NCBI RefSeq assembly: GCF_014646215.1
Contig: NZ_BMNA01000003.1
Coordinates: 496,001 to 560,000 of the forward strand
DNA from: Nakamurella endophytica
GTDB lineage: Bacteria; Actinomycetota; Actinomycetes; Mycobacteriales; Nakamurellaceae
DNA: 64,000 bases
Direction: 5' to 3'
The position numbers and the translations under genes were made by a program. The stretch's first letter is position 1; each line of letters starts with the position of its first letter. The notes under the pieces are model-generated. The model did no database searches. It was not told the DNA's origin and saw only the letters and a program-made list of their open reading frames with translations. Shown in pieces: positions 1 to 64,000 of this stretch.

Positions 1-226
1 GGTTCTGCACCGACGGGCCGACCCGCTCGACGACGCCGATGAACTCGTGCCCGAACGTCATGCCGACCCGGGTGTCCGGCATCATCCCGTGGTACAGGTG
101 CAGGTCCGAGCCGCAGATGGCGGCGAGCGTGACCTTGACGATCGCGTCGTTCGGGTGCTCGATGATCGGCTCGGGCTTCTCCTCGACCCGGATCTTGTAG
201 GGCCCGCGGTAGACCATCGCCTTCAT
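1..226 (-). CDS. Zinc-dependent alcohol dehydrogenase, N-terminal part (runs off window)
   Basis: Partial gene; only the first 75 or so codons lie in the window. The translation begins MKAMVYRGPYKIRVEE and contains AAICGSDLHLYHG and GHEFIGVVERVG. These are the catalytic-zinc Cys region and the GHE motif of medium-chain zinc alcohol dehydrogenases, close to the formaldehyde/threonine-dehydrogenase-like branch. The ATG at 224-226 is preceded by an AGGAGGTGCC ribosome site. The family oxidises alcohols or polyols with NAD(P), but the substrate cannot be told from this fragment. Confidence 0.85.
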   Translation of the reverse strand, partial: MKAMVYRGPYKIRVEEKPEPIIEHPNDAIVKVTLAAICGSDLHLYHGMMPDTRVGMTFGHEFIGVVERVGPSVQN

Positions 227-431
227 GGGCGGCACCTCCTGTGTCGGGACCGGTGGACGGTTCCCCCGCGCCGGCCGGCCCATGCGGACCGGCGGGTGCC
301 GCTCTCGCCGGACGACCGGCCCGGCCCCCGGCCTGCCCGCGCCTGACGGACCGACCGGCACACCCGGGAAACGCGACAGCCGCCCGGCGGGGTGCGGGGC
401 GGCTGTCAGCGAGTGGTGCGCGGCGGGACGG

Positions 432-1523
432 TCAGCGGGCCTCGCGACCGGTGAGGTGCTGCGCCGGCATGCCGTTGGCCTCGCTCAGGGCGGCGGTCAC
501 CGACCGCGGGCGGACCACCGGCGAGACCACCTGGTACTGCTCGGCGTGCAGCTCCATGGGGTCGAACCCGTGCTCGGAGGCGGGCGTCGGGTACTGCATG
601 TGCTTGATCCGCTCCAGCGTCTCCTCGACGAGGATCCGGTTGGTGCGCAACAGGTCGACGATCACCAGCAGGGCGAAGCAGAACAGCGACGCGATCAGGA
701 TCGAGCTGCCCAGGATCAGCGACTGGATGTGCCCGTCGCTGCGGCCGGTGAACGCGAAGAACGCGAAGCGCACGAACGGCACCAGGCCGGCGATGAGGCA
801 GACGAAGCCCAGCGTGGTCAGGATCGTGTACGGCCGGAACATCAGGGTGCTGCGGACGATCGCGGCGGCCGACTTGAACATGTGGTGCCAGATGTTCTTG
901 AACAGCCGGGACTCGCGGGTCTTGGCGTTCGTCTCGATCGGCACGCTGGCGATCCGCAGCCGGCGGTTGCCCGCCTGGATGATCGTCTCCATGCAGTAGC
1001 TGAACTGCGTGATGATGTTGAGCCGGAACAGCGACGCCCGCGAGTAGGCCCGGAAGCCGCTGGCCGCGTCGGGCAGCTTGGTGCCCGCCGCCCGGTTCAC
1101 CACGCCGCTGCCGAAGGCCTGCATGCGCTTCTTGAACGGCGAGAAGTGGGCGATGGTGGCGGTCTGCCGGTCGCCGATGACGATGTCCGCGGTGCCGTGG
1201 ATGATCGGCTGCACCAGGTCGGCGATGCGCTCCTGCGGGTACTGGTTGTCGCCGTCGGTGTTGACGACGATGTCCGCGCCCTGCGCCATCGCGTAGTCGA
1301 TGCCGTCGCGGAACGAGCGCGCCAGGCCCATGTTCCGGGTGTGCCGGACGATGTGCTTGACGCCGAGCTGCTGCGCCACCTCGACGGTGCGGTCCGTGGA
1401 ACCGTCGTCGATCACCAGGATCTCGATGACGTCGATCCCGGGGATCTGCTTCGGGATGGAGGTGATGACCGCCGGCAGCGTCTGCTCCTCGTTGAGGCAG
1501 GGGATCTGGACGAGGAGCTTCAT
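432..1523 (-). CDS. Glycosyltransferase family 2, membrane-anchored (DPM/GtrB-like)
   Basis: 363 residues. The N-terminal GT2 domain starts MKLLVQIPCLNEEQTLP and carries VIDDGSTDRT (nucleotide-sugar binding) and the metal-binding segment NTDGDNQYP near residue 105. It is followed by GDRQT and by two hydrophobic stretches around residues 240-262 and 282-305 that anchor the protein. This layout is that of polyprenyl-phosphate sugar transferases, which charge a lipid carrier at the inner face of the membrane. I chose the ATG at 1521-1523 because GGAGGTACG lies just upstream and the GT2 fold begins there; the frame is open further upstream but without family similarity. No partner genes of a glycan pathway are adjacent. 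Confidence 0.87.
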   Translation of the reverse strand: MKLLVQIPCLNEEQTLPAVITSIPKQIPGIDVIEILVIDDGSTDRTVEVAQQLGVKHIVRHTRNMGLARSFRDGIDYAMAQGADIVVNTDGDNQYPQERIADLVQPIIHGTADIVIGDRQTATIAHFSPFKKRMQAFGSGVVNRAAGTKLPDAASGFRAYSRASLFRLNIITQFSYCMETIIQAGNRRLRIASVPIETNAKTRESRLFKNIWHHMFKSAAAIVRSTLMFRPYTILTTLGFVCLIAGLVPFVRFAFFAFTGRSDGHIQSLILGSSILIASLFCFALLVIVDLLRTNRILVEETLERIKHMQYPTPASEHGFDPMELHAEQYQVVSPVVRPRSVTAALSEANGMPAQHLTGREAR

Positions 1524-1768
1524 GTGCGACGTACCTCCGACAGTCGGTGGGCGGTCCCCCCGCAGGCCCGGCGACCGGCGGGACGGGCCGCGACGAGTGG
1601 TGGCTCCCCGGCTCGGAACCCCACGACCCAACGCACCAGCCTACCGAAACCGCTCGTCGGGACGGGTCGGCTCACCGGTGGCGGGGCTCACGGTCGCGAC
1701 GGCCGGGGGTGGCGGTCCGCCGCGCGCCGGGCGGACCGGACCGGGCCGCGCCGGTCCGGGATCAGGGG

Positions 1769-2320
1769 TCACTGCGGGCGCGGCGACCCCGCCCGCCGGG
1801 CCCGGTAGGCGGTGACGTTGGTGCGGTTGGCGCAGCTGGTGCTGCAGAACCGGCGGGAGCGGTTCTTCGACAGGTCGACGAGGACGTCCTGGCAGGAGGC
1901 CGCGTCGCAGATGCCGAGCCGGCCGAGCTCGCCCATCCGGAGGACGTCGACGAACGCCATGGCGGCCTCCACGGCCATCCGGTCGGCCAGCGGCGCGTCC
2001 GGCGGGGTGGCGTGCAGGTGGTAGTCCCAGCCGTCGTGCCGGACCAGCTGGGGCAACGCACCGCCCTCACGCAGCAGGCCGTTGACGATGTCCACGGCCT
2101 CGTCCTCGCCGACCGACCACAGCCGCTCCAGTCGCGGGCGGAGCGCCCGCACGGCGTCGAGTTCCGCGGCGTCGTGCGTCCTGGACCCGGTGAACCGCCA
2201 GCGCTCGACGAACCGGTCCAGGTCCGCCGGGTCCGCCAGCTCGTCCGTCGGCTGCCGGCCGGTGTTCACCAGGCCGCACGCCGCCCCGAGTGCGACCTCC
2301 GTGTCATGGGCGAAAAGCAT
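1769..2320 (-). CDS. CGNR zinc-finger protein (ABATE domain), likely regulator
   Basis: 183 residues. The C-terminal segment has the CGNR zinc-finger pattern: CDAASCQDVLVDLSKNR, then RRFCSTSCANRTNVTAYRAR, with four cysteines and a basic tail. The rest matches the ABATE-type N-terminal domain common in actinobacteria. Such proteins are believed to bind DNA and act as stress or substrate-responsive regulators; that role is family knowledge and has not been shown here. The ATG at 2318-2320 follows AAAGGGG. The gene is divergent from an EamA transporter with about 116 bp between them, a usual arrangement for a regulator and its target. Confidence 0.85.
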   Translation of the reverse strand: MLFAHDTEVALGAACGLVNTGRQPTDELADPADLDRFVERWRFTGSRTHDAAELDAVRALRPRLERLWSVGEDEAVDIVNGLLREGGALPQLVRHDGWDYHLHATPPDAPLADRMAVEAAMAFVDVLRMGELGRLGICDAASCQDVLVDLSKNRSRRFCSTSCANRTNVTAYRARRAGSPRPQ

Positions 2321-2436
2321 CTTGACCCCTTTCAGGAGGAGCCGATACTGTCACGGCCGTCACCCTTCTTAGCTCCTTACAGGGTGTCGTGCATTCCCGT
2401 GCGGACCGTGCGGGCGGTCCCGGCGAGAGGGGTGTC

Positions 2437-3408
2437 ATGGCTCACGGTAGAGGCGGAGCGGGCCTGGGGCTGGCGCTGTTGTCGGGCGCCACCTTCGCCA
2501 CCTCCGGCACCTTCGCCGCGTCGCTGATCTCGGCCGGCTGGAGCCCCGCGGCTGCGGTGACGGTGCGGATCGCGGTGGCGGCGCTGCTGCTGACCGTGCC
2601 GGCCGTGCTGCAGCTGCGGGGACAGTGGCACCGGCTGCGCGCGGCCGCCGGTCCGGTGGTGGCCTTCGGCCTGGTCGCCGTCGCCGGGTGCCAGCTCGCC
2701 TACTTCAACGCCATCGAGCACGTCTCGGTCGGCATCGCGCTGCTGCTGGAGTACCTGGGGATCGTGCTGATCGTCGGCTGGCTCTGGCTGCGGCACGGGC
2801 GGCGACCGCGGCGGCTCACCACGGCCGGCTCGCTGGTCGCCCTGGTGGGGCTGGTGCTGGTGCTCGACGTGCTCGGCGACACCCGGGTCGATCCCGTCGG
2901 CGTGGTGTGGGGGCTGCTCGCGGCGGTCGGCCTGGCCACCTACTTCCTGCTGTCGGCGAGCGACGAGGATCCGCTGCCGCCGATGGTGCTCGCCTGGGCC
3001 GGGATGGCCGTCGGTGCGCTGACCCTGGGCCTGCTGGCCCTGGTCGGTGCGCTGCCCTTCCACGTGGGAGCGGGTCGGGTACAGCTGCTGCACGCCGAGG
3101 TCCACGTCGTGGTGCCGATCCTGGGGCTGTCGATGGTCGCCGCGGTCGTCGCGTACGCGGCGGGGATTGCCGCCGCCCGCCGGCTCGGCGCCACGGTGGC
3201 GTCCTTCCTCGGGCTCAGCGAGCTGCTCTTCGCGGTGCTGTTCGCGTGGCTGTTCCTGGGTCAGCTGCCCGCGCCGGTCCAGCTGGTCGGCGGCGGACTC
3301 ATCGTCGCCGGGGTGGCGCTGGTGCGTTGGGACGACCTGCGGGCGGAGGCCGCGGCGGCCCGTGCCACGGACCCGGCGGCGGCCGGTGGTCCGGTCACCG
3401 CACGGTGA
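2437..3408 (+). CDS. EamA/DMT-family transporter
   Basis: 323 residues, almost entirely hydrophobic, with ten predicted membrane segments in two EamA repeats (about residues 10-140 and 150-290). The repeats start GLALLSGATFATSGTFAAS and GVVWGLLAAVGLATYFLLS. The family exports amino acids, metabolites or drugs across the inner membrane; the substrate is unknown. The chosen ATG at 2437 has GAGAGGGGTGTC before it; an in-frame ATG at 2389 would add 16 residues with no family match. The 3' end overlaps the convergent DeoR gene by 14 bp. The divergent CGNR gene is the obvious candidate regulator. Confidence 0.87.
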   Translation: MAHGRGGAGLGLALLSGATFATSGTFAASLISAGWSPAAAVTVRIAVAALLLTVPAVLQLRGQWHRLRAAAGPVVAFGLVAVAGCQLAYFNAIEHVSVGIALLLEYLGIVLIVGWLWLRHGRRPRRLTTAGSLVALVGLVLVLDVLGDTRVDPVGVVWGLLAAVGLATYFLLSASDEDPLPPMVLAWAGMAVGALTLGLLALVGALPFHVGAGRVQLLHAEVHVVVPILGLSMVAAVVAYAAGIAAARRLGATVASFLGLSELLFAVLFAWLFLGQLPAPVQLVGGGLIVAGVALVRWDDLRAEAAAARATDPAAAGGPVTAR

Positions 3409-4153
3409 CGACGCGGGCACCGGCCCCCGACAGCTCGCCCAGGGCGCCGGCGCCGGCGTCCGGGTCGGCCAGGATCCCGGTCACCCCGGACAGCGGCAGC
3501 ACCCGGTAGCGGGAGGCCGTGCCGATCTTCTCGGCACTGGCCAGCACCCAGGTCTCGGCGGCCCGCCCGGCCAGCGTGCGCTTCATCGCCGCCTCCTCGG
3601 CGTCGCCGGTGGTCAAGCCGGCCCGGGCGTGCACGCCGGTCACCCCGAGCAGGAACACGTCGGCGGAGACGGCGGCGGCCGCCTCGGCCGCCGCCGCTCC
3701 GCAGGCCACCGCCGAGTGCTTGAAGATCCGCCCGCCGAGCAGGTGGATCTCGACGGACGGGTGCTCGAGCAGCGCAGCGGCGATCGTCGGGCTGTGGGTG
3801 ACGACCGTGCAGGACAGGTCCCTGGGCAGGGCCCGCGCGACCGCCAGCGAGGTGGTGCCCCCGTCCAGCAGGACCGTGCAGCCCGGCTCCACCAGCTGCA
3901 CGGCGTGCCCGGCGACGCGGCGCTTGCTCTCCACGGCGACGCCGGCTCGCGTCGAGAGGTCCGCGAGCGCGGGCGACACCGGTAGGGCGCCGCCGTAGAC
4001 CCGCTCGCACAGCCCGGCCGCGGCGAGTTCGCGCAGGTCGCGGCGCAGGGTGTCCTCGGACAGGCCCAGCTCGCCTGCCAGGTCCTTGGCGACGATCTTG
4101 CCGTCGGTGCGCAGCCGGCCCAGCAGGAGTTCCTTGCGCTCCGCGGTCAGCAC
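3395..4153 (-). CDS. DeoR/GlpR-family transcriptional regulator
   Basis: 252 residues. The N-terminal DeoR helix-turn-helix reads IVAKDLAGELGLSEDTLRRD, followed by the typical VYGGALP hinge, then a sugar-phosphate sensor domain with LLDGGTTSLAVARAL and LLGGRIFKHS. These regulators repress sugar catabolic genes and release DNA on binding a phosphorylated sugar. I place the start at GTG (4151-4153) because CTGGAGGACATC precedes it and DeoR proteins normally begin a few residues before the HTH; an upstream ATG at 4219 would run through the operator and into the divergent gene. A perfect inverted repeat at 4170-4183 is the probable operator. Confidence 0.88.
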   Translation of the reverse strand: MLTAERKELLLGRLRTDGKIVAKDLAGELGLSEDTLRRDLRELAAAGLCERVYGGALPVSPALADLSTRAGVAVESKRRVAGHAVQLVEPGCTVLLDGGTTSLAVARALPRDLSCTVVTHSPTIAAALLEHPSVEIHLLGGRIFKHSAVACGAAAAEAAAAVSADVFLLGVTGVHARAGLTTGDAEEAAMKRTLAGRAAETWVLASAEKIGTASRYRVLPLSGVTGILADPDAGAGALGELSGAGARVVTVR

Positions 4154-4169
4154 GATGTCCTCCAGTTGT

Positions 4170-4183
4170 TGCACGATTGTGCA
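4170..4183. promoter_or_regulatory. Inverted repeat TGCAC-GATT-GTGCA, probable DeoR operator
   Basis: A perfect 5-bp inverted repeat with a 4-bp spacer lies between the divergent DeoR gene (GTG at 4153) and the DUF4406-type gene (ATG at 4218). It sits 17 bp before the regulator start, where a bound dimer could block both promoters. Autoregulation is inferred from position. Confidence 0.6.
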
Positions 4184-4217
4184 CGAAGCTACCCGATGAT
4201 GCGATAGCGTCGGCCGC

Positions 4218-4598
4218 ATGACGACACCGATGATGATCCTGATCGCCGGTCCCTACCGGTCCGGCACCGGCGACGACCCCGAGCTCATGGCGCGGAACCT
4301 GGCGACGCTCGAGGAGGCGGCCTGGCCGCTCTTCGCGGCCGGCCACGTCCCGATGATCGGCGAGTGGGTGGCGCTGCCCGTGCTCCGGGGCACGGGCGCG
4401 ACCAGCGTGCTGGACCCGCGTGCCGCCGACGTGCTCTACCCGACGGCGCAACGGCTGCTCGAGCACTGCGACGGCGTGTTGCGGTTGCCCGGCGAGTCGA
4501 CCGGCGCGGACCAGGACGTGGCGATCGCCCGCCGGCGCGGGATCCCGGTGTGGGAGCGGCTCGAGGACGTCCCCGGGGTGGCCGCCGCGGTCGGGTGA
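4218..4598 (+). CDS. DUF4406 / nucleoside 2-deoxyribosyltransferase-like protein
   Basis: 126 residues. It begins MTTPMMILIAGPYRS, the IAGPY/R entry motif of the nucleoside 2-deoxyribosyltransferase superfamily, and ends with a second conserved stretch STGADQDVAIARRRGIPVW. The fold binds nucleoside or nucleotide ribose and may cleave or transfer the base. The DUF4406 branch is short and its reaction is not established. It is divergent from a DeoR repressor with an operator between them, so it is probably induced by a sugar phosphate, which would fit deoxyribose or nucleoside salvage. That link is inference. Confidence 0.7.
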   Translation: MTTPMMILIAGPYRSGTGDDPELMARNLATLEEAAWPLFAAGHVPMIGEWVALPVLRGTGATSVLDPRAADVLYPTAQRLLEHCDGVLRLPGESTGADQDVAIARRRGIPVWERLEDVPGVAAAVG

Positions 4599-4610
4599 GC
4601 CCGCGCCGGG

Positions 4611-5366
4611 TCAGACCGCGGTGAGCCCGCCGTCGATGACCAGCGGTGCGCCGTTGAGGAAGCGGCCCTGGTCGGACACGGCGAAGGCGATCCAGCCGGC
4701 GACCTCCTCCGGCGACCCGAGCCGGCCGTCGAGCTGCCGCTCGCGCATGCGCCGGCGGACCGCCTCCGGGTCGGGCTCGTCGTGCACCATCCGGTCCACC
4801 CACGGCGTGTCGACGGTGCCGGGGCAGACGGCGAACACCCGGACGCCCTGGCCGGCGTGGTCGGCGGCCAGGGCCCGGGTCAGGCCGAGGACGCCGGCCT
4901 TGGACGCGCAGTAGGCGACCCGCCGGCGCAGGCCGACGAGGGCGCCGGCCGACGCGACGTTGGCGATCACCCCGCGGCCGCGCTCGACCATGCCGGGCAG
5001 CACCAGCCGGCACATCCGGAAGGTGCCGGAGAGGTTGACCGCCAGCGTGGTCTCCCACAGCTCGTCCGTCGTCTCGGCCGTGTCCGCGGGCCAGCCCACG
5101 CCCGCGCAGTTCACCAGGACGTCCACCGGGGTGCCGGCCAGCGCCTCGCGGACCAGTGCGTCGGTGGCCGGACCGTCGGCCAGGTCCACGGCGAGCGCGG
5201 TGCCACCGGTCCCGCCGGCCACCGCGGCGAGCGGTGTGGCGTCCCGGTCCAGCAGCAGCAGTCGATGTCCCGCCTCGGCCAGCGCGGACGCCGTCGCCCG
5301 GCCGATGCCGGAGGCGGCGCCGGTCACCACGGTGAGCGCGGCGGCCGGCCGGGCGGGACCGGTCAC
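4611..5366 (-). CDS. SDR-family oxidoreductase
   Basis: 251 residues, classical short-chain dehydrogenase. The Rossmann glycine motif is VVTGAASGIGRA near residue 13, followed by NCAGVG (in place of NNAG), a catalytic Ser in ANVASAGAL, and Tyr-Lys in AYCASKAGVLGL. The C-terminus is NGAPLVIDGGLTAV. The GTG start at 5364-5366 overlaps the stop of the upstream FAH hydrolase by 4 bp, so the two are translationally coupled. In L-fucose and L-rhamnose oxidative pathways an SDR converts the 2-keto-3-deoxy acid to the 2,4-diketo acid that the FAH enzyme cleaves. The pairing fits that step, but substrate assignment is inference. Confidence 0.85.
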   Translation of the reverse strand: MTGPARPAAALTVVTGAASGIGRATASALAEAGHRLLLLDRDATPLAAVAGGTGGTALAVDLADGPATDALVREALAGTPVDVLVNCAGVGWPADTAETTDELWETTLAVNLSGTFRMCRLVLPGMVERGRGVIANVASAGALVGLRRRVAYCASKAGVLGLTRALAADHAGQGVRVFAVCPGTVDTPWVDRMVHDEPDPEAVRRRMRERQLDGRLGSPEEVAGWIAFAVSDQGRFLNGAPLVIDGGLTAV

Positions 5367-6019
5367 AGCTGCACCACCGGGTTCGTGAGCACGCCGATGC
5401 CCTCCACCTCGATCTCCACGACGTCGCCGTCCTTGAGGAAGATCGGGTCGGGCCGGAACGCGCCCACGCCCGACGGCGTGCCGGTCGAGAGGATGTCGCC
5501 CGGTTCGAGGGTGGTGCCGATCGAGGCGTGCGCGATGAGCTGCGCCACCGTGAAGATCATGTCGCGGGTGGACGACGACTGCATGACGGTGCCGTTGACC
5601 CTGGAGATCACCTGCAGGTCCTGCGGATCCGGGATCCGGTCCGCGGGGACCACCACCGGCCCGATGGGCCCGAAGGTGTCGAAGGACTTGGACGGCGTCC
5701 ACTGCTGGTCGTCGCGCTGCCGGCGGCGCGCGCTCACGTCGTTCATGCACGTGTACCCGGAGACGTAGCTGAGCGCGTCCTCGACCGCGACGTCCTTGGC
5801 GGTGCGGCCGATCACCACCGCGAGTTCTGCCTCCCAGTCGACCTCGTCGATGCCGGCCGGGATGAGGATCGGGTCGCCGGAGGCGATCAGGCAGGTCGTC
5901 CACTTGGCGAACATGATCGGCGAGGCGGGCAGCGAGGCCTCGGACTCCGCGGCGTGGTCGCGGTAGTTCAGGCCGACCGCGATGATCTTTCCGGGCCGGT
6001 CGACGGGCAGCGGGCTCAT
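5363..6019 (-). CDS. Fumarylacetoacetate hydrolase family protein (short form)
   Basis: 218 residues, a full FAH catalytic domain. It shows VGLNYRDHAAES, the metal-ligand segment DWEAELAVVIGR, SGYTCMNDVSARRRQ, the substrate loop KSFDTFGPIGP, and STGTPSGVG. The family hydrolyses C-C bonds of diketo acids (2,4-diketo-3-deoxy-L-fuconate or -rhamnonate, acylpyruvates) with Mg or Mn. Many relatives carry about 60 extra N-terminal residues that are absent here. The gene is first in a two-gene operon with the SDR. The start at 6017-6019 is preceded by GAGGAGAGCC. A probable GntR operator lies about 220 bp upstream in the divergent region. Confidence 0.87.
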   Translation of the reverse strand: MSPLPVDRPGKIIAVGLNYRDHAAESEASLPASPIMFAKWTTCLIASGDPILIPAGIDEVDWEAELAVVIGRTAKDVAVEDALSYVSGYTCMNDVSARRRQRDDQQWTPSKSFDTFGPIGPVVVPADRIPDPQDLQVISRVNGTVMQSSSTRDMIFTVAQLIAHASIGTTLEPGDILSTGTPSGVGAFRPDPIFLKDGDVVEIEVEGIGVLTNPVVQL

Positions 6020-6425
6020 GGCTCTCCTCGTGAGGTGCGGTGGTCGGTGGGTCTGCCGGCGGCCGCCGGGGACCGGACCGGGACCCGGCGGCAGCCGTCG
6101 CGGTCCGGCCGGGGCGCGGCGAGCGCGGTGGCGCCGCAGACGGCCCGGTGCCGCGCGGGGAGGTGCCCGGCACGGCCGGATCCCGGCTCCGGCGGGGGGT
6201 GCGGAGGACGGGTGGACCTCACCGCGGCGACACCGGCCTCATTGTTGACAGTTTACGGTACGACGCGGCACAGTGCGCGAGGAGCGGTGGTCCGGGCCCG
6301 GTCGGGGTGTCGGGCCACCGGCGAACGGGTATCGGTCGTCCACGTCCTCGCTCCCGCGGGGACCGGCGCCCTACACTCGTCGCACCCGTGTCGGCTTGTT
6401 CGCAATCGTCCGTGATGGAGCCGCG
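6020..6425. other. 406-bp divergent intergenic region with GntR operator
   Basis: No gene is seen here. The part next to the FAH gene (6030-6230) is extremely G+C-rich. From 6237 the sequence turns A+T-richer and holds the inverted repeat at 6241-6252 and a -10-like TACACT at 6372-6377 that would serve the GntR gene. The region therefore probably contains both divergent promoters. Confidence 0.5.
6241..6252. promoter_or_regulatory. ATTGTTGACAGT, imperfect copy of the GntR operator
   Basis: It matches the perfect palindrome at 12533-12544 (ATTGTCGACAAT) at 10 of 12 positions. It lies in the divergent promoter region of the FAH/SDR operon and the GntR gene. The TTGT-N-ACA core is what FCD-type GntR regulators commonly bind. 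Assignment to the GntR protein at 6426 is inferred from location. Confidence 0.5.
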
Positions 6426-7211
6426 ATGCCCGCTCACCGCGCCGCCCCGGCGGTCGCCGACCGGTCCAGGTCCGCCCCGGGGCGACTGCTCGATGCAGCC
6501 GCGCCCCGGGTCTCGCTGGGTGACGTCGTGGCGGAGCGACTGCGCGAGGCGATCCTGTCGGACGAGTTGAAGCCCGGCCAGCCGCTGCGCGAGGAGGACA
6601 TCTCCGAGCGGCTGCGGGTGAGCCGCGGTCCGGTGCGTGACGCGTTCATCATCCTGGAGCGAGAAGGCCTGGTCAGCAGGGAGAGTCACCGCGGGGCCAA
6701 GGTGGTCGAGCTGTCCCTGGACGATCTCGGTGAGGTGTACAGCCTGCGGCTGTCCATCGAGGAGCTGGCCGTCCGGCTGGCCATCCGGCGGGGGGACGCG
6801 GCCGACCTGGACGCGGTGGACGCGTCGCTGTCGGACCTGCGGTCCGGCCTGCGGCGGCGGCTGACCGAGCAGGAGGCGGCCCGGCTCGACGTCGAGTTCC
6901 ACGACGCCATCTTCCGGGCGGCGCACCACGAGCGGCTGTACGCCAGCTGGCGGGCGATCCGCATGCAGGTCTACTGGTTCCTGTGCAGCCGCAACATCGC
7001 GAACGCCGACTGGCGGGTCGCGACCGTGGGCGGCCACCAGGAGATCCTCGATCTCATCCGGGGCGGCAAGGAACGGCCGGCGACGGCCGCCATCCGGTTC
7101 CACATCACCAGCGCCTACACGCGCATCATCAACCAGCTGACCGCGGAGGATCCCGCAGGTCCGGACGCGGCCGAGATCGTCCAGGTGGCCAAGTCCTTCC
7201 TGCTGACGTGA
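6426..7211 (+). CDS. GntR-family regulator, FCD subfamily
   Basis: 261 residues. The winged HTH (residues about 25-90) contains [20 protein letters not shown], followed by the GntR wing [14 protein letters not shown]. The FCD all-helical sensor domain follows, with the expected acid/His metal ligands: [21 protein letters not shown] and [13 protein letters not shown] proteins sense sugar acids, other carboxylates or sugar phosphates. The ATG at 6426 follows TGATGGAGCCGCG; the frame is open upstream but without similarity. The stop overlaps the next gene's GTG by 4 bp, so regulator and SDR form an operon. It probably controls the adjacent sugar-acid genes through ATTGTYGACART sites. Confidence 0.88.
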
Positions 7212-7999
7212 CGGCGGCCGATCCGTCCGGCGGGTCGACACCGCCGGCCCCCGCCCGCCGGTCCTCGGACGCCGGACCCAGGGTGGCCGTGGTCACCGGC
7301 GGTGCCGGCGGGATCGGCCGAGCGGTGGTCGAGCGGCTGGCCGCGGACGGCCACCAGGTGGTCTCGCTGGACCTGCGGCACCCCGAACCCGTGGCCGGTG
7401 CGGCGGAGTGCCTGGACGTCGACATCACCGACGGGGCGGCGGTGCAGCGCTGCGTCGACGGCGTCGTGCAGCGGTTCGGCGGGATCGACGTGCTGGTCAA
7501 CAATGCCGGCCTGCTCGAGTGTTTCGCGGTGCACGACACCCCGGACGACGTCTGGCACCGGATGCTGGCCGTCAACCTGACCGGGCCGTTCCTGCTGTCC
7601 CGGGCCTGCCTGCCCGCGCTGCGCAGCCGGCCCGGCTCCAGCATCGTCACGATGTCCTCGGTACACGCGGTGGCGTCCGTGCCGCGCACCGCCGCCTACG
7701 CCGCCACCAAGGGCGCCCTGCTGGCGCTGACCCGGCAGATGGCGGTCGACTACGCCGACGACGGGGTGCGGGTCAACGCCGTCGTGGTCGGCAGCGTGGA
7801 CACCGCGATGTCCGCCCGGCACGGTGCTGCCATCGCCCGGGACCACGTCGAGGTGCACCCGCCGTCCGGAGCGCTGGGCAGGATGGCGCAGCCCGTCGAG
7901 ATCGCCGGTGCGGTGGCGTTTCTGGTGTCGCCGGCCGCCTCGTTCGTCACCGGGTCGGCGATGGTGGTGGACGGCGGCCTCACCGTGCGGCTGATGTGA
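7208..7999 (+). CDS. SDR-family oxidoreductase
   Basis: 263 residues. After a 24-residue Pro/Ser-rich start it shows [32 protein letters not shown], a catalytic Ser in [29 protein letters not shown] (Tyr-Lys) and a VDGGLT end. This is a classical NAD(P)-dependent SDR, likely a sugar, sugar-acid or polyol dehydrogenase of the local pathway. The GTG start is coupled to the GntR stop. The long head could mean a later start, but no good alternative start or ribosome site is visible. The gene ends in front of a strong hairpin at 8004-8039. Confidence 0.85.
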
Positions 8000-8003
8000 G
8001 CCG

Positions 8004-8039
8004 GGGTGGCCGGGCCGGCTCCATCCGGCCCGGCCACCC
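8004..8039. terminator. 15-bp perfect hairpin between convergent genes
   Basis: Arms 8004-8018 and 8025-8039 pair perfectly around a 6-base loop. The structure sits between the end of the SDR gene (7999) and the end of the convergent 2-hydroxyacid dehydrogenase (8045). There is no clear U-run, as is common in actinobacteria. It should act on both strands. Confidence 0.7.
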
Positions 8040-8044
8040 GCCGG

Positions 8045-9070
8045 TCAGCTGGCCGCGACCGCCGGTCGCTGCGGGTCCACGGCGAAACTGCCGTGCTCCG
8101 GCCGGTTCCCGAGGGTCACGGCGAGGACGTCCGTCATGGTGCGGGACGCCAGCCGCGGCGCGGACTCCGACGAGTACCACGCGATGTGCGGCGACAGCAC
8201 GAGGTTCGGTGCGTCCCGCAGCGGGGAGTCCGCGGGCAGCGGCTCCTGCTCGAAGACGTCGAGACCCGCGGCGCCGATGATGCCGGCGTGCAGGGCGGCG
8301 GCGAGCGCGGCCTCGTCGACCAGACCGCCGCGGGAGACGTTGACCAGGACGGCGCCCGGCGGCATCCGGCGCAGCCGGCCGGCATCGATCAGGTGGTGGG
8401 TGTCCGGGGTCAGCGGGACGTGCAGCGACACGACGTGGGCCCGCCGCAGCAGCTCGCCCAGGTCGGAGACGCGCTCGAAGTCCTCGCCGGGCGAGCTGTC
8501 CACGACGTCGTAGGCCAGGACGTCCCGGACGAAGGGCCGGATCCGCGCGATCACCGCCCGGCCGATCCGGCCGGTCCCGACGACCCCGGCGGTGCACTCC
8601 TGCAGTGCCGGGATCGGTCCGAGATCCGTTCCGCCGCACCAGCCCTGCTCGCGGACCGCACGATCGGCCTGCACCACCCGGCGGTGGGCGCCGAGCAGCA
8701 ACGCCATGGCCTGGTCGGCCACCTCGTTGGTGGCGTAGTCCGGCTGGTAGACGACGGCGACCGACCGGGCGCGCGCCGCGTCCAGGTCGATGGTGTCCAG
8801 CCCGACGCCGGCCCGGCCGATGACCCGTACGGAGCGGCCCAGAGCGGCGATGTGCGCGTCGGTCAGTCGCTGCAGGCTCACCACCAGCCCGTCCGCGCCG
8901 TCGGTCAGTGCGGCGACCTCGTCCGGTGTGCCGACCGGGCCGGTGCGCACCTCCGCCGTGCCGCGCAGTCCGTCGATCAGGTCGTCGAGGCCCGCGAGCG
9001 CGCCCTCGGCGACCGCGATCCTGGGCAGTGTCATGGAGGTCTCCGGTTCCGTGGGCGCGGTGGCGGTCAT
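8045..9070 (-). CDS. D-isomer-specific 2-hydroxyacid dehydrogenase
   Basis: 341 residues. The NAD-binding Rossmann core is AGVVGTGRIGRAVIARI. Further motifs are RAGVGLDTIDLDAA, VNVSRGGLVDEAAL (catalytic Arg region), LDVFEQEPLP and SPHIAWYS, where the catalytic His pairs with the upstream Glu. The family reduces 2-oxoacids to D-2-hydroxyacids or the reverse. I use the ATG at 9068-9070, which overlaps the stop of the upstream permease gene (ATGA). An ATG at 9032-9034 with GGAGACCTCC before it is a reasonable alternative that would drop 12 residues. It is the last gene of the ABC sugar-uptake operon, so it probably acts on a product of the imported sugar. Confidence 0.87.
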   Translation of the reverse strand: MTATAPTEPETSMTLPRIAVAEGALAGLDDLIDGLRGTAEVRTGPVGTPDEVAALTDGADGLVVSLQRLTDAHIAALGRSVRVIGRAGVGLDTIDLDAARARSVAVVYQPDYATNEVADQAMALLLGAHRRVVQADRAVREQGWCGGTDLGPIPALQECTAGVVGTGRIGRAVIARIRPFVRDVLAYDVVDSSPGEDFERVSDLGELLRRAHVVSLHVPLTPDTHHLIDAGRLRRMPPGAVLVNVSRGGLVDEAALAAALHAGIIGAAGLDVFEQEPLPADSPLRDAPNLVLSPHIAWYSSESAPRLASRTMTDVLAVTLGNRPEHGSFAVDPQRPAVAAS

Positions 9071-10974
9071 CCCTTGACCGCCCCGCCCTGGTAGGCAGCG
9101 GCCAGGTGCCGCTGGGTGAGGGACAGCAGCACGATGGCCGCGAAGATCGGGATGAGCAGGAACACGGCTTGCATGCCCGGCGACGCATACGACGAGAACG
9201 CGTACGAGGACATGTACTGCTGCAGCGCGGGTGGAAAGGTCCGCTTGGCGCCGTCGCTGATCAACGTGGCGCCGAACAGGTACTCGTTCCAGCAGTTGAT
9301 CAACGTGAACGCCGCCACCGACCCGATCACCGGACCGGCCAGCGGGCGGACGATCTGGAACAGGATCCGCAGCGTGCCGGCGCCGTCGATGGCGGCCGAC
9401 TCCTCGATCTCCCTCGGGATCCCGTCGAAGAACACCTTGAACAGCAGGGTGGACAGCGGCAGGAAGGTCGCCGACAGGGCCAGCACCAGACCGGTCAGCG
9501 TCCCGAGCAGGCCGATCTGGGCGAAGAAGTCGTACAGCGGGAAGACCAGCACGATCGCCGGCACCAGCTGCACCACCAGCAGCACCACCAGCAGCAGCCG
9601 CGTCCACGCGGACTGCCAGCGGGAGAGCGCGTAGCCGGCGACCATGCTGACCAGCAGCACCAGCAGGGTGGTCGCCGCGGTGACCAGGATGCTGTTCAGG
9701 AAGTTGAACGCCAGCGGCGGGGTGAGCAGGTTGTCCTTGCTCCACAGGTCCGGGCTGGAGAGCACGGTGCCGTAGTTGGACAGGGTCCACTGCCGCGGGA
9801 TGATCGAGACCGTCTCCAGACCACCCGGTGTCCCGTCGAGGGACCGGGAGACCATGAACAGGATCGGCGCCAGCGCGATCAGCACGACGACCACCGCGCC
9901 GATGTACGGCAGCACCAGGCTGTCCCGCAGGTGCGAGCGGCGCGGCATCCGCCCGGCGGCGCGGTCCGCGGCGTCCCGGCGCTGCCGGCGCTGGTAGGTC
10001 GTCCGCGCCAGCAGCGTCATCCGGTCCGCCGGCCTCGCCGCCCGGGCGGCCGCCAGCAGCACCCTGCCCACCACGTACGCCACCGCCAGGAACAGCAGCA
10101 TGATCAGCATGCTGATGGTGGTCAGCGCGGTGGCGTAACCGGTGTCGTAGTTCGAGAACGCCTGCTCGTAGGAGTACGTCGCCAGCGTCCTGGTCACTCC
10201 CGCCGGGCCGCCGCCGGTCAGGATGTAGATCAGGTTGAACTCCTGGAAGCTGCCCATGAAGTGCACGGTGCAGGCCAGCACGCTGACCGCGCCCAGGCCG
10301 GGCAGGGTGACGAACCGGAACCGCTGCCAGCGGGTGGCGCCGTCCGTGGCGGCCACCTCGTACAGCTCGTCGGGAATCCGGGCAAGACCCGCCAGCAGCA
10401 CGATGGTGTAGAACTGGAACGACGCCCAGGTGTTGATCAGCAGCAGGACGACCCACACGGTCTTCGGGTCGGCGAGCGGGTCACCGAGGTTCCAGCCCAG
10501 CGCGGCCGGGACGCCGGTGGCCGGGTCGAGCAGCAGCCGCCACATGTTCAGACCGACCGGCGCCGAGATCACGAACGGCACCAGGGCCAGCACCCGCAGC
10601 GCGGTGCGGCCCCGGATCCGTTGGTGCAGGGACAGTGCCGCGAACATGCCGAGCAGGTAGCTGGGCACGACGCCGCCGATGCCGCGCACGAAGGTGTGCG
10701 CCACGATCGAGGCCGAGTTGGGATCGGTGAAGAACCGGCGGTAGTTCTCCAGGCCCACGTACCGGCCGGTGTCCGCGGCCTGGAAGCTGGTCAGGATGCT
10801 GCGGACGATCGGGTAGACCACCAGCGCGCCGATCAGCACCACCGCCGGGACGATCAGCAGCAGGTAGACACCGGTCCGCCGCGTCGAGCCGCCCCGGCGC
10901 GGGACCGGGCGTGCGTCGACGCGCACGTCCCGGACCCGGCCGGCATCGGTGGACGTCGTTGCCACCACGGGCAT
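9067..10974 (-). CDS. Fused ABC sugar permease (MalF-like + MalG-like in one chain)
   Basis: 635 residues, about twice the normal length. The first half (residues about 35-310) is a UgpA/MalF-type permease with its EAA loop EVAATDGATRWQRFRFVTLP. After a basic linker (about 315-350, rich in Arg) a second, UgpE/MalG-type permease follows with EESAAIDGAGTLRILFQIVRP. Each half has about six membrane segments. The two loops should bind the two copies of the ATPase, so one polypeptide would supply the whole membrane pore. No frame break is visible in the linker. The ATG overlaps the stop of the lipoprotein gene by one base. No ATPase gene is present nearby, so a shared MsiK-type ATPase is likely. 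Confidence 0.87.
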   Translation of the reverse strand: MPVVATTSTDAGRVRDVRVDARPVPRRGGSTRRTGVYLLLIVPAVVLIGALVVYPIVRSILTSFQAADTGRYVGLENYRRFFTDPNSASIVAHTFVRGIGGVVPSYLLGMFAALSLHQRIRGRTALRVLALVPFVISAPVGLNMWRLLLDPATGVPAALGWNLGDPLADPKTVWVVLLLINTWASFQFYTIVLLAGLARIPDELYEVAATDGATRWQRFRFVTLPGLGAVSVLACTVHFMGSFQEFNLIYILTGGGPAGVTRTLATYSYEQAFSNYDTGYATALTTISMLIMLLFLAVAYVVGRVLLAAARAARPADRMTLLARTTYQRRQRRDAADRAAGRMPRRSHLRDSLVLPYIGAVVVVLIALAPILFMVSRSLDGTPGGLETVSIIPRQWTLSNYGTVLSSPDLWSKDNLLTPPLAFNFLNSILVTAATTLLVLLVSMVAGYALSRWQSAWTRLLLVVLLVVQLVPAIVLVFPLYDFFAQIGLLGTLTGLVLALSATFLPLSTLLFKVFFDGIPREIEESAAIDGAGTLRILFQIVRPLAGPVIGSVAAFTLINCWNEYLFGATLISDGAKRTFPPALQQYMSSYAFSSYASPGMQAVFLLIPIFAAIVLLSLTQRHLAAAYQGGAVKG

Positions 10975-12419
10975 CAGCCGTTCTTGTTGATCAGGTCCAG
11001 CTGGGCCTGCATGTTGGTGATCAGCGACTTCGCCGCATCCGCCGCGGACGTTCCGTTCAGCGTCACCTGCTGGATGGCGGGCAGCACGGCGTTGTTCATG
11101 ATCGGGGCGATGGCCACCGGCTCCGGCACCTGGGCGTCGTCGAGCAGCGTGCCGAACGACTTCAGGAACGGATCGGTGATCGCCGCGTTCGCCGACTTGC
11201 GGACGGCCAGCTGCGCGTCACCGGTCCGGCCGACGATGAGCTTCTGCGTCTCCTCGCTGCGCATGGCCTCGATGAACTGCCAGGCCAGGTCCTGCTGCTT
11301 GGAGTCGGCGTGGATGAAGAGGGCGTGCTCCTCCCAGAAGGTGGTCTGCTTGGTGGCGTGCGGAACCGGCGCCACCGCCAGGTTCTTCAGGGTGTTCGGG
11401 TACTTCTGCGAGTTCGGCACCACGAACGGCCCGGCGGAGTACGACGCCAGGCTGCCCTTGGAGAAGTTGCCGTCCGTCTCCGGGTAGCCCCACGTCCCGA
11501 CGGCCTTGGGCGAGCAGTGCCAGGTGTTGACGGTGTCGTAGTAGAACTGCATGACCTGCTGGAACTGCTCCTGCGACGGGCCGATCTTCCACGTGCCGGG
11601 GCCGCCGGTGACCATCGGTGCGCCGGTCGACCAGATCAGCGGCAGGAAGTTGGACGACGACCGGCCGTCGCCGGACTTGGCTTCGAAGCCGAAACCGACG
11701 TGCCCGTCGGTGTTGAGCTTGGCGGCCCACTGGCCGAACTCGTCGAAGGTCCAGGTGGCCGGGGTGGTCAGCCCGGCGGCCTTGGCGTAGTCGGCGTGGT
11801 AGACGATGCCGCGGCAGTTGCAGCGGAAGCCGAGCCCGTAGACCTTGCCGTCGATGGTGTTCGCCGCGTAGTCCTGCTCGTAGAAGGCGGACTTGTCCTC
11901 GGTCTTGATGTAGTCGTCCAGCGCCAGCAGCTTCACGCCGGCGCCCTGCAGGCCGGTGATGCCCTGCGCCGTCCAGAAGATCACGTCCGGCGGGTTCCCG
12001 GACTTCTGCGCGGCCGCGGCCTGGGCCGGGTAGGTGCCGTCGTCGACGGTGACGACCTTGAGCTTGGCGCCGATCTTCTTGGCCGCCGAGTTCTGGAACA
12101 CGTCGTTGAGGAACCCGGGGTCGACCCAGGACGCCAGCATGACGGTCAGCGTGCCGCCGCCGCCACCGCCGCCCCCGGTGGACGACGAGCTCGACGAGGC
12201 CGAGCCGGTGCTGCCCCCGGCTGCCGCCGACGAGGACGACGAGCCCGAAGACGAGGACGCCGACGACGAGGACCCGCCGCCGCTGTCGGAACCACAGGCG
12301 CTGAGCAACCCGCCGGCCAGGCCGGCGGCACCCAGGCCGGCGACCCCGCGGAGGAACGTCCGCCGGCCGACGCCGGACGGCTCGGTGGGGTTGCCCTGCC
12401 CAACGCCGGTGTTGCGCAT
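10974..12419 (-). CDS. ABC sugar-binding lipoprotein (Tat-type signal)
   Basis: 481 residues, family 1 extracellular solute-binding protein. The signal has a twin-arginine start GRRTFLRGVAGLGAAGLAGG and a lipobox LLSAC (Cys about 42), so it is exported and lipid-anchored. A Ser/Gly-only linker follows (residues about 45-90), then the binding domain from GTLTVMLASWVDPGF onward with GIVYHADYAKAAGL and EEHALFIHADS. It delivers sugar to the fused permease encoded next. The start at 12417-12419 has CAGGAGGCAAC before it. It is the first gene of the three-gene operon whose promoter faces the ATTGTCGACAAT palindrome. Confidence 0.9.
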   Translation of the reverse strand: MRNTGVGQGNPTEPSGVGRRTFLRGVAGLGAAGLAGGLLSACGSDSGGGSSSSASSSSGSSSSSAAAGGSTGSASSSSSSTGGGGGGGGTLTVMLASWVDPGFLNDVFQNSAAKKIGAKLKVVTVDDGTYPAQAAAAQKSGNPPDVIFWTAQGITGLQGAGVKLLALDDYIKTEDKSAFYEQDYAANTIDGKVYGLGFRCNCRGIVYHADYAKAAGLTTPATWTFDEFGQWAAKLNTDGHVGFGFEAKSGDGRSSSNFLPLIWSTGAPMVTGGPGTWKIGPSQEQFQQVMQFYYDTVNTWHCSPKAVGTWGYPETDGNFSKGSLASYSAGPFVVPNSQKYPNTLKNLAVAPVPHATKQTTFWEEHALFIHADSKQQDLAWQFIEAMRSEETQKLIVGRTGDAQLAVRKSANAAITDPFLKSFGTLLDDAQVPEPVAIAPIMNNAVLPAIQQVTLNGTSAADAAKSLITNMQAQLDLINKNG

Positions 12420-12531
12420 GTTGCCTCCTGCAGGCTGGTTCGCCCGACGATGCGGGCCTTCGGGGGGAGAGAGACGGTCGGTACTGGCCGCGGCCGCTGC
12501 GTGGCGCTTGGCCGGCGGCCGAGTGCTCGTT

Positions 12532-12545
12532 TATTGTCGACAATA
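12532..12545. promoter_or_regulatory. Perfect palindrome TATTGTCGACAATA overlapping the aldolase start
   Basis: A 14-bp perfect palindrome sits between the divergent transporter operon (start 12419) and the aldolase operon. Its last base is the A of the aldolase ATG (12545). Its core matches the site at 6241-6252 near the GntR gene in 10 of 12 bases. It is a probable GntR operator controlling both divergent units. Confidence 0.65.
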
Positions 12546-13222
12546 TGCAAGCCTTGTCAAACGGCGACGCCGCCGTCGGTACCCAGTCGTTACGCGACGC
12601 CTTGGCGGACCAGTGGGTGGTCCCGGTGCTGCGGTACCAGGCGCAGGAGGTGTACGAGACCGCGGTCGCGTTGCACGCCGGGGGGCTGCACCTGGTCGAG
12701 ATCACCATGTCGACCGAGGGCGTCTTCGAGGTGGCCAGGGCACTGGTCGAGCAGGGCGTGACCGTGGGGATCGGGACGATCACCGACCCGGCGTCGGTGC
12801 ACCGCGCCGCCGAGGTCGGCGCATCCTTCGCCGTGTCGTTCTGCAACCCCCCGGGATTCCTGCGCGCAGCGATGGACACCGGTCTGCTCGCCGTCCCCGG
12901 CGCGCTGACGCCGAGCGAGTGCTTCGCGGCGCAGAGCGGCGGCGCCCGTTACGTCAAGATCTTCTCCGCCCGCATCGGCGGCCCCGAGTACATCCGTGAC
13001 CTGGTGCCCGTGCTGCCCGGGCTGCAGTTCGTCGCCTCGGGCGGCATCTCCACGGACGAGGCCGCGCTGCGGCCGTGGTTCCACGCCGGCGCGGCGCTGG
13101 TCGCGGTCGGCCGCGAGCTCGGCACGGCCGGCACCGTCGGGACCGCCGAGGTCACCCGGCGGGCGGTCGGCCTGGGCGGCGTCCGTGACGCCCTGCGCGC
13201 CGGCGGGTCGCCGGCGCGGTGA
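12545..13222 (+). CDS. KDPG/KHG-type aldolase
   Basis: 225 residues, class I 2-keto-3-deoxy-6-phosphogluconate/4-hydroxy-2-oxoglutarate aldolase family. Catalytic residues fit: Glu52 in LVEITMST, Lys138 in RYVKIFSARIGG (Schiff base; KFFPA in the classical enzymes), and the phosphate-binding VASGGIS. It splits a 2-keto-3-deoxy (phospho)sugar acid into pyruvate and an aldehyde. The ATG has no ribosome site and abuts the operator, so the mRNA may be leaderless. Leu16 is encoded by TTA (12590-12592), a rare codon in this genome. It is first in a GTGA-coupled operon with the FGGY kinase and GH36 enzyme. Confidence 0.87.
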   Translation: MQALSNGDAAVGTQSLRDALADQWVVPVLRYQAQEVYETAVALHAGGLHLVEITMSTEGVFEVARALVEQGVTVGIGTITDPASVHRAAEVGASFAVSFCNPPGFLRAAMDTGLLAVPGALTPSECFAAQSGGARYVKIFSARIGGPEYIRDLVPVLPGLQFVASGGISTDEAALRPWFHAGAALVAVGRELGTAGTVGTAEVTRRAVGLGGVRDALRAGGSPAR

Positions 13223-14676
13223 GCCGGTACGTCGGGATCGACGTCGGCACCTCGAGCGTCAAGGCGGTCCTGGTCGATGCCCGGGGCACCACGGTCTCCG
13301 CGGGCCGCGCGGAGTACCCGACCCTCGCGCCCGGCCCCCGGCTGGCCGAGCAGGACCCGGAGCAGTGGCTGGATGCGCTGGCCCGGGCCGTCGCGGATCT
13401 CGGGCCGCTGCGGTCCGGTACCGGCGCCGACGACGTCGCCGGCATCGGCGTCGCCGGGCACACGCCGACCCTGGTGCTGGCCGACGGCGACCGGCGGCCC
13501 ACCCGCAGCGCGCTCACCTGGCAGGACTCGCGTGCGGTGGACGAGGCCGCCGAGCTGGAGCAGAGTCTCGGCGTCCCGGAGCCGGTGGTGGGCGGGACGC
13601 TGCCGTGGTCTCCGGCCTACCTCCCGGCCAAGCTGTGGTGGGTCGCCCGGCACGACCCGGACGCGCTGGCCCGGGCCCGGTGGCTGCTGCAGCCCAAGGA
13701 CTTCGTCGGCTACGCGCTGACCGGGGTGGCGGCGACCGACGTCTGGAGCTCGAAGGGGTTGTGCCGCATCGACACCGGCGCGCCGGTGGACGCCGTGCTG
13801 GCTGCCGGCGCCGGCGGTGTCCGGCTGCTGCCGCCGCGGCTGGACCCGTGGCGCGCGCTCGGCACCGTCGACGGCCGGGGGGCGGGGCGCACCGGGCTGC
13901 CCGCCGGTGTGCCGGTGGCCGTGGGCTGGACCGATGCGCTCTCCGGGATGGTGGCGCTGGGCGCGTTCGGCGGCCCCACCGCCTTCGTGCACACCGGGAC
14001 CTCGGACATCGTCGGGGTGTCCGGTGCCGCGCCGCACCCGGCCGGCGCCGTCCTGCACATCCCGGCGAGCTACGCCCCGCTGCCGGTGACCTACGGGCCG
14101 ACGCAGACCTCGGGCGCCGCGCTGCTGTGGGTGGCCGCGCTGCTCGGCCGGGACGTGCCGGACGTCCTGGCGTCGGCCGGCACCGCCGCCCCCGAGGCCG
14201 TACCGCTCTTCCTGCCCTACCTGGACGGCGAGCGGGCGCCGCTGTGGCAGCCCGCGGTGCGCGGCCGGTTCCTCGACGTGTCGCTGGCCACCGGGCCGGC
14301 CGAGCTCGCCAGGGCGGTGCTCGACGGTGTGGCGCTCGCCGACCGGCACGTGCTCGAGACGGCCGGCGCCGGCCGCGGCCCGGTGCACGTCGGCGGGGTG
14401 TCCGCGCTCGACCCGGCGTGGGTGCGGGCCCGGCTCGACGCCCTGGGGCGGCCCTTGGTGCTGCACCCGGGCGTCGACGTCGCCGCCGCCGGTGCCGCCG
14501 TGCTGGCCGCTGCGGCGGCGACGGGCGCCGAGCTGGGGTCCGTCGCCGCCGCGATGGCCGGCCCGACCCGCACCGTCGAGCCCGCCCCGGCCGCCGTGGC
14601 TGCGGCGGACCGGCGCTTCGAGCGGTACCGGGCCGCGGCGGCCGCGGTGCTCGCGGATGCCGGGGGCGCGGCGTGA
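13219..14676 (+). CDS. FGGY-family carbohydrate kinase (xylulokinase-like)
   Basis: 485 residues. The N-terminal FGGY domain opens YVGIDVGTSSVKAVLVD (phosphate loop 1), then GIGVAGHTPTLVL and ALTWQDSRAVDEA. The C-terminal domain carries GWTDALSGMVALGAF, HTGTSDIVG and LPYLDGERAPLW. The family phosphorylates keto-sugars, polyols or sugar acids with ATP; xylulokinase is the nearest archetype, but the true substrate is open. Being next to a KDPG-type aldolase, it may phosphorylate the acid that the aldolase cleaves. The GTG start overlaps the aldolase stop by 4 bp, and the end overlaps the GH36 start likewise. Confidence 0.87.
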   Translation: MSRYVGIDVGTSSVKAVLVDARGTTVSAGRAEYPTLAPGPRLAEQDPEQWLDALARAVADLGPLRSGTGADDVAGIGVAGHTPTLVLADGDRRPTRSALTWQDSRAVDEAAELEQSLGVPEPVVGGTLPWSPAYLPAKLWWVARHDPDALARARWLLQPKDFVGYALTGVAATDVWSSKGLCRIDTGAPVDAVLAAGAGGVRLLPPRLDPWRALGTVDGRGAGRTGLPAGVPVAVGWTDALSGMVALGAFGGPTAFVHTGTSDIVGVSGAAPHPAGAVLHIPASYAPLPVTYGPTQTSGAALLWVAALLGRDVPDVLASAGTAAPEAVPLFLPYLDGERAPLWQPAVRGRFLDVSLATGPAELARAVLDGVALADRHVLETAGAGRGPVHVGGVSALDPAWVRARLDALGRPLVLHPGVDVAAAGAAVLAAAAATGAELGSVAAAMAGPTRTVEPAPAAVAAADRRFERYRAAAAAVLADAGGAA

Positions 14677-16928
14677 CCGAGGACGCCCGGTACGCATGGT
14701 GCGACGTCGTGGTCGACGACCACGACGGCGGGACCGGCGGCACGCCAGCCGGCGCGGACGACCGCGGCAGCAACGCCGTCGGGGACGGCAGCGAGGGCAG
14801 CGACCGGACGGAGGCGGCCGGCGCTGCGGCGCAGCCGACGATGCACTTCCGCAGCGGCACCACCGTCTACTCCGAGGGGCTGCGCGGCGGCCGGCTGGTG
14901 GGGCTGGGCTGGAACGGGGCCGGCTTCACCCCGATGGCGGCCGACCCGTGGCCCGACGCCGACGACGCCGACGCGCAGGTCGGCACCGAGGCGTTCGGCC
15001 TGGAGTGCGACGGCTTCGAGCTCTCCGACGGCTGGGACTGCCTCGGTGTGGAGCGCGACGACCGGGCTGGCGCGGTCACCCTGCACCTGGCGCTGCGCCA
15101 CCGGGTCCGGCCGGTCGGGGTGGTGGTGCACACCGAGGTGGACGGCACCGCGGTGCTGGCCCGCTGGTTGACGGTGACCAACCGGGGGGATCGGCCGATG
15201 GCCCTGTCCCGGATCGATCCGTGGAGCGGCGTGCTGTGGCGGCGCTCGGCGTACGAGCGCGCGGGCGACGCGGTCGGCGCGCCGGCCTTCCGGGTCGGCC
15301 GCTTCGCCGACGACCGGTGGGGGCACGAGGGCGCGTGGACCGAGGAGGCCCTGCCGGACACCGGTGCCGTGGTCGCCGGGCGCTACCGGGGCGGTCCGCA
15401 CCGGCATCCCCTCGTCACCCTCGCCGCGGTGTCGACCGGCGAGCTGTTCATCGGCCAGCTGGGCTGGTCGGGCGGCTACCGGTGGGCGTTCGAGACGGCC
15501 GGCCCCCGCACGGAATCCGCGCGGGCCGGCGCGGGCGCCCGCCGGATCCGGTTCCGGGTCGGGCCGGACGCTCCGGCGCCGCAGCGGGTGCTGTCCCCGG
15601 GCGAGGCCGTGGACACCCCGAAGGTCCACCTGGGCATGGTGCTGGCCGACCTGGACCGTGCGGTCGACGAGATGCACCGGCACGTCCGGCGTGTCCGCGG
15701 CGCCCGGCCGGCCGGCCGGACCGGGCTGGTCGAGTCGGGGATCGGTCCCGAGCAGGAGATGACGGCGCGGGCGGTGCTGCACGAGATCGACGCTGCCGCC
15801 GACCTGGGCGCCGAGGTCTTCTTCCTGGACGCCGGCTGGTACACCGGTCGCAGCGCGGACTGGCACCGCACCGCCGGGGACTGGCAGGTGGCGGCCCGGT
15901 ATCCCGGAGGGCTGGCACCGTTCCGCGAGCGGTGCCACCGGCTGGGTCTGCGGTTCGGGCTGTGGATGGAGCCGGAGCGGGTCGGCCCGGACAGCCGCAG
16001 CGCCGCCGAGCACCCGGAGCGCCTGGCGCGGCGGCCCGACGGCCGGCCGCTGCGCGGGCTTCTCGACCTGTCGGACGACGAGGTGGCTGCGGCCGTGGAG
16101 TCCTCGATCGCCGACCTGGTGCAGCGCCACGGCCTGGACTTCTTCCGGCTGGACCACAACGTCGGCGCGCTCGGCGCGGGGTACGTGCACCGCTCCGGTG
16201 GGCTGCCCGAGAGCCATTGGTGGCGCTACTACGACAACCTGTACGCGCTGTTCGGCCGGCTGCGCCGCCGGTTTCCCGACGTCGTCCTCGAGACCTGTGC
16301 CAGCGGCGGCGCCCGGTCCGACCTCGGCATGCTGGAGGCCTTCGACCACACCTGGGTCACCGACTGGCAGCTGGCCCCGCGGTCGTTCCACATCACCAAC
16401 GGCATGACCCTGGCGCTGCCGCCGGAACTCGTCGACCGGCACGTGGGCGCGGGGATGAACGACCACCTGCGCGGCGACGTCGACTGGGGCGGCCGGCTCG
16501 CCCTGTTCGGGCGCCCCACGGTCGGCTGGCTGCACGAGGTCGGCGCCCCGCCGTCGGCGGTCCAGCGGGAGCGTGTGCGCCACGCGGTGCGGCTGTACAA
16601 GGAGCGGGTGCGGCCGTGGCAGGACGACGCGGTCCTGCACCACCACACCCCGCTGCTCGACCAGGACGCCGGGTGGGGCGTGCTGGAGCGCAGCAGCCGC
16701 GACCGGACCAGGGCGGTGATCGGCCTCTTCCGACTCGACGCGGCCGGACCGGACCGGTGGGTCGTCCACCCGCGGGGCCTGTCCCCGGCGCCGCGCTACC
16801 GGGTCACCGCCGACAACCGTGACGAGACCTGGGAGGTGGCCGGGGCGGAGCTGCTGCGGGACGGCGTCACCGTCCGGCTCGCCACGGCGCTGACCTCGGA
16901 GGTGCTGCTGGTCGAACCGGCGGCCTGA
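14673..16928 (+). CDS. Alpha-galactosidase, glycoside hydrolase family 36
   Basis: 751 residues. After a disordered Gly/Asp-rich stretch (about 12-50) comes the GH36 beta-supersandwich domain, then the TIM barrel with FFLDAGWYTGRSADW, FGLWMEPERV, the nucleophile Asp in DFFRLDHNVG and the acid/base Asp in ETCASGGARSDLGML. A C-terminal beta domain closes the protein. No signal peptide is seen, so it acts in the cytoplasm on imported alpha-galactosides (raffinose or melibiose type) by retaining hydrolysis. The GTG start at 14673 is coupled to the kinase. The gene ends at a hairpin terminator. It gives the best hint that the locus handles a galactoside. Confidence 0.88.
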   Translation: MTEDARYAWCDVVVDDHDGGTGGTPAGADDRGSNAVGDGSEGSDRTEAAGAAAQPTMHFRSGTTVYSEGLRGGRLVGLGWNGAGFTPMAADPWPDADDADAQVGTEAFGLECDGFELSDGWDCLGVERDDRAGAVTLHLALRHRVRPVGVVVHTEVDGTAVLARWLTVTNRGDRPMALSRIDPWSGVLWRRSAYERAGDAVGAPAFRVGRFADDRWGHEGAWTEEALPDTGAVVAGRYRGGPHRHPLVTLAAVSTGELFIGQLGWSGGYRWAFETAGPRTESARAGAGARRIRFRVGPDAPAPQRVLSPGEAVDTPKVHLGMVLADLDRAVDEMHRHVRRVRGARPAGRTGLVESGIGPEQEMTARAVLHEIDAAADLGAEVFFLDAGWYTGRSADWHRTAGDWQVAARYPGGLAPFRERCHRLGLRFGLWMEPERVGPDSRSAAEHPERLARRPDGRPLRGLLDLSDDEVAAAVESSIADLVQRHGLDFFRLDHNVGALGAGYVHRSGGLPESHWWRYYDNLYALFGRLRRRFPDVVLETCASGGARSDLGMLEAFDHTWVTDWQLAPRSFHITNGMTLALPPELVDRHVGAGMNDHLRGDVDWGGRLALFGRPTVGWLHEVGAPPSAVQRERVRHAVRLYKERVRPWQDDAVLHHHTPLLDQDAGWGVLERSSRDRTRAVIGLFRLDAAGPDRWVVHPRGLSPAPRYRVTADNRDETWEVAGAELLRDGVTVRLATALTSEVLLVEPAA

Positions 16929-16964
16929 CACCGGTCCGAGACCCGCTGCACCCGGACCGGTGTC
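16927..16964. terminator. 12-bp hairpin between convergent GH36 and Ldh2 genes
   Basis: Arms 16927-16938 and 16953-16964 pair perfectly around a 14-base loop. The left arm begins inside the TGA stop of the alpha-galactosidase gene. The next gene on the other strand ends 8 bp beyond, so the hairpin can serve both operons. Confidence 0.65.
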
Positions 16965-16971
16965 GCCACGC

Positions 16972-18003
16972 TCACGCCGGCAACCGCACCCCGAGCCGGT
17001 CGCCGAGCTCGACGAGCCGGTCCCACAGCGTGTCCAGCATCGGGAAACCGTCCCGCAGCCGCCGTTCCCGGGTGGCGCGCTCGACGTCCCCGGGCAGCAG
17101 CACCCGCTCGACGCCCTCGGCGGGCGGCGAGCCGCGCAGCACGTCGGAGGCCTCGGTGATCTCCGCGGCGAAGGAGTCCGGGTCGATGAGCCGGCCGGGC
17201 GCCAGCGCGAGCAGCACCAGGCCGTTGCCCCACCGGTACTGCGGCAGGAAGCCGACGTGGTTGCCCGACAGCGCGCCGCCCAGCAGCTCCACCAGCACGG
17301 CCAGACCGAAACCCTTGTGGCCGCCGAACGGCAGCAGGGATCCGCCGGAGTAGAAGTCCTCGGGGTCGGTGCTCGGGCGGCCGTCGGCGTCCTGGATCAG
17401 CCCCGGCGCGACCTGCCGGCCGGCGGCCCGTTCGATCCGGAGCTTGCCCTCCGCGACCGCGGCCGTGGCGAAGTCGACGATCAGCGGCGGCCGCTCGCCG
17501 GACGGGATGCCGGCGGCGAAGGGATCCGTGCCGAGCAGCCGCTGCCGGCCGCCGAACGGCGCGACCGACGGGTCGGCGTTGCACCACAGGATGCTCACCA
17601 GGCCCTGCGCGGCGAGGTCCTCCGCGTACTCGCCGAGCCGGCCGATGTGGTTGCAGGAGTGCGCGGTGACCACCGAGACGCCGTGCTGCCTGGCCAGTTC
17701 CGCCGCGGTCCGGACGGCGAGCCGGCCGGCCAGCTGACCCCAGCCGTGCCGCCCGTCGACGACCGCCGACGCACCCGAGGTGCGCTCGACCACCGGTTCC
17801 GCGGCCGCATCGGCACGGCCGTCGGTGAGGAACTCGGCGTACCAGGGCAGCCGGAGCAGCCCGTGCGAGTCGTGACCGCACAGGTTGGCCGAGACCAGGG
17901 ACCTGGCCACGACCTCGGCGGACGCGCGGGGCGTGCCCATGCCCTCCAGCAGCCGGGTGCCGATCTCCTCGCCCTGCGCGGCGGTGAGCATCCGATCGGT
18001 CAT
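16972..18003 (-). CDS. Malate/L-lactate/ureidoglycolate dehydrogenase family (Ldh2)
   Basis: 343 residues of the Ldh2 family, which is unrelated to classical LDH/MDH. Typical motifs are CGHDSHGLLRLPWYAEFL near residue 40, VVTAHSCNHIGRLGEYAE, GTDPFAAGIPS and FGGHKGFGLAVLVELLGG. The enzymes use NAD(P) to oxidise 2-hydroxyacids such as sulfolactate, malate or lactate, or to reduce delta-1-pyrroline-type or 2-oxo sugar acids. The ATG at 18001-18003 overlaps the lactonase stop and has GGAGGGACG before it. It is the last gene of the six-gene operon that starts with the E2 gene at 23470. A lactate-producing FAH pathway (4611-6019) would give it a substrate, but that is inference. Confidence 0.86.
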   Translation of the reverse strand: MTDRMLTAAQGEEIGTRLLEGMGTPRASAEVVARSLVSANLCGHDSHGLLRLPWYAEFLTDGRADAAAEPVVERTSGASAVVDGRHGWGQLAGRLAVRTAAELARQHGVSVVTAHSCNHIGRLGEYAEDLAAQGLVSILWCNADPSVAPFGGRQRLLGTDPFAAGIPSGERPPLIVDFATAAVAEGKLRIERAAGRQVAPGLIQDADGRPSTDPEDFYSGGSLLPFGGHKGFGLAVLVELLGGALSGNHVGFLPQYRWGNGLVLLALAPGRLIDPDSFAAEITEASDVLRGSPPAEGVERVLLPGDVERATRERRLRDGFPMLDTLWDRLVELGDRLGVRLPA

Positions 18004-18908
18004 CGTCCCTCCGTCCCGTCGACCCCGACGGCGACCGGCCTCCACGGGACGGCCGGTGGCGCGCCGACACCCGGCCGGACGGCGAACACGTCGCCGGCCT
18101 GCGGGGTGCGTGCCAGGTCCGCCGCGGACAGCCCGGACCGGGCGGTCGTGATGTACAGCGTCTGGCCGTCGTCGTCACCGAAGGCGCAGCTGGTCACGTG
18201 CGGGACCGGCAGCTCCAGGACGGTGTCCAGCCGGCCGTCCGGCGTGAACCGGCGGACCTGCGAGCCGTCCCACAGCGCCACCCAGACGGCGCCGGTCCCG
18301 TCGACGCACAGTCCGTCCGGCGACCCGAGATCCGGTGCGAACGGCGCGGCGTCGCCGACCCGACCGGTGTCCGGGTCGTAGAGGTACGCGGCCACGGCGC
18401 CGGACTTGGTGTCCGCGTAGTACAGGCGGCGCCCGTCCGGCGACCAGCCGAGCCCGTTGGACAGGCCGACGTCCGGGACCACGGTGTCGACCCGCGGCCC
18501 GTCGGACAGCACGAGCAGGGCGCAGTCCCGCTCGGCGTCCACCAGCGACAGGGTGCCCGCCAGGCAGCGGCCGGCCGGGTCCACCTTGGCGTCGTTGAAG
18601 CGCAGGTCGCGGCGGTCGCCCAGCACGTCGAGCAGCGTGCCGGTGGTGCCGCTGTCGCGGTCCAGCACCCGGAACCCGCTGCGGGTCACCAGCAACACCG
18701 AACCGTCCGCGGCGGGCAGGGCGGCGCCCAGGTTCTGGTCGAGCTCCAGCAGGGTCGCGACGCCCTCCGCACCGGCCCGGTGCAGGCGGCCGGCCAGGAT
18801 GTCGACGAAGAGCAGCTCGCCGCGCCGGGCGTCCCACACCGGGCCCTCGCCGAGTTCCGCGCCGACCCGGTGGGCCACCTCCGGTCGCAGCGTCCGGACC
18901 CCGCTCAC
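18000..18908 (-). CDS. SMP-30/gluconolactonase-like lactonase
   Basis: 302 residues, a six-bladed beta-propeller of the SMP-30/LRE-like family. Recognisable parts are AELGEGPVWDARRGELLFVDI (metal-ligand Glu), LRFNDAKVDPAGRCLAGTLS (Asn/Asp ligands), SNGLGWSPDGRRLYYADT and SPDGLCVDGTGAVWVALWDG. The family hydrolyses sugar-1,4- or 1,5-lactones with a divalent metal. In this operon it would open the lactone made by the SDR next to it. The GTG start at 18906-18908 is coupled to the stop of the SDR by a 4-bp overlap. Confidence 0.87.
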   Translation of the reverse strand: MSGVRTLRPEVAHRVGAELGEGPVWDARRGELLFVDILAGRLHRAGAEGVATLLELDQNLGAALPAADGSVLLVTRSGFRVLDRDSGTTGTLLDVLGDRRDLRFNDAKVDPAGRCLAGTLSLVDAERDCALLVLSDGPRVDTVVPDVGLSNGLGWSPDGRRLYYADTKSGAVAAYLYDPDTGRVGDAAPFAPDLGSPDGLCVDGTGAVWVALWDGSQVRRFTPDGRLDTVLELPVPHVTSCAFGDDDGQTLYITTARSGLSAADLARTPQAGDVFAVRPGVGAPPAVPWRPVAVGVDGTEGR

Positions 18909-19765
18909 CTCGCCACCTCCGTCCTGGTGCCGACGGTGCCGCCGGCGTTCAGCGCCAGGTTCCCACCGTCCACCGGAACCACCGCCCCGGTGACGAAGCG
19001 CGCCGCGTCGGAGGCCAGGAAGTGCACCACGGCGGCGATCTCGCCGGGCTCGGCCAACCGGTGCAGGGGCACCCCGCGCAGCATCCGGTCGCCGACCGAC
19101 CCGCCGTCCAGCGCGGGGTCCGTCAGCAGCGGGGCGAAACCCTCCGTCCGCACCTGGCTGGGCGCGACCGCGTTGACCCTGACCCCGTCGGCCGCCCATT
19201 CGACGGCCAGCTCCCGGGTCAGCTGCTCGACCGCGCCCTTGCTCACGCTGTACGCGAAATTCCCCCGGCCCAGCGCCGTGGACCCGGCGATGGACGAGAT
19301 GTTCACGACGGCACCGCCTCCTGAGCGCGCCATGGCGCGGTGGGCCTGCTGGGCCGCCAGGAAGTAGCCGACGACGTTGACCGCCAGCACCCCGGTCAGC
19401 TCCTCGACGGTCAGCTGCGCCGGCAGCGTGTGGCTGCCCCGCGCGGCGTTGTTGACCAGGACGTCGACCGGACCGACCGTGTCGTCGACCCAGCGGAACG
19501 CCTGCCGGACCGCAGCGGGGTCGGCCATGTCGCACACCCGGTGGTGTGCCGTGCCACCGGCCGCGGTGATCGCCTCGGTGGTCGCGGCCGGCTCCGCGCG
19601 GTCCAGCCCCACGACGTGCGCGCCGGCGGCCGCCAGCCGGCGGGCCACCGCGCTGCCGATGCCCTGCCCGGAGCCGGTCACCACGGCGATCCGGCCGGCG
19701 AGCGACAGGTCGCCGGTCGGGTCGGCGACCGTGGCGGCCGCGGTGGGACTCCCGGGGTCGGTCAC
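18905..19765 (-). CDS. SDR-family oxidoreductase
   Basis: 286 residues. Motifs: VVTGSGQGIGSAVARRLAAA near residue 29, NNAARGS, catalytic Ser in NISSIAGS, YSVSKGAVEQLTRELAVEWA (Tyr-Lys) and PVDGGNLAL. The first 20 residues are Ala/Pro/Thr-rich and probably loose. Given the adjacent lactonase it is a good candidate for a sugar 1-dehydrogenase that makes the lactone. The GTG start at 19763-19765 overlaps the E1-beta stop by 4 bp. Confidence 0.85.
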   Translation of the reverse strand: MTDPGSPTAAATVADPTGDLSLAGRIAVVTGSGQGIGSAVARRLAAAGAHVVGLDRAEPAATTEAITAAGGTAHHRVCDMADPAAVRQAFRWVDDTVGPVDVLVNNAARGSHTLPAQLTVEELTGVLAVNVVGYFLAAQQAHRAMARSGGGAVVNISSIAGSTALGRGNFAYSVSKGAVEQLTRELAVEWAADGVRVNAVAPSQVRTEGFAPLLTDPALDGGSVGDRMLRGVPLHRLAEPGEIAAVVHFLASDAARFVTGAVVPVDGGNLALNAGGTVGTRTEVAR

Positions 19766-20784
19766 CGTGCCGCTCCCGCTCCCACGGCCGGGTCGAGGAC
19801 CGGCCCCTGCGCGGTCGCGACGTCCCGCACGGTCCGGACGATGACGTCCAGGTCGGGCAGCAGGGCGTCGACCAGCACCGGGCTGTGCGGGATCGGGCTG
19901 TGCGCGCCGGTGACCCGGGCGACCGGCTGGTCCAGGTACCAGAACGCCCGGTCGCTGATCGTCGCGATGATCTCGGCGGCCGGCCCCGCCAGGTGCGGTG
20001 CCTCGTCGACCACCACGGCCCGCCCGGTCCGGCGCACGGACCCGACCACGGTGTCGACGTCCAGCGGCGCCAGCGTGCGCAGGTCGACGACCTCCACGTC
20101 TACGCCCTGCCCGGACAGGGTCTCCGCGGCCTTCTCGGCGAGACCGACGCCGTAGCCGTAGGTCACGACGGTGACGTCGGTGCCGGGTCGGGCGATCCGG
20201 GCCCGGCCGATCGGGACCAGCTCGTCCGGACCGCCGACCGGCCCGCGGGCGCCGGTGAGCATCTTGTGCATCATGAACACCACCGGGTCCTCGCCGCGCA
20301 GTGCGGACTTGAGGAGTCCCTTCACGTCCCACGGCCGGTACGGGTAGACGACCGCGAGCCCGGGGACGTTCATCAGCGCCGTCTGCAGGCTGTTGTTGTG
20401 CTGTGCGCCGCCCTGCGCCACGCCCGTCGACGCCCGGACCACCAGCGGCACCGGGCGTCCCCACATGTAGCGGATCTTGGCGGCCTGGTTGATCAGCTCG
20501 TCCATGGCGCCGTAGGCGAAGTCCATGAAGTTCAGGTCCACCACCGGCCGGGCGCCGGCCAGCGCCGCGCCGACCCCGGAGGCCACCATGGCGGCCTCGG
20601 AGATCGGGGTGTCGCGGATCCGGTCGTGGCCGAACCGCTCGCCCAGGCCGTTGACCTGGGAGAAGTGGCCGCCGCGGTCGTAGAGGTCGGTGCCGAGGAC
20701 GAAGACCGTCGCGTCGCGCTCCATCTCCTCCCGCATGCCGGCCTGGTAGGCGGTCGAGTAGGTGCCCTGCTCGGGGGCGCTCAC
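19762..20784 (-). CDS. 2-oxoacid dehydrogenase E1 component, beta subunit
   Basis: 340 residues, transketolase-type pyrimidine-binding plus C-terminal domain. Motifs include DTPISEAAMVASGVGAALAG, PVVDLNFMDFAYGAMDELIN, the RASTGVAQGGAQHNNSLQ loop and VVDLRTLAPLDVDTVVGSV. With the alpha subunit next door it forms the alpha2beta2 thiamine-diphosphate decarboxylase of a pyruvate/acetoin/branched-chain type complex. Absence of a clear family signature leaves the substrate open. The GTG start is coupled to the E1-alpha stop by a 4-bp overlap. Confidence 0.88.
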   Translation of the reverse strand: MSAPEQGTYSTAYQAGMREEMERDATVFVLGTDLYDRGGHFSQVNGLGERFGHDRIRDTPISEAAMVASGVGAALAGARPVVDLNFMDFAYGAMDELINQAAKIRYMWGRPVPLVVRASTGVAQGGAQHNNSLQTALMNVPGLAVVYPYRPWDVKGLLKSALRGEDPVVFMMHKMLTGARGPVGGPDELVPIGRARIARPGTDVTVVTYGYGVGLAEKAAETLSGQGVDVEVVDLRTLAPLDVDTVVGSVRRTGRAVVVDEAPHLAGPAAEIIATISDRAFWYLDQPVARVTGAHSPIPHSPVLVDALLPDLDVIVRTVRDVATAQGPVLDPAVGAGAAR

Positions 20785-21839
20785 CGGGTGTACCCCTGCG
20801 AGTCGCTCCAGGCGCTCACGTTCCCGGCGGCGGTGGAGGGGTCCGGCCATGGCGATTCCTCGGCGACGGTGACGGCGTGGTCGATGGTCCGCCTGGCCCG
20901 GTCGGCCAGGTCGGTGAGCTGCTCGGGTGTCAGCAGCCCGGCGTCGGTGAGCCGGGCGCTGAACCGCTCGACGGGGTCGCGCGAGCTGCGCCACTGCAGC
21001 ACCTCGTCCTCGGTGCGGTAGCGCACCACCTCGCCGCTGTTGTGGCCCTTGTAGCGGTAGGTCAGCATCTCCAGGAAGGTCGGGCCGGCGCCGCTGCGGG
21101 CCCGGTCGGCCGCGGCCCGCACGGCGACCTGCACGGCCAGCACGTCCTGCCCGTCGACCTGGTGGGAGGGCAGCCCGAAGCCGGCGGCGCGCTCGGCCAC
21201 CGAGGTGCCACCGGTCACCGACTTGGACGCGGTCTCGACGGCGTACAGGTTGTTCTCGCACACCACCACCAGCGGCAGGTTCCAGACCGCCGCGAGGTTG
21301 ACGAACTCCCAGGTGCGGCCGGTGTTCGCGCCGCCGTCGCCGAAGAGCCCGACGGCCACCGAACCGTTGCGCAGGATCGACGAGCCCAGGGCGCCGCCCA
21401 GTGCGATGCCGAGCCCGGCACCGACGATGCCGTTCGTGCCCCACAGGCCCCGGTCGAAGTCCGCCAGGTGCATGGAACCGCCGCGGCCGCCGTTGGCGCC
21501 GTCGCGCTTGCCGTACAGCTCGGCCATCACCGCGTCCGGGGGCAGGTGCTTGGCCAGCGCGTGGTGGTGGGACCGGTGGGTGCCCGCGACGACGTCGCCG
21601 TCCCGCAGGCCGCGGGCGATGCCGACGGCGACCGCCTCCTGGCCGATGGCCGGGTGCATGCCGCCCGGCACCTTGCCGCGGAGCGCGAGCCCGTCGGCCG
21701 TCTCCTCGAAGGTCCGGATCAGCAACATGTCACCGAGCCAGTCCCGCAGCGCGGGACCGTCGGCGGGCAGGTCCGCGGGACCCGCCGCGCTCGGTGCCGG
21801 GGCGGTGAGGACCCCGGCCTGGTCGTCGTCGGTGCTCAT
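20781..21839 (-). CDS. 2-oxoacid dehydrogenase E1 component, alpha subunit
   Basis: 352 residues. The thiamine-diphosphate motif GDGGANTGRTWEFVNLAAVW followed by NLPLVVVCENN is intact, with HRSHHHALAKHLPP and GKRDGANGGRGGSMHLAD upstream, the E1-alpha signature. The C-terminus ends in Trp/Ser-rich AWSDSQGYTR. It decarboxylates a 2-oxoacid and passes the acyl group to the lipoyl domain of E2. The closest general look is acetoin dehydrogenase or the pyruvate dehydrogenase of Gram-positives; I cannot separate them. The ATG at 21837-21839 overlaps the E2 stop by 4 bp. Confidence 0.88.
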   Translation of the reverse strand: MSTDDDQAGVLTAPAPSAAGPADLPADGPALRDWLGDMLLIRTFEETADGLALRGKVPGGMHPAIGQEAVAVGIARGLRDGDVVAGTHRSHHHALAKHLPPDAVMAELYGKRDGANGGRGGSMHLADFDRGLWGTNGIVGAGLGIALGGALGSSILRNGSVAVGLFGDGGANTGRTWEFVNLAAVWNLPLVVVCENNLYAVETASKSVTGGTSVAERAAGFGLPSHQVDGQDVLAVQVAVRAAADRARSGAGPTFLEMLTYRYKGHNSGEVVRYRTEDEVLQWRSSRDPVERFSARLTDAGLLTPEQLTDLADRARRTIDHAVTVAEESPWPDPSTAAGNVSAWSDSQGYTR

Positions 21840-23470
21840 GCCTGCTCTCTCGCGATCGGGGTGGTCGAGGGGGACGGTGCGGGTGCGCTGCCGGGCGGCC
21901 CGGCCGCGGTGGGCAGCGGCCCGAACCCGACGAGCAGCTCGGGTGCCGCGGTGACGGCGGCCAGCCGCGCCAGCAGCTCGCCGGCGTGCTGGCCGTCCCA
22001 GCTGCGGTGGTCGACGTTCAGGGTCGCGTGCATCGTCACTGCCACGGCCAGGGCGCCGTCCCGCACGACCGGTCGCTGCGCCATCCGACCGACGGTGAGC
22101 AGGCTGGTCTGGCCGACCGGGACGATGCCGGTGAACTGGTCCACGCCGAGCGCCCCCAGGTTGGACAGCGTCGTCGCCGGGGTCCGGCGGTCGTCGGTGG
22201 AGGCGCGGCCGGAGCGGGCCCGCCCCACGGCGGCCCGCCGTGCGGCCGCCAGCTCCAGCAGGTCCAGGCGGGGCACGTCCCGGAGCACCGGGATGGCGAC
22301 GCCGCGGTCGGTGGCGACCGCCAGGCCCACGTCCAGGTCCGTCCGCTGCTCGCGCGCCACGAACGCCAGCGCGAGCGCGCGCAGCAGCAGGTCGGTGACG
22401 GTGACCTGCGGCAGCACCACCCGCACCTGGCGCAGTGCGATGTCGAACCGGTCGAGCACCAGCTCGCGGGTGACCGAGAAGTGCGGGATCTCGCTCCAGG
22501 ACCGGCTCACCGCGGCGGCCACCGCGGCACGGTAGGGATCGGGCGCGGGAGCACCGGTACCGGGCGCCGCGGGCGGCGCCGTGGTCGCCGCCGTGGGTGC
22601 CGCCGCAGGGGCGGCAGCAGGCTCCGGTCGGGGGCGAGCCGGCGGGGCCGGCGGGGCAGTGGGTGCCGGCGGGGCAGTGGGCGCCGGCGCGGCAGTGGGC
22701 GCCGGGCCGGCGGCGGCGCGCTCGGCGGCTTCCCGTCGGGCGCGTGGGCTGGTGCGGTGCGGCCGCCCGTCGTCGGCACCCTGCACGGCACTCTGGGCGG
22801 CACTCTGGGCGGCACTCTGGGCGGCACCGTGCACGGCATCGGCGGGCGAGCCGGTCGGGTCGGGCCGGACACCGGCGTCCTGGCCGGCACCCGGCGTCGG
22901 GTCGGCGGTGCCGGCGCCCACCGCGCCGTCCACCACGGCGGCGCCGCACGCCGCCGGATCGAGGCCCGGCCCGGGCGGGCGGGCCGGAGCCGGACCGGCG
23001 GGCGGATGGTCCTGGGCGGCGGCCGGACCGGAGGCGGCGGGCGTCGGCTCGGTGGCACCGGGACCCACGGCACCGTCCACGACGGCGGCGCTGCGGGCGG
23101 CCGTCGGGTCGGCGGTGCCGGCCGCGGCGCTCACGCCGTCCGCCGAGGCCGACGACGGGGTCACGGAGGACGCGGTGGAGGACGCCGCCGGCGGGGTCGC
23201 CTGCTGCGCGGGCGGCGCTGCGGTCGGGGACTCCCCGTCCTCCAGGACCTGCGCGATGGTGGTGCCCGGCGCCACGGCCTCGAGCACCTGCACCAGGTGC
23301 GGGCCGAGGACGCCGTCCGCGACGGACTCCACCTCGAGTTCGGCCTTGGAGGTCTCGACCACGGCGACGACCTCGCCGGCGCGGACGGAGTCGCCCGGTT
23401 CCTTCTGCCAGCTGACCAGCGTCACGTCGTCCGGAGCCATCCCGGTGACCGGGATGAAGATGTCCTGCAC
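21836..23470 (-). CDS. Dihydrolipoamide acyltransferase (E2) with very long Ala/Pro linker
   Basis: 544 residues. The N-terminal lipoyl domain (1-75) has the lipoylation Lys42 in VVETSKAELEVES. A low-complexity linker of about 250 residues follows, with an internal duplication (AAVVDGAVGPGATEPTP and AAVVDGAVGAGTADPTP) and AAQS and APTAP repeats. A short basic stretch SPRARREAAE looks like the remains of a peripheral-subunit-binding domain. The catalytic domain begins near 335 and ends with DHRSWDGQHAGELLARL (DHRxxDG). The GTG at 23468-23470 follows GAGGAGAACG and starts directly at the lipoyl fold; an ATG at 23495-23497 is possible. No E3 gene lies in the window. Confidence 0.86.
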   Translation of the reverse strand: MQDIFIPVTGMAPDDVTLVSWQKEPGDSVRAGEVVAVVETSKAELEVESVADGVLGPHLVQVLEAVAPGTTIAQVLEDGESPTAAPPAQQATPPAASSTASSVTPSSASADGVSAAAGTADPTAARSAAVVDGAVGPGATEPTPAASGPAAAQDHPPAGPAPARPPGPGLDPAACGAAVVDGAVGAGTADPTPGAGQDAGVRPDPTGSPADAVHGAAQSAAQSAAQSAVQGADDGRPHRTSPRARREAAERAAAGPAPTAAPAPTAPPAPTAPPAPPARPRPEPAAAPAAAPTAATTAPPAAPGTGAPAPDPYRAAVAAAVSRSWSEIPHFSVTRELVLDRFDIALRQVRVVLPQVTVTDLLLRALALAFVAREQRTDLDVGLAVATDRGVAIPVLRDVPRLDLLELAAARRAAVGRARSGRASTDDRRTPATTLSNLGALGVDQFTGIVPVGQTSLLTVGRMAQRPVVRDGALAVAVTMHATLNVDHRSWDGQHAGELLARLAAVTAAPELLVGFGPLPTAAGPPGSAPAPSPSTTPIAREQA

Positions 23471-23496
23471 CGTTCTCCTCACGTCCCTGTGAGACA

Positions 23497-23508
23497 TCAG
23501 ACGTCTGA
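23497..23508. promoter_or_regulatory. Palindrome TCAGACGTCTGA, probable operator of the divergent GntR
   Basis: A perfect 12-bp palindrome lies 27 bp upstream of the E2 start (23470) and 72 bp upstream of the GntR start (23581). FadR/PdhR-type regulators bind short palindromes of this sort. It is the only such site in the divergent region, so control of the six-gene operon is a fair inference. Confidence 0.55.
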
Positions 23509-23580
23509 CGTCGGAGGAGACGCTAGAGTGACCTCTTCCGGCGGTCAAGACCGACCGGGCAATCGGGGGAGGAGGTGTCG

Positions 23581-24300
23581 GTGACCGCACCCGTGGCCGG
23601 GCCCGGAGCCCGGCGGCCGCAGTTCGACCTGCAGCAGGAGATCAAGCAGCTGATCCTCGAGGAGGGGTTGCAACCCGGGTCGCTGCTGCCGACCGAGACC
23701 GATCTCATGGCCCGCTGGGGCGTCAGCCGGAGCTCCGTCCGCGAGGCGTTGAAAAGCCTGCAGGCCCGTAGCATCGTCTCGATCGAGCACGGCCGCGGCA
23801 CCTTCGTCGGGCAGCCGTCGCTCGACTCGTTCGTCGACACCCTGGTCTTCCACCGGCACATGGCGAGCCGTCAGGACGGCCTGGCCACCGCCGCCGACCT
23901 GGTCGACGTCCGCGAGATCCTGGAGACCGAGCTGGTGCAGCGGGTGGCCAGGACTGCCGACGACGCCCTGCTCGCGGACCTGTCCGCAATCGTCGAGCGG
24001 ATGGCCGACGCGGCGGCGGCCGGTCGGCGTTTCGAGGACGACGACCGCACCTTCCACCAGCGGCTGTACGCGCCGCTGCGCAACGACCTGGTGCTGCAGC
24101 TGCTGGCCGCGTTCTGGGACGTGCTGGACGCCGTCGGCCCGTTGCTGCCCAGCCAGCCCGCCGACCTGCCGGGCGACGCCGAGCTGCACCGGCGGATCGT
24201 CCAGCGCCTGCGCGACCGGGATGCGGCGGGTGCGGCGGCGGCCATGCGGGACCACTTCCGCGGCACCCACGCCTGGATCGACGGTTCCGTACCGCACTGA
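23581..24300 (+). CDS. FadR/GntR-family regulator (FCD domain)
   Basis: 239 residues. The winged HTH shows LPTETDLMARWGVSRSSVRE, ALKSLQARSIVSIEHGRGTFV, and a FCD sensor domain with LVDVREILETELVQRVA, DDRTFHQRLYAPLRN and AMRDHFRGTHAW. FadR-type GntR proteins sense organic acids such as pyruvate, lactate or sugar acids. I take the GTG at 23581 because GGGGGAGGAGG sits at the right distance; the GTG at 23575 is too close to that site. It is divergent from the E2-E1-SDR-lactonase-Ldh2 operon and very likely regulates it through the palindrome at 23497-23508. Confidence 0.86.
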   Translation: MTAPVAGPGARRPQFDLQQEIKQLILEEGLQPGSLLPTETDLMARWGVSRSSVREALKSLQARSIVSIEHGRGTFVGQPSLDSFVDTLVFHRHMASRQDGLATAADLVDVREILETELVQRVARTADDALLADLSAIVERMADAAAAGRRFEDDDRTFHQRLYAPLRNDLVLQLLAAFWDVLDAVGPLLPSQPADLPGDAELHRRIVQRLRDRDAAGAAAAMRDHFRGTHAWIDGSVPH

Positions 24301-24371
24301 GCGCCGCACCGCCGGCACCGAGCGCCGCACTGAGCGCCGCACCGCCCGCACCCGGAGCCGCACCGCCCGCA
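24299..24371 (+). repeat. Short direct repeats after the GntR gene
   Basis: Three copies of GAGCGCCGCAC lie at 24299-24309, 24320-24330 and 24332-24342. Two copies of GCACCGCCCGC follow before 24371. The first copy begins in the GntR stop codon. The run fills most of the 131-bp gap before the glycosyltransferase gene; it could be slippage-derived or part of a terminator. Confidence 0.5.
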
Positions 24372-24431
24372 GCGGGCGCCGGCTCGCGGCCCGGTTTGCT
24401 TCGACGTCGAACTGGGTAGTGTGGCCGGGAG

Positions 24432-26336
24432 ATGCGGCCGAGGGACGGGAGAGACCGCGCGGCGCCCCCCGCGGCGCCGGGCACGCCGGCGCGGAGGTGC
24501 CCGGACGGGGCCCCGGCACGCCCGTCGGAGGCCGGCACGGCCGCGGCAGCGCCCAGGGTGACGGTGCTGGTCCCCGTGTTCGACCAGGCCGAATTCCTGC
24601 CGCAGGCATTGGGCGGCCTGCTGGCCCAGCGCGGCCCGTCCTGGGAGCTCGTCGTCGTGGACGACGGGTCGACCGACGACCTGGCCGCCGCCCTGCGGAC
24701 GCTGCCCGCCGAGGTCCCGGTGCGGGTGCTCCGGCATCCGGAGAACCGCGGGCTCGGGGCCGCGTGCAACACCGGGCTGGACGCGGCGCAGGCCGACGTC
24801 ATCGCTTACTTGCCCGCCGACGACGTCTGGTTCGACGGGCACCTGGCCGCGCTGGTGGACGCGCTGGACCGGCAGCCGGGCGCGATCCTCGCGCACGGCG
24901 AGCTCGACGACCCGACGGTCGACGCGCAGCAGCTGGTGCAACTCGCGCACCGGCGGACGGAGCTGCGGTGGCGGACCCGCGCGGACGTCGAGTCGGACGA
25001 TCTCGGCCTGCTGTTCCTCGACGACCTGCGGGCCGCCGGGCCGGTCGCCCCGACCGGTCGGGTGAGCTGCCGGTGGGTCCGCCACCCCGGGCAGCGCAGC
25101 CGCACGTTCGACCCGGCCGAGGGCGGGCTCAACGTGTTCCGCCGCCGCTACCGGGCCGCCGGGCCGCTGCGGTTCGCGCCGCGGCACGGCGCCGCGGTCG
25201 ACGAGCAGCTGCTGTACCCCGATCCCTTGCCGCCCGCTCCGGCACCGGACGCGCCGCACGTCCTGCTGGTCGGCGAGCTGGCTTACAACCCGGACCGGCT
25301 GCTGCTGCTCGCCGAGCGGAACGTGCGGATGACCGGGCTGTGGATCGACGACCCGCTCGGCTTCATGTCGGTCGGCCCGCTGCCGTTCGGTCGGGTCGCC
25401 GAGCTGCCGCGGACGGGGTGGCTGGACGCGCTCCGCCGGGACCCGCCGGACGTGGCGTACTGCCTGCTCAACTGGCGGACCATCCCGCTCGCTCTGGCGC
25501 TGGCCGAAGCGCTGCCGTCGCTGCCGCTGGTGTGGCACTTCAAGGAGGCGCCGCAGCGCAGCCTGGACCGCGGCGACTGGCCGCTGCTGGCGCGGCTGTG
25601 GCGGCGGGCGGACCACGTCCTGCTCGCCAGCCGCGAGGAGCGCGACTGGCTGGAGCTGGCGCTGCCCGGGCAGCGCGATCCGGCGGCGACCGGGGTGATG
25701 GACGGCGACCTGCCCCGCGGCCGCTGGTTCACCGGCCCGGTGGCCGACCGGACCGACCGCGACGGCGTGCACACCGTCTGCGTCGGGCGCCCGGTGGGCC
25801 TGACCCCGGCCGTCCTGGCCGAGCTGGCCGCCGCGGACGTGCACGTGCACCTGCACGGCGTCCGCGACGCCGGGCCCGCGGATCCCTGGCTGGTGGCGGC
25901 GCGGGCGGCCGCTCCGCGGCACCTGCACCTGCACCCCGCCGTCGCGCCGCCCTGCTGGCGGCGCGAGCTGTCGAGGTACGACGCCGGCTGGCTGCACGTC
26001 GTGCCGGCGGTCAACGGTGGCGACCTGCGACGCGCGACCTGGGACGATCTCAACCTGCCCGCACGGCTGCCCACGCTGGCCGCCGCGGGGCTACCGGTCC
26101 TCGTGCCGGACCCGGGTGCGTCGGTGAACGCCGTGGCCCGGACCACCGGCGAGGCGGGCGTCGCCGTGCGATTCTCGTCGCCCGGGGACGCCGCCGAGCG
26201 GCTGCGGGACCTCGACGCCCTGGCGGCCACCCGCGCCGCGATGGACGCCGGCCGGTCCGCCTGGGCCTTCGAGTCGGCGGTCGACGACCTGCACCGCATC
26301 TTGCTGGCCACCGCCGACAGACAGGGACGACGATGA
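24432..26336 (+). CDS. Two-domain glycosyltransferase (GT2 + GT-B-like C-terminal domain)
   Basis: 634 residues. A Pro/Ala-rich start is followed by a GT2 domain from about residue 42: VTVLVPVFDQAEFLPQAL, VVVDDGSTDDL, and LPADDVWFDGH as the metal-binding site. The C-terminal half (about 275-630) resembles a GT-B transferase fold, with HVLLVGELAYNPDRLLLLAE, VWHFKEAPQRSL and an end like GT4 (LPTLAAAGLPVLVPDPGAS), but I cannot place its family firmly. The ATG at 24432 has GGCCGGGAG before it. The stop overlaps the next GT4 gene (ATGA). The product probably adds sugars to a cell-envelope glycan. Confidence 0.78.
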   Translation: MRPRDGRDRAAPPAAPGTPARRCPDGAPARPSEAGTAAAAPRVTVLVPVFDQAEFLPQALGGLLAQRGPSWELVVVDDGSTDDLAAALRTLPAEVPVRVLRHPENRGLGAACNTGLDAAQADVIAYLPADDVWFDGHLAALVDALDRQPGAILAHGELDDPTVDAQQLVQLAHRRTELRWRTRADVESDDLGLLFLDDLRAAGPVAPTGRVSCRWVRHPGQRSRTFDPAEGGLNVFRRRYRAAGPLRFAPRHGAAVDEQLLYPDPLPPAPAPDAPHVLLVGELAYNPDRLLLLAERNVRMTGLWIDDPLGFMSVGPLPFGRVAELPRTGWLDALRRDPPDVAYCLLNWRTIPLALALAEALPSLPLVWHFKEAPQRSLDRGDWPLLARLWRRADHVLLASREERDWLELALPGQRDPAATGVMDGDLPRGRWFTGPVADRTDRDGVHTVCVGRPVGLTPAVLAELAAADVHVHLHGVRDAGPADPWLVAARAAAPRHLHLHPAVAPPCWRRELSRYDAGWLHVVPAVNGGDLRRATWDDLNLPARLPTLAAAGLPVLVPDPGASVNAVARTTGEAGVAVRFSSPGDAAERLRDLDALAATRAAMDAGRSAWAFESAVDDLHRILLATADRQGRR

Positions 26337-27556
26337 CCGACCTGCACGTACTCCGCCTGACGTCCGTGTTCGAGCCGGACACCAAGGACGCCGACGAGGT
26401 CGAGGCGCAGGCCCGGTTCGACCCCATCGGCGGGACCCAGAACCACACGGCCAACCTGACCAGGGCCATGGACGCCCGCGGCGTCCGGCAGACCGTGCTG
26501 ACCTCGCGGTTGGGCGGCCCGGTCACCGACACCGTGCTCGGCCACCGCGCACGCATCCGCCGGGTCGGCCTGCCGATCCGCCGCTTCCGGCAGCTGTGGG
26601 CGCTGGCCGCGGCGGCGACCGCGCTGCGGGCACCGGCCGTCGACCTGGTCCACGCGCACCAGGGGGAGGACCTGGCGACCCTGCCGCTGGCGGTGTTCGC
26701 CGCCCGCCGGCACCGCTGCCCCCTGGTGGTCACCCTGCACTGCAGTGTGCACCGCACCGTGCCGACCGCCGGGCTCAAGCTGTCCCTGCTGCGCTGGCTC
26801 GGCGGGCCGCTGGAGACCGCCTGCCTGCGGGCCGCCGACGCCGTCATCGCGCTGACCCCGGCGTCCGCCCGGGCGCAGGGCGGCCTGCAGGCCAGGACCT
26901 CGGTCATCCCGTCGGGGGTCGAGTCCGAGCACTACCCGGCGCTGCCCAGCCCGCTGCTGGCCGACGTGCCGCACCCTGTCGTGCTGTACCTGGGGCGGCT
27001 GGCCCGGCAGAAGTCGGTGCCGACGCTGGTCGAGGCGTTCGGGCTGCTGCGGCAGCCGGCGTCGCTGGCGGTCATCGGGGACGGGCCGGACGCGCACGCC
27101 GTCGACGAGGCGGTCCACCGGCTGCCGTCCGACGCCCGAGTCCGGGTGCACCGGTCCGGGTTCCGGCCGCACGACGAGGTGCCGGCGCTGCTCGCGGCGG
27201 CCGACGTGCTGGTGCTCCCGTCGGTGTACGAGGAGATGGGATCGGTGCTGGTCGAGGCCCTGCAGGCAGGGGTGCCGGTGGTCGCCAGCCGGGTCGGCGG
27301 CGTCCCGGCCGTGGTGGACGACGGCGTCACCGGCCTGCTCGTCCCGCCCAGCGATCCGGCCGCGCTGGCCGCCGCGCTCGACCGGCTGCTGGCCGACCCG
27401 GACGAGCGCGCCGCCATGCGCGCGGCGTCGCTGGCCAGAGCCGCCGGCTACGACTGGCACTCGCTCGCCGAGCGGGTCGCCGAGGTCTACGACGCCGCGC
27501 TCACCGCGCGCCGCAGCAGGTCCGACAACCGCGCCGCCAGCCCCGGGACCGTGTAG
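26333..27556 (+). CDS. Glycosyltransferase family 4
   Basis: 407 residues, GT-B fold. Near the N-terminus is the donor-independent loop FDPIGGTQNHTANLTRAM. The C-terminal nucleotide-sugar domain shows VLYLGRLARQKSVPTLVEAF and the E-x7-E retaining signature in PSVYEEMGSVLVEALQAGVP, then ASRVGGVPAVVDDGVTGLL. It is a cytoplasmic retaining transferase acting on a polysaccharide or glycolipid. It is translationally coupled to the preceding two-domain transferase. Its last 70 bp overlap the convergent GT4 gene, an unusually long overlap; both frames keep sensible C-termini. Confidence 0.86.
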   Translation: MTDLHVLRLTSVFEPDTKDADEVEAQARFDPIGGTQNHTANLTRAMDARGVRQTVLTSRLGGPVTDTVLGHRARIRRVGLPIRRFRQLWALAAAATALRAPAVDLVHAHQGEDLATLPLAVFAARRHRCPLVVTLHCSVHRTVPTAGLKLSLLRWLGGPLETACLRAADAVIALTPASARAQGGLQARTSVIPSGVESEHYPALPSPLLADVPHPVVLYLGRLARQKSVPTLVEAFGLLRQPASLAVIGDGPDAHAVDEAVHRLPSDARVRVHRSGFRPHDEVPALLAAADVLVLPSVYEEMGSVLVEALQAGVPVVASRVGGVPAVVDDGVTGLLVPPSDPAALAAALDRLLADPDERAAMRAASLARAAGYDWHSLAERVAEVYDAALTARRSRSDNRAASPGTV

Positions 27557-28569
27557 TGGGTGCTCGTGTGCCGGCCGGCGTCGGCCAGCGCCCGGCGGAG
27601 CGCGGGATCCCGGGCCAGCCGGCCGACCGCGGCGGCCAGGGCAGCCGGGTCACCGGCCGGGACCAGCAGCGCGTTCCCGCCGTCCCGCAGGTACTCGGCG
27701 GAGCCGCCGGTGCCGGTGGCGACGACGGGGGTGCCGCACGCCATGGCCTCGAGCGGGACCAGGCCGAACGGCTCCTGCCACCGCGAGGGGAAGAGCACGG
27801 CGTCCGCAGCGCGGTAGTACCGGGGCAGGTCGGGGCGGTCCACCGGGCCGGCGACGTCGACGCGGTCCCGGACGCCGGACCGGCCGATCAGCTCGTCCAG
27901 CACCGCGCTCTGCGTGGGGTGGGGCGGTCCGACGACCGTGAGCCGGTCCGACGGCGGCAGCAGGGCGAGCGCGGACACCGCGTCCTCGACGCCCTTGGCC
28001 GCGGCCAGCCGGCCGACGTAGAGCAGCCGGCCGCCCCACGGCCGGTCCGGCTCCGGCGCGGGGAGCCGGTCGGGCCCGAACACGTCGACGTCGATGCCGC
28101 TGTGCACGACGGCCGACCGCTGCGGAGCCCAGGCCGGCGGGTGGGTGGCGCGGCGCAGGTGCTCGCTGACGTAGGCCAGGGCCGAGCCCGGGGCGCACGG
28201 CCGCACGTCGGCCGGGGCGTCGTGCAGCCACCCGTCGCAGACGGCCAGCACGACCGGGACGCCGGCCTCGGCGACGGGGTCGAGCACGGCCGCGACGGGC
28301 ACCCGGGCCAGGTTCCAGGCGCTCACCACCTCCGGCCGGAGATCGGCCAGCGCCTGCTGCACGACGGCCCGGCAGTGCGCGCCGGCGTCCGCGTCCGGCC
28401 GGCGCAGCTCGCGCCGGACCTCGGGCTCGGCGGGGACGTCGGCCCCGGTGGTCAGCACCAGGACCCGGTGGCCGGCGGCCCGCCAGACCCGGACGACGTC
28501 GGCGCAGGAGCGCTCGTACCCCCCGGTGGCGGCCGGCGGGTACGTGTCGGTCAGCACCAGGATGCGCAT
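27487..28569 (-). CDS. Glycosyltransferase family 4
   Basis: 360 residues. It opens MRILVLTDTYPPAATGGYERS, a normal GT4 acceptor-domain start, and has LLYVGRLAAAKGVEDAVSAL and the E-x7-E segment PSRWQEPFGLVPLEAMACGTP, then ATGTGGSAEYLRDGGNALLV. I chose the ATG at 28567-28569; a GTG directly before it (28570-28572) is also possible. The 3' end overlaps the convergent GT4 gene by 70 bp, and the 5' end is divergent from the GT9 gene with 35 bp between starts. Together the four transferases look like one glycan-assembly locus. Confidence 0.86.
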   Translation of the reverse strand: MRILVLTDTYPPAATGGYERSCADVVRVWRAAGHRVLVLTTGADVPAEPEVRRELRRPDADAGAHCRAVVQQALADLRPEVVSAWNLARVPVAAVLDPVAEAGVPVVLAVCDGWLHDAPADVRPCAPGSALAYVSEHLRRATHPPAWAPQRSAVVHSGIDVDVFGPDRLPAPEPDRPWGGRLLYVGRLAAAKGVEDAVSALALLPPSDRLTVVGPPHPTQSAVLDELIGRSGVRDRVDVAGPVDRPDLPRYYRAADAVLFPSRWQEPFGLVPLEAMACGTPVVATGTGGSAEYLRDGGNALLVPAGDPAALAAAVGRLARDPALRRALADAGRHTSTHYTVPGLAARLSDLLRRAVSAAS

Positions 28570-28604
28570 CACCGGTCATCCTGCCCCAGCGTGCGGCGGG
28601 AGCT

Positions 28605-29762
28605 GTGACGGCCGACCTGCCGGTGCCCGGCGTCCGGCCGGCCGGCGCGCGGTCGGCGGTGGATCCGGCGGCGCCGCTGCCGCCCGGCCGGCGGCCGCTC
28701 GCGGATCCCGCCGTGCGCACCGTCGCCCTGGTCCGGCTGCGCACCGGGCTGGGCGACCTGCTGGCGTCGGTGCCGGCGTTGCGGGCGCTGCGGACCGCGC
28801 GCCCGGACCTCGCGGTCACGCTGGTCACCTACGGCGAGATGGCCCCCGTGGTGGCGCGGTCCGCGGCGTACGTCGACGAGTTGCTCGCCTTCCCCGGGCA
28901 TCCGGACATCCCGGAACGGCCGGCTCCCGCCGCCGCGGAGGTGGACCGCTGGTTCGACCAGGTGCGGGCCCGGCGGTTCGACGTGGCCGTGCAGATGTAC
29001 GGCGCGCTGCCGGCGGCGAACGAGGTGACGGCGGCGCTGGGCGCGCGGATCACCGCCGGCTTCCTGACCCCGGGTGCGGCGGCCGGCGACCTGACCACCC
29101 ACCTGCCGTACCCGTTCCGCGCCCACGAGGTCGACCGGCACCTGCGGCTGCTGGAGTTCCTCGGTGTCCCACCGGCGGGGCGGCACCTCGAGTTCCCCTT
29201 GACGGCGGGCGAAGTGGCGGCCGCGCGGACCGTCCTGACCGAGACCGGTCTGACCGGTGGGCCACTCGCCGTCGTGCACCCGGGAGCCACGGCGCAGAGC
29301 CGGCTCTGGCCGACCGGGTACTTCGCCGCGGTGGCCGACGGCTTGGCGGAGCGCGGTTTCCGCGTGGCGATCACCGGCGTGCCGTCGGAACGCCCGCTGG
29401 TGGACGCGGTGCGGGCGGCAGCCCGGTCGGCGCCCGTCGACCTGTGCGGCTGCACCGACCTCGGCGGTGCCGGTGCCGTGCTGGCCGCCGCGGACGTGCT
29501 GGTCAGCAACGACACCGGAGTGGTGCAACTCGCCGTCGCGCTTGGAACCCCTTCCGTCACGGTGTATCTCGCCGGTGACGCGGCGCGGTGGCGTGGCGCG
29601 GAGGCCGACGGGCACCGGGCGGCGATGGTCGACGTCGGCTGCAACCCCTGTGGTCTGCAGCGCTGCCCGATCGACTTCCGGTGCGCCCACTGGCTCACGC
29701 CCGCGCAGGTGCTGGCGGAGGTCGACCTGCTGCCGCGCCGCCGCCCCGCCCCGGCCGGCTGA
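28605..29762 (+). CDS. Glycosyltransferase family 9 (heptosyltransferase-like)
   Basis: 385 residues. The GT9 core begins VALVRLRTGLGDLLASVPALRAL near residue 40. It continues with AVVHPGATAQSRLWP, NDTGVVQLAVALGTPSV, and a C-terminal cysteine cluster CNPCGLQRCPIDFRC found in several GT9 proteins. GT9 enzymes add heptose in Gram-negative LPS; in actinobacteria they serve other envelope glycans or natural products. The first 35 residues are Pro/Ala-rich. The GTG at 28605 has GGCGGGAGCT before it. A hairpin at 29764-29800 follows the stop. Confidence 0.85.
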   Translation: MTADLPVPGVRPAGARSAVDPAAPLPPGRRPLADPAVRTVALVRLRTGLGDLLASVPALRALRTARPDLAVTLVTYGEMAPVVARSAAYVDELLAFPGHPDIPERPAPAAAEVDRWFDQVRARRFDVAVQMYGALPAANEVTAALGARITAGFLTPGAAAGDLTTHLPYPFRAHEVDRHLRLLEFLGVPPAGRHLEFPLTAGEVAAARTVLTETGLTGGPLAVVHPGATAQSRLWPTGYFAAVADGLAERGFRVAITGVPSERPLVDAVRAAARSAPVDLCGCTDLGGAGAVLAAADVLVSNDTGVVQLAVALGTPSVTVYLAGDAARWRGAEADGHRAAMVDVGCNPCGLQRCPIDFRCAHWLTPAQVLAEVDLLPRRRPAPAG

Positions 29763-29763
29763 G

Positions 29764-29800
29764 CCGGACCGGTCCGCTCCTCCTGGGGCCGCCGGTCCGG
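29764..29800 (+). terminator. Hairpin after the GT9 gene
   Basis: Arms CCGGACCGG (29764-29772) and CCGGTCCGG (29792-29800) pair perfectly around a 19-base loop, right after the stop at 29762. No U-run follows. Confidence 0.5.
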
Positions 29801-29906
29801 TGCCGTGCGTGATGGTTCCGTCCAGTGGCGGCGCCGTCCGTGGCCCGTCTGTGTCGGTGTCGGTGTCGGGTCAGTCCGGCGCCGTACCTGAGGTGCCGGT
29901 GACCGG

Positions 29907-30350
29907 TCAGTTCGGCGCCGGGCCCGTCCCGGCTGCCGGGTCCGCCGCCGGGGCGTCGGCGTCGGTCGACCCATCGATCGACGCCCGTTCCGCGGCGCTG
30001 CGCAGGACGCAGAACTCGTTGCCCTCTGGGTCGGCGAGCACGGCCCAGCCGCGGCCGTCCGGCCGCCGCAGATCGTCGACCAGCATGGCGCCGAGCTCCA
30101 GCACCCTGGCCACCTCGTCCTCGCGCGGCCCGTCCGGCTCCAGGCACAGGTGCAGCCGGTTCTTGACGACCTTGTGCTCGGGCACCACCTGGAAGATCAG
30201 ATGGCCGCCGTTGCCCAGGGGGAGTCCCACCTCGACGTCACCGGGATCGGCGTCCGGGTCCACCGGCACCCCGAGCAGCCAGCTCCAGAAGAGGGCCAGC
30301 TCGTAGGGCCGGGCGCAGTCGACGCTGATGTTGAGGATCCGCGAGGTCAC
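29907..30350 (-). CDS. VOC-family (glyoxalase-like) protein
   Basis: 147 residues. The start VTSRILNISVDCARPYELALFW is typical of the glyoxalase-like half-domain, followed by GLPLGNGGHLIFQVVPE, HLCLEPDG and VLADPEGNEFCVLR at the C-terminal metal-ligand Glu. These proteins bind a metal and small molecules (antibiotic resistance, isomerases, dioxygenases); the role here is unknown. I take GTG 30348-30350 because the fold begins there; the open frame extends upstream with no similarity and there is no strong ribosome site. The last 20 residues are Ala/Pro/Gly-rich. Confidence 0.78.
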   Translation of the reverse strand: MTSRILNISVDCARPYELALFWSWLLGVPVDPDADPGDVEVGLPLGNGGHLIFQVVPEHKVVKNRLHLCLEPDGPREDEVARVLELGAMLVDDLRRPDGRGWAVLADPEGNEFCVLRSAAERASIDGSTDADAPAADPAAGTGPAPN

Positions 30351-30498
30351 CGGGTCAGCCTGGGGCCGGCGGGAATCGGCGGCAACCGGGCCGCGTTTGC
30401 GGCCGGTACCGGACGGGGACAGCGAGGAGCGGCGCGGGCCGCCCCTGGGCGCGCCCCGCGGGCCGGCACCGAGCACACGACGAGCAGCAGGAGGACCG

Positions 30499-31527
30499 GT
30501 GACCTCGAGCGCAACCGCACGGGCGATCGTCTACAGCGGGACCGGTGGGCCGGAGGTGCTCCGCCTCGTCGACAAGCCGCTGCAGGCACCGCCGCCCGGG
30601 CACGTCCGGGTCCGCATCGTGCGGTCGGGCGTCAACCCGACCGACTGGAAGTCCCGGGCCGGCAGCGGGACGCCGGCTCCGGTGGACCCGCCGCAGGTGC
30701 CGGGCCAGGACGGCGCCGGCATCATCGACGACATCGGCGCCGGCGTGGACGTCGAGCGCGTCGGCCAGCGGGTGTGGCTGTGGGAGGCTGCCTGGCAGCG
30801 GCCCGAGGGAACCACCCAGGACTTCGCCGTGGTGCCGGCGCAGCAGGCGGTGCCGCTGCCGGATTCGGCGTCGTTCGACCTGGGCGCCGGGCTGGGCATC
30901 CCGTTCCTGACGGCGCACCGCTGCCTGACCGTCACCGAGGACGGCCCCACGCACCTGGGACCCGGCGCGCTGACCGGCCGCACCGTGTTCGTCGCCGGCG
31001 GCGCGGGCGCCGTCGGGAACGCGGCCATCCAGCTGGCGCGGTGGGCCGATGCCACGGTGCTGACGTCGGTGAGCAGCCCCGACAAGGCGCAGCTGGCCGC
31101 CGCGGCCGGCGCCGACCACGTCATCAACTACCGCGAGCAGGACGTGGCCGCCGAGGTGCGCAAGATCGTGCCGGCAGGCGTCAACACCGTCGTCGAGGTG
31201 TCGCCGGCCCGCAACGCGTCGATCGACACCGCGATCCTCGCCCCGAACGGCTCCATCGCCATCTATGCCAATGACGGCGGCTCCGAGCTGACGTTGCCGG
31301 TGCGGGACTCGATGGCACCGAACATCCGGTGGCAGTTCGTCCTCGTCTACACCGCCCCGCGCGAGGCCAAGGAGCGCGCCGTTCGCGCGGTGTCCGCGGC
31401 CCTGGCGGCCGGGGCCATCCGTCCCGTGCTGCCGCAGCACCACTTCCCCCTCGACCAGGCCGGCGCCGCCCACCAGGCCGTGCAGGACTCGGTCGTCGGC
31501 AAGGTGCTCATCGACGTCGCGGACTGA
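30499..31527 (+). CDS. NADPH:quinone reductase (zinc-free MDR, zeta-crystallin-like)
   Basis: 342 residues. N-terminal GroES-like domain: RAIVYSGTGGPEVLRLVDKP, then VRIVRSGVNPTDWKSRAG. Nucleotide-binding domain: FVAGGAGAVGNAAIQLARW, with SSPDKAQLAAAAGADHVINY. The cysteine zinc ligands of alcohol dehydrogenases are absent, as in quinone oxidoreductases. It should reduce quinones or alkenals with NADPH in the cytoplasm. The GTG at 30499 follows GCAGGAGGACCG. It is divergent from the VOC gene with 148 bp between them. Confidence 0.87.
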   Translation: MTSSATARAIVYSGTGGPEVLRLVDKPLQAPPPGHVRVRIVRSGVNPTDWKSRAGSGTPAPVDPPQVPGQDGAGIIDDIGAGVDVERVGQRVWLWEAAWQRPEGTTQDFAVVPAQQAVPLPDSASFDLGAGLGIPFLTAHRCLTVTEDGPTHLGPGALTGRTVFVAGGAGAVGNAAIQLARWADATVLTSVSSPDKAQLAAAAGADHVINYREQDVAAEVRKIVPAGVNTVVEVSPARNASIDTAILAPNGSIAIYANDGGSELTLPVRDSMAPNIRWQFVLVYTAPREAKERAVRAVSAALAAGAIRPVLPQHHFPLDQAGAAHQAVQDSVVGKVLIDVAD

Positions 31528-31784
31528 CGGGCGGCGCTCCGTCCGGTACCGTCCTCACCGGTGCGGTCGGCAGCCGAATGGTCACGGAGCGCCGCACGAA
31601 CGGTGCGCACGACCTACGATGGCCGGGACACCGACCCGAGGGTCGCGCAAGCAGGGGTGGGCTGCGTGCCGGTGTTGTCGGCCTGTGTCGCCGGGGTAGA
31701 ACAGCCTGCCCCGTCGGCTGGCGGCCGCACCGACGCGGCGACGCGGCGGTCCGGCCGACGGTGCCGCAAAGCCGTGGAGGCACT

Positions 31785-33146
31785 GTGGAGCGTGTCGGTT
31801 CGGCCGTCGACCCGGTCCCCGGCCTGGCATCCGCACCCGGTCGGGGTGCCGCCGAGCTCGGTGGAGTGCTGGCCGGCGAGCTCGTGCGCAGTGTCTACCA
31901 GCCGATCGTCGACCTGGAGTCGGCGGCGGTGGTGGGCTACGAGGCGCTGGCCCGCGGGCCGGTCGGCCCGCTGCGGAACCCTGCGGCGTTGCTGGCCGCA
32001 GCCCGCGCGGAGGGCCTGCTGGCCGAGCTGGACGATCTGTGCCGCCGTGCCGCCCTGCGGGGTGCGGCCCGGGCAGGCATCACCGGGCCGCAGACCCTGT
32101 TCGTGAACGTCGAACCCGAGGGCATCCGACCTGCGGCGCTGGACGATCTGCTCGTCCGGTCCGCGGATGCCGGGTTGCCGCTCGTCCTCGAGGTGACCGA
32201 GCGGTCGCTGGCCGCGAACCCGGCGCAGCTGCTCGCCACGCTGGCCCGACTGCGGCACGCCGGGTGGCGGGTGGCGCTCGACGACGTGGGCGTGGACGAC
32301 AGCACCGTCGGGTTCATGTCGGTGCTCCGGCCCGACATCGTGAAGCTGGACCTCGGGCTGGTGCACCGGCGGCCGGGGGCGCGGACCGCGGCGGTGCACT
32401 CGGCCGTCCAGGCCTACGCCGAACGGCACGGAGCGGTCGTCCTCGCCGAGGGCATCGAGACCGAGGAGCACCTGTCGATGGCCCGGTCGCTGGGGGCCAC
32501 CCTCGGCCAGGGCTGGCTGTTCGGCCAGCCGGCGGACACCGCGATCCGCGGACTGGTCCCCGGGGTGCTGGCGCTCCCGGCGGCGGCCTCTCCGCTGCCG
32601 CTGACAGGGTCGCCGTTCGACTGCCTCCCGGAGGGCACGCCGCTGCGCACCGCGGACAAGCGGCTGCTGGTCGAGATCAGCCGGTACCTCGAGGAGCAGG
32701 CGGCGGGATTGGGCGCGGCCGGCATCCTGGTGTCGACGTTCCAGGAGCGCGTCCACTTCGACAGCGACACCGCCGACCGGTACCGGGATCTGGCCGCCGC
32801 GGGCCCGTACGTGGCCGCGGTGCACGAACCCCGTCCCGACGGCCGGTTGCGGCGGGAGTGGGCCGTCGCCGTGCTGTCGCCGCATTTCGCCGCGGCGCTG
32901 CTGGGTCGCGACCACGCGGGGGAGCAGGGCGGGAACGACGCCGGCGCTGCGCGCCTGTTCGACTATGCGATCACCCACGACCGGGATGCGGTCGCTGCGG
33001 CCGTGCACCTGTTGATGACCCGTCTCGTGCCGGTGCGGCCGGACGGCACCGGCCACCTGGTCGACCTGTTCCGCGAAGGTTCAGCCATGACGGGCGACGA
33101 CGTGCCGCGCCAGCGCAGCAGCCGGGTCGCCGCCGGCCGGCCCTGA
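31785..33146 (+). CDS. EAL-domain protein with C-terminal DICT sensor domain
   Basis: 453 residues. EAL domain about 25-265: YQPIVDLESAAVVGYEALAR (Glu53), FVNVEPE, LVLEVTERSL, the metal-site ALDDVGVDDS, PDIVKLDLGLV and LAEGIETEEHL, ending LGQGWLFGQPA. The catalytic acids and Lys appear kept, but loop 6 is altered (DDVGVDDS in place of DDFGTGYSS), so phosphodiesterase activity on cyclic di-GMP is likely but not certain. The C-terminus (about 285-430) is a DICT domain with DKRLLVEISRYLEEQAA and STFQERVHF, which is linked to light or signal sensing. No GGDEF or membrane segment is present. The GTG at 31785 follows GTGGAGGCACT. Confidence 0.84.
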   Translation: MERVGSAVDPVPGLASAPGRGAAELGGVLAGELVRSVYQPIVDLESAAVVGYEALARGPVGPLRNPAALLAAARAEGLLAELDDLCRRAALRGAARAGITGPQTLFVNVEPEGIRPAALDDLLVRSADAGLPLVLEVTERSLAANPAQLLATLARLRHAGWRVALDDVGVDDSTVGFMSVLRPDIVKLDLGLVHRRPGARTAAVHSAVQAYAERHGAVVLAEGIETEEHLSMARSLGATLGQGWLFGQPADTAIRGLVPGVLALPAAASPLPLTGSPFDCLPEGTPLRTADKRLLVEISRYLEEQAAGLGAAGILVSTFQERVHFDSDTADRYRDLAAAGPYVAAVHEPRPDGRLRREWAVAVLSPHFAAALLGRDHAGEQGGNDAGAARLFDYAITHDRDAVAAAVHLLMTRLVPVRPDGTGHLVDLFREGSAMTGDDVPRQRSSRVAAGRP

Positions 33147-33180
33147 CGGCGTTCGATCGGCGCCCGCCGCCGGGCGGGAC

Positions 33181-33232
33181 GGCGCGACGCCCGTGACCCG
33201 GACGGCGGGGCGGCGCGGCGCCCGTGATCCGG
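33181..33232. repeat. 21-bp imperfect direct repeat between convergent genes
   Basis: Copies at 33181-33201 and 33212-33232 agree at 19 of 21 bases. They fill part of the 123-bp space between the EAL-DICT gene end and the kptA end. A shorter direct repeat TCAATCCGGTC follows near 33257 and 33275. No function is evident. Confidence 0.45.
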
Positions 33233-33269
33233 CCGGCCGCCGGGATCAGGGGTGGTCAATCCGGTCGAT

Positions 33270-33905
33270 TCAGTCAATCCGGTCCGCCCAGCCGCGCCCG
33301 TCGTGCCCGGCCGGCGGGTCGGACAGGAGCGACAGGAAGTCGGGCGAGACCGCGTCCGTCAGCCAGACCCCGTTGCCGGTCAGGAAGAACGCGTGCCCGG
33401 CCGCGGCCATTGCGGCGCTGTCCACTCGCAGCACCACCGGCCGGCCGCGCCGGCCACCGACGGCCAGGGCGGTGGCGACGTCGGCGCTGAGGTGGACGTG
33501 GTGCCGTCCGCGCGGCAGCAGTCCGTCCCGCCGGATGGCCGCCAGGGCGCGGGGCACGGTGCCGTGGAACAGCGCGGCAGGTGGCGGACGGGCGTCGAGG
33601 CCCAGGTCGACCGGCACCGTGTGACCCTGCCGGGCCCGGATCCGCCGGTGCCCGTCGTCGGCGTTGTCATCGCCGTCGTCGCCGTCGTCGTCGTCGTCGA
33701 AGGCCAGGCGCTGCTTGTCGTTGCGTGCGACGACCTCGTCCAGCAGCGCCCGGTCGATCGGCACGCCGTGGGCCCGCAGACCGGCGAGCAGCGACTCGGT
33801 GTCCGCCCAGCCGTGTGGGTCCAGGTCGATGCCGACGGAAGCCGGGTCGTGCCGGAGGACGTACGACAGCCGCTTGGACAGGGCCCGCAGCTCGCGGTGG
33901 TCCAT
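33270..33905 (-). CDS. kptA: RNA 2'-phosphotransferase (Tpt1/KptA) with Asp-rich insert
   Basis: 211 residues. Family motifs are in order: LSKRLSYVLRHDP (residues about 9-21), ARNDKQRLAF, RARQGHTVPVDL, ALFHGTVPRA, HHVHLSADVATA and GVWLTD. Tpt1 removes an internal RNA 2'-phosphate and transfers it to NAD; in bacteria, which lack the eukaryotic splicing pathway, the natural substrate is uncertain (ADP-ribosylation of RNA or DNA ends is known in vitro). Between NDKQRLAF and the next motif lies a 16-residue insert (70-85) almost wholly of Asp and Gly, not normal for the family. The ATG at 33903-33905 was chosen for the family start; the ribosome site is weak (AAGGACGGGGCG). Confidence 0.88.
   Translation of the reverse strand: MDHRELRALSKRLSYVLRHDPASVGIDLDPHGWADTESLLAGLRAHGVPIDRALLDEVVARNDKQRLAFDDDDDGDDGDDNADDGHRRIRARQGHTVPVDLGLDARPPPAALFHGTVPRALAAIRRDGLLPRGRHHVHLSADVATALAVGGRRGRPVVLRVDSAAMAAAGHAFFLTGNGVWLTDAVSPDFLSLLSDPPAGHDGRGWADRID
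33651..33698. repeat. GTC/GCC triplet run inside kptA
   Basis: A run of mostly GTC triplets on the + strand (GAC on the coding strand) encodes the Asp-rich insert of KptA. Slippage in units of three would lengthen or shorten the insert without breaking the frame. Confidence 0.6.
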
Positions 33906-33954
33906 CGCCCCGTCCTTGCCTCGGGCTGGGTGTCGCTGCGGTCGGTCGCCGACG

Positions 33955-34902
33955 TCAGTGGTCGCCGTCCACCAGGACGGTGCGGTACTCGCCGACGGTG
34001 GCGGCGGTCGTCGTGGTGGTCTCCAGCGGTGGGTCCAGCGTGCCTCCCGCTCCGTTGGTGGCCGTCCAGCGCACCTCCCACCGGGCCGTCGCGGTGATCG
34101 GCCAGCGACCGCTGCCACCGGTGCGATCCGGGGTGGAACGCCAGTGGAAGCGGTACCCGCACGCGGGCGGAGCCGATCCGGCCGCACCGGACGCCGGTGC
34201 CGTACCCGGGCCGGCGCAGGTGACGGTCGCGGCACCGGAGCCACCGCCGTCCGGGTCCCCGACGGGCTCGCCCAGCGACCACGTCGTCGAGGCCAACGTC
34301 GCCGTGGCGGTGACCGACAGGCCCCGCGCGGTGACGGTCTTGGACAGCTGACCCGGGTCGTCCACCCACAGCCAGGTCCACAGCTGGACGGCCAGCCGGT
34401 CGGGATCGGGGCCGAGGTGGATCGTCGGGTTGGGGATGGGCAGCTCGCCGTAGGCCTGGCGGGCCAGTTCCTCCGGATCCGGCGGCGGCGCGACCGGCGC
34501 AGCGCCGGCGTCCGCCCAGGTGTATCCCGCGACGGAGAAGACGCCCTGCCCGGTGTCCCGGTCGAGATCGTCGGGGCACGACACGCGGTACAACGTGCCC
34601 TTGCTCTGGTCGTGCCCGGCGAAGTAGGACGCGGTGAGCGCCGAGTACGCGACGGGCTCGTACCAACACGGGTCGGGGGTGGGCGAGGAACTGGATTGAC
34701 CGCGGCCTACGTCCTGCGGTGGCTTCGCCGTAACGCCGGAGCTTCCAAGGTCGAGCTCAATGGTGGCTTTGGAGCCACCGAACCCGGAGTATCCGTCTAC
34801 GCTAACCGGCGGCGGTGGGTCGGCCATTCGGTCGAGTTCGATCCTGAGGGCACTCAGCACCATTGCTCCCACCAGTGCAGTCGTAAACAACATCCTCAGC
34901 AC
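33955..34902 (-). CDS. Secreted protein of unknown function
   Basis: 315 residues; I do not recognise the family. A hydrophobic start MLRMLFTTALVGAMVLSALR looks like a signal peptide or signal anchor. The mature part has no membrane segment and contains paired cysteines (PCWYEP, RVSCPDD, TVTCAGPG, PACGYRFHW), suggesting disulfides outside the cell. A likely immunoglobulin-like or beta-rich C-terminal part follows. The GTG at 34900-34902 has AAGGGCAC before it; an ATG at 34891-34893 is an alternative. The start overlaps the stop of the upstream lipoprotein gene, so the two are probably made together. Its 5' part uses A+T-richer codons than its 3' part. Confidence 0.65.
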   Translation of the reverse strand: MLRMLFTTALVGAMVLSALRIELDRMADPPPPVSVDGYSGFGGSKATIELDLGSSGVTAKPPQDVGRGQSSSSPTPDPCWYEPVAYSALTASYFAGHDQSKGTLYRVSCPDDLDRDTGQGVFSVAGYTWADAGAAPVAPPPDPEELARQAYGELPIPNPTIHLGPDPDRLAVQLWTWLWVDDPGQLSKTVTARGLSVTATATLASTTWSLGEPVGDPDGGGSGAATVTCAGPGTAPASGAAGSAPPACGYRFHWRSTPDRTGGSGRWPITATARWEVRWTATNGAGGTLDPPLETTTTTAATVGEYRTVLVDGDH

Positions 34903-35280
34903 TGAGTGCCCTTAAGAAATTGAACCTGTACCACTCGCCATGAGCCGTCTCGGGACTGGTTCAAGATGCCCCGGAAGTTCACTCGAGGCCGACCGACAGT
35001 CAGCTTCTGCTTCGTTGCCACACGATAGGTACCAAACTCGGACTCATCCACGCAATCGCCAATTGACGCTGTTTCGCGACCGTCAATCTTCGGTCCCCAA
35101 TAAGGTCGGTGACCCATCTGCCCGTAATTATCTACTCCGTCTTTCGACGCAGCGGCCGCCTGCGCAAGTAGTGTCGAAACTAAACTGCCCGTTGCTACTC
35201 CGTCGAGTGCGGATTTCCAATCCTGCTTGGGAAGCTTCAATAAGTTGTTGTACACATCCCAAAACTTGAGCCACGCCTTC
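34880..35280. other. A+T-richer tract spanning two secreted-protein genes
   Basis: Hand count: 102 of 180 bases (57%) are G or C over 34981-35160, against 48 of 60 (80%) at 35341-35400 in the same gene. The coding strand contains TTA codons at 35241-35243 and 35181-35183 and many GTA, ACA and AAT codons. The tract covers the C-terminal domain of the lipoprotein gene and the junction to the following gene. Confidence 0.7.
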
Positions 35281-35813
35281 TCCACCGCCGCCCGGTCCGC
35301 AGCCTCCCGCGCAGTGATGGACGGGCCGCCGCCGGAGGACGTGGACGTCCGGGTCCCGGTCGGTGTGCCTCCGCCGGAGCCGGCCGAGCCGGTGGCGGTC
35401 GGTGTCGACGGCGACGCGGTGGACCCCGACGCGGTGGACCCCGACGACGAAGCGGTGGTGGCGCCCGACGTCGCCGTCCCGGACGGGCTCGGCTGGGTGG
35501 ACGGGGGCAGGGACCGCGTCGTCGGCGTCACCGAGCCGGACGTCGCCGAGCCGGACGGCACCGAGCCGGACGTCGCCGAGCCGAACGTCCCGCCGGTCCC
35601 GGACGCGCCGGACACCACCGATGACGTGCCGGAGCCCGTGCCGGCAGCGGTCGTCGGCCCCCCGGAACCGGACAGCGTCTCGACGCTGCCGGCCGGCGTC
35701 AGCGCGGAGGTCGACGGGGCGCCGCCGGCCGACCCGCTCGTGCAGCCGGCCAGCATCAGGGCCGCGCCGAGCACCACGGCCAAGGCCGGTGATCTGCACA
35801 GACGTTGCGGCAC
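34896..35813 (-). CDS. Lipoprotein with Ser/Thr/Gly-rich stalk and unknown C-terminal domain
   Basis: 305 residues. The signal has a lipobox ALMLAGC (Cys about 24). A stalk of about 135 residues made of Ser, Thr, Gly, Ala and Pro follows, with repeated SATSGSV-type units, then a 120-residue C-terminal domain beginning EAADRAAVEKAWLKFWDVYN and ending at Cys. That domain resembles small NTF2-like extracellular domains (predicted helix then strands), but I cannot name the family. The start is GTG 35811-35813, with GGGAAGGGACGATCCG before it. The stalk is in normal high-G+C codons; the C-terminal domain is in A+T-richer codons with two TTA Leu codons. It is coupled to the downstream secreted protein gene. 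Confidence 0.72.
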   Translation of the reverse strand: MPQRLCRSPALAVVLGAALMLAGCTSGSAGGAPSTSALTPAGSVETLSGSGGPTTAAGTGSGTSSVVSGASGTGGTFGSATSGSVPSGSATSGSVTPTTRSLPPSTQPSPSGTATSGATTASSSGSTASGSTASPSTPTATGSAGSGGGTPTGTRTSTSSGGGPSITAREAADRAAVEKAWLKFWDVYNNLLKLPKQDWKSALDGVATGSLVSTLLAQAAAASKDGVDNYGQMGHRPYWGPKIDGRETASIGDCVDESEFGTYRVATKQKLTVGRPRVNFRGILNQSRDGSWRVVQVQFLKGTQC

Positions 35814-36114
35814 CGGATCGTCCCTTCCCGTCGAGAGACGTCGACCGTACCCAGGACGAGGCCGTCCCGAGCGGGTCAATTCGGGCGCTGTGGACAACCC
35901 ACGGGACGACGGCAACCGTGCCCGAGGAGCCGTCCGGGCGCGGCGATCGGGTGGCTGGCGGTCGTCCGACCCGGTGGCGGGCCGAGGGAGAACGACGACC
36001 GATCGCGGGGACAGCCCCCGGACGACGACGCGGTGCGCGCGAGGGCGGCGGTGAGAGCAAGGACGCCGCAGGTCACGGGAGTGGAACCGGCGGCCGTGGC
36101 AACCTCATTTGGTG
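35814..36114. other. 301-bp divergent intergenic region
   Basis: It separates the lipoprotein gene (-) from the exporter gene (+). I see no gene, repeat or clear operator. Both promoters must lie here. The bases before the exporter start lack a convincing ribosome site. Confidence 0.4.
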
Positions 36115-38163
36115 ATGCGCACGAACGAACAGACCCCGGTGCCGGACGACGCCGCGGCCGGACAGGTCCACGGGCGGCACCGGGCAGCCGGTGAGCACGT
36201 GACCGGTCGGCATGCCCGTCCGGAGACAGCAGCCCTCCCGGCCGACGCGGGCCCGGCCTCCGGCCCAACGCCGGCCGTGGCCGGTCACGCCCCGAGGCAT
36301 GCTGCGCATCCGGCTCCCGCCGACGGCGACGCCCGCGGGTCTGCGCCCGCCGGCGCCCACCCGCTGGCCGGACAGCCGGACGGCACCCCCAGCACCAACG
36401 GCACCGACGGCACCGACGGCACCGACGGCACCGGTCCGTCCGGGGCCGGCCGGACCGGCACGGCCACGGTCGCGGTGACGGCGCCGGCACCGGACGCTCA
36501 CCCGGGCGTCTCCGCCGGCGGCGGAGACGCCACCGCGGACGTCGCCCGAGGGCCGTCGGACCGCGACCTGGACCGGGCCGACCGCGACTCCGGCGGCCCG
36601 GCCACCGCAAGCGGCCCCGCCGACCGCAGCAACGGCCCGGCCGACCGCAGCAACGGCTCCGCCGACCGCAGCACGAACGGCTCCGCCGACCGCGGCACGA
36701 ACGGCTCCGACCACGACTCGGACGACCGCCGGCGCTGGCGAGCGCTCGCCGTGTGCCTGGTCGGCAGCTTCATGGTGTTGCTCGACGTGTCGATCGTGAA
36801 CGTCGCGCTCAGGTCCATCTCGCAGGGGCTCGGCGCGTCGGGCGAGGGCATCCAGTGGGTGCTCTCCGGCTACGCGCTGACGTTCGGGCTGCTGCTCGTC
36901 CCGGGTGGCCGGCTCGGCGACGTGCGAGGCCGGCGCGCGCTGTTCGTCGGCGGCCTGATCGCCTTCACCGCGACCAGCGCGCTGTGCGGCGCGGCGCAGA
37001 ACGAGACCTGGCTGGTGGTGGCCCGGCTCCTGCAGGGCCTGGCCGGCGGCCTGCTGACGCCGCAGGTGAGCGGGCTGATCCAGCAGCTCTTCCAGGGCCG
37101 TGACCGCGGCCGGGCCTTCGGCATGCTCGGCGCCGTCGTCGGGATCTCCACCGCGCTGGGCCCGCTCATCGGCGGCCTGCTGATCCAGGCGTTCGGTGAG
37201 GCCGAGGGCTGGCGGTACGTCTTCTACGTCAACGTGCCGGTCGGCCTCATCGCCCTGCCCTTCGCCTTGAAGCTGCTGCCCGGCGCACCGGACGACAGCA
37301 AGAAGCGGCACGACTACGACCCCGTCGGCGTGGTGCTCCTCGGGCTCGGCGTCGTCGTGCTGCTGCTGCCGTTCGTGCAGGAACAGCAGTGGAAGGGTGC
37401 CGTCAAGTGGCTGCTCGTCCCGCTGGCTGTCGCCCTGCTCGTCGGCTTCGTGCTCTGGGAGCGCCGCTACGCCCGCCGCGGCCACGAGCCGATGGTGGAC
37501 CTGCACCTGTTCCGGCTGCGGTCCTTCTCGTTCGGCTCGTCGATGATCTCGTCCTACTTCGCCGGCTTCACGCCGCTGTTCTTCGTGCTGACCCTGCTGC
37601 TGCAGGCGGGACTGGGCTACTCGGCGCTGCTGGCCGGCGTCACCTCGGTGCCGTTCGCGATCGGCTCCGGGATCGCCGCCCCGATCGCCGGCAACTTCAT
37701 CCACCGGTTCGGTCGCCCGCTCATCGCGATCGGCCTGGTGCTGGTGGTGCTCGGCTTCGGCGGTGTCCTGCTGGCCGTGCACCTGGTCCCCAACGGGCAC
37801 GTCGGCTGGGCGCTCATCGCACCGCTGCTGGTCGGCGGCCTCGGCTCCGGCATGGTCATCTCGCCCAACCAGACGGTGACCCTCTCGGAGGTGCCGGTGC
37901 AGCAGGGTGGCACCGCCGGCGGCCTGCTGCAGGTCGGCCAGCGGATCGGCGCCGCGATCGGCATCGCGGCGGTCGGGTCGGTCTTCTACGGGCAGCTGGC
38001 CGACAGCCGGGGTGACTACCCGTCGGCCCTGCAGGGCGCGCTGTGGATCTCGATCGGCTTCCTGGTGCTGGCCCTGCTGGTCACGGTGGCGGACCTGGTC
38101 GTGGACCGGCGCGCCAGTGCAACCGCAGCGGCCGGCCGGGAGCCGGCCGCCGCGGCCGCCTGA
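36115..38163 (+). CDS. MFS multidrug exporter, DHA2 (EmrB/QacA) family, with long N-terminal extension
   Basis: 682 residues. The transporter part begins near residue 207 (ALAVCLVGSFMVLLDVSIVN) and has fourteen predicted membrane segments, with LGDVRGRRALFVGG (motif A), RLLQGLAGGLLTPQ (motif B) and GPLIGGLLIQAFG (motif C). It exports drugs or metabolites with the proton gradient. The first 205 residues are hydrophilic, with NGTDGTDGTDGTG and ADRSNG repeats, and have no counterpart in typical family members. I start at ATG 36115; in-frame TTG and GTG precede it and no ribosome site is clear. The true start could be closer to the first membrane segment. Confidence 0.8.
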   Translation: MRTNEQTPVPDDAAAGQVHGRHRAAGEHVTGRHARPETAALPADAGPASGPTPAVAGHAPRHAAHPAPADGDARGSAPAGAHPLAGQPDGTPSTNGTDGTDGTDGTGPSGAGRTGTATVAVTAPAPDAHPGVSAGGGDATADVARGPSDRDLDRADRDSGGPATASGPADRSNGPADRSNGSADRSTNGSADRGTNGSDHDSDDRRRWRALAVCLVGSFMVLLDVSIVNVALRSISQGLGASGEGIQWVLSGYALTFGLLLVPGGRLGDVRGRRALFVGGLIAFTATSALCGAAQNETWLVVARLLQGLAGGLLTPQVSGLIQQLFQGRDRGRAFGMLGAVVGISTALGPLIGGLLIQAFGEAEGWRYVFYVNVPVGLIALPFALKLLPGAPDDSKKRHDYDPVGVVLLGLGVVVLLLPFVQEQQWKGAVKWLLVPLAVALLVGFVLWERRYARRGHEPMVDLHLFRLRSFSFGSSMISSYFAGFTPLFFVLTLLLQAGLGYSALLAGVTSVPFAIGSGIAAPIAGNFIHRFGRPLIAIGLVLVVLGFGGVLLAVHLVPNGHVGWALIAPLLVGGLGSGMVISPNQTVTLSEVPVQQGGTAGGLLQVGQRIGAAIGIAAVGSVFYGQLADSRGDYPSALQGALWISIGFLVLALLVTVADLVVDRRASATAAAGREPAAAAA

Positions 38164-38179
38164 CCAGCCGGCCGCCCGA

Positions 38180-39034
38180 TCAGAAGCCGGAGATCACGGC
38201 GGCCATGTCCTGGCCGCCGTGGCCGGCCTCCGCTGCGGCGTCGTACCGGGCGCGCACGGCTGCCAGCAGTGCGTCCGACACCCCGGTCGACGTCGCCATG
38301 GACTGCATGAGCTCGAGGTCCTTGCGTACGCCGTCCAGGGCGAACGACGGCGGCTCGAACGAGCCCGCCACCATCTGGCCGCCTTTGAGCTGCAGGTACG
38401 GCGAGTCGGACGGGCCGCCGCCGAGGGAGTCCAGCACCAGCTGCGGGTCCAGTCCCGCGGCCCGCGCCAACGCCAGGGCCTGGGCGCCCGCCGCGTTGAT
38501 GCTGGCGACCCACGAGTTGCACGCCAGCTTGAGCGCGCTGGCCAGGCCGAGCTCGTCGCCGACCCAGACGGTCCGCGACCCGATCGCGTCGAACACCGGC
38601 TGCGCGGCCGCCCGCAGCTCGGGGTCGCCGGACGCCAGGACCACCAGCTTGCCGTCCGCGGCGGGTTTCCGGGTGCCGAGCACGGGCGCGTCCAGCAGCC
38701 GGACGCCGGCGTCGGCGGCGGCGCGACCCACGGCCGCCATGCCGGCCGGCCCGATGGTCGACGCCTGCAGCACCACGGCCTCCGGCCGCAGCCGGTCGGC
38801 GACCTGCGCCAGGACGTCCAGCACCGCAGGGGCGTCGAACAGCATCAGCACCACGGCGTCCGCCGCGGCCACCGCGTCCCCGGCCGAATCGGCGACCGTC
38901 GCGCCGTCGTCGGCCAAGGGCTCCGCCCGGCCGCGCGTCCGGTTCCACACGGTGACGTCGAACCCGTCCCGCAGCAGGGACCGCGCCATCCCGACGCCCA
39001 TCACACCCGTACCCAGCACCGCTACAGAGGTCAT
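38180..39034 (-). CDS. 3-hydroxyisobutyrate dehydrogenase-like NAD(P)-dependent enzyme
   Basis: 284 residues of the beta-hydroxyacid dehydrogenase family. Motifs: VAVLGTGVMGVGMARSLL (NADP site), RLLDAPVLGTRKPAADGKLV (the substrate loop, usually DAPVSGG), and ALKLACNSWVASINAAGAQA with the catalytic Lys. It should reduce or oxidise a 3-hydroxyacid, a succinic or glyoxylic semialdehyde-type substrate, or an imine. The ATG at 39032-39034 starts directly at the Rossmann fold. The convergent exporter gene ends 16 bp away. The altered substrate loop argues for an unusual substrate. Confidence 0.85.
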   Translation of the reverse strand: MTSVAVLGTGVMGVGMARSLLRDGFDVTVWNRTRGRAEPLADDGATVADSAGDAVAAADAVVLMLFDAPAVLDVLAQVADRLRPEAVVLQASTIGPAGMAAVGRAAADAGVRLLDAPVLGTRKPAADGKLVVLASGDPELRAAAQPVFDAIGSRTVWVGDELGLASALKLACNSWVASINAAGAQALALARAAGLDPQLVLDSLGGGPSDSPYLQLKGGQMVAGSFEPPSFALDGVRKDLELMQSMATSTGVSDALLAAVRARYDAAAEAGHGGQDMAAVISGF

Positions 39035-39082
39035 GCCGGTCAGGTACCCCGAATGCCGGCGCTCGTCCCGTCGGCCGGCCGG

Positions 39083-40123
39083 TCAGCCGGCCTCGGCGTG
39101 CGGGAGCAGGTCGTCCCAGATGTTGATCGGGACGACGCCGACCGCCCGGCCCTGCTCGTCCAGCAGCCGGCCCATCCGCTTGACCTGGCGCAGCACGATC
39201 AGCCGGTCCATCACCTCGAAGTCCGTGGCCTTGGCGGCGATGGCCATCTCGAGCCGGTGGACCTCCTCGACGGTGCGCAGCCAGGCGCAGAGCGCGAGGC
39301 TGGGCCGGGCCGCCACCGTCGCGGTCAGCCGCGCCTGCGGGAACCGGCTGATGATCCGCGCCGTCTCGTCCAGCCGCTCGACGGGCGCGTCCGCCCACAG
39401 GTAGACCTGCACCGGCCAGTTGACGGCGAAGGCGTTGACGTCCGTGCGCAGGAGGATCACGCCGGCGTGCAGCAGCCGGGACATGTGCCGGCGGGCGGTG
39501 GTGACGCTCGTCCCGGACCGCTCGGCCAGTTCGACGAACGACGCCCGCCCGTTCAGCGCCAGGTGCGTGAGCATGGACTTGACCTGCTCGCTCGGCTGCT
39601 CCGGCGGGATCGCCACGTCCTCGGACATCTGCTGCCGGCGGATCTGCTCGAGCCGCCGCACCGCCGGGTCCTCGAGCACCCGCAGCCGCCACGCCGAGCC
39701 CTCGGAGTAGATCCGGGTGGCGATCCTGGCCCGCGAGCTCTGCACGTTCTCCACGCACGACAGGTGCTGCAACAGGTAGTGCGACATGGTCCGCAGGTCG
39801 ACGGCCGCGACCGTGACCAGGATGTCGGCGCTGCCGGTCGTCAGCTCGACCGTCACCGCCAACGGGTGCGTGGCGATGGCGGTGGCCACCCCGAGGACGT
39901 GCTCCGGCCGGCAGGTGATCTCGACGTAGGCGACGCACTGGGCGTTGTGCCGGGCCATGCCCGGCGCGGCGGTGACCCAGGCCGTGCCGTCCTCGACCAG
40001 CTCCGCCCAGCGGCGGGACGCCGTCACCGGCGCCGTGCCCAGCACCCCGCCGACCGCCGCCCAGGGCGCCCGGGGAGCGAGTTGCAATGCGTCGACCAGC
40101 CGCAGTTCGTCACGGGTCAACAT
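39083..40123 (-). CDS. Double-domain Lrp/AsnC-type regulator
   Basis: 346 residues, twice the usual AsnC length. Each half has an HTH and a RAM-type ligand domain. First half: LTRDELRLVDALQLAPRAPW, then QCVAYVEITCRPEHVLGVA. Second half: MLTHLALNGRASFVELAERS, then GTSVTTARRHMSRLLHAGVI. Lrp/AsnC proteins sense amino acids or related molecules. The gene is divergent from an amidohydrolase and Dpp-type importer operon and is very likely its regulator. The ATG at 40121-40123 starts directly at the first HTH. Confidence 0.84.
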   Translation of the reverse strand: MLTRDELRLVDALQLAPRAPWAAVGGVLGTAPVTASRRWAELVEDGTAWVTAAPGMARHNAQCVAYVEITCRPEHVLGVATAIATHPLAVTVELTTGSADILVTVAAVDLRTMSHYLLQHLSCVENVQSSRARIATRIYSEGSAWRLRVLEDPAVRRLEQIRRQQMSEDVAIPPEQPSEQVKSMLTHLALNGRASFVELAERSGTSVTTARRHMSRLLHAGVILLRTDVNAFAVNWPVQVYLWADAPVERLDETARIISRFPQARLTATVAARPSLALCAWLRTVEEVHRLEMAIAAKATDFEVMDRLIVLRQVKRMGRLLDEQGRAVGVVPINIWDDLLPHAEAG

Positions 40124-40178
40124 GGTCGATTCACCACCGATCCGGTGCCTTGGTGGACGATCCGTGCGCAGACATGGC

Positions 40179-40190
40179 GTTGTAACAAAC
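40179..40190. promoter_or_regulatory. GTTGTAACAAAC, possible AsnC-regulator site
   Basis: It holds the short palindrome TTGT-A-ACAA in the 169-bp region between the AsnC-type gene and the amidohydrolase gene. Lrp/AsnC sites are usually loose and A+T-rich. Only position and symmetry support the call. Confidence 0.3.
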
Positions 40191-40292
40191 GAATCCTAGC
40201 GTCCTCCCCTGATCGACGGAGTTCCAAGGGAGGACCGGTCTTGCCCCTGCACCACGTGTCCCGCGCCCCTCGCACCGCCGGGTGGCCCACCC

Positions 40293-41897
40293 ATGCCTGA
40301 GCAGCTGCTGCTGGCCAACGCCACCGTGCTCACCATGGACGGCGCGGCGCCCGAGGCGTCGGCGGTCGCCGTCTCCGGCGACCGGATCGTCGCGGTGGGG
40401 GACCGGGACACCGCACGGGCCGCGCTCGACGGCGCCGTGCGCGAGGTCGACCTGGCGGGCGCGACCGTCGTCCCGGGCTTCATCGACGCGCACCACCACC
40501 TGATGACCCTGGGCTTCTGGATGTCGCAGATCGACTGTGCCGCACCGGCCGTCGGCTCCGTGTCGGAGATCGTGGAACTGGTCCACCGCCGGGCCGCGGA
40601 CACCGCGCCGGGCGAGTGGATCCGCGGCCGCGGGTACGACGACAACAAGCTGGCCGAGCGCCGCCACCCCACCCGCTGGGACCTGGACGCCGTCAGCGAC
40701 GGCCACCCGGTGATGATCCGGAACGCCAGCGGCCACATGTCCGTGGTGAACTCGGTCGCCCTGCAGGCGGCCGGCATCACCCGCGACACCCCGGACCCGG
40801 TCGGCGGTCACATCGACGTCGACGCCGACGGCGAGCCCACCGGGCTGCTGCAGGAGACGGCGCAGGAGCTGCTGGGGGTGCCGTTCCTGCCCACAGACCA
40901 GGGCGAGCTGCGCCGCTACCTGCACACCGCCGGCAAGGCCTACCTGGCAGCCGGCGTGACCAGCGGGCACGAGGCCGGCATCTTCGCGCCCGGCGAGTTC
41001 ACCGTGCTGCAGGAGGCCTGGGCCGACGGCACGCTGGCGCTGCGGACGTACATGATGATCCGGACGCCGATGCTCGAGGCGCTGGAGGGCGTCGGCTTCC
41101 ACACGGGTTTTGGCGACGACATGCTGCGCGTCGGATCGATCAAGATCATCTCGGACGGCTCGCTGATCGGTCGCACCGCGGCGGTGTGCCAGCCGTTCCA
41201 GCACGCCGCCGAGGACGACCTCGGGCTGGCCATGTTCGACCCGGACCAGCTGAACGACCTGGTGTGGCGGGCGCACAGCCGCGGCTGGCAGCTGGCCATC
41301 CACGCCATCGGCGACCGCGCGATCGGCATGTGCCTGGACGCCTACGACGCCGCGCAGGCGCGGCTGCCGCGCCGCGACGCCCGGCACCGGATCGAGCACT
41401 GCGGCGTGCTGCGCCCGGACCTGATCGAACGGATGGCGCGGACCCACGTCATCCCGGTCGGGCAGCCGCCGTTCATCGCCGAGTTCGGCGACGGGTTCCT
41501 GCAGCACCTCGGGCCCGAACGGTGCCGGCTCACCTACCCGTTGCGGTCCCTGCTCGACGCCGGTATCCCGGTCGCCGGCAGCTCCGACTCGCCGGTCTCC
41601 TCCTACCAACCGCTGATCGGCATCCAGGCGGCGGTCACCGAGAAGACACTCTCCGGGAACGACTTCGCCCCGGCCGAGGCGCTGACCGTCGACGAGGCGC
41701 TGGCCCTGTACACGCGCAACGCCGCCCACGCCGCGTTCGACGAGAACGTCAAGGGCACCATCACCCCTGGCAAGTACGCCGACTTCGCCGTGCTGGGCAA
41801 GGATCCGCGGGCCGAGCAGCCCGATGACATCGCATCGATCCCCGTCCTGGCCACGATCAGGGGAGGACAGTTTGTCTACGAATCAGCGATGGTCTGA
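40293..41897 (+). CDS. Amidohydrolase family 3 protein (YtcJ-like)
   Basis: 534 residues. Metal-site motifs of the amidohydrolase family: GFIDAHHHLMTLG (HxH), KIISDGSLIGRTA, AIHAIGDRA, HRIEHCG and GSSDSPVSSY, with the closing beta domain GTITPGKYADFAVLGKDP. Members hydrolyse amide or imide bonds in small molecules or N-acyl amino acids. No signal peptide is seen, so it is cytoplasmic. The ATG at 40293 is in an open stretch with a weak ribosome site. It is the first gene of a run continuing into the ABC importer (18 bp to the next start), so it probably processes the imported peptide or amide. Confidence 0.87.
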   Translation: MPEQLLLANATVLTMDGAAPEASAVAVSGDRIVAVGDRDTARAALDGAVREVDLAGATVVPGFIDAHHHLMTLGFWMSQIDCAAPAVGSVSEIVELVHRRAADTAPGEWIRGRGYDDNKLAERRHPTRWDLDAVSDGHPVMIRNASGHMSVVNSVALQAAGITRDTPDPVGGHIDVDADGEPTGLLQETAQELLGVPFLPTDQGELRRYLHTAGKAYLAAGVTSGHEAGIFAPGEFTVLQEAWADGTLALRTYMMIRTPMLEALEGVGFHTGFGDDMLRVGSIKIISDGSLIGRTAAVCQPFQHAAEDDLGLAMFDPDQLNDLVWRAHSRGWQLAIHAIGDRAIGMCLDAYDAAQARLPRRDARHRIEHCGVLRPDLIERMARTHVIPVGQPPFIAEFGDGFLQHLGPERCRLTYPLRSLLDAGIPVAGSSDSPVSSYQPLIGIQAAVTEKTLSGNDFAPAEALTVDEALALYTRNAAHAAFDENVKGTITPGKYADFAVLGKDPRAEQPDDIASIPVLATIRGGQFVYESAMV

Positions 41898-41915
41898 GCG
41901 CCGGGTGGGGTCCCG

Positions 41916-42875
41916 GTGACGGCGCGGCTGGCGTACGTCGGCCGGCGGATCCTGCTGACCATCCCGGTCCTGATCGCCACCAGCATCTTCGTGTTCCTGC
42001 TGATCCGGCTGGTGCCCGGCGACCCGGTGCAGACCATGCTCGGCATCCGCGCGACCCCGGACAACGTGGCGACGGTCCGGGCCCAGCTGGGGCTGGACAA
42101 GCCGCTGCCCGAGCAGTACTGGACCTGGATCACCGGCGTGCTGCACGGCGACCTGGGACAGGACTTCATCAGCCACGAGCCGATCACCAGCCTGCTCGGC
42201 GTCTCGCTGCCCATCACCCTCGAGCTCACCGTGCTGGCCATGCTGCTGGCCGTGCTGGTCGGGGTGCCGCTGGGCGTCCTGGCCGCCGTCAAAGGCCGGT
42301 GGACGCGGCGGATCAGCGGCGGGTTCGTCGTCGCCGCCATCAGCATCCCCGAGTTCTGGCTCGGCATCATGCTCGTGCTGCTGTTCACCGGGGTGCTGCA
42401 CCTCCTGCCGCCCAACGGGTGGGTGCCGATCACCCAGGACGTCGGCCTCAACATCACGTACATGATCCTTCCGGTGCTGGCGCTCGCCCTCGGCCAGACC
42501 GCCTACCTGCTGCGGACCACCCGGGCCGCGATGCTGGGCACGGCCGGCGAGCCGTACGTCGCGTTCCTGCACGCCAAGGGACTGCGGACGCGGACCGTCA
42601 TCTACCTGCACATGCTGCGCAACGCCTCCGGCCCGATCGTCACGGTGGCCGGCATCCAGTTCGGCGTGCTGCTCGGCGGTGCCATCGTCGTCGAGAACCT
42701 GTTCGCGCTGCCCGGAGTCGGCCGGATGGTGGTCGGCGCCATCAGCAACCGCAACTACGTCGTCGTCCAGGGCGGCGTGCTCGTCATCGCGACCCTGTTC
42801 ATCCTGGTCAACCTCCTGACCGACATCGTCCACGGGCTGCTGGACCCGCGCGTGGAAGAGGCGGTGGCCCGGTGA
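41916..42875 (+). CDS. Dipeptide/oligopeptide ABC transporter permease (DppB-like)
   Basis: 319 residues, six membrane segments. The N-terminus shows RRILLTIPVLIATSIFVFLL and RLVPGDPVQTML, typical of DppB/OppB. The EAA loop region is VAFLHAKGLRTRTVIYLHML, and LFALPGVGRMVVGAIS follows. It forms the membrane pore with the next gene product. The GTG at 41916 follows GGGTGGGGTCCCG. The end overlaps the DppC gene start by 4 bp. Confidence 0.9.
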   Translation: MTARLAYVGRRILLTIPVLIATSIFVFLLIRLVPGDPVQTMLGIRATPDNVATVRAQLGLDKPLPEQYWTWITGVLHGDLGQDFISHEPITSLLGVSLPITLELTVLAMLLAVLVGVPLGVLAAVKGRWTRRISGGFVVAAISIPEFWLGIMLVLLFTGVLHLLPPNGWVPITQDVGLNITYMILPVLALALGQTAYLLRTTRAAMLGTAGEPYVAFLHAKGLRTRTVIYLHMLRNASGPIVTVAGIQFGVLLGGAIVVENLFALPGVGRMVVGAISNRNYVVVQGGVLVIATLFILVNLLTDIVHGLLDPRVEEAVAR

Positions 42876-43741
42876 TCGCCCTGGAACCGGTGACGGTGAC
42901 GTCCCGGCGGCGGCGCATCCCGATGCCGCGGTGGGGGGGCCGCGAGGGCATGGCCGGCTGGATCATCCTGGGCGTGCTGGTGCTGGTCGCGCTGCTGGCG
43001 CCGGTGCTCGCGCCGCACAGCACCGAGGCCATCGACGGCTCCCGGATCTTCGGCGCCCCCGACTGGTCCCACCCGTTCGGCTCCGACGATCTCGGTCGCG
43101 ACGTCTTCAGCCGGGTGCTGTACGCCTACCGGGCATCGCTGTCGATCGCCATCGGATCGGTGCTGCTGGCCATGGCCGTCGGCATCCCGATCGGCCTGAT
43201 CGCCGGGTACGCCGGCGGCTGGACGGACCTGGTGCTGATGCGGGCGGTGGACCTCCTGCTGGCGTTCCCGGCGCTGCTGCTGGCCATCTCGCTGATCGCC
43301 ATCCTGGGACCGGGCGGGCTGGTCGCGCTGCTCGCCATCGCGATCATCTACGTGCCGATCATGGCCCGGGTGGTCCGCAGTTCGGTGCTGGTGGTCCGGA
43401 ACCAGCCGTACGTCCTGGGGGCCCGCGCCCGGGGCGCCTCGCACTGGGCCATCGTCCGCGGCCACGTGCTGCCCAACGCGATCGGCCCGGCGCTGGTGCA
43501 GGCCAGCGTGCTGATGGCCTTCGCGATCATCATCGAGGCCGCGCTGTCCTTCCTGGGGCTGGGCGCCCAACCCCCCACGCCGGAGCTGGGCCTCATGCTG
43601 GCCGAGGGCAACAACTACCTGACGCAGGCGCCGTGGGTCGAGATCTTCCCGGGGCTGGCCATCGCGCTGAGCGTGCTGGCGTTCAACCTCATCGGCGACG
43701 GGCTGCGCCGCAGCTTCGATCCCGGGCAGCTGGCCCGATGA
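42872..43741 (+). CDS. Dipeptide/oligopeptide ABC transporter permease (DppC-like)
   Basis: 289 residues. It has the DppC/OppC marks PFGSDDLGRDVFSRVLYAYR near residue 68, GARARGASHWAIVRGHVLPN (EAA loop) and AALSFLGLGAQPPTPELG. Partner of the preceding permease in the import pore. The GTG start at 42872 overlaps the DppB stop, and its stop overlaps the first ATPase start (ATGA). Confidence 0.9.
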   Translation: MIALEPVTVTSRRRRIPMPRWGGREGMAGWIILGVLVLVALLAPVLAPHSTEAIDGSRIFGAPDWSHPFGSDDLGRDVFSRVLYAYRASLSIAIGSVLLAMAVGIPIGLIAGYAGGWTDLVLMRAVDLLLAFPALLLAISLIAILGPGGLVALLAIAIIYVPIMARVVRSSVLVVRNQPYVLGARARGASHWAIVRGHVLPNAIGPALVQASVLMAFAIIIEAALSFLGLGAQPPTPELGLMLAEGNNYLTQAPWVEIFPGLAIALSVLAFNLIGDGLRRSFDPGQLAR

Positions 43742-44871
43742 GCGCGCCGCTGGAGAAGGACGGGCAAGAGGACGGGCAGAAGGGCGGAACGGTGGGCGCA
43801 GCGGTCACCGCATCTCCGACCACCGCGTCCTCGACCACCGCGTCCTCGACCACCGCGTCGGCGACCGCCGCGCCGATCCTGGCGTTCGACGACGTGCGGG
43901 TGGACTACCGGGGCCGGTCCTCGACGGTGTCGGCGGTGGCCGGCGTCTCGCTCGAGCTGCGGGCCGGCGAGACGTTCGGTCTCGTCGGCGAGTCCGGGTG
44001 CGGCAAGACGACGCTGTCCATGGCGGTCATGGGGTTGCTGCCCGACCGTGCCCAGGTCTCCGGCGAGATCCGGTTCCGCGGCGAGGACCTGGTCACCATG
44101 CCCGCCGGCCGCCGCCGGCGGCTGCGCGGCGACGACGTGTCCATGGTCTTCCAGGACCCGGCGACGTCGCTGGACGCGACGTTCCCCATCGGCGAGCAGG
44201 TGGCCGAGACCATCCGGGCGCACCGGTCGGTCAGCCGCCGCGAGGCGAGGGATCGGGCGCTGCAACTGCTCGCGGAGGTCGGCATCCCTGATCCGGCCGC
44301 CCGGTACAGCGATCCGCCGCACCGGCTCAGCGGCGGCATGCGCCAGCGGGTGGTCATCGCCGCCGCCCTGGCCAACGACCCGGACCTGCTGCTGGCCGAC
44401 GAGCCGACCACCGCGCTGGACGTCACGATCCAGGCGCAGATCCTGGACCTGCTGGCCCAGCTCAAGCAGCGTCACGGCATGACCATGCTGCTCATCACCC
44501 ACGACCTGGGTGTGGTGGCGCAGATCTGCGACCGGGTGGGCGTCATGTACGCCGGCCAGCTGGTCGAGGTGGCCCCGGTGGACCAGCTCTTCGCCGCACC
44601 TCGCCATCCGTACACCCGGGCGCTGCTGCAGGCGCTGCCCAGCCGGGCGCAGCGGTCGGGGCGGCTGGCGGTCGTCGAGGGTCAGGTGCCGGACCTGTCC
44701 GAGCCGCCCAGCGGCTGCCGGTTCAAGGAGCGCTGCCCGCACCGGATGCCGGTGTGCGACACGACGCCGGCGGCCACGCCCGCGGGCGCCGGGTCGGTGG
44801 CCTGCTGGCTGGAGACCGTGGACCGGGCCACCAACGTCGAGCTCGCCGAGCAGGTCGGAGGTGCGGCATGA
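43738..44871 (+). CDS. Peptide ABC transporter ATP-binding protein (DppD-like)
   Basis: 377 residues. Walker A GESGCGKTTL, signature LSGGMRQRVVIAAAL, Walker B LLLADEPTTALDV, H-loop ITHDLGVV, and the C-terminal oligopeptide-transporter extension with its cysteine cluster (CRFKERCPHRMPVC). The first 45 residues are a low-complexity head with a repeated TTASS unit encoded by a 15-bp direct repeat. The family energises uptake of di- or oligopeptides. It is coupled by 4-bp overlaps to its neighbours on both sides. Confidence 0.9.
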   Translation: MSAPLEKDGQEDGQKGGTVGAAVTASPTTASSTTASSTTASATAAPILAFDDVRVDYRGRSSTVSAVAGVSLELRAGETFGLVGESGCGKTTLSMAVMGLLPDRAQVSGEIRFRGEDLVTMPAGRRRRLRGDDVSMVFQDPATSLDATFPIGEQVAETIRAHRSVSRREARDRALQLLAEVGIPDPAARYSDPPHRLSGGMRQRVVIAAALANDPDLLLADEPTTALDVTIQAQILDLLAQLKQRHGMTMLLITHDLGVVAQICDRVGVMYAGQLVEVAPVDQLFAAPRHPYTRALLQALPSRAQRSGRLAVVEGQVPDLSEPPSGCRFKERCPHRMPVCDTTPAATPAGAGSVACWLETVDRATNVELAEQVGGAA

Positions 44872-45887
44872 CGGCCACCGAGGCGCCGCTGCTGGAGGTG
44901 CGCGGCGTCGTCAAGACGTTCCCCGCCGGCGGGTTGCTGCACCGCCGGGTGGTGCACGCCGTCGACGGCGTGGACCTGCACGTCCGGCGCGGCGAGGTGC
45001 TGTCCCTGGTCGGGGAGAGCGGTTCCGGCAAGAGCACTCTCGGACGCTGCATCGCCGGGATGAGCGCACCCGACTCCGGGTCCATCCTGTTCGACGGACA
45101 GGACGTGGCCGCCCTGGACCGGGCCGGCCGGGTCGAGTTCCGCCGCCGGGTGCAGCCGGTCTTCCAGGACCCGCGGGCCTCGCTGGACCCGCGCTGGCCG
45201 ATCGCCCGGACCATCGCCGAGCCCCTGGTGGCCAACGGCATGGGCGCCGCGGCCGCCCGGGACGCCCGGGTGGCCGAGCTGATGTCCCTGGTCGGCCTGC
45301 CCCGGCACCTGGCCGACCGCCGGCCGCGTGAGCTCTCCGGCGGTCAGCAGCAGCGGGTGGCGATCGCCGCGGCGCTGGCCCTGGAACCCGAACTGCTCGT
45401 CGCCGACGAACCGGTGTCCGCACTGGACGTCTCGGTGCAGGCGCAGATCCTGAACCTGCTCGCCGAGCTGCGCGAGCGGCTCGGCCTGGCCCTGCTGTTC
45501 ATCGCGCACGACCTGGGCGTCGTCGAGTACCTGTCGGACCGGGTGGCCGTCATGTACCTGGGTCGGGTCGTCGAGACCGGCACCGTGGACGACATCTTCG
45601 AGCAGCCGCAGCACCCGTACACGCGGGCGCTCATCGACGCCATCCCGCACCCGGACCCGCAGCGGCGCATGACCACGGCCCGGTTGGCCGGCGAGATCCC
45701 CAGCCCCATCGCACCTCCCTCGGGCTGCCACTACCACACCCGGTGCCCGTGGGCGGTCGACCGCTGCTCGGTCGAGCGTCCCGGGCAGACACCGTTCGGC
45801 CCCACCCACGAGGCCGCCTGCTTCGTGGCGGCCGAGCACCCCTTCCCACCCCGCACGTCCGTCACTCTCCAGAAAGGCACGCTGTGA
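44868..45887 (+). CDS. Peptide ABC transporter ATP-binding protein (DppF-like)
   Basis: 339 residues. Walker A GESGSGKSTL, VFQDPRASLDPRWP, signature LSGGQQQRVAIAAALALEPE, Walker B LLVADEPVSALDV, H-loop IAHDLGVV and the CHYHTRCPWAVDRC end of the family. It pairs with the DppD-like ATPase. The ATG at 44868 overlaps the DppD stop. The end overlaps the GTG of the deacetylase gene. Confidence 0.9.
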   Translation: MTATEAPLLEVRGVVKTFPAGGLLHRRVVHAVDGVDLHVRRGEVLSLVGESGSGKSTLGRCIAGMSAPDSGSILFDGQDVAALDRAGRVEFRRRVQPVFQDPRASLDPRWPIARTIAEPLVANGMGAAAARDARVAELMSLVGLPRHLADRRPRELSGGQQQRVAIAAALALEPELLVADEPVSALDVSVQAQILNLLAELRERLGLALLFIAHDLGVVEYLSDRVAVMYLGRVVETGTVDDIFEQPQHPYTRALIDAIPHPDPQRRMTTARLAGEIPSPIAPPSGCHYHTRCPWAVDRCSVERPGQTPFGPTHEAACFVAAEHPFPPRTSVTLQKGTL

Positions 45888-46741
45888 CCAGCTCTCCGGA
45901 CTCCTCGTCCGCCGGACCCGAGAACCACCGCCTGACCGTGTGCCTGAGCTTCGACTTCGACGCGGAGTCGGCATGGCTCGGGTCCTTCAAGACGGACACG
46001 CCGTCGGCGCTGTCCCGCGGCGCGTACGGCGCCAACGAGGGCGTGCGCCGGGTGCTGGCCCTGCTCGACAAGTACAGCGTCCCGGCCACGTTCTTCATCC
46101 CCGGCGACTCCGCCGACCGGCACCCGCAGGAGACCAAGGCGATCGCCGCGGCCGGGCACGAGATCGGCCACCACGGCTACTGCCACGAGCCGCCGCCCGG
46201 GCTGACCCTGGAGGAGGAGCGCACCATGATCGAGCGCGGCCTCGACGCGCTCGACCGGCAGGTCGGCGTGCGTCCGCGCGGCTACCGCTCCCCGGCGTGG
46301 GAGCTGTCGCACAACACCTTCTCGCTGCTGCAGGAGTACGGCTTCGAGTACGACGCCAGCCAGCTCGGCGCCGATCGCCCGTACTGGGTCGAGGACAAGG
46401 GCGAGCGCACCTCGCTCGTCGAGATCCCCGGTGCCTGGGAGCTGTGCGACTCGTCGCTGTTCATGTTCGCCTTCAGCCCTTCCTACCTGCGTGGACTGGC
46501 GGCGCCGTCGCACGCGCAGGAGCTGTGGCAGGGCGACTTCGACGGCCTGTACGAGGAGGACAGCGACGCCTGCTACGTGCTGACCATGCACCCGCAGATC
46601 ATCGGCCGCCCGCACCGGATCGCGCTGCTGGAGCGGCTGATCCGGCACATGCAGGGCTTCGACGGCGTCTGGTGGGCCCAGATGGGCCAGGTGTCCGACT
46701 ACTTCCGGGCGCGCCAGCAGGCCGCCACCACCGCGGGCTGA
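45884..46741 (+). CDS. Polysaccharide deacetylase (NodB-like; PgdA/PuuE type)
   Basis: 285 residues. NodB motifs: CLSFDFDAESAWLG (metal Asp), GHEIGHHGYCHEPP (metal His), RGYRSPAWELSHNTFSLL, VEIPGAWELCDSS and YVLTMHPQIIGR. No signal peptide is seen, so it works inside the cell like the H. pylori PgdA/PuuE branch, which acts on N-acetyl, N-carbamoyl or allantoin-like bonds. It lies between the peptide-importer ATPases and the binding protein, coupled by a 4-bp overlap. It probably deacylates the imported compound, which fits the amidohydrolase in the same run. Confidence 0.86.
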   Translation: MTSSPDSSSAGPENHRLTVCLSFDFDAESAWLGSFKTDTPSALSRGAYGANEGVRRVLALLDKYSVPATFFIPGDSADRHPQETKAIAAAGHEIGHHGYCHEPPPGLTLEEERTMIERGLDALDRQVGVRPRGYRSPAWELSHNTFSLLQEYGFEYDASQLGADRPYWVEDKGERTSLVEIPGAWELCDSSLFMFAFSPSYLRGLAAPSHAQELWQGDFDGLYEEDSDACYVLTMHPQIIGRPHRIALLERLIRHMQGFDGVWWAQMGQVSDYFRARQQAATTAG

Positions 46742-46766
46742 CCCCCTCCAGACCTAGGAGCCGACC

Positions 46767-48422
46767 ATGACCGAGGAGCAGCGGGCGCAGGCCCTGGCTC
46801 GAACCTTCCTGTCCGGGCACATCTCCCGGCGTGACCTCTTCCGCCGCTCCGCCGTCCTGGGCGGCGCGGCGGTCGCCGCGACGACGCTGGGGCCGCTGCT
46901 GGCGGCCTGTTCCACGGCGGGCGCCGCGGCCGGCGGTTCCAGCACCAGCGCGGGTGGCAGCGGCAGCGGCAGCGCCGGGACCCCGGTGTCCGGCGGCACC
47001 CTCACCGCGGCGCTGACCGGCAACCCGTCGAGCATGGACCCGGCCGCGGCCGGGATCTACACCTCCCTGCAGGTGCTCGACAACATCTTCAGCAAGCTGA
47101 TCACGATGGACGAGAACGGCACGTTCATCCCGGAGCTCGCCACCTCGTGGACGCAGGACAACGACACGACGTACACCTTCAACCTGGTGGCCGACGCGAC
47201 CTTCCACAACGGTGAGAAGTTCACGGCGGACGACGTCAAGTACACCTTCGAGCGCATCGCCAACCCCAAGACGGCGTCGTCGTACGCGTCGGCGTACACG
47301 GCGATCAAGACCATCGAGGTGGTCTCGCCGACCAAGGTGGTCTTCCACCTGAGCACGCCGTTCGCGCCGCTGCTGACCAATCTGGCGCAGAACGGCGAGA
47401 TCGTGAACAAGAAGGCGATCGAGTCCTCGGACCCGACGCGCAAGCCGGTGGGCACCGGTCCGTTCCAGTTCGTGGAGTGGGTGCAGAACGACCACATCAC
47501 CCTCAAGAAGTACGACGGGTACTTCAAGAAGGGCGAGCCGTACCTGGACCAGGTCGTCTTCCGGTTCCTGGCCGTCGACAAGAGCCGCATCGAGTCGCTG
47601 CAGTCCGGCCAGCTGGACTGGATCGACGCGGTGCCGCTGGACCAGCTGAACGCGCTCAAGAGCAACCCGCAGTACCGGTACGCCACCTCCGCCAGGGCGG
47701 GCATCCCGGACTTCCTGGCCCTGAACTGCAGCCGGGCGCCGTTCAACAACAAGGCGCTCCGCCAGGCCATCGCCGCCGCGGTGGACCGCAAGGAGATCCT
47801 GGACATCGCCTACTTCGGCGCCGGCGAGCAGGGCGTCATGGAGGTGCCCAGCGGCTCGTCGTGGTTCGGCGGCACCCCGCCCTATGCCAACGGCCCGGAC
47901 CTGGCCACGGCCAAGCAGAAGATGGCCGAGGCCGGCCACCCGGACGGCCTGACCGTCACCTACCTGTCGCTCCCGCAGTACCCGGAACTGCAGAAGACCG
48001 GCGTGGTGCTCAAGGAGCAGCTGGCGAAGATCGGCATCACGGTCAACATCGAGCAGCTCGAGGTGACGGTCTGGTTCGACCGGTACGCCAAGGGCGACTA
48101 CGACATGACCTCGGCGTACTGGTCCGGGACGATCGACCCGGACAACTTCTACTCCACGCAGCTGACCACGGGCTCGCCGAACAACGACACCAAGTACTCG
48201 AACCCGGCCCTGGACAAGATGATCGCGACGGCGCGGGCGACCAGTGACGAGGCGCAGCGCAAGACGATGTACCAGGACATCCGCAAGATCGTCTGGGACG
48301 ACTCCCCGCTGGTCTTCCTGCACTACGAGACGATCAACTACCTGATGAGCACCAAGGTCAACGGTTCCACCGTCAACCCGCCGCTGGAGCTGCGGTTCGG
48401 GCAGGTCTGGAAAAGCGCCTGA
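46767..48422 (+). CDS. ABC transporter substrate-binding lipoprotein (family 5, peptide type)
   Basis: 551 residues. The signal SRRDLFRRSAVLGGAAVAA is Tat-like and ends at lipobox LLAAC (Cys about 48). A short Gly/Ser linker follows, then the family 5 domain: GNPSSMDPAAAGIYTSLQVL, LATSWTQDNDTTYTFNL, FHNGEKFTADDVKYTFERI, TGPFQFVEW and DPDNFYS. It captures peptides or similar ligands for the importer encoded before it. The ATG at 46767 follows CCTAGGAGCCGACC. A strong hairpin at 48427 closes the operon. Confidence 0.9.
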   Translation: MTEEQRAQALARTFLSGHISRRDLFRRSAVLGGAAVAATTLGPLLAACSTAGAAAGGSSTSAGGSGSGSAGTPVSGGTLTAALTGNPSSMDPAAAGIYTSLQVLDNIFSKLITMDENGTFIPELATSWTQDNDTTYTFNLVADATFHNGEKFTADDVKYTFERIANPKTASSYASAYTAIKTIEVVSPTKVVFHLSTPFAPLLTNLAQNGEIVNKKAIESSDPTRKPVGTGPFQFVEWVQNDHITLKKYDGYFKKGEPYLDQVVFRFLAVDKSRIESLQSGQLDWIDAVPLDQLNALKSNPQYRYATSARAGIPDFLALNCSRAPFNNKALRQAIAAAVDRKEILDIAYFGAGEQGVMEVPSGSSWFGGTPPYANGPDLATAKQKMAEAGHPDGLTVTYLSLPQYPELQKTGVVLKEQLAKIGITVNIEQLEVTVWFDRYAKGDYDMTSAYWSGTIDPDNFYSTQLTTGSPNNDTKYSNPALDKMIATARATSDEAQRKTMYQDIRKIVWDDSPLVFLHYETINYLMSTKVNGSTVNPPLELRFGQVWKSA

Positions 48423-48426
48423 GACC

Positions 48427-48466
48427 CCGCGCGCCGGCCCGGACCCCTCGCCGGTCCGGCGCGCGG
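48427..48466 (+). terminator. 11-bp hairpin ending the importer operon
   Basis: Arms CCGCGCGCCGG (48427-48437) and CCGGCGCGCGG (48456-48466) pair perfectly around an 18-base loop, five bases after the stop at 48422. Confidence 0.6.
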
Positions 48467-48539
48467 ACCCGCCCGGCAGCCGCCCGGGGCCGTCCTGTCA
48501 CGTCTCCCCGGCTGCCGGGCGGAGATCTCTCTGCCAGGC

Positions 48540-48566
48540 TGTCGATTCCGGGCCGTCCCGTTCGTG
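48540..48566 (+). promoter_or_regulatory. ECF42-type promoter (TGTCGA -35, CGT -10)
   Basis: TGTCGA at 48540-48545 is followed after 17 bases by CGTG at 48563-48566, about 55 bp before the DGPF gene start. ECF42 sigma factors are known to use TGTCGA at -35 and CGA/TC at -10. The -10 here is a near match (CGTG instead of CGTC). The position before the gene linked to the ECF42 factor supports autoregulation. Confidence 0.55.
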
Positions 48567-48619
48567 GGATGGGTGCAGGACCGGCAGCGGGCCGGTCCTC
48601 TGCCGACAGGGAGACCGTC

Positions 48620-48976
48620 ATGAAGCAGTACATGCTGTCCGTGTGGGGCGTCGACGGCGCGCCGGTGCCGTCGCAGGAGGAGATGCAGCAGGCGTTCGCC
48701 GACGTCGACGCGTTCAACACGGAGCTGCAGACCTCCGGTGCCTGGGTGTTCGCCGGCGGGCTGCACCCCGCCGAGACGGCGTCGGTCGTGCGCGTCGAGG
48801 ACGGCAGGACCGTCACCACGGATGGCCCGTTCGCCGAGACCCGGAAGCACCTCGGCGGGTTCTGGGTGGTCAGGGCGGCCGACCTGGACGCGGCCCTGGA
48901 GCTGGCCCGGCGCGGCGCGGTCGCGTGCCGCAACCCGGTCGAGGTGCGGCCGTTCCAGGACGAGGCGGAGGACTGA
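48620..48976 (+). CDS. DGPF-domain (YCII-related) protein
   Basis: 118 residues. It carries the family motif TDGPFAETRKHLGGFWVVRA, with MKQYMLSVWG at the start. YCII/DGPF proteins form small alpha-beta barrels; in actinobacteria they are the standard partners of ECF42 sigma factors, perhaps as small-molecule sensors or enzymes. The ATG at 48620 follows AGGGAGACCGTC. The sigma factor gene follows 3 bp after the stop. Confidence 0.88.
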   Translation: MKQYMLSVWGVDGAPVPSQEEMQQAFADVDAFNTELQTSGAWVFAGGLHPAETASVVRVEDGRTVTTDGPFAETRKHLGGFWVVRAADLDAALELARRGAVACRNPVEVRPFQDEAED

Positions 48977-48979
48977 GCC

Positions 48980-50194
48980 CTGGCCACCGGGCTCGACGGC
49001 GCCGTCGCGGCCGTCTTCCGCCGCGAGTACGGCGCCGCGGTGGCCACCCTGGTCCGTCTCCTCGGTGACATCGGTCTCGCCGAGGAGGCGGTGCAGGACG
49101 CCTTCGAGGTCGCCGTGACGGCGTGGACCCGGGACGGGACACCGGCCAACCCGGGCGGCTGGATCGTCACCACCGCCCGCCGCCGCGCGATCGACCGTTT
49201 CCGGCGGGACCGCGACCGGGACGCCCGGCACGCGGCCGCCGCGCTGCTGCACGCACCGGACGAGGCGGAGGTGTACCCGGTGTCCGACGACCAGCTGCGG
49301 TTGATCTTCACCTGCTGCCACCCCGCGCTGGCCGTCGACGCGCAGGTCGCCCTGTCGCTGAAGCTGCTGGCCGGGCTGGAGCCCGCCCAGATCGCCAAGG
49401 CCTTCGTCGTCCCCGAACCGACGATGGCGCAGCGGCTGGTGCGGGCCAAGCGCAAGATCCGCGACGCCGGCATCCCGTACCGCATCCCCACCCAGGCCCA
49501 GCTGCCCGACCGGCTGCCGGCCGTGCTGGCCGTGATCTACCTCGTCTTCACCGCCGGCTACAGCCCACCCGGCGGGCCGCTGGTCCGTGTCGACCTGTGC
49601 GCCGAGGGGCTCCGGCTGGCCAGGCTGCTTGCCGAGTTGATGCCGGACGAGCCCGAGGCGACCGGGCTGCTGGCGCTGCTGCTGCTCACCGACGCCCGGC
49701 GCCCCGCCCGCACCGACGCCGGCGGGGCGCTGGTGCTGCTGGCGGACCAGGACCGCAGCCGCTGGGACGCCGCGGCCGTCGCGGAGGGCCTGGACCTGGT
49801 GCGGCGCTGCCTGCGTCGCAACCGGCCGGGTCCGTACCAGATCCAGGCGGCCATCGCCGCGGTCCACGCGGACGCGCGGCGGGCGGCCGACACGGACTGG
49901 GCGCAGATCGTCGCCCTGTACGACCAGCTGTCCCTCGTCCGGCCGACGCCGGTGGTGGCCGTCAACCGGGCGGTGGCCGTGGCCGAACGCGACGGGCCCG
50001 ACGCCGGGCTGGCCGCGTTGGACGGCGTCCGGCTCACCGGCTACCAGCCGTTGCACGTGGCCAGGGCCGAGCTGCTGCGCCGCGCGGGCGACCGGACCGC
50101 CGCGGCGGCGGAGTACCGCACCGCCCTCGAGCTGACCACCAGCGACGCGGAACGCGACCACCTCGAGCGACGGCTGTCCTCTCTGGTCGGCTGA
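48980..50194 (+). CDS. ECF sigma factor, ECF42 group, with TPR-like C-terminal extension
   Basis: 404 residues. Sigma region 2 begins [14 protein letters not shown] and includes [20 protein letters not shown]. Region 4 is [20 protein letters not shown] to [22 protein letters not shown]-terminal extension of about 220 residues, helical and TPR-like, is the ECF42 mark. The only in-frame start that keeps the conserved region-2 head is CTG at 48980, with GGCGGAGGA at the right distance and a stop directly before it; the next start, GTG 49040, would lose 20 conserved residues. It probably directs RNA polymerase to the promoter at 48540. Confidence 0.85.
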
Positions 50195-50212
50195 CCGGCC
50201 ACCGGACGGTCG

Positions 50213-50240
50213 GCGCCGCCTACACTGCGCCGCCTACACT
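50213..50240 (+). repeat. Tandem 14-bp duplication with -10-like TACACT
   Basis: Two perfect copies of a 14-bp unit (50213-50226 and 50227-50240), each containing TACACT, lie between the sigma factor gene and the hydrolase gene. They could be a doubled promoter -10 element; no -35 is evident. Confidence 0.5.
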
Positions 50241-50392
50241 GCGCCGGCGCGGTGCGGTGCGCCGTGCCGGTCGGACACCCGGTCCGGTGACGCGGGCCGC
50301 CATGCCGTCCAGGGCGGAACCGGCGGCCCGGCCGCGGAGTCCCACCAGCCGGCCGGCGGTCGTGCCGGTCCGGATGGGGAAGGGTGCAGGCA

Positions 50393-51253
50393 GTGGTGGA
50401 CGTGATCGGCGTGCCGGGGGTGCGCCACGACCGGTTCGCGCCGGACCGGCTGCGCGGCCTCTGGGAGCCCGCCCTGCGCGACGGACTCGAGATCGCGACC
50501 GGCTCCGAGCCCGCACCGTCGTTCGCCCTTGCCTACTACGGCGACCTGTTCGCCCAGGCGCAGACCCTCGCGGACGCCGAGTTCGGCGTCACCAAGGGCG
50601 CCACCGAGGACGGCCAGGTGTGGCCCGCCGAGGACGACGACGTGGCGTTCCTGGCCGCGGCCGCGGACGAGGTGCTGGACGGCCGCCCGGCCCTGCCCGA
50701 CGCGCCGGAGTGGAAGGGTGTCGCACCGGTGCCGCCGGTCCTGCGGCCGGTGCTGCGCAGACTGACGCAGCGGTTCGACATCACCGTGGCGTTGACGTTC
50801 ATCCGGTCGCTGCACCAGGTCAAGGTCTACACGCAGGACGCTCCGCTGGCCGCGTCCATCCGCGCCCAGGTGCGGGCGACGCTCCAGCAGGGCTGCACCG
50901 TCGTGGTGGCGCACTCGCTCGGCTCGGTGGTCACCCTCGAGGTGCTCGCCACGCACCCGGAGCTGCGGGTCGACACCCTGGTCACGGTCGGCTCGCCGCT
51001 GAGCATGCGGCTGCTCAACGGCCGGCTGCCGGCCGCCGCCCGGCGGACGGTGCCGCCCCAGCTGCGTCGCTGGGTCAACGTCTACGACCCGGCGGACCCG
51101 GTGGCCGGAGCCGGGGCGCTCGGCCGGCTGTGGCCGGGCGTGCACGACTTCGAGGTGTCCAACGGCGACGACCCGCACTCCAGCCAGCGGTACCTGGCCA
51201 AGCGCGCCACCGGCCGCGCCGTCGCCCAGTCGCTGGGTTACCTGCCCGGCTGA
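50393..51253 (+). CDS. Alpha/beta hydrolase, convergent with the caspase-NTPase gene
   Basis: 286 residues. The nucleophile elbow is VVVAHSLGSVVTLE (Ser175). A likely Asp is in WVNVYDPADPVAG and a His in WPGVHDFEVSNGDDPHSS, which gives a plausible triad. No signal peptide is seen. The head (VVDVIGVPGVRHDRFAPD) is typical of intracellular lipase-like or thioesterase-like hydrolases; substrate unknown. GTG starts at 50384, 50393 and 50396 are possible; GGGGAAGGG favours 50393. Its last 16 bp overlap the end of the caspase-NTPase-WD40 gene, so the two could be functionally paired. Confidence 0.78.
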   Translation: MVDVIGVPGVRHDRFAPDRLRGLWEPALRDGLEIATGSEPAPSFALAYYGDLFAQAQTLADAEFGVTKGATEDGQVWPAEDDDVAFLAAAADEVLDGRPALPDAPEWKGVAPVPPVLRPVLRRLTQRFDITVALTFIRSLHQVKVYTQDAPLAASIRAQVRATLQQGCTVVVAHSLGSVVTLEVLATHPELRVDTLVTVGSPLSMRLLNGRLPAAARRTVPPQLRRWVNVYDPADPVAGAGALGRLWPGVHDFEVSNGDDPHSSQRYLAKRATGRAVAQSLGYLPG

Positions 51254-54200
51254 GGGTCCAGCGGGACGGCGCCGACCGCGAACACCAGCACCCCGGCGGC
51301 GGTGGCGGCGACGACCCGTCCCGCTCCGGCCGGCGCGAGCGCCACGACCGGCCCGTCGAGCTGCAGCAGCGCGCGGCTCGTCCCACCGAACAGGTCCACC
51401 AGCCGCACCGCGCCGTCGGCGCCGCCGGCCAGCACCCGCCCCGGACCCGGGCCGGCCGGGAGCAGCGCCCGGACGCCCGCGCCGGGCAGTGGCCAGCGGT
51501 GCAGCGGTGCGCCCGTGTCCAGGTCGAGGACGGCCAGGCCGGCCACGTCGGCGACCACCAGACCGGTGCGGGCGTCGCTGAGCGGGACCAGCGCCACCGC
51601 GGCGGCCGGACCCCCGTCGGGGGTGCCGTGCCGGGCGACCAGCCGGCCGTTCGCGAGATCCCACACCGGCACCGCGCCGTCCGCGGTGGCCGCCGCCGCG
51701 ACCGGGAACCGGCCGCCGGTCGCGGCCAGTGCGACGACGGCGGCGGCTCCCGGCAGCGGCTGCGGGCTGGCCGTCCTGGACAGGTCCCAGCGCCGGGCGC
51801 CGTCCGCGCCGCCGGACACCACGGCCGGGCCCGAGGCGGTGCCGGCCACGGCGAGCGCGGTCACCGGCCCGGAGTGGCCGGCGAGGTCCGGACCCAGTGG
51901 CCGGCCGGCGAGCAGGTCGACGACGGACAGCCGACCGTCCGCCCGTCCCCACACGGTGAAGCCGGCGCCGGTGGCCCAGCGTCCGGACACCGCCGCCGTC
52001 ACCGGGACACCCGGCAGGGCTGCGGCGGGACGGGCGTCGCCGGTGGCCGCGGACCACGCCCGCACGCCGCCGTCCCGGTCGGCCGCCGCGACGACGCCGG
52101 ATCCGTCCGCGGTGACCACCGCCGTCGCCGCGGACAGCGCCGCCCGGCCGCCGGACCCCTGCCCGGCCGCGGCCCAGGCCGGGACCGGCACGATGCAGGC
52201 CAACCCGTCGGCGCCGCCTGTGACGACCACGCCGTCGCCGTCCGTTCCGCCGCCGACCTGCACCGCCGTGACCGGGCCGGTGTGCACCGGCAGCGACCCG
52301 AGCGGCGCGGCGGTGTCCAGGTCCCACAGCGTGACCCGGCCCGTGACGTCCCCGGCCACCGCCACCCGGCGACCGTCCGGCAGGCTGGCGGCCCCGACCG
52401 CCCCGAGCTCCTCGCCCGCCGGCAGCACCGCGACCGGCGCGGCGTCCGCGAGACCGGCGACGTGGACGCCTGTCCCGGCCGCGGCGAGCACCAGGCGGCG
52501 TCCGCCGGCCCGGGCGATGGCCATCGCCGTGACCGGCCCGGCGCCCAGCTCCGCGGGGACTGCCACCGGCCGTCCGGTGACCGCGTCCCAGCGTTGCAGC
52601 GCGCCGTCGCGCGCCCCGGTCACCAGGACGGTCGACCCGTCTGCGGCCCGGCCGAGCGCGACCGCGGTGACCGGTGCGCCGCCGGCGGCCCGGGTGACCG
52701 CGCGCAATCCGGTGCCCGACAGCTCCAGCAGGTGCACGCCGCCGTCGTCCGTCCCGGCGGCGACGGCGAGGTCGCCACGCACCGGCCGGCCGACCGAGAC
52801 CGCTCGCACCGCAGCGCCTTCCGCTGGTGTCCAGGGCGGACCGAGGAGGCGCCCCGCCGCGAGGTCCAGCACGTGGAGCGCGCCGGCGGCGTCCGCGACG
52901 ACGCCCACCGCCCGGCCGTCGCGCAGCCGTCCGGTCGCCATCGCGGTCGCCGGTGCGGTGACGACGACCGGATCCCCGGCCCGACCGCCGTCCCGGAGCG
53001 CCCAGAGCCGGACGGTCCCGTCGGCGCCCGCCGTCGCGACCCCGCCCGTGCCGTCCGGGAGACCGACCAGCCCGCAGCCGACGACCGGTCCCCGGTGGCC
53101 CGGCAGCTCCAACCGATCCACCGCCGGTCGCGGTGTGGCCCACAGCGGGACCAGGGTGCCGCCGCCGGACAGGAACGGGCGGAGACCGCCCGCGACGTCC
53201 GGCTCGCCGGACTGCAGCAGGGCCGCCGACAGCACCGCCGCCCTGGCCCCCACCGACGGCGTCCCGCGCAGCCGGTGCGCCACCCGGCGGTAGGCGGCTG
53301 CGACCGTCCTGGCCGCCGGGCGGCGAGCCGCGCCGAGCACGGGCAGCAACCCGTCCGGTTCAGCGTGGACCAGAGCCGGTGCAGCGCCGAGGACGTCGTC
53401 CAGGAGCCCACCGGCCGCGGCGTGTGCGGCGAGGTGTCGTGCCGGGTAGGCGTCGGCAGCCAGATCGGGCCGGGCCAGCAGGGCGCCGGCGATCGCCGCA
53501 TGACGCCCCGCCAGGTACCGCCCGGCCGGGCTGGCCGGATCCCGCTCCGCGCCGGATCCCAGACCCAGGAACCGGTCCGGTGTCGCCGTCGGGTCGGCGG
53601 GATCGAGAGCCAGGACCGCGCTGACGGAGTCGTGGAACGGCCGGTACACCGTCATCCCGCCGTCCAGGTCCCGGACCAGGTATGCACCGGTCCGGCGTCG
53701 CAGCACGTCGTCGATCGCGGTGTCCATGTCCCGCTCGTGCGCCAGTGCCGCGGCCGCGGCCGGCCACACGCCGCGCCACGGGATGCCACGGCCGAGGGCC
53801 AGCGCGGCAGCCTGCAGCACGGCCGCCGCCCGGCGCCGCTGCGCCGGATCGGCGTACTCGGCTTCCAGCTCCGTCCGCAACACCTGGGCGAGACCGGCGA
53901 CGACCGAACCGCGCCAGCGGGTGTCGTGCGGATCCTGCACGTCGTCGCGGGCGGCCAGGGCTTCCGCGGCCAACCGTGCGAGCAGGTACGAGGTACCGAC
54001 CAGTTCGGCGACGGCGGCCGACAGCCGGTGGGCCAGCTCGGGATCGGCACGGTAGCGGGCGGGAGCGGCGCCGCCGCCGTCCCCGGTGATGGTCGCCACG
54101 ACGAGATCGCGGACGTCGCCGGAGGTCCAGTACGGTGCGGCGTCCGCGGGCAGCGCCCGCGCGTGCAACCGCCGCACGGTGGCGCCGGCCAGCGTCCCGG

Positions 54201-55560
54201 CGCTCGCTCCGCCGCCCGGATCGTCCCCCTCGCTCGAGCGCACGCCCACCACCAGCCGGAGCCGGGCGCGGTCCCAGTCCGCGGTGAGCGGGGTCAGCAC
54301 CTCGGCCAGCACCGCGAACGGATCGGCCGCCTCGTCGAGGCCGTCGACGACGAGCGTCCGGACCTCTCCGGTCGCCAGCGCCGAACGGACCCGGTCGACC
54401 TGGGCGGCCGCGGACGCCGCGGCGGGACCGGCCGTCCCGATCCCGAGCCGGGTCACCAGCGCCGCTGCGACGTCCGCCGCCGTCATCCCGGTCACCGACA
54501 GCGCGGCGTCGACCCGGGGACCGTCCCCTGTGCCGGTGCCGGTGCCGGTGCCGGTGCCGGTGCCGGTGCCGGTACCTGTGCCTGTGCCGGCGGCGGCCAG
54601 CTCGGCCAGCCGGGCCAGCGCCGCGGACTTGCCGCACCCGGCGGTCCCGACGAGCACCGTCGCGCCCGGGGCGCCGCGGGTGGCGACGGTCAGCGCGTCC
54701 AGCAGCGCCCGGCGTCCGACGAACCGGCCGGCGCCGGTGAGCGGACCGCGGGCGTCGTCGGGTGTCCCGGCCGGCGGGACGGCCGCCACGTCCGCGGCCC
54801 CCGGCACCGGACGGGTCGCGGCCGCCGGGCCCGCCCGGTGGAGGGGGTTGGGCAGGCACGGCGAGACGCCGCCCCGCGGAAACCTCGGGAACACCACGAC
54901 ATCCTGTGACCCGACGGCGTCGGTGACGGCGCTGAGCACGTCTATCGGCCGCAGGTACGGCTCCAGCGCCGAACCCAGCCGCTCGTCGGTGGCCATGGTC
55001 GCCAGGAACCGCTCGACGGCGCCGGACACCGCGCCCAGCCGGGCCTGTCGGGTCGGCGCGGCGGTCGCGACGCCGATCCAGCCGGACGGCAGCTCGTCGT
55101 CCAGCTTCAGCACCGACTCGGCGATCTGTCCGGCGTGGCAGGTGTCGACGACCACCAGCGCGTGCTGCACGCCGGTGTCCATGATCCAGCCGAGCAACTG
55201 GTCCGTGCGCAGCATGGTCGAGTGCGGCCGCGACCTGTCGCTCTGCCGGAGTACGAGACGGTGTGCGCCGTCGATGATCTCGCCGTGTCCGGTGACGACG
55301 AGCACCAGCGCGTCGGCGGGCCGGATGGCCGTCGTGCCGCACAGCGCGGCGAAGACGTCGGCCGGTGACGGATCCTCGGCCAGCTGCGGGGCCAGGGGCA
55401 CGAACCGCCGCTCGCCGAGCTCCGGCGCGCACAGCCACCGCCGCCACACGGCGATCTCCGACGCCACGTCCAGCGGCGGCCAGAGGTCGTCCTGGTCGTA
55501 CTGCCCGGTGGCCAGCACGACGAGGTGGCGGCGGCGGACCTCGACCTGGTCGGCTCGCAT
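51238..55560 (-). CDS. Caspase-like protease + STAND NTPase + WD40-repeat protein
   Basis: 1,440 residues. A peptidase C14-type (caspase fold) domain at 1-225 has LVLVVTGHGE (His92) and ALVVVDTCHAG (Cys141), the catalytic dyad. A proline/alanine linker leads to a P-loop NTPase at about 280-600: FVGRRALLDAL, Walker A GTAGCGKS (305-312), Walker B LVVDGLDEA (404-411). A helical region (600-800) is followed by a long WD40/beta-propeller array (about 815-1440) with repeats such as GHRGPVVG and VATAGADGTVRLW, enough for roughly two propellers. Such sensor-ATPase-protease proteins act as triggered suicide or defense switches; function here is inferred. The ATG at 55558-55560 follows AAGGGGACGGGG. 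Confidence 0.88.
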   Translation of the reverse strand: MRADQVEVRRRHLVVLATGQYDQDDLWPPLDVASEIAVWRRWLCAPELGERRFVPLAPQLAEDPSPADVFAALCGTTAIRPADALVLVVTGHGEIIDGAHRLVLRQSDRSRPHSTMLRTDQLLGWIMDTGVQHALVVVDTCHAGQIAESVLKLDDELPSGWIGVATAAPTRQARLGAVSGAVERFLATMATDERLGSALEPYLRPIDVLSAVTDAVGSQDVVVFPRFPRGGVSPCLPNPLHRAGPAAATRPVPGAADVAAVPPAGTPDDARGPLTGAGRFVGRRALLDALTVATRGAPGATVLVGTAGCGKSAALARLAELAAAGTGTGTGTGTGTGTGTGTGTGDGPRVDAALSVTGMTAADVAAALVTRLGIGTAGPAAASAAAQVDRVRSALATGEVRTLVVDGLDEAADPFAVLAEVLTPLTADWDRARLRLVVGVRSSEGDDPGGGASAGTLAGATVRRLHARALPADAAPYWTSGDVRDLVVATITGDGGGAAPARYRADPELAHRLSAAVAELVGTSYLLARLAAEALAARDDVQDPHDTRWRGSVVAGLAQVLRTELEAEYADPAQRRRAAAVLQAAALALGRGIPWRGVWPAAAAALAHERDMDTAIDDVLRRRTGAYLVRDLDGGMTVYRPFHDSVSAVLALDPADPTATPDRFLGLGSGAERDPASPAGRYLAGRHAAIAGALLARPDLAADAYPARHLAAHAAAGGLLDDVLGAAPALVHAEPDGLLPVLGAARRPAARTVAAAYRRVAHRLRGTPSVGARAAVLSAALLQSGEPDVAGGLRPFLSGGGTLVPLWATPRPAVDRLELPGHRGPVVGCGLVGLPDGTGGVATAGADGTVRLWALRDGGRAGDPVVVTAPATAMATGRLRDGRAVGVVADAAGALHVLDLAAGRLLGPPWTPAEGAAVRAVSVGRPVRGDLAVAAGTDDGGVHLLELSGTGLRAVTRAAGGAPVTAVALGRAADGSTVLVTGARDGALQRWDAVTGRPVAVPAELGAGPVTAMAIARAGGRRLVLAAAGTGVHVAGLADAAPVAVLPAGEELGAVGAASLPDGRRVAVAGDVTGRVTLWDLDTAAPLGSLPVHTGPVTAVQVGGGTDGDGVVVTGGADGLACIVPVPAWAAAGQGSGGRAALSAATAVVTADGSGVVAAADRDGGVRAWSAATGDARPAAALPGVPVTAAVSGRWATGAGFTVWGRADGRLSVVDLLAGRPLGPDLAGHSGPVTALAVAGTASGPAVVSGGADGARRWDLSRTASPQPLPGAAAVVALAATGGRFPVAAAATADGAVPVWDLANGRLVARHGTPDGGPAAAVALVPLSDARTGLVVADVAGLAVLDLDTGAPLHRWPLPGAGVRALLPAGPGPGRVLAGGADGAVRLVDLFGGTSRALLQLDGPVVALAPAGAGRVVAATAAGVLVFAVGAVPLDPQPGR
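54529..54588. repeat. Hexanucleotide repeat encoding (Gly-Thr)10 in the NTPase domain
   Basis: Ten hexamers (six of GGTGCC on the + strand, one GGTACC and three TGTGCC) run for 60 bp. They encode ten Gly-Thr dipeptides at residues 325-344, just after the Walker A helix. Copy-number change would keep the frame. Confidence 0.85.
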
Positions 55561-55649
55561 CCCCGTCCCCTTCTCGGCCCGTCCGCCTCCGACCGCGCGG
55601 GTCGACCGCACCCTAACCGGCGGTCCCGGCGCCGGTGGTGGTTCCGGGG

Positions 55650-56486
55650 TCAGACGGAGGCGGCGGCCATCGAGATCCGCGACGGCGCGGTCAACCCGCC
55701 CGGACGGTCACCGAACCAGCGGTCCGCCGCCTCCTGCGGCGACAACAGGTGCACCGACCGGAATCCCGCCGCGCGTAGCTCGGCCACCATCTCGTCGGGC
55801 TCGTGGAAGCTCCGGAACGGTTCGCCGAGCCCGGCCGCCCGGTCCGCGATCCACCCGGGACCGGCGCCCGGCGGCAGCGGCCGGGCGTACGACAGCACCA
55901 GCCCGCTCCCCGCCGGGTAGCGGGCCAGCACCTCCAGCACGCTGCGCACGGCGTCCGGCGACAGGTACATGGCGACGCCCAGCCACGAGGTGAACAGCGG
56001 CCGCCCGCCGTCGACGCCGATCCTGTCCAGCGCCTGCGACAGCGGTTCGGACTCGAGGTCCACGGCGCCGTAGACGGTGCCGGCGGGCTCCGGGAGGCCG
56101 GCGGCCCGCAGCCGCTCGCGTTTCGCCGCCTGGCTGGCCGGCTGGTCCACCTCGAACACCCGTAGCCCGCCGGCCCAGGCCGGCCGGCGGTAGGCGAAGG
56201 TGTCCAGGCCGGCGCCGAGGACGACGTACTGGTCCGTGCCGGCGCGGACCGCACGTTCCAGCTCCTCCTCGGCCCACCGGCTGCGCAGCAGCACGTGGGT
56301 CCGCAGTGCCCGCGCCCGCGGCGAGTCGAACCGCTCCGGATGCTCGTCGACCACCCGTCGCTCGTCGCTGGTGAGCAACCGGACGGACACCGGGTCGTCG
56401 ACCAGCCGCGGCGGTGGGTCGACCAGCTGGTGCACCGCGCGGAGCACGGCCACGCCCTCCGCCGTCCGGCTCGCCCGTGCCGCCAT
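55650..56486 (-). CDS. SAM-dependent methyltransferase, leucine carboxyl methyltransferase-like (TIGR00027 type)
   Basis: 278 residues. The family signature is VVLGAGLDTFAYRRPAWAGG (SAM binding), then VFEVDQPASQAAKRERL, FTSWLGVAMYLSPDAV and VLSYARPLPP. These class I methyltransferases (PPM/LCMT fold, abundant in actinobacteria) methylate small molecules or proteins; substrates are mostly unknown. The ATG at 56484-56486 has GGATGCGGGGGCG before it. The caspase-type gene begins 89 bp downstream on the same strand, so co-transcription is possible. Confidence 0.86.
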   Translation of the reverse strand: MAARASRTAEGVAVLRAVHQLVDPPPRLVDDPVSVRLLTSDERRVVDEHPERFDSPRARALRTHVLLRSRWAEEELERAVRAGTDQYVVLGAGLDTFAYRRPAWAGGLRVFEVDQPASQAAKRERLRAAGLPEPAGTVYGAVDLESEPLSQALDRIGVDGGRPLFTSWLGVAMYLSPDAVRSVLEVLARYPAGSGLVLSYARPLPPGAGPGWIADRAAGLGEPFRSFHEPDEMVAELRAAGFRSVHLLSPQEAADRWFGDRPGGLTAPSRISMAAASV

Positions 56487-56657
56487 CGCGCCCCCGCATC
56501 CGTCCGACGCGTTCCCTCCCGGAAGTGTTCGCCCCAGGATGCGCCACCGGCCGCGGGCAGGCGGCGGCGATGTGCACGGCGGCACCCCGCTGTCGGTCCG
56601 GCGACCTAGTCTCGGACCCGTGCAGGCACGGGGTGGGACGGACGGCGGGGGGCTGCG

Positions 56658-59600
56658 GTGACGCTGCACCTGCACCGCGCCGAACGCGCCGACCGGCTGG
56701 TCGGCGGGCTGGCCGACCTCTTGACCGCGCCCGGGGCCGACCCGTTCGCCGCCGAGGTGGTGGCCGTGCCGGCCCGCGGGGTCGAGCGATGGCTGACCCA
56801 GCAGCTCTCGCACCGGCTCGGCGCGGCCGACGGTCGGGCCGACGGCGTGTGCGCCGGGGTGCGGTTCCCGTCACCGCGCGAACTGGTGTCGGAGGTGCTG
56901 TCCGTCGCCGACCACGACCCGTGGAGCCCGGACAGCCTGACCTGGCCGGTGCTGCAGGTGCTGGACGAGGCCGCGGGCGAGGCGTGGTGCGCCATGGTCA
57001 GCCGGCATCTGGGGTACCTCGACGAGTCCCCGCTCGCCGCGCACCGCCGCGGCCGGCGCTACGCGGTCGCCCGCCGGCTGGCCGGCCTGTTCCACACCTA
57101 CGCGCAGGACCGGCCCGGCATGCTCGCCGAGTGGCTGGCCGGCCGGGACACCGACGGCCTCGGCGACCCGCTCCCGGCGGACCTGCGCTGGGAGGCCGAG
57201 CTGTGGCGCCGGGTCCGCGGAGTGCTCCCCGGTCCCGATCCGGTGCAGCGGGTGGTGGCGGCCGCCACGCTCCTGCGGACCGATCCCGCGGCGACCGACC
57301 TGCCGGCCCGGCTGTCGGTGTTCGGCCCCACCCGGCTGCCCAGGACCCACCTGCGGCTGCTGGACGCGCTGGCCGTGCACCGCGACGTCCACCTGTGGCT
57401 GCCGCACCCGTCCCCGGCACTGTGGCAGCGGGTGGCCGCGGCGGGCTTCCCGGTCGGCGGACCGGGAACGGTCGGCACCGGCCGCGCGGCCCTGCCCCGC
57501 CGGGACGACCCGACCGTGACGGTGCCCCGCCACCCGCTGCTGGCCTCGCTCGCCCGGGACGCCCGGGAGCTGCAGGTGGTGCTCGCCCAGGAGGGCACCG
57601 GCGGAGCCGGCCTGCAGGACCACCACCACGCCGAGGCCGGGCGACCGGCCGGCACGCTGCTCGAGCTCCTGCAGGCCCGCCTCCGGGACGACGACGTTCC
57701 GGCGGACCTGACCACCGTGGCCCCGGACGACCGGTCGGTGCAGGTCCACGCCTGCCACGGCCCGCACCGGCAGGTCGAGGTGCTGCGCGACGCGCTGGTC
57801 GGCATGCTCGACCGGGACCCGTCGCTGGAACCGCGGGACGTGCTGGTCATGTGCCCGGACATCGAGGCCTACGCGCCGCTGGTGGCGGCCGCGTTCGGGC
57901 TGGCCGACGTGGTGGGCGACGGGACGGACGGGCGGGGCCACCCGGGGCACCGGCTCCGCGTCCGGCTCGCCGACCGTGCCCTGCACCAGACGAACCCGTT
58001 GCTGGCGACCGTCGACAAGCTGCTCACCCTGGCCGACGGCCGGGTCACCGCCTCCCAGGTGCTCGACCTGGCCGCCTGGGGCCCGGTGCGGCTGCGGTTC
58101 CGCTTCGACGACGACGACCTCGACCGGCTCGGCCGCTGGGTGATGGACGCCGGGGTGCGGTGGGGCCTGGACGCCCCGCACCGCCGCCGGTTCAAGCTCG
58201 ACGCGTTCGGCCAGAACACCTGGCGCGCGGGCCTGGACCGCATCCTGCTGGGCGTGGCCATGGCCGACGAGGACCACAACACGCTGGGCGTGGCGCTGCC
58301 GCTGGACGACGTCGGCTCCGGGGACGTCGACCTGGCCGGCCGGCTGGCCGAGCTGCTCGACCGGCTGCGCAGCTCCCTCGAGACCCTCACCGGACCCCGG
58401 TCGCTGCAGCAGTGGCTCGACGCCCTGGAGCGGGCGCTGGGCCTGCTGACCCGGGTGACCGGTACCGACAGCTGGCAGCTCACCGAGGTCCGGCGCGAGT
58501 TCGCCGACGTCGCGGATCAGGCGGGCGACCGCGCGGCGACCGCCCTGCTCGGCCTCCCCGACGTCCGGGCGCTGCTGCAGGGCAGGCTGGCCGGCCGGCC
58601 GACCCGCGCCAACTTCCGCAGCGGCACACTGACCGTCTGCACCATGGTGCCGATGCGGTCGGTGCCGCATCGGGTGGTGTGCCTGCTCGGGCTGGACGAC
58701 GGCGTCTTCCCGCGCAACGTCCGTACCGACGGCGACGACGTGCTGGCCCGGCGGCCGGCGGTGGGGGAGCGGGACGCCCGCGGCGAGGACCGCCAGCTCC
58801 TGCTGGACGCGGTGCTGGCCGCCACCGAGCACCTCGTCGTCACCTATGCCGGGGCCGACGAGCGGACCGGGGTCGAGCGGCCGCCGGCCGTCCCGATCGG
58901 CGAGCTGCTGGACGCGCTCGACCGGACCGCCCGCCCGGTCGACCCGTCGCGCCGGGTGCGCGACCAGGTGCTGGTCCGGCATCCGCTGCAGCCCTTCGAC
59001 CCGCGCAACCTGCACCCCCGGGTGCTGGGCACCGACGGCCCGTTCAGCTACGACCCGTCCGCCCTGGCCGGGGCCCGGGCGGCGGCCGGCCCGCGCCGCC
59101 CGCCGCCGGTGTTCCTGCCGGCGGAGCTGCCACCGCGTCCGGCCGCGGACGTCGAGCTGGCCGACCTGGTCGCGCTGCTCACCCACCCGGTCAAGGGCTT
59201 CCTGCGGCAGCGGCTCGACCTGGCCATCCGGTACGACGAGGACGAGCCCGACGACCGGATGAGCGTCGCCCTGGACTCCCTGGAGCAGTGGCAGATCGGC
59301 GACCGGCTGCTGCGGGACCGGCTGGCCGGGGCGGACGCCGACGCCTGCCGGCAGGCCGAGTGGCGCCGCGGCACGCTGCCGCCCGGGCCGCTCGGCGACC
59401 GCACGCTCGGCGACCTGCTGCGCAACGTCGAGCCGCTGGTCGAGCGGACGGCGCCGCTGCGCGTCGACCCGGCCCGCGCCGTCGACGTGGCCGTCCCGCT
59501 GCCGGACGGGCGGCAGCTGCGCGGCACGGTCAGCGGCGTGCACGGCACGCGGCTGCTCACCGTCACCTACAGCAAGCTCGGCAGCCGGCCGCAGCTCACC

Positions 59601-60074
59601 GCCTGGATCGGGCTGCTGGCGCTGGCCGCCGCGCACCCCGGCGTCGACTGGACGGCCGTGGTGGTCGCTCGGGGGAGCTCCACCACACCGCAGACGGCGA
59701 CGTTCGGCCCGCTCGAGCAGCCTGCCGCCCTGCGGACGCTGGCCGAGCTGGTCGACCTGTACGACCGCGGTCTGTGCGCGCCGCTCCCGCTGCCGCTGAA
59801 GACCGGCGAGGCCTACGCCAACGGGCGGCTGTGGAACCCCGACGCCGAGGACGCCGTCCGCGCGGCCCAGGACAAGTGGACGACCCGCAAGTTCCCCGGC
59901 GAGGACGCCGACCACTCGCACGTCCGGGTGTGGGGTCGGCGCACGCTGACCGACCTGATGGCGGCCCGCCCGGCGGACGACGAGCGGTGGACCGGCGAGC
60001 AGTCCCGGTTCGGCGAGCTCGCCCGCCGGCTGTGGACGCCGCTGCTCGAGCACCGGGTGCGGGGGGCGTTGTGA
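56658..60074 (+). CDS. recC: Exodeoxyribonuclease V gamma chain
   Basis: 1,138 residues, normal RecC length. It begins VTLHLHRAERADRLVGGLADLL; the family stretches VVAVPARGVERWLTQQLSHRL and LSVFGPTRLPRTHLRLLDAL lie in the first third, VHACHGPHRQVEVLRDALVGM in the middle, and PMRSVPHRVVCLLGLDDGVF further on. RecC has an inactive helicase/nuclease fold that splits the DNA strands and scans for Chi. The GTG start is the only one close to the family N-terminus. The stop overlaps the recB start by 4 bp, so recC-recB-recD are coupled. Confidence 0.92.
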   Translation: MTLHLHRAERADRLVGGLADLLTAPGADPFAAEVVAVPARGVERWLTQQLSHRLGAADGRADGVCAGVRFPSPRELVSEVLSVADHDPWSPDSLTWPVLQVLDEAAGEAWCAMVSRHLGYLDESPLAAHRRGRRYAVARRLAGLFHTYAQDRPGMLAEWLAGRDTDGLGDPLPADLRWEAELWRRVRGVLPGPDPVQRVVAAATLLRTDPAATDLPARLSVFGPTRLPRTHLRLLDALAVHRDVHLWLPHPSPALWQRVAAAGFPVGGPGTVGTGRAALPRRDDPTVTVPRHPLLASLARDARELQVVLAQEGTGGAGLQDHHHAEAGRPAGTLLELLQARLRDDDVPADLTTVAPDDRSVQVHACHGPHRQVEVLRDALVGMLDRDPSLEPRDVLVMCPDIEAYAPLVAAAFGLADVVGDGTDGRGHPGHRLRVRLADRALHQTNPLLATVDKLLTLADGRVTASQVLDLAAWGPVRLRFRFDDDDLDRLGRWVMDAGVRWGLDAPHRRRFKLDAFGQNTWRAGLDRILLGVAMADEDHNTLGVALPLDDVGSGDVDLAGRLAELLDRLRSSLETLTGPRSLQQWLDALERALGLLTRVTGTDSWQLTEVRREFADVADQAGDRAATALLGLPDVRALLQGRLAGRPTRANFRSGTLTVCTMVPMRSVPHRVVCLLGLDDGVFPRNVRTDGDDVLARRPAVGERDARGEDRQLLLDAVLAATEHLVVTYAGADERTGVERPPAVPIGELLDALDRTARPVDPSRRVRDQVLVRHPLQPFDPRNLHPRVLGTDGPFSYDPSALAGARAAAGPRRPPPVFLPAELPPRPAADVELADLVALLTHPVKGFLRQRLDLAIRYDEDEPDDRMSVALDSLEQWQIGDRLLRDRLAGADADACRQAEWRRGTLPPGPLGDRTLGDLLRNVEPLVERTAPLRVDPARAVDVAVPLPDGRQLRGTVSGVHGTRLLTVTYSKLGSRPQLTAWIGLLALAAAHPGVDWTAVVVARGSSTTPQTATFGPLEQPAALRTLAELVDLYDRGLCAPLPLPLKTGEAYANGRLWNPDAEDAVRAAQDKWTTRKFPGEDADHSHVRVWGRRTLTDLMAARPADDERWTGEQSRFGELARRLWTPLLEHRVRGAL

Positions 60075-63000
60075 CGCTCGCGCCACCGGGCCCGCCGGCG
60101 CTGGTGCCGCCCGGGCCGGACGCGGCCGCGCCGCTGCCCTCCTTCGACGTCTGCGGACCGCTGCCGACCGGCACCACGGTGCTGGAGGCCAGCGCCGGCA
60201 CCGGCAAGACGCACACCGTCGGGGCGCTGGTCACCCGGTTCGTGGCCGAGGGCGTCGCCACCCTGGACGAGCTCCTGGTGGTCACCTTCGGCCGGAACGC
60301 CAGCATGGAGCTGCGGGAACGGGTCCGCGAGCAGCTGGTCGCGGCGGAGCGGGCGCTCGCCGACCCGGCGGGGACCCGCGCCCGCGGCGACCGGGACGTG
60401 CTGGGCCGGCTGGCCGGCGCCGACGGGGCCGGCGCGGACGAGGTCGCCGAGCGGCACCGCCGCCTGGTGCGGGCGCTGGCCGACTTCGAGGCCGCCACCA
60501 TCGCGACCACCCACCAGTTCTGCCAGCAGGTGCTCACCGGGCTGGGCGTGGCGGGCGACAGCGAGGCCGAGGCCACCCTGGTCGAGAACCTCGACGACCT
60601 GGTGCAGGAGGTGGCGGACGACCTCTACCTGCGCAAGTTCGGGATGCCGTCCGCGCAGGCCCCGGAGTTCGACCGGGAGCGGGCCCAGTGGATCGCCCGG
60701 TGCGCCGTCGCCGATCCGCAGGCACGCCTGGAGCCGGCCGACGCGCCGCCGCAGTCGCCGGCCGCGACGCTGCAGCGGTTCGCCTCCGCCGTGCGGCTGG
60801 AGCTGGAGCAGCGCAAGCGGCGGCTGGGCGTCCTGGGCTACGACGACCTGCTGACCCGGGTCGCGGTGGCCCTGCAGGACGACGGCGCGCCGGCCCGCGA
60901 CCGGATGCGGTCCCGCTGGCGGGTGGTGCTGGTCGACGAGTTCCAGGACACCGACCCGGTGCAGTGGGACGTGCTGCGGCTGGCCTTCCACGGCCACGCG
61001 ACCATCGTCCTGATCGGCGATCCCAAGCAGGCCATCTACGCCTTCCGCGGCGGTGACGTCACCACCTACCTGGCCGCGGCCCGGGTCGCCGACCACCGCG
61101 CCACCCTGGGCGAGAACTGGCGGGCCGACCCGCCGCTGGTGCAGGCGCTGCAGGTGCTGTTCGACGGAGCGGCGCTCGGTCACCCCGACATCGTGGTGCG
61201 CCCCGTCGTACCGGGGCGCAGCGGCACCCGGCTCGACGGCGCACCGTGCCCCGCGCCGCTCCGGCTCCGCGTCCTGGGCCGGCCGGCCGGTGGCAGAGGT
61301 GGGCGGTTCACCCCGATCGACAAGGTCCGCGGCCGCATCGCCGATGACCTGGCCCAGGACGTCGCCGCCCTGCTCGCCTCCGGCGCGACGTTCGACGGCC
61401 GACCGCTCACCGCGGGGGACGTCGCCGTGCTGGTGGGGACGCACGGGCAGGCCGACCACGTCCGCACGGCACTCGACCGGGCCGGCGTCCCGTCGGTGAT
61501 CGCGGCCGCCGGCAGCATCTACCTGACACCGGCCGCCGAGGACTGGCTGGTCGTGCTGGAGGCGCTCGAGCAGCCGCACCGCTCGGGCCGGGCTCGCGCC
61601 GCCGCGCTCACCCCGTTCCTCGGGCTGACCGCCGCGGACCTGGACCGCGGCGGCGACCGGCTCACCGACCTGCTCGGCGAGAAGTTCCGCCGGTGGGCGG
61701 ACCTGGTGACCGCCCGCGGCGTCGCCACGCTGCTCGAGCTGGCCGACGCCGAGGAGGGCATGCCGGCGCGGGTGCTCGCCCACGCCGGTGGCGAGCGGCA
61801 GATCACCGACCTGCGGCAACTCGGCCAGGAGCTGCAGGCCGCCGCCATGCGCGAGGGCCTCGGCCTGGCCGCGCTGGTCGAGTGGTTGCGGGAGCAGACC
61901 GACCGCGCCCAGCGGGAGCAGCAGGCCGCCGACCGGTTGCGCCGGCTGGAGAGCGAGGCCGCGGCGGTCCAGGTGCTCACCGTGCACACCAGCAAGGGCC
62001 TGCAGTTCCCGGTCGTCTACCTGCCGTTCGCCTTCGACCGGCACGTCAAGGACGACCTGGACCCGCTCACGCTGCACGACGCCGACGGGCACCGGGTGCT
62101 CGACGTCGGCGGCCCGGGCTCGGCCGGGCGGGCCGAACGGCAGGCCCGCGCACAGTCCGAGCTCGCCGGGGAGGCGCTCCGGCTGACCTACGTCGCGCTC
62201 ACCCGGGCGCAGTCGCAGGTCGTCACCTGGTGGGCGCCGTCGAACAACACGCCGGGATCCGGGCTGCACCGGCTCCTGTTCGGCCGCCGGCCCGGGCACC
62301 CGATCCCGGACGTCCTGGCCGTCCCGAACGAGACCGAGGTCGGCCGGGTGCTCGGCGACCTGGCCGCGCGCGGCGGCCCGGTCGTCGAGCGGGTCGCCGA
62401 CCGGCCCGACGAGCCGGCCGACACCGTGACGCTGCACCTCGCGCACGCCCCCGACCTGTCGGTCGGGCGCTGGGCCCGCACGCTGGACACCGCTTGGCGA
62501 CGGTCCTCCTACAGCGCCCTGTCCGCCGCCGCGCAGGCCGACGCGGCCGTGGTGGCACGGCCCGTTGCCACCGGCCCGGCGGCACCGGCCGACCGCACCG
62601 ACGGCGTCGTCGCCGCGAGGGATCCGGGCGTCACGTCCGAGCCGGAGACCGGCGAGCGCGACGACGAGGACCTGGACGTCGACCTGCTGGACACGGACGG
62701 GGAGCGTGGCCCGGCCGGTGACGGTGCGGACGAGGCGCTGCGGGCGGTGCCGTCGCCGATGGCGCAGCTGCCGACGGGCGCCACCTTCGGCACCCTGGTG
62801 CACGCGGTGTTCGAGCACGTCGACCCGCGGGCGGCCGACCTCTCCGCCGAACTGCTCGCCCGCTGCCGGGAACAGCTGGCCCGCCGGGCCGTCCCCGTCT
62901 CGGCCACCGACCTGGCCGCCGCGCTCGAACCGGTGCTGCGGACACCGCTCGGGCCGCTCGCGGACGGCCGGGCCCTGGCCGACATCGCCGTGCGCGACCG

Positions 63001-63604
63001 GCTGGCCGAGCTGGAGTTCGAGCTGCCCCTCGCCGGCGGCGACCGGCCGTCCGCGGACGTCGCGCTCGGCGACCTCGCTCCGCTGCTGCCGCGCCACCTG
63101 CCGGACGGCGACCCCCTGGTCGGCTACGCCGAGCGCCTGGCGTCCCCCGAGATGGCCGGCCTGTCCCTGCGCGGCTACCTGACCGGCAGCCTGGACGCCG
63201 TGCTGCGGCTGCCCGGTCCGCGGTACCTGGTGGCCGACTACAAGACCAACTGGCTCGCCGGGCCGGACGAGCCGTTGACCGCCTGGCACTACCGGCCGGT
63301 TGCCCTGCGGTCGGCGATGACGCACTCGGACTACCCGCTGCAGGCCCTGTTCTACTGCGTCGCGCTGCACCGGTTCCTGCGGTGGCGGCAGCCGGGCTAC
63401 CACCCGGAACGCCACCTCGGCGGGGTGCTCTACCTCTACGTCCGCGGCATGGCCGGGCCGGACGTGCTGGCCGGCGGCGATCCGGCCGCCGGCGACGACC
63501 CGGTCGCAGGCGGCGGCGCATCGCAGGGCCCGGGAGTGTTCGGCTGGCGCCCGCCGCCCGCCCTGGTGCTCGCGGTGTCGGACGTGCTGGACGGCGCGCG
63601 GTGA
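60071..63604 (+). CDS. recB: Exodeoxyribonuclease V beta chain
   Basis: 1,177 residues. UvrD-type helicase motifs: Walker A LEASAGTGKTHTVGALVTRF near residue 40, LVDEFQDTDPVQWDVL, IGDPKQAIYAFRGGD, VHTSKGLQFPVVYLPF and LTYVALTRAQSQVVTWW. The C-terminal nuclease has GYLTGSLDAVLRL and YLVADYKTNWLAG with the catalytic Asp and Lys. So both helicase and nuclease should be active. It is the 3'-5' helicase and nuclease of the complex that processes double-strand breaks and foreign DNA ends. The GTG at 60071 is coupled to recC, and its stop overlaps the recD start. Confidence 0.93.
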   Translation: MTLAPPGPPALVPPGPDAAAPLPSFDVCGPLPTGTTVLEASAGTGKTHTVGALVTRFVAEGVATLDELLVVTFGRNASMELRERVREQLVAAERALADPAGTRARGDRDVLGRLAGADGAGADEVAERHRRLVRALADFEAATIATTHQFCQQVLTGLGVAGDSEAEATLVENLDDLVQEVADDLYLRKFGMPSAQAPEFDRERAQWIARCAVADPQARLEPADAPPQSPAATLQRFASAVRLELEQRKRRLGVLGYDDLLTRVAVALQDDGAPARDRMRSRWRVVLVDEFQDTDPVQWDVLRLAFHGHATIVLIGDPKQAIYAFRGGDVTTYLAAARVADHRATLGENWRADPPLVQALQVLFDGAALGHPDIVVRPVVPGRSGTRLDGAPCPAPLRLRVLGRPAGGRGGRFTPIDKVRGRIADDLAQDVAALLASGATFDGRPLTAGDVAVLVGTHGQADHVRTALDRAGVPSVIAAAGSIYLTPAAEDWLVVLEALEQPHRSGRARAAALTPFLGLTAADLDRGGDRLTDLLGEKFRRWADLVTARGVATLLELADAEEGMPARVLAHAGGERQITDLRQLGQELQAAAMREGLGLAALVEWLREQTDRAQREQQAADRLRRLESEAAAVQVLTVHTSKGLQFPVVYLPFAFDRHVKDDLDPLTLHDADGHRVLDVGGPGSAGRAERQARAQSELAGEALRLTYVALTRAQSQVVTWWAPSNNTPGSGLHRLLFGRRPGHPIPDVLAVPNETEVGRVLGDLAARGGPVVERVADRPDEPADTVTLHLAHAPDLSVGRWARTLDTAWRRSSYSALSAAAQADAAVVARPVATGPAAPADRTDGVVAARDPGVTSEPETGERDDEDLDVDLLDTDGERGPAGDGADEALRAVPSPMAQLPTGATFGTLVHAVFEHVDPRAADLSAELLARCREQLARRAVPVSATDLAAALEPVLRTPLGPLADGRALADIAVRDRLAELEFELPLAGGDRPSADVALGDLAPLLPRHLPDGDPLVGYAERLASPEMAGLSLRGYLTGSLDAVLRLPGPRYLVADYKTNWLAGPDEPLTAWHYRPVALRSAMTHSDYPLQALFYCVALHRFLRWRQPGYHPERHLGGVLYLYVRGMAGPDVLAGGDPAAGDDPVAGGGASQGPGVFGWRPPPALVLAVSDVLDGAR

Positions 63605-64000
63605 CCGCCGCCCAGCCGCGCGGACCGCTGCCGCCGGTGCCGGGCCCGGACCGTGCCGGCGCACCGCCGGACGAGCGGACGGTCTTCGACGACCAGCACG
63701 ACGCCCGGCTGGCGCACGACGCCACCGGCCTGCTCGGCACCTTCAACGCGGCGGGGGTGCTGCAGGCCGCCGACGTGCACGTCGCGACCCGGCTCGGCGA
63801 GCTCGCCGGCGAGCCGGACGACACGGTGCGGTTGGCCCTGGCGCTCGCGGTCCGCGGTGTCCGGGAGGGCTCGGTCTGCGTGGACCTGAGCCGGCTGCCG
63901 GCGACGGCGCCGGACCTCCCGTGGCCGCCGGCCGAGCAGTGGGATGCGACCGTCACCGCCAGCCCGCTCGTCGGACCCGGTCGCCCCTTGCGCCGGGACC
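63601..64000 (+). CDS. recD: Exodeoxyribonuclease V alpha chain, N-terminal part (cut by window end)
   Basis: Only the first 133 codons are present. After a Pro-rich start comes LLGTFNAAGVLQAADVHVATRLGELAGEP and LALAVRGVREGSVCVDLSRLP. This is the RecD N-terminal domain that contacts RecC, found before the helicase domains. The GTG at 63601 overlaps the recB stop by 4 bp. The helicase motifs lie outside the window. Confidence 0.88.
   Translation, partial: MTAAQPRGPLPPVPGPDRAGAPPDERTVFDDQHDARLAHDATGLLGTFNAAGVLQAADVHVATRLGELAGEPDDTVRLALALAVRGVREGSVCVDLSRLPATAPDLPWPPAEQWDATVTASPLVGPGRPLRRD

Follow-up and report, generated by a model that had tools for sequence, protein, structure and literature searches.

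The locus analysed here raises the question of where translation of a sigma factor gene begins when none of the usual start codons stands ahead of its conserved head. It lies in a 64,000-nucleotide stretch of Nakamurella endophytica DNA (the window), whose positions 48540-50194 hold, on the plus strand, a full ECF42 unit consisting of a promoter, a DGPF/YCII gene and an ECF42 sigma gene. The ECF42-type promoter, TGTCGA-N17-CGTG, was located at 48540-48566 by its sequence and by the motif survey described below. The gene encoding the DGPF/YCII-domain protein (48620-48976; 118 amino acids; Pfam YCII, E 1.8e-13) starts with ATG and ends with TGA, and its product contains the letters TDGPF. A longer reading frame for this gene, from ATG 48569, is unlikely, as its start would fall 2 nt after the CGTG element. 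The sigma gene follows at 48980-50194 and encodes 404 amino acids if counted from the putative start codon, a CTG (48980-48982) located 3 nt past the DGPF stop.

The preliminary description had called the gene product an ECF42 sigma factor, and this identity is the best-supported reading. The protein has regions 2 and 4_2 and lacks region 3: the Pfam models Sigma70_r2 (residues 13-78), Sigma70_r4_2 (109-160) and DUF6596 (178-277) all matched above their cutoffs, as did TIGR02937. The C-terminal extension, which in the definition of the group comprises about 200 residues and is rich in TPRs, is approximately 240 residues long and contains DUF6596; no TPR model matched it at E 0.001. The activity of the ECF42 group is reported to depend on this extension (PMC8999054, in the part of the article available to us). 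The DGPF/YCII gene lies directly 5' of the sigma gene on the same strand, and a DGPF gene is present at 277 of the 286 distinct related loci. No anti-sigma gene adjoins the unit, the upstream neighbour encoding an SBP_bac_5 protein and the downstream one an alpha/beta hydrolase. Viewed as a regulatory system, this is an ordinary ECF42 unit. Seven more long ECF42-like matches (L002-L008; 41-57% identical) are found in the same 4.9 Mb genome. Convergent with the hydrolase gene (50384-51253) is a minus-strand gene (51238-55611) for a large protein whose N-terminus is caspase-like (VVDTCHAG, recognized by eye) and which has weak AAA matches and WD40 repeats.

The promoter elements TGTCGA (48540-48545) and CGTG (48563-48566) are separated by a spacer of 17, and the first base of the promoter is 80 nt 5' of the DGPF start codon. 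A start could be assigned to 222 DGPF genes; 126 of these had TGTCG[AG]-N16-18-CG[TA] upstream, as compared with a mean of 4.95 and a maximum of 9 in 100 shuffles. The spacer was 17 in 117 of these 126 upstream regions, and in 56 of them the motif was 76-81 nt from the start codon. The consensus of the motif adds GTT ahead of CGT, and the window promoter has the same addition. In the genome of N. endophytica TGTCGA-N13-15-GTTCG gave 20 matches versus 3, the one in the window being the only match with the N14 form, which corresponds to spacer 17. A genome-wide search for a regulon with TGTCGA-N16-18-CGTG was uninformative (68 matches versus 51 for the reversed control). TGTCGA is the ECF42 promoter motif of S. 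venezuelae. In S. meliloti, TGTCGG-N17-CGTC precedes RpoE10-responsive genes (available part of PMC6180224; spacers counted in this analysis). Because these S. meliloti promoters match, the window promoter is of the known ECF42 type and not a new one. The earlier suggestion that TGTCGA plus CGTG upstream of the DGPF gene fits an ECF42-dependent promoter was therefore well founded, whereas the idea that the sigma factor has a promoter type of its own has to be given up, a promoter of this kind having already been published. The operon is probably autoregulated by its own sigma factor; in S. meliloti, RpoE10 seems not to activate the operon to which it belongs, as far as the accessible text of PMC6180224 goes.

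Between the DGPF stop codon (TGA 48974-48976) and GTG 49040 there is no in-frame ATG, GTG or TTG. The TGA lies in the sigma frame, the junction reads TGA GCC CTG, and the two genes thus share one frame. From the TGA up to the homologous head, CTG 48980 is the sole NTG- or ATN-type codon. Counted from this CTG, the conserved region-2 head spans codons 5-18, and the next canonical start, GTG 49040, is codon 21, which agrees with the claim of the preliminary description that the head is in frame only if translation begins at CTG 48980. The stop that it had placed directly upstream of the CTG is indeed there, and is the DGPF gene's own TGA. It had also noted a Shine-Dalgarno sequence at good spacing; this is GGCGGAGGA (48964-48972), within the 3' end of the DGPF gene, with CGGAGGA 7 nt before the CTG and an anti-Shine-Dalgarno duplex of -9.5 kcal/mol. 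Part of this Shine-Dalgarno may be incidental, because it lies in codons for the acidic C-terminus of the DGPF protein. RNA structure at the DGPF-sigma junction was no more than in shuffles (z -0.05). The sigma genes of loci L010 and L011, whose products are 69% and 68% identical to that of the window, start at ATG. The N-terminus of L010 reads MTDPDG-VARVYRQEYG, and its homology with the window protein reaches D-G, codons 6-7 from the CTG; therefore, the start must lie between the TGA and codon 6. On these grounds CTG 48980 is the best reading of the sigma start, and one that we regard with moderate confidence as correct.

DGPF-ECF42 junctions were surveyed in 308 loci, consisting of the best matches among those listed and 80 further listed places, and thus not an even sample. 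The sigma head could be aligned in 293 loci, of which 286 were distinct, 277 had a DGPF gene and 273 had a usable junction; of the four DGPF loci dropped, three were too far and one had the DGPF stop beyond the head. The commonest layout, with sigma in the overlap frame, was found at 177 of the 273 junctions (GTGA 78, CTGA 61, ATGA 27, TTGA 3, others 8). At 45 of the 61 CTGA junctions an ATG, GTG or TTG is present at most 5 codons after the CTG. Nine others have no canonical start after the CTG, and in two of these nine (L060 and L088) a GTG immediately precedes it.

A canonical sigma start was missing at 8 of the 273 junctions. These are the window (L001), five loci whose CTG forms a CTGA overlap with the stop codon of DGPF (L022, L028, L029, L163 and L241), L041, and L263, which has no obvious sigma start. 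L041, from an Acidimicrobiia MAG, has a nearly window-like junction with in-frame TGA-GCC; an ATC occupies the position of the window's CTG, and a CTG follows three codons later. In all there were 22 junctions without a canonical start after the DGPF stop, and 13 of them have one before that stop, at most 40 codons upstream of the head. In two of the 13 (L104 and L114) the only canonical codons lie far inside DGPF, and sigma more likely starts at the CTGA overlap. L020 was set aside, since its head reads in a neighbouring frame that offers an ATG. In L005, L103, L144 and L282 the canonical starts precede the head by 53-61 codons; these loci would be counted as missing only under the 40-codon rule and were not so counted. 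Long low-complexity linkers between DGPF stop and sigma head were seen in L103, L144, L282 and L054 (Streptomyces cavernae); in L054 the overlapping ATG frame differs from the frame of the head.

At the same loci none of 272 DGPF starts was missing (ATG 234, GTG 30, TTG 8) under a stricter rule, by which the start had to lie no more than 15 codons from the anchor. The difference between 8/273 and 0/272 corresponds to a Fisher p of 0.0074, uncorrected for the dependence among L022, L028 and L029, which belong to a single ortholog group. On a tree of 81 rows the missing-start label (L001, L022, L028, L029, L041, L104, L114 and L163; L241 and L263 were left off because the stretches were short or the sequences too distant) requires 7 changes, of which well-supported branches force at least 5, and the labelled rows were not clustered, 125 of 500 shuffles being as low. 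The Shine-Dalgarnos of the other CTGA cases are weaker or badly spaced, which counts against the CTG reading. The comparison of start codons in other ECF42 genes, recommended in the preliminary description, shows that junctions without a canonical start are rare but recur; a CTG start in the window would be odd but not unique, and a few relatives also seem to use CTG.

One group of orthologs has the CTGA overlap in all four genomes of a single genus that were examined (L022, L026, L028 and L029). Linker length after the overlap differs strongly, the CTG preceding the head by 7, 9, 23 and 37 codons, and in three of these genomes no further start is present past the DGPF stop. A family member from another genus (L197) has ATGA instead. 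In this group a synonymous change of the last DGPF Ser codon (TCC) could yield ATGA or GTGA. An all-C third base is also found at 12 of 179 comparable sigma sites and at 10 of 42 DGPF sites in the four genomes, and conservation of the C in CTGA is weak evidence.

If the sigma factor were translated from the first canonical in-frame start, GTG 49040 (49040-49042), inside region 2, a protein of 384 amino acids with a clipped region 2 would be produced. This would mean the loss of the FRREYG head, which recurs in the relatives compared, and of 8 residues of the Sigma70_r2 match; the best Shine-Dalgarno duplex for this GTG is only -2.5 kcal/mol, and the 20 codons that precede it have a GC3 of 1.0 (0.96 in the whole sigma gene). 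Considering domain loss, conservation and Shine-Dalgarno, we rejected a start at GTG 49040 as improbable. The shared frame of the DGPF and sigma genes raises two further alternatives, coupling, which we favour, and readthrough, which we do not. In the latter the DGPF TGA would be read through to yield a DGPF-sigma fusion, a small share representing the active sigma factor. The coincidence of the frames in the window, and likewise the in-frame TGA-GCC of L041 without a canonical start, would suit such a fusion. However, in-frame junctions are not in excess (frame 0, 42/273; frame 1, 54/273), and for this reason readthrough was rejected as the main reading and is regarded as very improbable. L042 alone looks like a fusion, but there the DGPF reading is frameshifted and out of frame with sigma, which has an ATG of its own.

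Rather unlikely, too, is that the start was lost recently, leaving little or no functional sigma factor, or that the junction was misassembled and the printed sequence is wrong. The window sigma is diverged: it is changed at 9 of the 157 conserved columns, a number exceeded in 3 of 120 sequences, and its end branch measures 0.69 as compared with a median of 0.24. In the sister clade (L204-L207 and L213) a GTG is available in all five members and the DGPF-sigma frame relation is different; therefore an indel occurred in the linker. The genome is a single draft in 30 contigs, and among the matches listed there was no ortholog of the window sigma above 69% identity, the nearest having ATG or GTG. 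Several features speak against loss or misassembly: a sigma frame open over 404 codons with its high GC3 and three Pfam domains above cutoff, a consensus promoter at the usual spacing, the strong Shine-Dalgarno 7 nt from the CTG, and the other junctions that likewise have no canonical start.

With CTG 48980 as the start, expression of the unit can be envisaged as follows. ECF42 holoenzyme would read the TGTCGA-N17-CGTG promoter to produce a DGPF-sigma mRNA. Ribosomes ending DGPF at TGA 48974 would be held by GGCGGAGGA and would reinitiate, probably inefficiently, 3 nt downstream at the CTG, so that the 404-amino-acid sigma factor would be made at a small fraction of the DGPF output. A stop-start window of -8 to +6 nt has been described as indicative of termination-reinitiation (PMC10666635, available sections), and coupled reinitiation is favoured because the 3-nt gap falls within this range. 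As a whole, an autoregulated ECF42 operon with CTG reinitiation coupled to DGPF and low sigma output is probably the right explanation of the locus.

Published start-codon data bear on this proposal, as far as the accessible portions of the sources extend. When reporters with a Shine-Dalgarno were assayed in M. smegmatis, CTG showed no enrichment among functional starts (0.03%, versus 20.5-28.7% for ATG/GTG/TTG and 9.8% for ATT; PMC4633059), and the available text on initiation profiling in Mtb describes CTG enrichment as absent (PMC9094748). IF3 requires Watson-Crick pairing at the first base of the codon (PMC10158994), and in E. coli CTG works as a start at a reduced rate, as summarized in PMC13068326. 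Taken together, these data make weak use of CTG plausible and strong use unlikely. The earlier proposal that a CTG start would keep the sigma level low fits the reporter data on weak CTG; yet the same M. smegmatis data count against efficient use of the codon. In the open-licence literature searched we found no reported CTG starts of ECF42 genes and no paper linking ECF42 with DGPF. A broader possibility, put forward here tentatively and with some doubt, is that ECF42 junctions have repeatedly shifted to a CTG start, either in CTGA or a few nt past the stop: DGPF-coupled reinitiation would tolerate a codon that is rejected de novo, fixing sigma as a small share of DGPF. If the CTG is used, gene callers limited to ATG, GTG and TTG would misplace or clip such sigma factors, and CTGA junctions would offer a ready test of relaxed start choice under coupled reinitiation in Actinomycetota. 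The locus would gain in interest if the recurring CTGA junctions turned out to be functional.

The known ECF42 sigma factors (S. venezuelae Sven_0747/4377/7131, P. putida ECF-10 and S. meliloti RpoE10; PMC8999054 and PMC6180224, in the parts available) share with the window protein regions 2 and 4 and a long C-terminal extension, and their genes share the upstream DGPF/YCII-type gene and the lack of an adjoining anti-sigma gene. The S. meliloti promoter, as presented in the accessible part of PMC6180224, is like that of the window. The window differs from these systems in having no canonical start, with CTG as the putative one. The ATGA, GTGA and TGATG overlaps that serve in termination-reinitiation (PMC10666635, same sections) resemble the window junction in the distance from stop to start, which falls in the range of -8 to +6 nt, and many of the ECF42 junctions surveyed, 177 of 273, have sigma in the NTGA overlap frame; in contrast, the window has a putative CTG start, a 3-nt gap and a shared frame, without overlap. 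The ATA/ATT starts of L. monocytogenes rsbW (PMC13068326, available part) resemble the window in that the amount of a sigma-related regulator could be set by a weak start codon. The rsbW effect was shown by reporter, whereas in the window the putative start, read from the sequence, is a CTG and would act on the sigma gene itself.
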